From: an uncultured Desulfuromonadales bacterium
Lineage (GTDB): Bacteria; Desulfobacterota; Desulfuromonadia; Desulfuromonadales; Geopsychrobacteraceae
NCBI GenBank assembly: GCA_947259685.1
Contig: CAMYNC010000106.1
Coordinates: 1 to 13,936 of the forward strand
Direction of reading: 5' to 3'
Length of the DNA: 13,936 bases
Both the position numbers and the translations under genes were made by a program. Within the stretch, counting starts at the first letter, position 1; each line of letters opens with the position of its first letter. Shown piece by piece: positions 1 to 13,936 of this stretch. The notes under the pieces were generated by a model, which saw only the letters and a program-made list of their open reading frames with translations, was not told the origin of the DNA and did no database searches.

Positions 1-150
1 AAAAAAATATACAGATGAATGACGGAAAAAACCTGGAATTGGGGTTTGAAGCCCAACGGAACGAAAACGTACGCCAAGGAAACGATTGGGGCGTAGGGCT
101 TTATCGAAATTTACGACTTTTGAGAAAAAGAAGCGAACTCCCTATTTCAC
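1..150. other. Left-edge stretch with no supported gene
   Basis: This is the region downstream of the CDF exporter gene. A short rightward open frame (15-203) runs through it but ends inside the exporter gene on the other strand. It has no recognisable domain and no clear ribosome binding site. I see no strong terminator hairpin or repeat here. Confidence 0.5.
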
Positions 151-1089
151 TCAGGCAATTTTCACACAAGGCTCATTTGACGGCTCATGGACTTCCACAG
201 TGACATGCTCTAGGTTGCCCAACTCTTCTAGCAAGCCCTTGTAGTGTCCCGGCGATTGTGGATAGTGAGTCACCACCGACAAAATCAATGCGAACTTGTT
301 GGCACTGATTCGCCATAGATGTAGATCGGCGACCCGGTTGTCTGAATCCGCTTCGATGAGGGTGTGGATTTTTTTCGAGAGTTGTTCATCTCCATCGCGG
401 TCAAGCAGGATTTTGCTGGTGTCTCGTAGCAAGCCGTAAGCCCAGCGGCTGATAACCAACGCACCGACAACCCCCATCGCCGGATCGAGCCAAACCCAGC
501 CCATGAACTTTCCAGCCAATAAGGCAACGATTGCAAAAACAGATGTCAGAGCGTCAGCCAATACGTGCAGATAGGCCGCCTTCAGGTTGTGGTCATGATG
601 GTGATGGTGACCGCCAGAATGGTCATGCCCATGGGAATGTCCATTAAGCAGCAAGGCGCTCACGAGATTGACGACCAAGCCGACAACAGCAACTAGCAGG
701 GCTTCGTTAAACCTGATCGTCTCCGGTGAAAAGAAACGTTCCACCGACTCTGCCCCCATCAACAAAGCCACAACGACCAAAATGATGGCGCTGGAATAGC
801 CTCCGAGGACATCAACCTTGCCAGTACCAAAACTGTAGCTGGGATTGTCTTTATGCTTCCGTGCAAACCAGTAGGCAAAAGCGGTGATACCGAGTGCGAA
901 GAAATGCGTTCCCATGTGCCAGCCATCGGCAAGCAGCGCCATCGAGCCGGTCAACCAACCGGCCACGATTTCGATCACCATCATGATCAGTGTCAGCCAC
1001 ATGACCCGGTGCGTATTGCGTTCAGCCGTGCGGTTATCGTTATGGGTTTGGTGCTGATGTTGCCATTTTTCGATGTTGTGCGTGTGCAT
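151..1089 (-). CDS. dmeF: CDF-family metal cation exporter, DmeF-like
   Basis: Inner-membrane cation diffusion facilitator expected to export divalent metals (Co, Ni or Zn) in exchange for protons. The 312-aa protein begins with a His-rich segment (MHTHNIEKWQHQHQTH), typical of the DmeF branch. Membrane segments follow: helix 2 has LLADGWHMGTH (metal-site D55 and H58/H62 area) and helix 5 has HVLADALTS (H175, D179). A His-rich cytoplasmic loop lies at residues 151-167 and a soluble C-terminal domain at about 230-305 (DLHLWRIS, VTVEVHEP). I chose the ATG at 1089 because GAAGAAGAG lies 7 nt upstream; an in-frame TTG at 1107 overlaps that Shine-Dalgarno sequence. It lies 42 bp downstream of the MarR gene on the same strand, so the two are probably cotranscribed. 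The exact metal cannot be read from the sequence; the DmeF symbol rests on the N-terminus and loop pattern. Confidence 0.88.
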   Translation of the reverse strand: MHTHNIEKWQHQHQTHNDNRTAERNTHRVMWLTLIMMVIEIVAGWLTGSMALLADGWHMGTHFFALGITAFAYWFARKHKDNPSYSFGTGKVDVLGGYSSAIILVVVALLMGAESVERFFSPETIRFNEALLVAVVGLVVNLVSALLLNGHSHGHDHSGGHHHHHDHNLKAAYLHVLADALTSVFAIVALLAGKFMGWVWLDPAMGVVGALVISRWAYGLLRDTSKILLDRDGDEQLSKKIHTLIEADSDNRVADLHLWRISANKFALILSVVTHYPQSPGHYKGLLEELGNLEHVTVEVHEPSNEPCVKIA

Positions 1090-1131
1090 TCTTAAACTCT
1101 TCTTCAATTCGGTTAGGGAGAGAAAGGGGAA

Positions 1132-1554
1132 TCAGAATTGCTGTACCAAACGCTCCAGATAGTGTTTTAGGCTGGCCACCTCATCCTCACTGAAGGAGGC
1201 GGTAAGTTCCTCAGTTAAAAGACAGTGCAGCTGATGATGTTCCTGAAAATGCTCAAGCCCCTTCTCGGTGAGGGCAATGACATAGGAGCGACGGTCCGTT
1301 GGGTGTGGCTGCCTGGTCACCAAGCCACCTTTTTCCAGGCGATCCACCATAACTGTCAAGGTTCCAGTGGTAATCCCCATTTTCTCCGCTAGGTCTTTCA
1401 TTCGCAGCCGTTCGTGGTGACCAACAATTTCCAAGGTATGCATCTGGGCCGGAGATAATCCACTTTTCTTGACCACCGCATGCTCCCATGAAGAAATCTT
1501 GTCATAGAGTTCAATGATAACCTGCGATAGTCCGGTATGATTTCGGTCTGTCAT
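1132..1554 (-). CDS. MarR-family regulator, AdcR-like candidate metal sensor
   Basis: A 140-aa winged-helix regulator. The DNA-recognition part is at about 52-75 (MKDLAEKMGITTGTLTVMVDRL) and the wing at 81-99 (PTDRRSYVIALTEKG), both diagnostic of MarR. The ATG at 1554 is preferred over an in-frame TTG at 1590 because an AAGGT Shine-Dalgarno lies upstream of the ATG and the TTG sits inside an operator palindrome. The protein is unusually His-rich: E24, H39 and H106/H110 line up, by my recollection of the family, with the primary zinc ligands E24, H42, H108 and H112 of pneumococcal AdcR. Its neighbours are a CDF exporter in the same direction and a divergent ZIP transporter. I infer a metal-responsive repressor that controls both directions and its own gene. 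MarR membership is firm; metal sensing is inference. Confidence 0.9.
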   Translation of the reverse strand: MTDRNHTGLSQVIIELYDKISSWEHAVVKKSGLSPAQMHTLEIVGHHERLRMKDLAEKMGITTGTLTVMVDRLEKGGLVTRQPHPTDRRSYVIALTEKGLEHFQEHHQLHCLLTEELTASFSEDEVASLKHYLERLVQQF

Positions 1555-1577
1555 TAAGAGAATACCTTGCCCATAAA

Positions 1578-1624
1578 GTTTGATAATCAAGCAATATGAA
1601 CATGCTATATTTTGATTGTCAAAC
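1578..1624. promoter_or_regulatory. Divergent promoter with two palindromic MarR-type operators
   Basis: Two copies of GTTTGAYAATCAA face each other: 1578-1590 on the top strand and 1624-1612 on the bottom strand. Each is a near palindrome (TTGA-TAA-TCAA and TTTGA-TTG-TCAAA). Their centres are 32 bp apart, about three helical turns. Leftward, the right operator contains a perfect -35 TTGACA (1622-1617) with CATATT 18 bp on as -10. Rightward, TGCTATATT (1603-1611) is a good extended -10. A repressor bound here would cover both promoters. Confidence 0.6.
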
Positions 1625-1732
1625 TTATTTCTTGTCTACTTGGTTAATTGCGTTAATGTGTACAAGAACAGTCATGGTTGTTGCGTTATCTGGTTTCTCT
1701 TTCGATCACCATCACTTAAGGCAGGATGGACT

Positions 1733-2548
1733 ATGTTTGATTTTTTCCTGGAGCTCAATCCGGTCATGCAAGCCTTTCTGGCCACTCTGTTCACCTGGGG
1801 CGTCACAGCTGCAGGCGCTGCGCTGGTCTTTCTGAAGAAAACCATCAATCAAAAGCTGTTGGACGCCATGCTCGGTTTTGCTGCCGGGGTCATGATCGCC
1901 GCCAGTTTCTGGTCGCTGCTTAATCCCGGTATCGATATGGCCGAACAGATGGGGCAAACCCCTTGGCTAACCGCAGTGATCGGCTTTATGGGGGGAGGAA
2001 TCTTCATGCGTCTGACCGACAGGTTTCTGCCACACCTGCACCCTGGCCTGCGGATGGATCAGAGCGAGGGGATCAAAACATCGTGGCAGCGCAGCACGCT
2101 CCTGGTGCTGGCCATCACTCTGCATAACATCCCGGAAGGTTTGGCGATCGGTGTTGCTTTTGGTGCCGTCGCCGCAGACCTACCCTCGGCGACCATCGGT
2201 GGCGCCATCGCCTTGGCCATCGGGATCGGTATTCAGAATTTCCCCGAAGGGACCGCCGTCTCCATGCCGCTGCGCAGAGAAGGGATGAGCCAGAAGAAAA
2301 GTTTTCTGATGGGACAGGCCTCTGGCATGGTCGAACCGATCGCCGGGGTGATCGGCGCACTTTTTGTGCTGATGATGCAGCCGATTTTGCCCTATGCGTT
2401 ATGTTTCGCGGCCGGTGCTATGATTTTTGTCGTGGTTGAAGAGCTGATCCCAGAATCACAGCGGATTCAAGCCAATATCGACCTGGTTACCATGGCAACC
2501 ATGAGTGGTTTTTCGGTGATGATGCTTCTAGATGTGGCATTGGGCTGA
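1733..2548 (+). CDS. ZIP-family metal transporter, GufA type
   Basis: A 271-aa inner-membrane protein of the ZIP family, which usually imports Zn or other divalent metals. The binuclear metal-site signatures are present: HNIPEG at 131-136 and QNFPEG at 168-173. KLLDAMLGFAAGVM at the start of an early helix and AAGAMIFVVVEELIPES near the C-terminus are typical of the GufA branch (like Bordetella ZIPB). The frame is open upstream to 1616, but that part is not ZIP-like. The ATG at 1733 has AGGA 6 nt upstream, leaving a leader of roughly 115 nt from the divergent promoter. It faces away from the MarR and CDF genes, so an importer and an exporter candidate share one control region. Metal specificity is not readable. 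Confidence 0.9.
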   Translation: MFDFFLELNPVMQAFLATLFTWGVTAAGAALVFLKKTINQKLLDAMLGFAAGVMIAASFWSLLNPGIDMAEQMGQTPWLTAVIGFMGGGIFMRLTDRFLPHLHPGLRMDQSEGIKTSWQRSTLLVLAITLHNIPEGLAIGVAFGAVAADLPSATIGGAIALAIGIGIQNFPEGTAVSMPLRREGMSQKKSFLMGQASGMVEPIAGVIGALFVLMMQPILPYALCFAAGAMIFVVVEELIPESQRIQANIDLVTMATMSGFSVMMLLDVALG

Positions 2549-2818
2549 CTTTCCAAAATGAAACGATCAGGATATGTAGATATGTATCTCCACCTGACTT
2601 GTTCCCTAACTCTCCAACCTGATTGCTAGTCTCGCAGCCAACAACAGGTCCGAAGTCCAAAACACAAGCGACTTGCCGTACAGCTCAAAGCAGGTAAACT
2701 CTAGCAACTGTGCAAATACGTAGATATGAAAAGTGATTTCTCCCCTCGTTTTTATCTAGAAAGGCGAGTATAAGATTAAGTTAACCGTTTTTGGGATTTA
2801 TGCTTTCAGGTAACAATT
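2549..2818. other. Intergenic region, no gene seen
   Basis: 270 bp between the ZIP gene and the small secreted protein. There is no convincing open frame on either strand. A weak hairpin (AGATA/TATCT inside CAGG/CCTG, about 2569-2602) follows the ZIP stop but lacks a T-tract. The AT-rich part at 2740-2815 probably carries the promoter of the next gene; I cannot place its boxes with confidence. Confidence 0.4.
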
Positions 2819-3274
2819 ATGCTGACTAGCTCACTACATACAAAATGGATCATGCGATTTTTTGTATTGATCTATCTGTTGCTTAGCTTCAGTACTGCCA
2901 ATGCCTCTTTTTGGTGCCAAGAGGAGGAAAGCTCTTCCCACTTGGAATCGAACCCCATTGGCAAATGTTGGACCGATTGCCCTCCGAACACCGATACCAC
3001 ACAGCAAACCACAGTGACCACTGAGACAGCGGTATTTTCATCTGGACAAGAGGACGATTGCCTTGATTCCCTAGTTTATTCTTCGGCACTCACGTCCTCA
3101 CAGCGGACAAGCCCGCCAAATAAAGTTCTTCCGACTGATTTTGACACGGACGATCTTCCCCACATTCCGAACTTAAGTCTAGAAGTTACTCACTTTGCCA
3201 ATCTAAGCCTACCTACTCACTTGCCAGCACCTCAATCCACAATAGCCCTGCGTACAGTTGTTCTTCTGCATTAA
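2819..3274 (+). CDS. Small secreted cysteine-containing protein, unknown function
   Basis: A 151-aa protein with an N-terminal signal peptide (RFFVLIYLLLSFSTANA, likely cleaved just before SFWC). The mature part is polar, Ser/Thr-rich and not repetitive. It has four cysteines (C33, C50, C54, C81) with a CWTDC pair, and a C-terminus ending ALRTVVLLH. The first ATG is used because AGGT lies about 7 nt upstream; an ATG at 2852 would give a shorter but still complete signal peptide. I do not recognise the family. Its plan (short exported protein, Cys near the mature N-terminus, conserved-looking tail) resembles small CzcI-like proteins beside metal-efflux genes, which would fit the metal cluster upstream. 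It could equally be a client or accessory of the thiol operon downstream. Neither link is shown by sequence. Confidence 0.7.
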   Translation: MLTSSLHTKWIMRFFVLIYLLLSFSTANASFWCQEEESSSHLESNPIGKCWTDCPPNTDTTQQTTVTTETAVFSSGQEDDCLDSLVYSSALTSSQRTSPPNKVLPTDFDTDDLPHIPNLSLEVTHFANLSLPTHLPAPQSTIALRTVVLLH

Positions 3275-3442
3275 ACCTACCTGCGTTCCACAGTAAAAAT
3301 CATAATAGAACAGATTGAATCTGGAGTTTACACGGCCACCATGTTCGACAGATACGCATTGGCTCGTGAGGGTTATTGACGGCCAAAGGCTCTTTTAAGC
3401 AAATTTTTAACGCAATCCTGAATTCGACAGGTAGATTTATCT

Positions 3443-3994
3443 ATGAAAAAAGAAACGATTCTACTGATCATCATAGCCTTAGTTGTCGGCACGGTAGGTG
3501 GGGTTATTTTCACCAATGCAAATAAGAAAAATATTACTACCGATAGCCCGTCTGCTTCAGCAGCGCCTTCAATCGACTATCAACAGAACATCAAGCACTT
3601 GGAACACATTCTCTCCAAGGAACCGAATAACCGCAATGCCTGGGTTCAATTGGGGCACAACTACTTTGATTCAAACCAGCCGATGAAGGCTATTGAAGCC
3701 TACGATAAAGCCCTCACCCTAGATGACAATGACCCCGATGTCTTAACCGATCAGGGGATCATGTATCGCCGGCTCGGCTGGTTTGGCAAAGCAGTTGAAA
3801 ACCTTGAAAAGGCCAATGCTCTGAATCCACGGCATATCCAATCGCTGTACAACCTCGGCATCGTTTATCGTGATGACCTTGGTGATCAGATAAAAGCCAA
3901 AGAAGCCTGGACTAAATACCTGGAGATTGCGCCTGACGGAATCGATTCTGATCGGGTCAGGACCATGATCGACCATATGGAAAGCGGGCATTAG
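3443..3994 (+). CDS. Membrane-anchored TPR protein
   Basis: A 183-aa protein with one N-terminal membrane anchor (residues 5-25), a Ser/Ala-rich linker (about 30-45) and three tetratricopeptide repeats at about 64-97, 98-131 and 132-165 (for example NAWVQLGHNYFDSNQPMKAI). The TPRs should face the periplasm and hold protein partners. It starts the thiol-redox operon: the next gene (TlpA-like) begins 34 bp after its stop, then CcdA. That position suggests a role like the TPR part of the cytochrome c maturation factor CcmI/CycH, presenting apocytochromes or other thiol clients, but the protein lacks the rest of CcmI. Function beyond TPR scaffolding is inference. Confidence 0.85.
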   Translation: MKKETILLIIIALVVGTVGGVIFTNANKKNITTDSPSASAAPSIDYQQNIKHLEHILSKEPNNRNAWVQLGHNYFDSNQPMKAIEAYDKALTLDDNDPDVLTDQGIMYRRLGWFGKAVENLEKANALNPRHIQSLYNLGIVYRDDLGDQIKAKEAWTKYLEIAPDGIDSDRVRTMIDHMESGH

Positions 3995-4028
3995 CAGCCG
4001 GAAAACAGTGAAAACAGAAAGGTTAACT

Positions 4029-4544
4029 ATGCGTTACTTGCTCCTGATTGTTTTACTCGTGGTCATAGGCGGAGGAGCCTATATTTATTCGAATATGCCA
4101 TCTACGACAGCAGTGTTTACCGGCGATGTGGCCCCGGACTTTTCTCTGGAAGACACCAAAGGCAACAAAGTCACCTTGTCTTCATTGCGTGGCAAGGTCG
4201 TCATGGTGAACTTCTGGGCAACCTGGTGCCCGCCCTGTATAGAAGAGATGCCTTCAATGGAAAGGCTGAATAAATTTATGGCGGAAGAAGATTTTGTCAT
4301 GCTGGCGATTAATACAGAGAAGGATGGCCGCACCGTTGTGCCTGATTTTCTGAAGAAGAGTCCTTATACGTTTCCCATCCTCTATGACGACCAGGGCACC
4401 GTGCAGCAACAATACGGTGTCTACAAGTTTCCTGAATCCTTCATCGTTGGAAAGGATGGAACCGTCATTGAAAAAATCATCGGGCCACTCGACTGGTCCA
4501 GTTCTAAAACGGTCGCCTATCTCAAAAGTTTAGCCAAAGGATAA
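4029..4544 (+). CDS. Membrane-anchored thioredoxin-like reductase, TlpA/ResA type
   Basis: A 171-aa periplasmic thiol-disulfide reductant held by an N-terminal membrane segment (residues 2-20). The redoxin fold carries the WCPPC active site at 66-70 within NFWATWCPPC and a cis-proline at P135 (YKFPESFIVG), both as in TlpA/ResA/CcmG. The start is the ATG at 4029, with AAAGG 6 nt upstream; an in-frame GTG at 4008 has no such signal. It is followed 4 bp later by CcdA, its expected electron donor, which takes electrons from cytoplasmic thioredoxin across the membrane. Known relatives reduce apocytochrome CxxCH cysteines before heme attachment. This host makes c-type cytochromes (see the tri-heme protein in this window), so that role is plausible. 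Confidence 0.9.
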   Translation: MRYLLLIVLLVVIGGGAYIYSNMPSTTAVFTGDVAPDFSLEDTKGNKVTLSSLRGKVVMVNFWATWCPPCIEEMPSMERLNKFMAEEDFVMLAINTEKDGRTVVPDFLKKSPYTFPILYDDQGTVQQQYGVYKFPESFIVGKDGTVIEKIIGPLDWSSSKTVAYLKSLAKG

Positions 4545-4548
4545 TCAA

Positions 4549-5298
4549 TTGTTGCAACAAACTGCCGATATAACTTACTGGATCGCCTTTACTGCAGGGA
4601 TTCTATCGTTCGTCTCTCCCTGCGTGTTGCCGCTGATCCCATCATACTTGACCTATATTACCGGTCTGTCCTTCAACCAGCTGGATGAAGCTCACCCCGG
4701 CGCCAAGGTCCGCTTGACGGTCTTGCTTCACACTCTCTGCTTCATCTTCGGATTTTCAGCTATTTTCATCTTGCTCGGCGCGATTGCTGGTATCGCTTCC
4801 GGACAGATCCAGGCCTTCTTGCGTGAGGGTTTGGACTGGGTCGCTAAGATCGGCGGGTTGCTGATTCTGCTGTTCGGTGTGCACATGACCGGTCTGTTTT
4901 CGTTTCGCGCTCTGCTCGGCGAGAAAAGGGTCCATTTGCACAAAAGACCGGCCGGTTTTTTCGGCACCTTTATCATCGGTGTTGCTTTCGCTGCCGGATG
5001 GACCCCCTGCATCGGCCCGATTCTGGCGTCGATTCTGATGGTCGCAGCGACCTCCGGTCAGGTCGGCGAAGGAACCATCCTGTTGACCTTCTATTCGATG
5101 GGCCTTGGAGTTCCCTTTCTGCTCTCGGGGCTGCTGTTTCACCAATTTTTGGGTGCATTCAAGCGGCTTCGGCAGCACATGCGGAAGATTGAAATCTGCA
5201 CCGGTGTCATGCTGATTGCGGTCGGCATCATGCTGATGTTCGGCCTGCTAGGTCCGATCACCATGTTCTTTTACCGGTTTATCCCGGTCCAAGGATAG
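4549..5298 (+). CDS. ccdA: CcdA/DsbD-type transmembrane electron carrier
   Basis: A 249-aa polytopic membrane protein of the CcdA family, the membrane core of DsbD. It passes reducing equivalents from cytoplasmic thioredoxin to periplasmic thioredoxin-like proteins. The two essential cysteines are in the expected motifs: C25 in SFVSPCVLPLIPSY and C154 in GWTPCIGPILAS. About six membrane segments are visible. The gene begins with TTG at 4549, supported by AAAGGA 7 nt upstream; a second TTG follows directly. It starts 4 bp after the TlpA-like stop, so translational coupling is likely. Length and motifs are normal for the family. Confidence 0.93.
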   Translation: MLQQTADITYWIAFTAGILSFVSPCVLPLIPSYLTYITGLSFNQLDEAHPGAKVRLTVLLHTLCFIFGFSAIFILLGAIAGIASGQIQAFLREGLDWVAKIGGLLILLFGVHMTGLFSFRALLGEKRVHLHKRPAGFFGTFIIGVAFAAGWTPCIGPILASILMVAATSGQVGEGTILLTFYSMGLGVPFLLSGLLFHQFLGAFKRLRQHMRKIEICTGVMLIAVGIMLMFGLLGPITMFFYRFIPVQG

Positions 5299-5369
5299 CT
5301 CCAGATTGATAAGCGGCACTGGCCCGCTCGTATTATCTCAATCATCGCCAGAGTTTGGAGACTTTAGAT

Positions 5370-5810
5370 ATGTCACAGTCTGACAAAGCAATAAATACCA
5401 ATTGGACGCTGCTGTTCCTCTGTTGGCTTCTGGTCACAGTCTCAGCAACGATCAGCCTTTTTTTCAGCTCGGTGCTGGAGTATGAACCCTGCGTGCTCTG
5501 CTGGTATCAGCGGATCTGCCTGTTCCCGTTGATTTTCATTTTTGCGGCGGGCCTGTTCCCCGCCTTCGACAAAAGCGTCATCAAGTACGCTCTGCCGTTG
5601 ACCATCGCTGGCGGCTTGACCGCTTTTTACCACACCCTGCTCTACGCCGGAATCATCCCGGAGAACATTCAGCCCTGCTCACAGGGCGTCTCCTGCACGG
5701 AAAAATATATCGAGCTGTTCGGTTTTATCTCGATCCCCATGATGTCATTTTTCGCATTTACAACACTTGTCACCCTGTTAATCATCTTGAAAAGGAGAAC
5801 GTCTAAATGA
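5370..5810 (+). CDS. dsbB: DsbB/BdbC-type quinone-linked disulfide oxidase
   Basis: A 146-aa, four-helix membrane protein that oxidises a DsbA-like partner and hands electrons to quinone. The quinone-proximal pair C41/C44 is in EPCVLCWYQRICL, a strong DsbB signature including the Arg after WYQ. The second periplasmic pair is C103/C109 (PCSQGVSC). The spacing of the second pair and the short length fit the BdbC-like branch. The ATG at 5370 has GGAG 9 nt upstream; an in-frame TTG at 5355 overlaps that site. Its stop overlaps the start of the DsbA-like gene by 4 bp (ATGA at 5807-5810), so the pair is translationally coupled. Confidence 0.92.
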   Translation: MSQSDKAINTNWTLLFLCWLLVTVSATISLFFSSVLEYEPCVLCWYQRICLFPLIFIFAAGLFPAFDKSVIKYALPLTIAGGLTAFYHTLLYAGIIPENIQPCSQGVSCTEKYIELFGFISIPMMSFFAFTTLVTLLIILKRRTSK

Positions 5811-6460
5811 AGTACGCACTGATTGGCGGCACCTGTCTGGTGCTGGTTCTGGCCTTTTTGGTCGGTAGCAACTACTACAAAGATCAGCAGGTTAAAAAAT
5901 ACGGTTTTATGGCTGCGGAAAACAGAGAACTCTTTATTCGCGATCATTCGCGAACCCTGGGCAGCGACGATGCCAAGGTTTTCCTGGTTGAGTTTATGGA
6001 CCCGGCCTGCGAAACCTGCGCCGCCTTTTCCCCCTTTGTTAAACAGATCATGGATGCCAATCCAGGCAAAATTAAACTGGTGCTGCGCTACGCCCCGTTC
6101 CATGATGGCGCCGATAATTTCGTCAAAATTGCTGAAGCCGCCGGAAAACAGGGGAAGTACTGGGAAACCCTGGATCTGATGTTTAAGACCCAGAGTATCT
6201 GGGCCAGCCACGGCAACTGGCAGCCGGAGAAATTATGGGATCTTCTGCCGAGGGCAGGCGTGGATGTCGAGCAGATCAGAAAAGATATGCATAGCCCTGA
6301 GATCGCCAAAATCATCGAGCAGGACATGGCTGACGTAAGAGCGCTGAACGTGCAAAAGACGCCCGGCTATTTTGTTAACGGCAAGCCGCTGCAGACCTTT
6401 GGCTACCGTCAGTTGCAGCAGTTGATCCAGAATGAACTCAATCTGCAATACCCGAACTGA
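5807..6460 (+). CDS. DsbA-family thiol:disulfide oxidoreductase
   Basis: A 217-aa periplasmic oxidase with an N-terminal membrane anchor or signal (residues 3-21). The active site is C68-E-T-C71 in EFMDPACETCAAF. The cis-proline loop is KTPGYFVNGK (P186). An inserted helical domain (about 100-180) matches the DsbA layout. It is coupled to DsbB by a 4-bp overlap, so DsbB is its probable re-oxidant. The CETC dipeptide differs from the CPHC of enterobacterial DsbA and suggests a different redox potential. The VKOR-Trx gene starts 31 bp after its stop. Confidence 0.92.
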   Translation: MKYALIGGTCLVLVLAFLVGSNYYKDQQVKKYGFMAAENRELFIRDHSRTLGSDDAKVFLVEFMDPACETCAAFSPFVKQIMDANPGKIKLVLRYAPFHDGADNFVKIAEAAGKQGKYWETLDLMFKTQSIWASHGNWQPEKLWDLLPRAGVDVEQIRKDMHSPEIAKIIEQDMADVRALNVQKTPGYFVNGKPLQTFGYRQLQQLIQNELNLQYPN

Positions 6461-6491
6461 TTTTGCATCAAAAAACGAGAGGAACTCAGAA

Positions 6492-7412
6492 TTGAGTAAA
6501 AAGAAGAAAAAACAGAAGCCCTCTTCAGGGCCCCCAAAACCGGCAGCGGAACGGTCTTTGAAGCAAGGCAAAAAGCAACGACAACCGGTCCTGAAGAAAA
6601 GAAAGCAGCCCAACTGGCCGGTAACGGTACTCGCTTGTGTCGGGATGGCATTGACCCTGTACCTGACCGTTAACATCTGGCTTGGCGGCACGCCCCTGTA
6701 TTGCGCCGAAGGGAGCTCGTGCGACATTGTCCAACAGAGCCGCTGGGGAACCTTCCTTTTGCTGCCAACATCCTTTTGGGGATTATTGACCTACGCTACG
6801 CTGGCCTTTATCGGTTTTAAGGTCCACAGTCCGGAGAAGCATTGGAAAGCAGCCTGGGTCGTCTCCGCGGTTGGGTTAGGCTACAGTATCTATCTTACTT
6901 CCATGTCGGTCTTTGTTATCGATGCGGTCTGTGCCTACTGCCTCATTTCCTTATCGCTGATGACAATTACTTTCGGAGTCATCGTTTCGCAGCGCCCCGA
7001 AGGGATGCCGAAGTTTAAGATGAACACCTGGATAGCAGAAACCGTCGTCGTGGCGCTGATATTTGTCGGCGGAATGCATCTGCACTATAGCGGTGTCTTC
7101 GACCCTGCGGCAGGACCTGAGGTCCCCTATCTGAAAGGATTGGCCACTCATCTCACCGAGAATGATGCCGTTCTTTACGGAGCTTTCTGGTGACCGGCTT
7201 GCAAGGAACAGAAGTTTCTGTTCGAGTCATCTGCCGAATTACTTACTTATGTAGAATGTACGCCCGGAGGCCGTGGGACTCCAAAAGCAGCAGAGTGCAG
7301 AATAAACGATATCAGTTCTTATCCAACATGGATTATCGGGGGAAAGAAGTATAAAGGGTTACTTAAACCAGAGCAGTTGGCTGCGCTTACTGGGTATCCG
7401 ATGAAAAAATAG
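6492..7412 (+). CDS. VKOR-thioredoxin fusion, probable selenoprotein (Sec at TGA 7191-7193)
   Basis: A 306-residue reading if the in-frame TGA is read as selenocysteine. Residues 1-40 are a very basic cytoplasmic tail. Residues 43-200 are a VKOR membrane domain with all four redox cysteines: the loop pair C71/C78 (YCAEGSSCDIV) and the CxxC pair C147/C150 (DAVCAYCL). The last part is a periplasmic thioredoxin domain whose active site reads FW-U234-P-A-C237, where family members have FWCPxC. Past the TGA the frame keeps homology-like features: YVECTPGGRGTPKAAEC (C256/C269), the cis-Pro motif SYPTWIIGG (P278), KGLLKPEQLAALTG, then TAG at 7410. VKOR oxidises its fused Trx partner and passes electrons to quinone. 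The TTG start at 6492 has AGAGGAA about 8 nt upstream; an ATG at 6432 lies inside the DsbA-like gene. The alternative is a Cys-to-stop mutation (TGC/TGT to TGA) or a sequencing error, but the adjacent SECIS-like hairpin argues against both. Confidence 0.87.
7191..7236 (+). promoter_or_regulatory. Candidate bacterial SECIS element directing UGA recoding
   Basis: Directly after the UGA (7191-7193), GAACAGAA (7206-7213) and TTCTGTTC (7216-7223) form a perfect inverted repeat. Allowing a realistic loop gives a 7-bp stem closed by the tetraloop AGUU (7213-7216), with G as its second base. The loop starts 19 nt after the UGA. A lower helix CGGC (7195-7198) with GCCG (7233-7236) extends the element to the base of the UGA. 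Known bacterial SECIS elements recognised by SelB place a small apical loop, with a G in its first two bases, about 16-37 nt after the UGA, and this fits. No folding program was run. Confidence 0.75.
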
Positions 7413-7486
7413 GTTTACTAAGTTAGTTGACTTATGGAGATATTCAGCCTGAATGTTCCTGCCCCTCTCCATACTTACCCTTAATG

Positions 7487-7520
7487 GAACGGCCAGCTAG
7501 TATTCTTTAGCTGGCCGTTC
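7487..7520 (+). terminator. Strong hairpin at the end of the thiol-redox operon
   Basis: GAACGGCCAGCTA (7487-7499) pairs perfectly with TAGCTGGCCGTTC (7508-7520) across an 8-nt loop. It is 75 bp after the TAG stop of the VKOR-Trx gene. There is no clean T-tract after it (GCTTGTATG follows), so intrinsic termination is likely but not certain. Its position past the TAG rather than past the TGA fits the longer, recoded gene. Confidence 0.6.
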
Positions 7521-7669
7521 GCTTGTATGTATTGAAAGTCTGGAACTGATAGACGAGCAACCGTCCAAAATGTCCATCTCAGAACTCAAGTCGAGTAAAA
7601 ACACCTGCTTGACCGACTCACCATTCAGGCTACCAACATGAAATCACAATGCTTTTCAAATCAGTGCCG

Positions 7670-7727
7670 TTTCAAAAGTTGGACCAAAAAGAACCCTTCC
7701 GCTAAGCTGCTGAAATTACAGTAAAGC
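7670..7727. repeat. Dispersed repeat, copy A
   Basis: Matches 12789-12846 in the same orientation over 58 bp. The core (7693-7714) is identical over 22 bp and contains ACCCTTCCGCTAAGCTGC. The whole 43 bp from 7685 shows 38 matches by eye. It is not in a gene. The core with the TCAAAA motifs in front resembles the multiple terminal repeats of IS21-type elements, so it may be a solo end left by such an element. Confidence 0.75.
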
Positions 7728-7789
7728 AAAAGAGCCAATTTTCGCCCGAAAACTCGGATATTTTGCGATTTTTATTGGTTCGCTCGACG

Positions 7790-8026
7790 TTATTTCCTCA
7801 TCTCCTTTGGAAATTTCTCGGGATCGAATCTCTTTTTACCGTCCTTGCCGAAGCCCCAAACATTGCTCACTTCCCTGTTGGATTTCAAAGTGCTGTCAGC
7901 ATCGGCGCCACCGATAATGGCCTTGTTAATCCGTCGTTCTGCCCTATTCGCGATCCTCTTATCTTCCTTTTCAGAAACAGCGGTAGTGATTCCACTAACA
8001 GGTGTTTTTCTTTTTGATCGAGCCAT
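7790..8026 (-). CDS. Small conserved basic protein, unknown function
   Basis: A 78-aa highly charged protein (MARSKRKTPVSGITTA...), with a basic Lys/Arg N-terminus, an Arg-rich middle (RIANRAERRINKAI) and a C-terminus KDGKKRFDPEKFPKEMRK. I recall similar short proteins starting with SKRKTPI-G-TTA in diverse bacteria, with no assigned function, so I believe it is real. An AGGG sequence lies about 8 nt before the ATG. It starts 14 bp after the PIN toxin stop on the same strand and may be cotranscribed with the toxin-antitoxin pair. The charge suggests nucleic acid or ribosome contact, but that is a guess. Confidence 0.7.
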   Translation of the reverse strand: MARSKRKTPVSGITTAVSEKEDKRIANRAERRINKAIIGGADADSTLKSNREVSNVWGFGKDGKKRFDPEKFPKEMRK

Positions 8027-8040
8027 TTACTTACCCTGCC

Positions 8041-8448
8041 TCAATTGAGGAGATGCCGATCTACGAAAGCCTTGGGTTTCAGAACCTCAATGCCGCCATA
8101 GCCATCCACATCCAGAAGATGTTTATCGCCACTGACTATCAACCGGGAACCACTAGCCAATGCGCAGGCGATGAACATATCATCATCGGGGTCAGCACTT
8201 ACCGGCTCTTTCAGCGGCTCCGCCTGGATCATATCCGCCTCAACGACGATTAAGTCCAGAAGCTCAGCAAGATCTACAGGCGGATACTTTTTGCTGAGAA
8301 CTTCCGCGACCCGCTGATACTCTTGCAGGATTTCTGGTGAGAGAACGAGCGTAAACCTGCCGTCACGCCAATCCTGGAGTATTTTGCCTGGTGGCCCGCC
8401 GAAGAAAATCCCCGAGATAAAGACATTGGTATCGAGAATAACCTTCAC
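8041..8448 (-). CDS. PIN-domain toxin (putative ribonuclease)
   Basis: A 135-aa PIN-domain protein of the group often paired with AbrB- or other short antitoxins. The acidic Mg-binding residues are visible: D6 in ILDTNVFIS, E43 in SPEILQEY, D90 in SADPDDDMFIACA and D108 in VSGDKHLL. All four are intact, so an active endoribonuclease is expected. Its ATG overlaps the antitoxin stop by 4 bp (8445-8448), the usual coupling in such modules. The RNA target is unknown. Confidence 0.9.
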   Translation of the reverse strand: MKVILDTNVFISGIFFGGPPGKILQDWRDGRFTLVLSPEILQEYQRVAEVLSKKYPPVDLAELLDLIVVEADMIQAEPLKEPVSADPDDDMFIACALASGSRLIVSGDKHLLDVDGYGGIEVLKPKAFVDRHLLN

Positions 8449-8708
8449 TTGCCACCTCGGACCTCAGCTATAGCGTCTGCGATGTCGGATTTTTTAAGTC
8501 CCACTGTTTTTGCCTGCCGACGTGCTTTTGCGACCAACCCATCAAACTCATCCATAGATGGCGGGGTAATGGCCTTCAGAATCACGACGTCGCCATCACC
8601 GACGACGACGAATTGGGTGCCCGCCTTGAGGTTAAGACGCTTACGCACGTCTTCTGGAATGACGACTTGCCCCTTTGAGGACATTTTTGTTGTAGCTAAA
8701 GTTGCCAT
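8445..8708 (-). CDS. AbrB/MazE-fold antitoxin
   Basis: An 87-aa protein. The N-terminal swapped-hairpin DNA-binding domain is clear (TTKMSSKGQVVIPEDVRKRLNLKAGTQ, residues 6-32), followed by VVVGDGDVVILK. The C-terminal half (50-87) is charged and probably wraps the PIN toxin. The ATG at 8708 is chosen because AGGAGG lies close upstream; the frame extends further to 8849 but without a family match. It neutralises the toxin encoded next and probably represses the promoter through the palindrome at 8729-8742. Confidence 0.9.
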   Translation of the reverse strand: MATLATTKMSSKGQVVIPEDVRKRLNLKAGTQFVVVGDGDVVILKAITPPSMDEFDGLVAKARRQAKTVGLKKSDIADAIAEVRGGK

Positions 8709-8728
8709 AAGACTCCTCCTGCGATAAT

Positions 8729-8742
8729 TCTTACCAGTAAGA
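8729..8742. promoter_or_regulatory. Palindrome upstream of the antitoxin gene, possible operator
   Basis: TCTTAC-CA-GTAAGA is a perfect 6-bp inverted repeat with a 2-bp centre, 20 bp before the antitoxin start and just upstream of its AGGAGG. AbrB-type antitoxins commonly bind such sites to autoregulate. Promoter boxes around it are weak. Confidence 0.4.
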
Positions 8743-8869
8743 CTACAGTATCTGTGGCTCCTTGCCAAGAGGAAGGTTGAAAACAGAGGAAGATTGAAAA
8801 CCACTTCTCCGCTCAAGCAAATTGTCTCTGCCGTTGCTGGAAACGCCAAGGAGGGAGAAAGGGTTGGGG

Positions 8870-9463
8870 ATGATGAATGGACAAAGAGTTGGCTATGCCC
8901 GTGTCAGCACAACCGGCCAAGATCTCAGCTTGCAAAGAGATCGGCTTTCAACCTGCGACAAAATCTTCGAGGAAAAAGTTTCTGGTGGCAAAGGAGTCGT
9001 CAGGCCTGCACTTGAGGAGGCATTGAACTACGTCAGAGAGGGGGATGTTTTAGTCGTCACCAAACTCGACCGGCTAGCCCGCTCTGTTTTCGAGCTGATG
9101 CAAATCACCCAGACGCTTCAGGACAAGAAATGCGATCTTCAGGTTCTCGATCAGCAACTTGACACGTCAACTCCAACCGGTCGCTTGATCTTTCATGTTC
9201 TAGCTGTAATAGGCGAGTTTGAGCGTGAACTGATCACCGAACGGGCCAAAGAAGGCCGGGAACGTGCCGTGGCAGCAGGCGTGAAGTTTGGTCGCAAGCC
9301 CAAGCTCACGAAAAAGGAAGAACGTGAATTGCTTGAGATGCTGGATAGCGTCGTCATCAGCAAGGAAGACCTAGCCCAGCAGTTCAATGTTTCTAGGGCA
9401 ACGGTTTACCGGCTGGCAGCGAAACTCGATAAGGATTTTGAAGAGCAGGATCAGCAGGGCTGA
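8870..9463 (+). CDS. Small serine recombinase (resolvase/invertase family)
   Basis: A 197-aa site-specific recombinase. The catalytic serine S13 is in GYARVSTTGQD, with R11 and D18 nearby. The second catalytic patch is LDRLARS (67-72), followed by FERELITERAKEGRERA along the dimer E-helix. A C-terminal helix-turn-helix (about 165-185, ISKEDLAQQFNVSRATVYRL) binds the crossover site. Length and motifs are complete, so it should be active. The start is ATG 8870 or the adjacent ATG 8873, after a G-rich Shine-Dalgarno. It is divergent from the toxin-antitoxin module. No transposase of the Tn3 type accompanies it here, so its partner site is unknown. Close relatives resolve or invert DNA in plasmids and transposons. 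Confidence 0.93.
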   Translation: MMNGQRVGYARVSTTGQDLSLQRDRLSTCDKIFEEKVSGGKGVVRPALEEALNYVREGDVLVVTKLDRLARSVFELMQITQTLQDKKCDLQVLDQQLDTSTPTGRLIFHVLAVIGEFERELITERAKEGRERAVAAGVKFGRKPKLTKKEERELLEMLDSVVISKEDLAQQFNVSRATVYRLAAKLDKDFEEQDQQG

Positions 9464-9471
9464 AAGCATGA

Positions 9472-9498
9472 AGGCTGCGGCCATTTCGGCTGCAGCCT
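9472..9498 (+). terminator. Hairpin after the serine recombinase gene
   Basis: AGGCTGCGGCC (9472-9482) pairs with GGCTGCAGCCT (9488-9498), with one G-U pair and the loop ATTTC. It begins 9 bp after the recombinase stop. No T-tract follows, so it is a terminator-like structure of medium certainty. Confidence 0.5.
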
Positions 9499-9532
9499 CC
9501 ACTAAACTCACCACATTTGAGATCCCGAAACA

Positions 9533-9562
9533 GAGAAGCCCCGGTCTTGGCTAGGGCTTCTC
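9533..9562 (+). terminator. Second hairpin downstream of the recombinase
   Basis: GAGAAGCCC (9533-9541) pairs with GGGCTTCTC (9554-9562) across a 12-nt loop, followed by TTAATAAC. It could be a backup terminator or a relic of a mobile element end. Confidence 0.4.
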
Positions 9563-9620
9563 TTAATAACGAGGTTTGAGATAGTGGGGCGTCAGATCAT
9601 GAAAATAGGAGCGTACCATT

Positions 9621-9740
9621 ATTCGGTCGATCTTCGGGATGACATAAAAGCTGCCGTGCGGAAGAAACAGCCCGTCGGCGACGATGATATGCAGGTGCGG
9701 ATGCCAGCGGCCTTAATCTCCAAAGTCTGGATCGCCCTCA
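9621..9740 (-). pseudogene. Remnant of an IS91-type (HUH) transposase
   Basis: The minus strand reads GRWHPHLHIIVADGLFLPHG followed by SFYVIPKIDR, which matches the HUH-motif region (His-hydrophobic-His) of IS91/IS801-type transposases. Just before it the frame reads AIQT. The frame is then broken by an apparent single-base loss and an in-frame TAA (about 9713-9727), where the intact family has AIQTFGDYGRWHPH. Only about 40 codons survive. It is non-functional and marks a past IS91 insertion close to the end of the tri-heme gene. Confidence 0.55.
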
Positions 9741-9811
9741 CCGTGTTGATTTCGCCTTGCGGTTGGCGCGGATGATAAACCACCACTGGGCCGACCTGCT
9801 GCATGATCCAA

Positions 9812-9836
9812 GGGGGAAGGCATGAAGCCTTCCCCC
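9812..9836 (-). terminator. GC-rich hairpin after the tri-heme gene
   Basis: GGGGGAAGGC (9812-9821) pairs perfectly with GCCTTCCCCC (9827-9836), loop ATGAA. It is 37 bp beyond the stop of the leftward tri-heme gene. In the minus direction it is followed by TTGGATC, so the T-tract is weak. It is most likely the terminator of that gene. Confidence 0.6.
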
Positions 9837-9873
9837 GGTCAGGAAAATCGCCGAGGAGAATATTCCTTCAGCT

Positions 9874-12156
9874 TTAGCGTCTGGACTTTCTGTAGCGGCG
9901 GTCGGAATCATCCCCGTCGCTGTCACTGTCGTAATCGTCGCTATCGATGTCACTATCACTGTCGCTGTCAAACCATTTGTCATTGACATCGGGGGGATCC
10001 ATGTCGGCATCGGAAAGGGTCTTCATAAAGGCAACGAGGGCAGCTTCTTCCTCAGCGCTCAGGCCCAGATTCCCAAGAAGCGGCGAAAGGTTTGCCGCAA
10101 CTTCAGGTGGTGGCCACATCCCCGGAACGTCACGAGTATTGTAGAAGTGAACAATCTCCTCGATACTCTTGAATACCCCGTTGTGCCCAAAGGCTTTCAC
10201 AAAGCTGGGGTAGGGGCGCTTGTCCACGTTGCGCAGTGTCGGAGTCTTGTGCTTGCCGTAGTTCACCTCGGCAAACTCCTTATAATCGGGCTGGGTCGAA
10301 AGGAAGCCTCCGAGGCCCGGGTCAATCCAATCAGCACCATCGGGATTGAACTTCTTATGCTGGGTGTAGAATGGATTCTCCGGGTTTTTCGGTGCACCCA
10401 GATTATGGTATTTGAAATCGGTGAACAAAGGCGGTTCACCATTGGGGCCGGGTGTTACCAGGTGGCAGGCGGAACATAGGGCCTTGCCGGTGAAGAGACC
10501 GAAGCCCATCATTTCCTGATCGGTCAGTTCGGCCATTCCTTTCAGCCAGGCATCATATTTGGAGCTGTATTGATTACTTTCGCTCGAGCCCTCATAGGCG
10601 GCAATCGCTAGGGCAATGCGGTCATAGGTGGCCGCAACGTTCTTCTTCTTGCAATCGAATGAGCCGGGCCCAAATGCCTCTGTGAACAACTCCTCGTAGC
10701 TCTGGCCGAAAAGTTTCTTGGCAAATTTGGACTGTTTGACGCGTTTACAGACCACTTTTTCGCTATGATTGGCCTGCTCAAGGGGATTCAGGAATGGCCC
10801 CTGGGCCTGGTCAGCCGCTGGATTGCCCAGCTTATCGCCGGTAGCACGACCGTCCCAGAAATTTCCTCCCATGAACTCGCCGTTGGTTTTATGGAAGATG
10901 GGGCTCGGAGTGGCATACGCGGAGCTCGGTGGCTTGCGGTTGCCAAAGCGGTTCTTCTTAGCCCCTTCATACACTGCCCCATGCGCATTGATTTCAGGGT
11001 CGGGTCCGGTCCAGCCCGATTCGGGTGCATGACAAACGGCGCAGGCCTGGCCTTTGGGTGTGGACAGGTTTTTGTCGAAGAAGAGCGCTTTACCCAGTTT
11101 TTCCATCGGAGTCAGTTCACCGGTCGGCGGTTCATCGCCGATAGTGGCGGTGGTGCTGTCAGTGTCGGTCGCCCCTTTGTCGTCGGTGACGGTCAGGCTG
11201 ACAACATATGTGCCAGCCATCGCATAGCTGTGGGTCGGGCTCATGCCCGTGCCCGCGTTTCCATCGCCAAAGTCCCAGTCATAAGACACGATGGTGCCGT
11301 CAGGATCGGTCGAACCTGAGCCGTCAAACTGAATCATTTCGTTCACGGACGCGCTGTAGGGACCATCGGGGTCCGCGCTTGGCGGTTGATTGACGATATC
11401 GCTGATGGTTGCGGTGGTGGCGGCTGTGTCGGTCGCCCCCTCATTGTCGGTGACGGTCAGGCTGACGGTATATGAGCCGGCCATCGCATAGCTGTGGGTC
11501 GGGCTCATGCCCGAGCCGCTATTGCTGTCGCCAAAGTCCCAGTCATACGACACAATGGTGCCGTCGGGGTCAGTCGAACCTGAACCATCAAATTGAATCA
11601 TTTCGCTCGGGCTTGCACTGTAAGGGCCATTGGGGTCAGAAACCGGCGGTTGGTTGCCCTCCTCTTCAACGGTCACCAAAAGGCTGGTGGCTGCGGCCAG
11701 ATCTCCCTGCGCAGCATTCGCACCATTGACTGAGTTTCCGGCCGCATACAGGGTCAGCGTTCCGCTCGGCGGAGCCGTCAGGTCGAAGGTGAAGATGACA
11801 TCACCATTCCCATCGGCATTTCTGGGGGCTGACTGGACCACCTCAGCATTTAAAATCTTCGTGCCGGGATCACTGGCAGCAAGGGTTCCGGCGGTGGTCG
11901 AAACACCGAGTCCTCCGGCAACTTGCTGGCCGCCGCTAATGGTCAGGGTATAGGTATTGTTGGAATTGGGTGCCACTAGAGTCGGCCCCGTCAGGGTGAC
12001 GGTGGGAGCAACTCCCCCCATGTGGCATGTATTACAGGTTGCGCCACCTTCACCTGAAAAACCTGATATGCCATTGCTGGACGCCAGTAGCCCGCCTGGT
12101 ATTGCCAGTACAAGGGCCGTGATAACCAACCAGATAAGAAACTGTCGCTTTTTCAT
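9874..12156 (-). CDS. Secreted tri-heme PKD protein with di-heme peroxidase (MauG/CcpA-like) domain
   Basis: A 760-aa exported protein. Order: signal peptide (1-26); an N-terminal heme segment GFSGEGGATCNTCHMGG (CxxCH at 41-45) followed by a beta-rich domain to about 165; two PKD domains at about 171-252 and 258-340 (YDWDFGD, PTHSYAMAG, VSLTVTD); a di-heme cytochrome c peroxidase-like domain at 345-715 with CAVCH (372-376) and CSACH (561-565), and the family motif GGNFWDGRA; then an acidic Asp/Ser tail (730-752) ending in RRYRKSRR. Start: ATG 12156 after GGAGGAAGGA; the longer frame to 12204 lacks the signal peptide at its N-terminus. Hemes are attached in the periplasm. PKD domains usually mediate surface or matrix contacts, so it may act at the cell surface as a peroxidase, a MauG-like oxidase or an electron conduit. 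The precise reaction is not readable. Confidence 0.88.
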   Translation of the reverse strand: MKKRQFLIWLVITALVLAIPGGLLASSNGISGFSGEGGATCNTCHMGGVAPTVTLTGPTLVAPNSNNTYTLTISGGQQVAGGLGVSTTAGTLAASDPGTKILNAEVVQSAPRNADGNGDVIFTFDLTAPPSGTLTLYAAGNSVNGANAAQGDLAAATSLLVTVEEEGNQPPVSDPNGPYSASPSEMIQFDGSGSTDPDGTIVSYDWDFGDSNSGSGMSPTHSYAMAGSYTVSLTVTDNEGATDTAATTATISDIVNQPPSADPDGPYSASVNEMIQFDGSGSTDPDGTIVSYDWDFGDGNAGTGMSPTHSYAMAGTYVVSLTVTDDKGATDTDSTTATIGDEPPTGELTPMEKLGKALFFDKNLSTPKGQACAVCHAPESGWTGPDPEINAHGAVYEGAKKNRFGNRKPPSSAYATPSPIFHKTNGEFMGGNFWDGRATGDKLGNPAADQAQGPFLNPLEQANHSEKVVCKRVKQSKFAKKLFGQSYEELFTEAFGPGSFDCKKKNVAATYDRIALAIAAYEGSSESNQYSSKYDAWLKGMAELTDQEMMGFGLFTGKALCSACHLVTPGPNGEPPLFTDFKYHNLGAPKNPENPFYTQHKKFNPDGADWIDPGLGGFLSTQPDYKEFAEVNYGKHKTPTLRNVDKRPYPSFVKAFGHNGVFKSIEEIVHFYNTRDVPGMWPPPEVAANLSPLLGNLGLSAEEEAALVAFMKTLSDADMDPPDVNDKWFDSDSDSDIDSDDYDSDSDGDDSDRRYRKSRR
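11214..11640 (-). repeat. Tandem PKD-domain duplication
   Basis: The two PKD-coding units are offset by exactly 264 bp (88 codons) and remain almost identical in DNA over long stretches, for example CCATCGCATAGCTGTGGGTC at 11217 and 11481. This points to recent duplication or ongoing gene conversion. Confidence 0.8.
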
Positions 12157-12516
12157 TTGTCCTTCCTCCCTTAGATACCACCTTTTCGCAGAATTAATAG
12201 CCATGGTTCAAGTGAAACAGTCGTAATCTTTTGTCGTCTCCTTTCGTCCATCAATGAAGAGCACCATTCCCTCACCCATGGTGCTTCCCCCAGTGAATCA
12301 AGATTTGGCATCAACTAAAAAGAAAAGGCTCGCGCAACAAATTGGTATGTGATGACAAAAAACGTATGGCGAAAATGGCATGACACAGGCAACTGAATTT
12401 CTGATTTGCCAGATGTGGATCGTTTACCCCGAGTCGTATGAACTTACGAACTAGGGGAGTTGAATAGAGCGACTATGGGAACACCCTTTAACGACCACGC
12501 CGGCAGAGACTTGAAG

Positions 12517-12846
12517 CATTTTGCCCCCTTGTTTTTGACCGGAAAAAACGCACCGAATATGGTCAACTTTAATAGGGGTTCCCCGATTGTCAACCGTAAA
12601 AATAGCGGTTATGGCAAGATGAAACTCTCTGATCTGCAGCGGGTGGGATTTTCCAAATATATGAACCTGTTGGACGGGTAATCGGAAAATCAGTCCGATC
12701 TGAAGACATTTCATATAAAACTGGCGGCAGATCGCTCTACTCAATTCCCTATCAAGCCGTAACCACTTCACTTTTTCCTTCAAGATTGTATCAAAAGTCA
12801 TATCAAAAATGACCCTTCCGCTAAGCTGCTGAATTTACAACAAAGC
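12517..12846. mobile_element. Possible IS21-type terminal remnant
   Basis: This part has repeated short motifs of the kind found in multiple terminal repeats of IS21-family elements: TTTTTGACCGG, ATGGTCAACTTTAATAGG, GATTGTCAACCG, then TATCAAAAGT and TATCAAAAATGACCC. No transposase gene is present. A 116-codon minus-strand frame (12451-12801) and a 73-codon plus-strand frame (12460-12681) overlap here but show no domain. The assignment rests on pattern memory only. Confidence 0.3.
12789..12846. repeat. Dispersed repeat, copy B
   Basis: Same-orientation partner of 7670-7727, offset by 5119 bp. The identical core is 12812-12833. Together the two copies bracket the accessory stretch with the toxin-antitoxin module, recombinase, IS91 fragment and tri-heme gene. 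Confidence 0.75.
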
Positions 12847-12913
12847 TGAGAGTCGAAAACTTCTAGCAAGCTGGTAGCGATTCAGTCCGCGCTGACATGT
12901 TATCATTTGTAAA

Positions 12914-12928
12914 CGGTGATCATTTTCA
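12914..12928. promoter_or_regulatory. Possible Fur box upstream of flavodoxin
   Basis: The minus strand reads TGAAAATGATCACCG, which matches 11 of 15 positions of the 7-1-7 Fur consensus TGATAATGATTATCA. It is 35 bp before the flavodoxin start, in an AT-rich promoter-like stretch. Flavodoxins are often induced by iron limitation through Fur. The match is partial. Confidence 0.4.
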
Positions 12929-12962
12929 AATTGATTTTATTTTCGTCGACAGAGGAAGCATC

Positions 12963-13472
12963 ATGAGAATTGGAATATTTTACAGCGGCAGCACTGGCAA
13001 TACCGCTTTAATCGCTAAACGTCTCTCGGAGCTGGTCAACACCGCGCGCCTATATCCCATTGCTGATGCAGTGAGAGCAGATTTAGAAGCTTATGACCTG
13101 CTGATTCTCGGCACTTCAAGCTGGCACGATGAGGGGGATCGCCTGCAAAGTGATTGGAACGACGCCTATGATTGCCTGCGTGAAGCACAGTTGGAGGGGA
13201 AAAAGGTTGCTATATACGGGCTCGGAGATCAGATCCGTTATCCTGATGCCTTTGTGGACGGGATGAAGACTCTGCATGATCTGGCGGTGGCGGCCGGAGC
13301 CAGCATCATCGGCAAATGGTCCGATAAAGACTACGATTACACTTCCTCAGCTGCGGTTGAGGGGGATTCTTTCCTAGGCTTGCCCCTTGATGTCGAAAAC
13401 CAGGACCAACTTACCGAGCAACGTCTGGCCGCTTGGGTATCTCTGTTGCAGGAGGAAGCGGGTATTACCTAA
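12963..13472 (+). CDS. Long-chain flavodoxin
   Basis: A 169-aa FMN-binding electron carrier of the cytoplasm. The phosphate-binding loop is YSGSTGNT (7-14). The flavin-flanking loops are GTSSWHDEGD (50-59, W54) and GLGDQIRYPDAF (86-97, Y93). An insertion at about 119-140 makes it the long-chain type. It starts at ATG 12963, with GAGGAAG 5 nt upstream; the frame is open to 12897 but the extra part is not flavodoxin. It would replace ferredoxin under low iron. A BFD-like [2Fe-2S] protein gene follows 108 bp later, consistent with an iron-response unit. Confidence 0.93.
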   Translation: MRIGIFYSGSTGNTALIAKRLSELVNTARLYPIADAVRADLEAYDLLILGTSSWHDEGDRLQSDWNDAYDCLREAQLEGKKVAIYGLGDQIRYPDAFVDGMKTLHDLAVAAGASIIGKWSDKDYDYTSSAAVEGDSFLGLPLDVENQDQLTEQRLAAWVSLLQEEAGIT

Positions 13473-13580
13473 TTCGGGACCATCGGCTATTGTGGGAACA
13501 TTATTCCTTTTTTTCGAGGTTGCCCCGGCAACGCCCATCAAACCAGGTCACGTTAATTCTAATACGAGGAGAGTATTGTC

Positions 13581-13751
13581 ATGTCTGAAACTATCTGTAA
13601 TTGCATGAACGTCGATCGTGAGACCATAGTCAAAGCCATTAAAGAAAAAAATCTGCCTACGGTTGAGGAAGTTCAAGACGCCACCACTGCGGGAACCGGT
13701 TGTGGTAGCTGTGTTCCTGATATTGAAGATATCCTGGCGGAAGAATCCTGA
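13581..13751 (+). CDS. BFD-like [2Fe-2S]-binding small protein
   Basis: A 56-aa protein with the four cluster cysteines of bacterioferritin-associated ferredoxin-like domains: C6-x-C8 (TICNCMNVD) and C41-x2-C44 (GTGCGSCVPDIEDIL), with 32 residues between. The ATG has GAGGAGA 8 nt upstream. Similar stand-alone domains donate electrons for iron release from bacterioferritin or regulate iron-sulfur enzymes. Its place after the flavodoxin gene points to iron or low-potential electron handling. Confidence 0.88.
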   Translation: MSETICNCMNVDRETIVKAIKEKNLPTVEEVQDATTAGTGCGSCVPDIEDILAEES

Positions 13752-13772
13752 ACAGAATTTTTGGAACGGAAT

Positions 13773-13802
13773 AGATGCTCCCAGGCAACTCTGGGGGTAT
13801 CT
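13773..13802. terminator. Hairpin after the BFD-like gene
   Basis: AGATGCTCCCAG (13773-13784) pairs with CTGGGGGTATCT (13791-13802), including two G-U pairs in the + strand RNA, loop GCAACT. It sits between the stop of the BFD-like gene and the stop of a convergent gene. There is no clear T-tract, so it may serve as a terminator for the rightward transcript. Confidence 0.5.
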
Positions 13803-13853
13803 ATTGATCGATTAAATCACGAGTTTTGAAACGGAGTAAAGTACCCCTTTTTC

Positions 13854-13936
13854 TCAACGAGGCCCAAAGCTGAAATCGTCAGGTTCTGGCTCTTCGTCTT
13901 GCGGGAACAGATCGAGACCGATCTGCTCCTGGATGA
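13854..13936 (-). CDS. C-terminal end of a leftward gene cut by the window edge
   Basis: The minus strand is open from the right edge to a TGA at 13854-13856 and encodes IQEQIGLDLFPQDEEPEPDD followed by FSFGPR. The acidic, Pro-rich tail and lack of stops suggest the end of a real protein, but only about 26 residues are visible. I cannot name it. Confidence 0.4.
   Translation of the reverse strand, partial: IQEQIGLDLFPQDEEPEPDDFSFGPR

What the first reader, a model, noticed from the sequence alone, without database searches (positions are those of the whole stretch)
6492..7412. Selenocysteine at the active site of a VKOR-thioredoxin fusion
Seen: the VKOR frame stops at TGA 7191-7193 exactly where the fused thioredoxin domain should have its first active-site Cys, and the same frame then runs 72 codons with a full thioredoxin tail (UPAC, SYPTW cis-Pro motif, two further Cys, KGLLKPEQLAALTG) to TAG 7410. 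Known: VKOR-Trx fusions carry FWCPxC at this point; Sec replacing the first Cys of CxxC occurs in other bacterial thiol-redox selenoproteins. Inference: this is a Sec-dependent disulfide-forming enzyme. I do not recall a described selenoprotein of the VKOR family, so it may be new. Sec in an oxidative, quinone-linked pathway is unexpected, since most such Sec enzymes are reductases.
Basis: partly seen in the sequence, partly recalled or inferred. Interest (0 to 1): 0.95.

Follow-up and report, generated by a model that had tools for sequence, protein, structure and literature searches.

The report
Selenocysteine disulfide-forming VKOR-thioredoxin enzyme
A bacterial gene for a membrane enzyme predicted to help make protein disulfide bonds has a UGA stop codon exactly where relatives have their active-site cysteine, followed by a conserved RNA hairpin and an intact remaining domain, so it very likely carries selenium there and would belong to a selenoprotein family missing from the catalogues I could read.

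Summary
Frame 6492-7412 encodes a VKOR-thioredoxin fusion; its in-frame TGA (7191-7193) aligns with Cys209 of Synechococcus VKOR. Of 79 genome-contig relatives covering the site, 26 (Desulfuromonadales, Nitrospirota, SAR324 and others) have TGA, all with the domain continuing; 53 have TGC/TGT. Of the 120 closest listed database proteins, 111 end exactly at the preceding Trp, so most are annotated truncated. A hairpin 19 nt after the UGA fits the published bacterial SECIS model in loop, stem and spacing. All seven pairs form in 27 of 27 TGA genes and 1 of 51 Cys genes, and its synonymous sites are frozen. The tail is under purifying selection. SelA is in 24 of 25 and SelB in 23 of 25 TGA genomes; tRNA-Sec only reached its cut-off in 16. 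Twelve of 26 relatives end this same gene with TGA, against global reassignment. A 2026 inventory of 119 prokaryotic selenoprotein families lists no VKOR. Mechanism (inferred): Sec234 passes electrons from thiols to Cys71/Cys77, the membrane CxxC and quinone. No DsbB was found in 14 of 25 TGA genomes. The window's own genome is not held.

The parts
6492..7412 (+). VKOR-thioredoxin fusion read through the UGA (306 aa, U234), TTG start, TAG stop
   Evidence: Pfam VKOR PF07884 7.9e-21; PDB relatives 3kp9/4nv2/4nv6
6480..6484 (+). AGGAA, Shine-Dalgarno-like sequence before the TTG start
   Evidence: read; inference
6615..6980 (+). VKOR domain (residues 42-163)
   Evidence: helices in AlphaFold2 model, mean pLDDT 90.4
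6702..6722 (+). Loop cysteines Cys71 (6702-6704) and Cys77 (6720-6722), counterparts of Synechococcus Cys50/Cys56
   Evidence: invariant in A1 and A2; alignment
6930..6941 (+). Membrane CxxC, Cys147/Cys150, counterpart of Synechococcus residues 130/133
   Evidence: invariant; alignment
7191..7193 (+). In-frame TGA, predicted Sec234, at the position of Cys209 of Synechococcus VKOR
7200..7202 (+). Cys237, second residue of the UxxC pair
7206..7223 (+). SECIS-like hairpin: 7-bp stem, loop AGUU at 7213-7216, 19 nt after the UGA
   Evidence: model constraints in PMC13188914
7194..7409 (+). Rest of the thioredoxin-like domain (72 codons), under purifying selection
   Evidence: Trx domain matches 3kp8, rmsd 0.8 A over 94 columns
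5807..6460 (+). DsbA-like thioredoxin-fold protein, directly upstream
   Evidence: Thioredoxin_4 4.2e-22, DSBA 4.7e-10; neighbour in L001, L002, L004, L005, L006, 5 of 26 TGA loci
5355..5810 (+). DsbB-family protein, overlaps the DsbA-like gene by 4 bases
   Evidence: DsbB 2.4e-13; neighbour in L002, L004, L005, L006
4549..5298 (+). CcdA/DsbD-TM protein
   Evidence: DsbD_TM 7.5e-20; neighbour in L002, L005, L006
4008..4544 (+). TlpA/ResA-like redoxin
   Evidence: Redoxin 4.8e-31; neighbour in L002, L005, L006

Best explanation
The gene at 6492-7412 encodes a VKOR-thioredoxin fusion whose in-frame UGA (7191-7193), followed by a conserved SECIS-like hairpin, is very likely read as selenocysteine in place of the first active-site cysteine of the thioredoxin-like domain, giving what would be a quinone-linked disulfide-forming selenoenzyme. 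Shown by sequence: the UGA at the Cys209 position, the intact and selected tail, the hairpin frozen at synonymous sites in TGA genes, and SelA/SelB in nearly all TGA genomes examined. Inferred: SelB binds the hairpin and delivers Sec-tRNA; the UxxC of the thioredoxin domain oxidises periplasmic thiols (directly or through the neighbouring DsbA-like protein); Sec234 then forms an interdomain selenenylsulfide with loop Cys71, as Cys209 does with Cys50 in Synechococcus; electrons pass to Cys77, the membrane Cys147/Cys150 pair and a quinone. Why Sec: probably faster exchange and a pair that a low-potential anaerobic quinone can still re-oxidise (untested, from recalled selenium chemistry).
For: Position: U234 aligns with Cys209 and with TGC/TGT in 53 relatives. 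Family-wide: TGA in 26 of 79 covered loci, including records titled as named strains, Malonomonas rubra DSM 5091 and Pelovirga terrestris M08fum; 111 of 120 listed closest proteins, the window's own included, end at the Trp before the site. Hairpin: all 7 pairs form in 27 of 27 TGA genes (26 of 27 fully Watson-Crick) and in 1 of 51 Cys genes; synonymous divergence in hairpin codons pS 0.024 against 0.709 upstream and 0.677 in the tail; commonest third base at 96-100% for codons +5 to +11 against means of 56-57% elsewhere; loop NG[G/U]N in 27 of 27, as in the published model. Machinery: SelB over cut-off in 23 of 25 TGA genomes against 6 of 24 Cys genomes, SelA 24 of 25 against 8 of 24, Fisher p 1.6e-6 and 3.0e-6; SelD in 20 of 25, each with a copy holding one in-frame TGA of its own. 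TGA is not globally reassigned: 12 of 26 relatives end this same gene with TGA. Oxidase role: Cys71/77/147/150 invariant; fold matches Synechococcus VKOR; no DsbB found in 14 of 25 TGA genomes and one VKOR gene only in 23 of 25; Cys209-Cys50 disulfide in the Synechococcus structure (PMC4555152, passage).
Against: The window's genome is not held, so its sel genes are untested. G004 lacks SelA, SelB and SelD over cut-off, G014 lacks SelB, and G008, G009, G010 and G019 lack SelD; all are MAGs by title, and G004's contig looks misbinned. tRNA-Sec reached Rfam's cut-off in only 16 of 25 TGA genomes against 13 of 24 Cys genomes (rerun of 9), so tRNA-Sec does not separate the sets. With relatedness allowed for, only 1-2 independent pairs test the TGA-SelB link, too few for significance. 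Six of 24 Cys genomes have SelB too. The hairpin alone has -6.8 to -7.7 kcal/mol, mostly just short of the published -7.5 limit, though the 51-nt fold meets it (-9.9 to -23.2). The stem hardly varies, so covariation cannot be tested; Cys genes already form 5-6 of 7 pairs in 34 of 51. In Desulfuromonadales-type genomes a DsbB is present and next door in the window, so VKOR is not the only oxidase there, and CcdA/TlpA neighbours leave a reductive or isomerase role open.
Confidence: 0.8

Rival explanations
1. The UGA is read as Sec, but the enzyme works mainly as a thiol-disulfide reductase or isomerase, using electrons from the neighbouring CcdA/TlpA pathway rather than making disulfides.
For: TlpA-like and CcdA genes lie in the same gene cluster in the window and in L002, L005, L006; a DsbB/DsbA pair that could do the oxidation is adjacent; many Sec enzymes of known function are reductases (recalled).
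Against: All four VKOR redox cysteines are invariant, which a reductase would not obviously need; no DsbB was found in 11 of 14 Nitrospirota-titled TGA genomes; outside the Desulfuromonadales-type loci no relative of the window's redox genes was found within 6 kb of a TGA locus (contigs often short).
Confidence: 0.15
2. The TGA is an ordinary stop: a truncated VKOR is the product and the tail is a decaying or separately translated remnant.
For: Public annotation stops there (P0041 of Pelovirga terrestris, 238 aa).
Against: The tail is intact in 26 of 26 relatives, with pN and pS like the upstream part; 27 of 27 TGA genes keep a perfect hairpin that 50 of 51 Cys genes lack.
Confidence: 0.02
3. 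UGA is read as another amino acid through a changed genetic code or general read-through.
For: The frame is open past the TGA.
Against: 12 of 26 relatives end this very gene with TGA; the aligned residue is Cys in all 53 non-TGA loci; SelA, SelB and SelD are present in most TGA genomes.
Confidence: 0.02
4. Sequencing or assembly error turning TGC/TGT into TGA.
For: The window is a single record of unknown origin.
Against: The same TGA is in 26 other contigs, including records titled as named strains.
Confidence: 0.005

Closest known systems
Synechococcus VKOR-Trx fusion (PDB 3kp9, 3kp8, 4nv2, 4nv5, 4nv6)
   Same: Same domain order, same four VKOR cysteines, same thioredoxin-like domain (30-32% identity over the whole, 49% in the Trx domain)
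   Different: Has Cys209 where this gene has UGA/Sec; cyanobacterial
Cys-type VKOR-Trx fusions of Nitrospira, Proteobacteria, Acidobacteriota, Myxococcota and others (L026-L080 except L030 and L079)
   Same: Cys relatives in genome contigs, 35-49% identity to the window protein; most share the EQKxLF-like segment
   Different: TGC/TGT at the site; perfect hairpin in 1 of 51
Predicted DsbA-like and DsbG-like selenoproteins (UxxC)
   Same: Sec as first residue of a Trx-fold UxxC in a disulfide-exchange protein (PMC1088965, PMC13188914)
   Different: Listed under DSBA/DsbG domains, not VKOR; not fused to a VKOR membrane domain as far as the tables say
Sec-containing thioredoxins (UxxC)
   Same: Same UxxC motif
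   Different: Thioredoxin family PF00085, not a VKOR fusion

Membership tests
VKOR family, Trx-fusion type | VKOR domain over Pfam's cut-off | tested here: met
   PF07884 75 bits, cut-off 27.5
VKOR family, Trx-fusion type | Loop Cys pair and membrane CxxC | tested here: met
   C71, C77, C147, C150 invariant in 33 and 49 sequences
VKOR family, Trx-fusion type | C-terminal thioredoxin-like domain with active pair | tested here: met
   With Sec for the first Cys; model (C in place of U) matches 3kp8, rmsd 0.8 A over 94 columns
VKOR family, Trx-fusion type | Thiol oxidation coupled to quinone reduction | not testable with these tools
   Needs biochemistry
Bacterial selenoprotein | In-frame UGA aligned with Cys of homologues, coding continues | tested here: met
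   26 TGA against 53 Cys loci; tail under selection
Bacterial selenoprotein | bSECIS: 3-9 nt loop, 4-16 bp stem, G in first two loop positions, 16-37 nt spacing | tested here: met
   4-nt loop, 7-bp stem, G present in 27 of 27, spacing 19 nt (model)
Bacterial selenoprotein | bSECIS: MFE at most -7.5 kcal/mol | tested here: inconclusive
   51-nt fold -9.9 to -23.2 in 27 rows, but the hairpin alone -6.8 to -7.7; strict stem-only test passed 3 of 27; bSECISearch itself not available
Bacterial selenoprotein | selA, selB, selD and tRNA-Sec in the genome | tested here: inconclusive
   Own genome not held. TGA relatives over cut-off: SelA 24/25, SelB 23/25, SelD 20/25, tRNA-Sec 16/25
Bacterial selenoprotein | Selenium or Sec detected in the protein | not testable with these tools
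   Needs 75Se labelling or mass spectrometry
Catalogued selenoprotein families | Listed as a known selenoprotein family | tested here: not met
   No VKOR/PF07884 row in Table 1 of PMC13188914, said to hold 119 families; no NCBIfam model over cut-off for 5 proteins scanned

The most novel reading that the evidence does not exclude
Selenium-dependent oxidative protein folding: in a broad set of Nitrospirota and related bacteria the selenocysteine VKOR-Trx is the only DsbB/VKOR-type source of envelope disulfides, so disulfide formation in these cells depends on selenium, with an interdomain selenenylsulfide (Sec234-Cys71) as the catalytic intermediate.
Probability: 0.45. Interest if true: 0.86.

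Novelty: new variant of a known kind. Interest (0 to 1): 0.74.

Why it matters
It appears to add a membrane enzyme of disulfide-bond formation to the bacterial selenoproteome and to explain why many close VKOR proteins are annotated as ending exactly at the active site. If the chemistry is as inferred, it is a natural experiment on what selenium buys an enzyme that must hand electrons to a quinone, and it ties envelope protein folding to selenium supply in some bacteria. It also shows a SECIS-like element overlapping a segment (EQKxLF) whose codons in Cys relatives already form 5-6 of the 7 pairs in most cases, which may be how Sec could be gained or lost readily.

Tried and rejected
Rejected: ordinary stop with a decayed tail; global UGA reassignment; assembly error for the family. 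Rfam found nothing over cut-off in the window, ARAGORN no tRNA. Viral contigs held no relative; plasmids held 14 records, all cyanobacterial, at 27-33% identity (their codon at the site was not looked at). Covariation of the hairpin was not counted because the stem hardly varies. tRNA-Sec as a discriminator failed: 16 of 25 TGA genomes against 13 of 24 Cys genomes over Rfam's cut-off; some hits near the cut-off may be other long-arm tRNAs (my judgement). Nine TGA genomes lack a hit over cut-off, also when searched again alone. A DNA probe found 51 exact bases of a tRNA-Sec ending just before an N-run in G018, and 26-28-base pieces in G013 and G014; ARAGORN found none in stretches of 8 genomes fetched around their sel genes. 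My strict hairpin energy test passed 3 of 27 TGA and 3 of 53 Cys genes, so it does not discriminate; the position-specific stem and frozen codons do. One Cys gene (L070) has a perfect 7-pair hairpin; remnant or chance is not resolved. Pfam on 10 ORFs beside 7 TGA loci gave no redox protein. The tree needs at least 5 Sec/Cys changes and has no outgroup root, so gain and loss cannot be told apart.

Full report
Observation. The frame 6492-7412 was translated with TGA as U: 306 residues, one U at residue 234 (7191-7193), stop TAG at 7410. The normal frame stops at the TGA. Pfam finds VKOR (PF07884) at residues 42-163. The closest solved structures by sequence are the Synechococcus VKOR-Trx entries, 4 distinct sequences. 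In the printed alignment, U234 (shown as C) pairs with residue 209 of the chain, C71 and C77 with the loop cysteines, and C147/C150 with residues 130/133; I counted these from the chain coordinates and they agree with the mutant names C50A and C212A.

Family. A protein search gave 784 relatives, 120 listed. Of those 120 (P0002, the window's own truncated product, included), 111 end exactly at the Trp before the site and 9 are full length with Cys. The Pelovirga terrestris protein in public databases is one of the 238-residue forms (P0041), so the database entry is truncated. A genome-contig scan matched 130 stretches, of which 83 encode a relative, and kept the best 80. The site is covered in 79: TGA in 26 (L001-L025 and L030), TGC or TGT in 53; L079 does not reach it. 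Titles of the TGA loci are Desulfuromonadales and other Deltaproteobacteria (Malonomonas rubra DSM 5091, Geopsychrobacter, Pelovirga terrestris, a Desulfobulbaceae MAG), many Nitrospirota, two SAR324, and one Victivallaceae MAG (L004). L004's 3-kb contig carries DsbB and DsbA genes 85% and 80% identical to the window's, so I take it as misbinned (inference).

Coding signal after the UGA. All 26 TGA loci continue in frame with the thioredoxin tail; L008 runs into Ns. Over the 351 pairs of the 27 TGA genes (the window and 26 loci), mean pN/pS values are 0.223/0.709 for the 60 codons before the UGA and 0.258/0.677 for codons +13 to +66. Twelve of the 26 relatives use TGA as the final stop of this same gene, so UGA keeps its stop meaning there.

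SECIS. In all 27 TGA genes a 7-bp stem with a 4-nt loop lies 19 nt after the UGA (window 7206-7223); all seven pairs form in 27 of 27, fully Watson-Crick in 26. The hairpin is in the minimum-energy fold of the 51 nt from the UGA in 27 of 27. In Cys genes all seven pairs form in 1 of 51, and 5 or 6 of 7 in another 34 (L073 and L074 of 53 were skipped as masked or cut). The codons are E-Q-K-x-L-F: CAG, CTG and TTC are used 27 of 27 times and GAA 26 of 27; codon +8 always ends in T although its residue is D, F, S, A or V. Elsewhere in the same genes CAG is 76% of Gln codons, CTG 43% of Leu, TTC 47% of Phe and GAA 59% of Glu; random synonymous codons would give a perfect Watson-Crick stem in 4.7% of draws on average. 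Synonymous divergence in these codons is 0.024. The other codons with a third base at 96% or more are -1 (Trp), the site itself, +3 (Cys), +11 and +46. The loops are AGGA, AGUU, AGUC, AGGC, AGGU and GGGA. The model in the figure legend of PMC13188914 (passages) asks for a 3-9 nt loop, a 4-16 bp stem, G in the first two loop positions (mostly NG[G/U]N), 16-37 nt spacing and MFE at most -7.5. All are met except that the hairpin alone has -6.8 to -7.7 kcal/mol, while the 51-nt fold has -9.9 to -23.2. For the window, 6 of 200 dinucleotide shuffles fold as well (z -2.24).

Machinery. Given 50 of the 80 loci (26 TGA, 24 hand-picked Cys; 49 genomes), SelB is over its cut-off in 23 of 25 TGA genomes (not G004, G014) and 6 of 24 Cys genomes; SelA in 24 of 25 (not G004) and 8 of 24. 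Fisher tests give 1.6e-6 and 3.0e-6, but with relatedness allowed for only 1-2 independent pairs remain, too few for significance. SelD, asked for the 25 TGA genomes only, is over cut-off in 20 (not G004, G008, G009, G010, G019), each with a copy that has one in-frame TGA; SelD is a known selenoprotein, so this is a second sign of Sec decoding, though I did not check where in SelD the TGA lies. tRNA-Sec reached the cut-off in 16 of 25 TGA and 13 of 24 Cys genomes; a rerun on the nine others found none more. ARAGORN called tRNA-Sec in all 8 of the hits I fetched. In G018 a tRNA-Sec gene breaks off just before a run of N after 51 exact bases. For the nearest named-strain relative, Malonomonas rubra (G002), SelA, SelB, SelD and tRNA-Sec are all over cut-off. 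The window's own genome is not held.

Structure and mechanism. AlphaFold2 on a 49-row alignment, with C in place of U, gave mean pLDDT 90.4, pTM 0.75. Foldseek's top five are the Synechococcus entries; over the whole chain the rmsd is 12.3-12.7 A, so the domains lie differently, while the Trx domain alone matches 3kp8 at 0.8 A over 94 columns. PMC4555152 (passages) reports a Cys50-Cys209 disulfide in the Synechococcus structure and an electron path from the Trx domain through the loop cysteines to the CxxC and quinone. By homology I infer that Sec234 would make that bond with Cys71. In 14 of 25 TGA genomes no DsbB was found (11 of the 14 Nitrospirota-titled ones, and G019, G022, G025), and in 23 of 25 only one VKOR gene was found; G017 and G021 have two, and G017's are its two TGA loci. 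So in those 14 the VKOR genes detected appear to be the Sec type only, which suggests (does not show) that it is the main disulfide source. MAG incompleteness is the caveat. In the window the gene ends a cluster TlpA - CcdA - DsbB - DsbA-like - VKOR-Trx (all four neighbours in L002, L005, L006; part in L001, L004, whose contigs are short), so there it works beside another oxidase. The idea that Sec suits a low-potential quinone rests on general selenium chemistry recalled, not on a call.

Evolution. On a quick tree of 87 rows (window, 77 of 80 loci, 9 database proteins) at least 5 Sec/Cys changes are needed, and Sec rows cluster. Four database proteins close to the window (P0003-P0006, 69-74% identical) have Cys, so the residue switches over short distances; their DNA was not seen.

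Literature. PMC13188914 (2026; section 7 parts 1 and 2 of 3, and passages) says it lists 119 prokaryotic selenoprotein families; none in its table is VKOR. Term finds for VKOR, vitamin K and epoxide gave nothing in PMC9312934, PMC12013277 (section 7 also read), PMC5029168, PMC1088965, PMC2398784, PMC8318568 and PMC1794560. The VKOR phylogeny PMC4555120 has no mention of selenocysteine or selenoprotein. Searches pairing selenocysteine or selenoprotein with VKOR or vitamin K epoxide reductase (20 of 25 papers listed; 1; 13) listed no paper whose title or abstract start is on a bacterial VKOR selenoprotein. Supplements and most subscription papers were not searched. PMC1088965 already predicted DsbA-like selenoproteins and linked selenium to disulfide bond formation (passages).

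Noticed in passing
window 8041-8849, - strand: PIN-domain protein and MazE-like antitoxin pair, probably a toxin-antitoxin module, next to a serine resolvase at 8822-9463.
   Followed up: no
window 9874-12204, - strand: Large protein with PKD domains and a MauG/di-haem cytochrome c peroxidase domain.
   Followed up: no
window 151-2548: Cation efflux protein and MarR regulator on one strand, ZIP transporter on the other.
   Followed up: no
window 2819-3274: Small Cys-containing protein with a signal-peptide-like start (by eye) and no Pfam family, kept upstream of the redox cluster in L002, L004, L005 and L006 at 48-55% identity.
   Followed up: partly
L070 8615: A Cys-type gene (TGC) in Nitrospirales that carries the perfect 7-pair hairpin of the Sec type: a SECIS remnant or chance.
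   Followed up: no
L017 and L019 (both in G017): One Nitrospirota MAG carries two TGA-type VKOR-Trx genes.
   Followed up: no
L009 10773-13017: Downstream of a Sec VKOR-Trx: a phosphonate-type substrate-binding protein and a histidine kinase.
   Followed up: no
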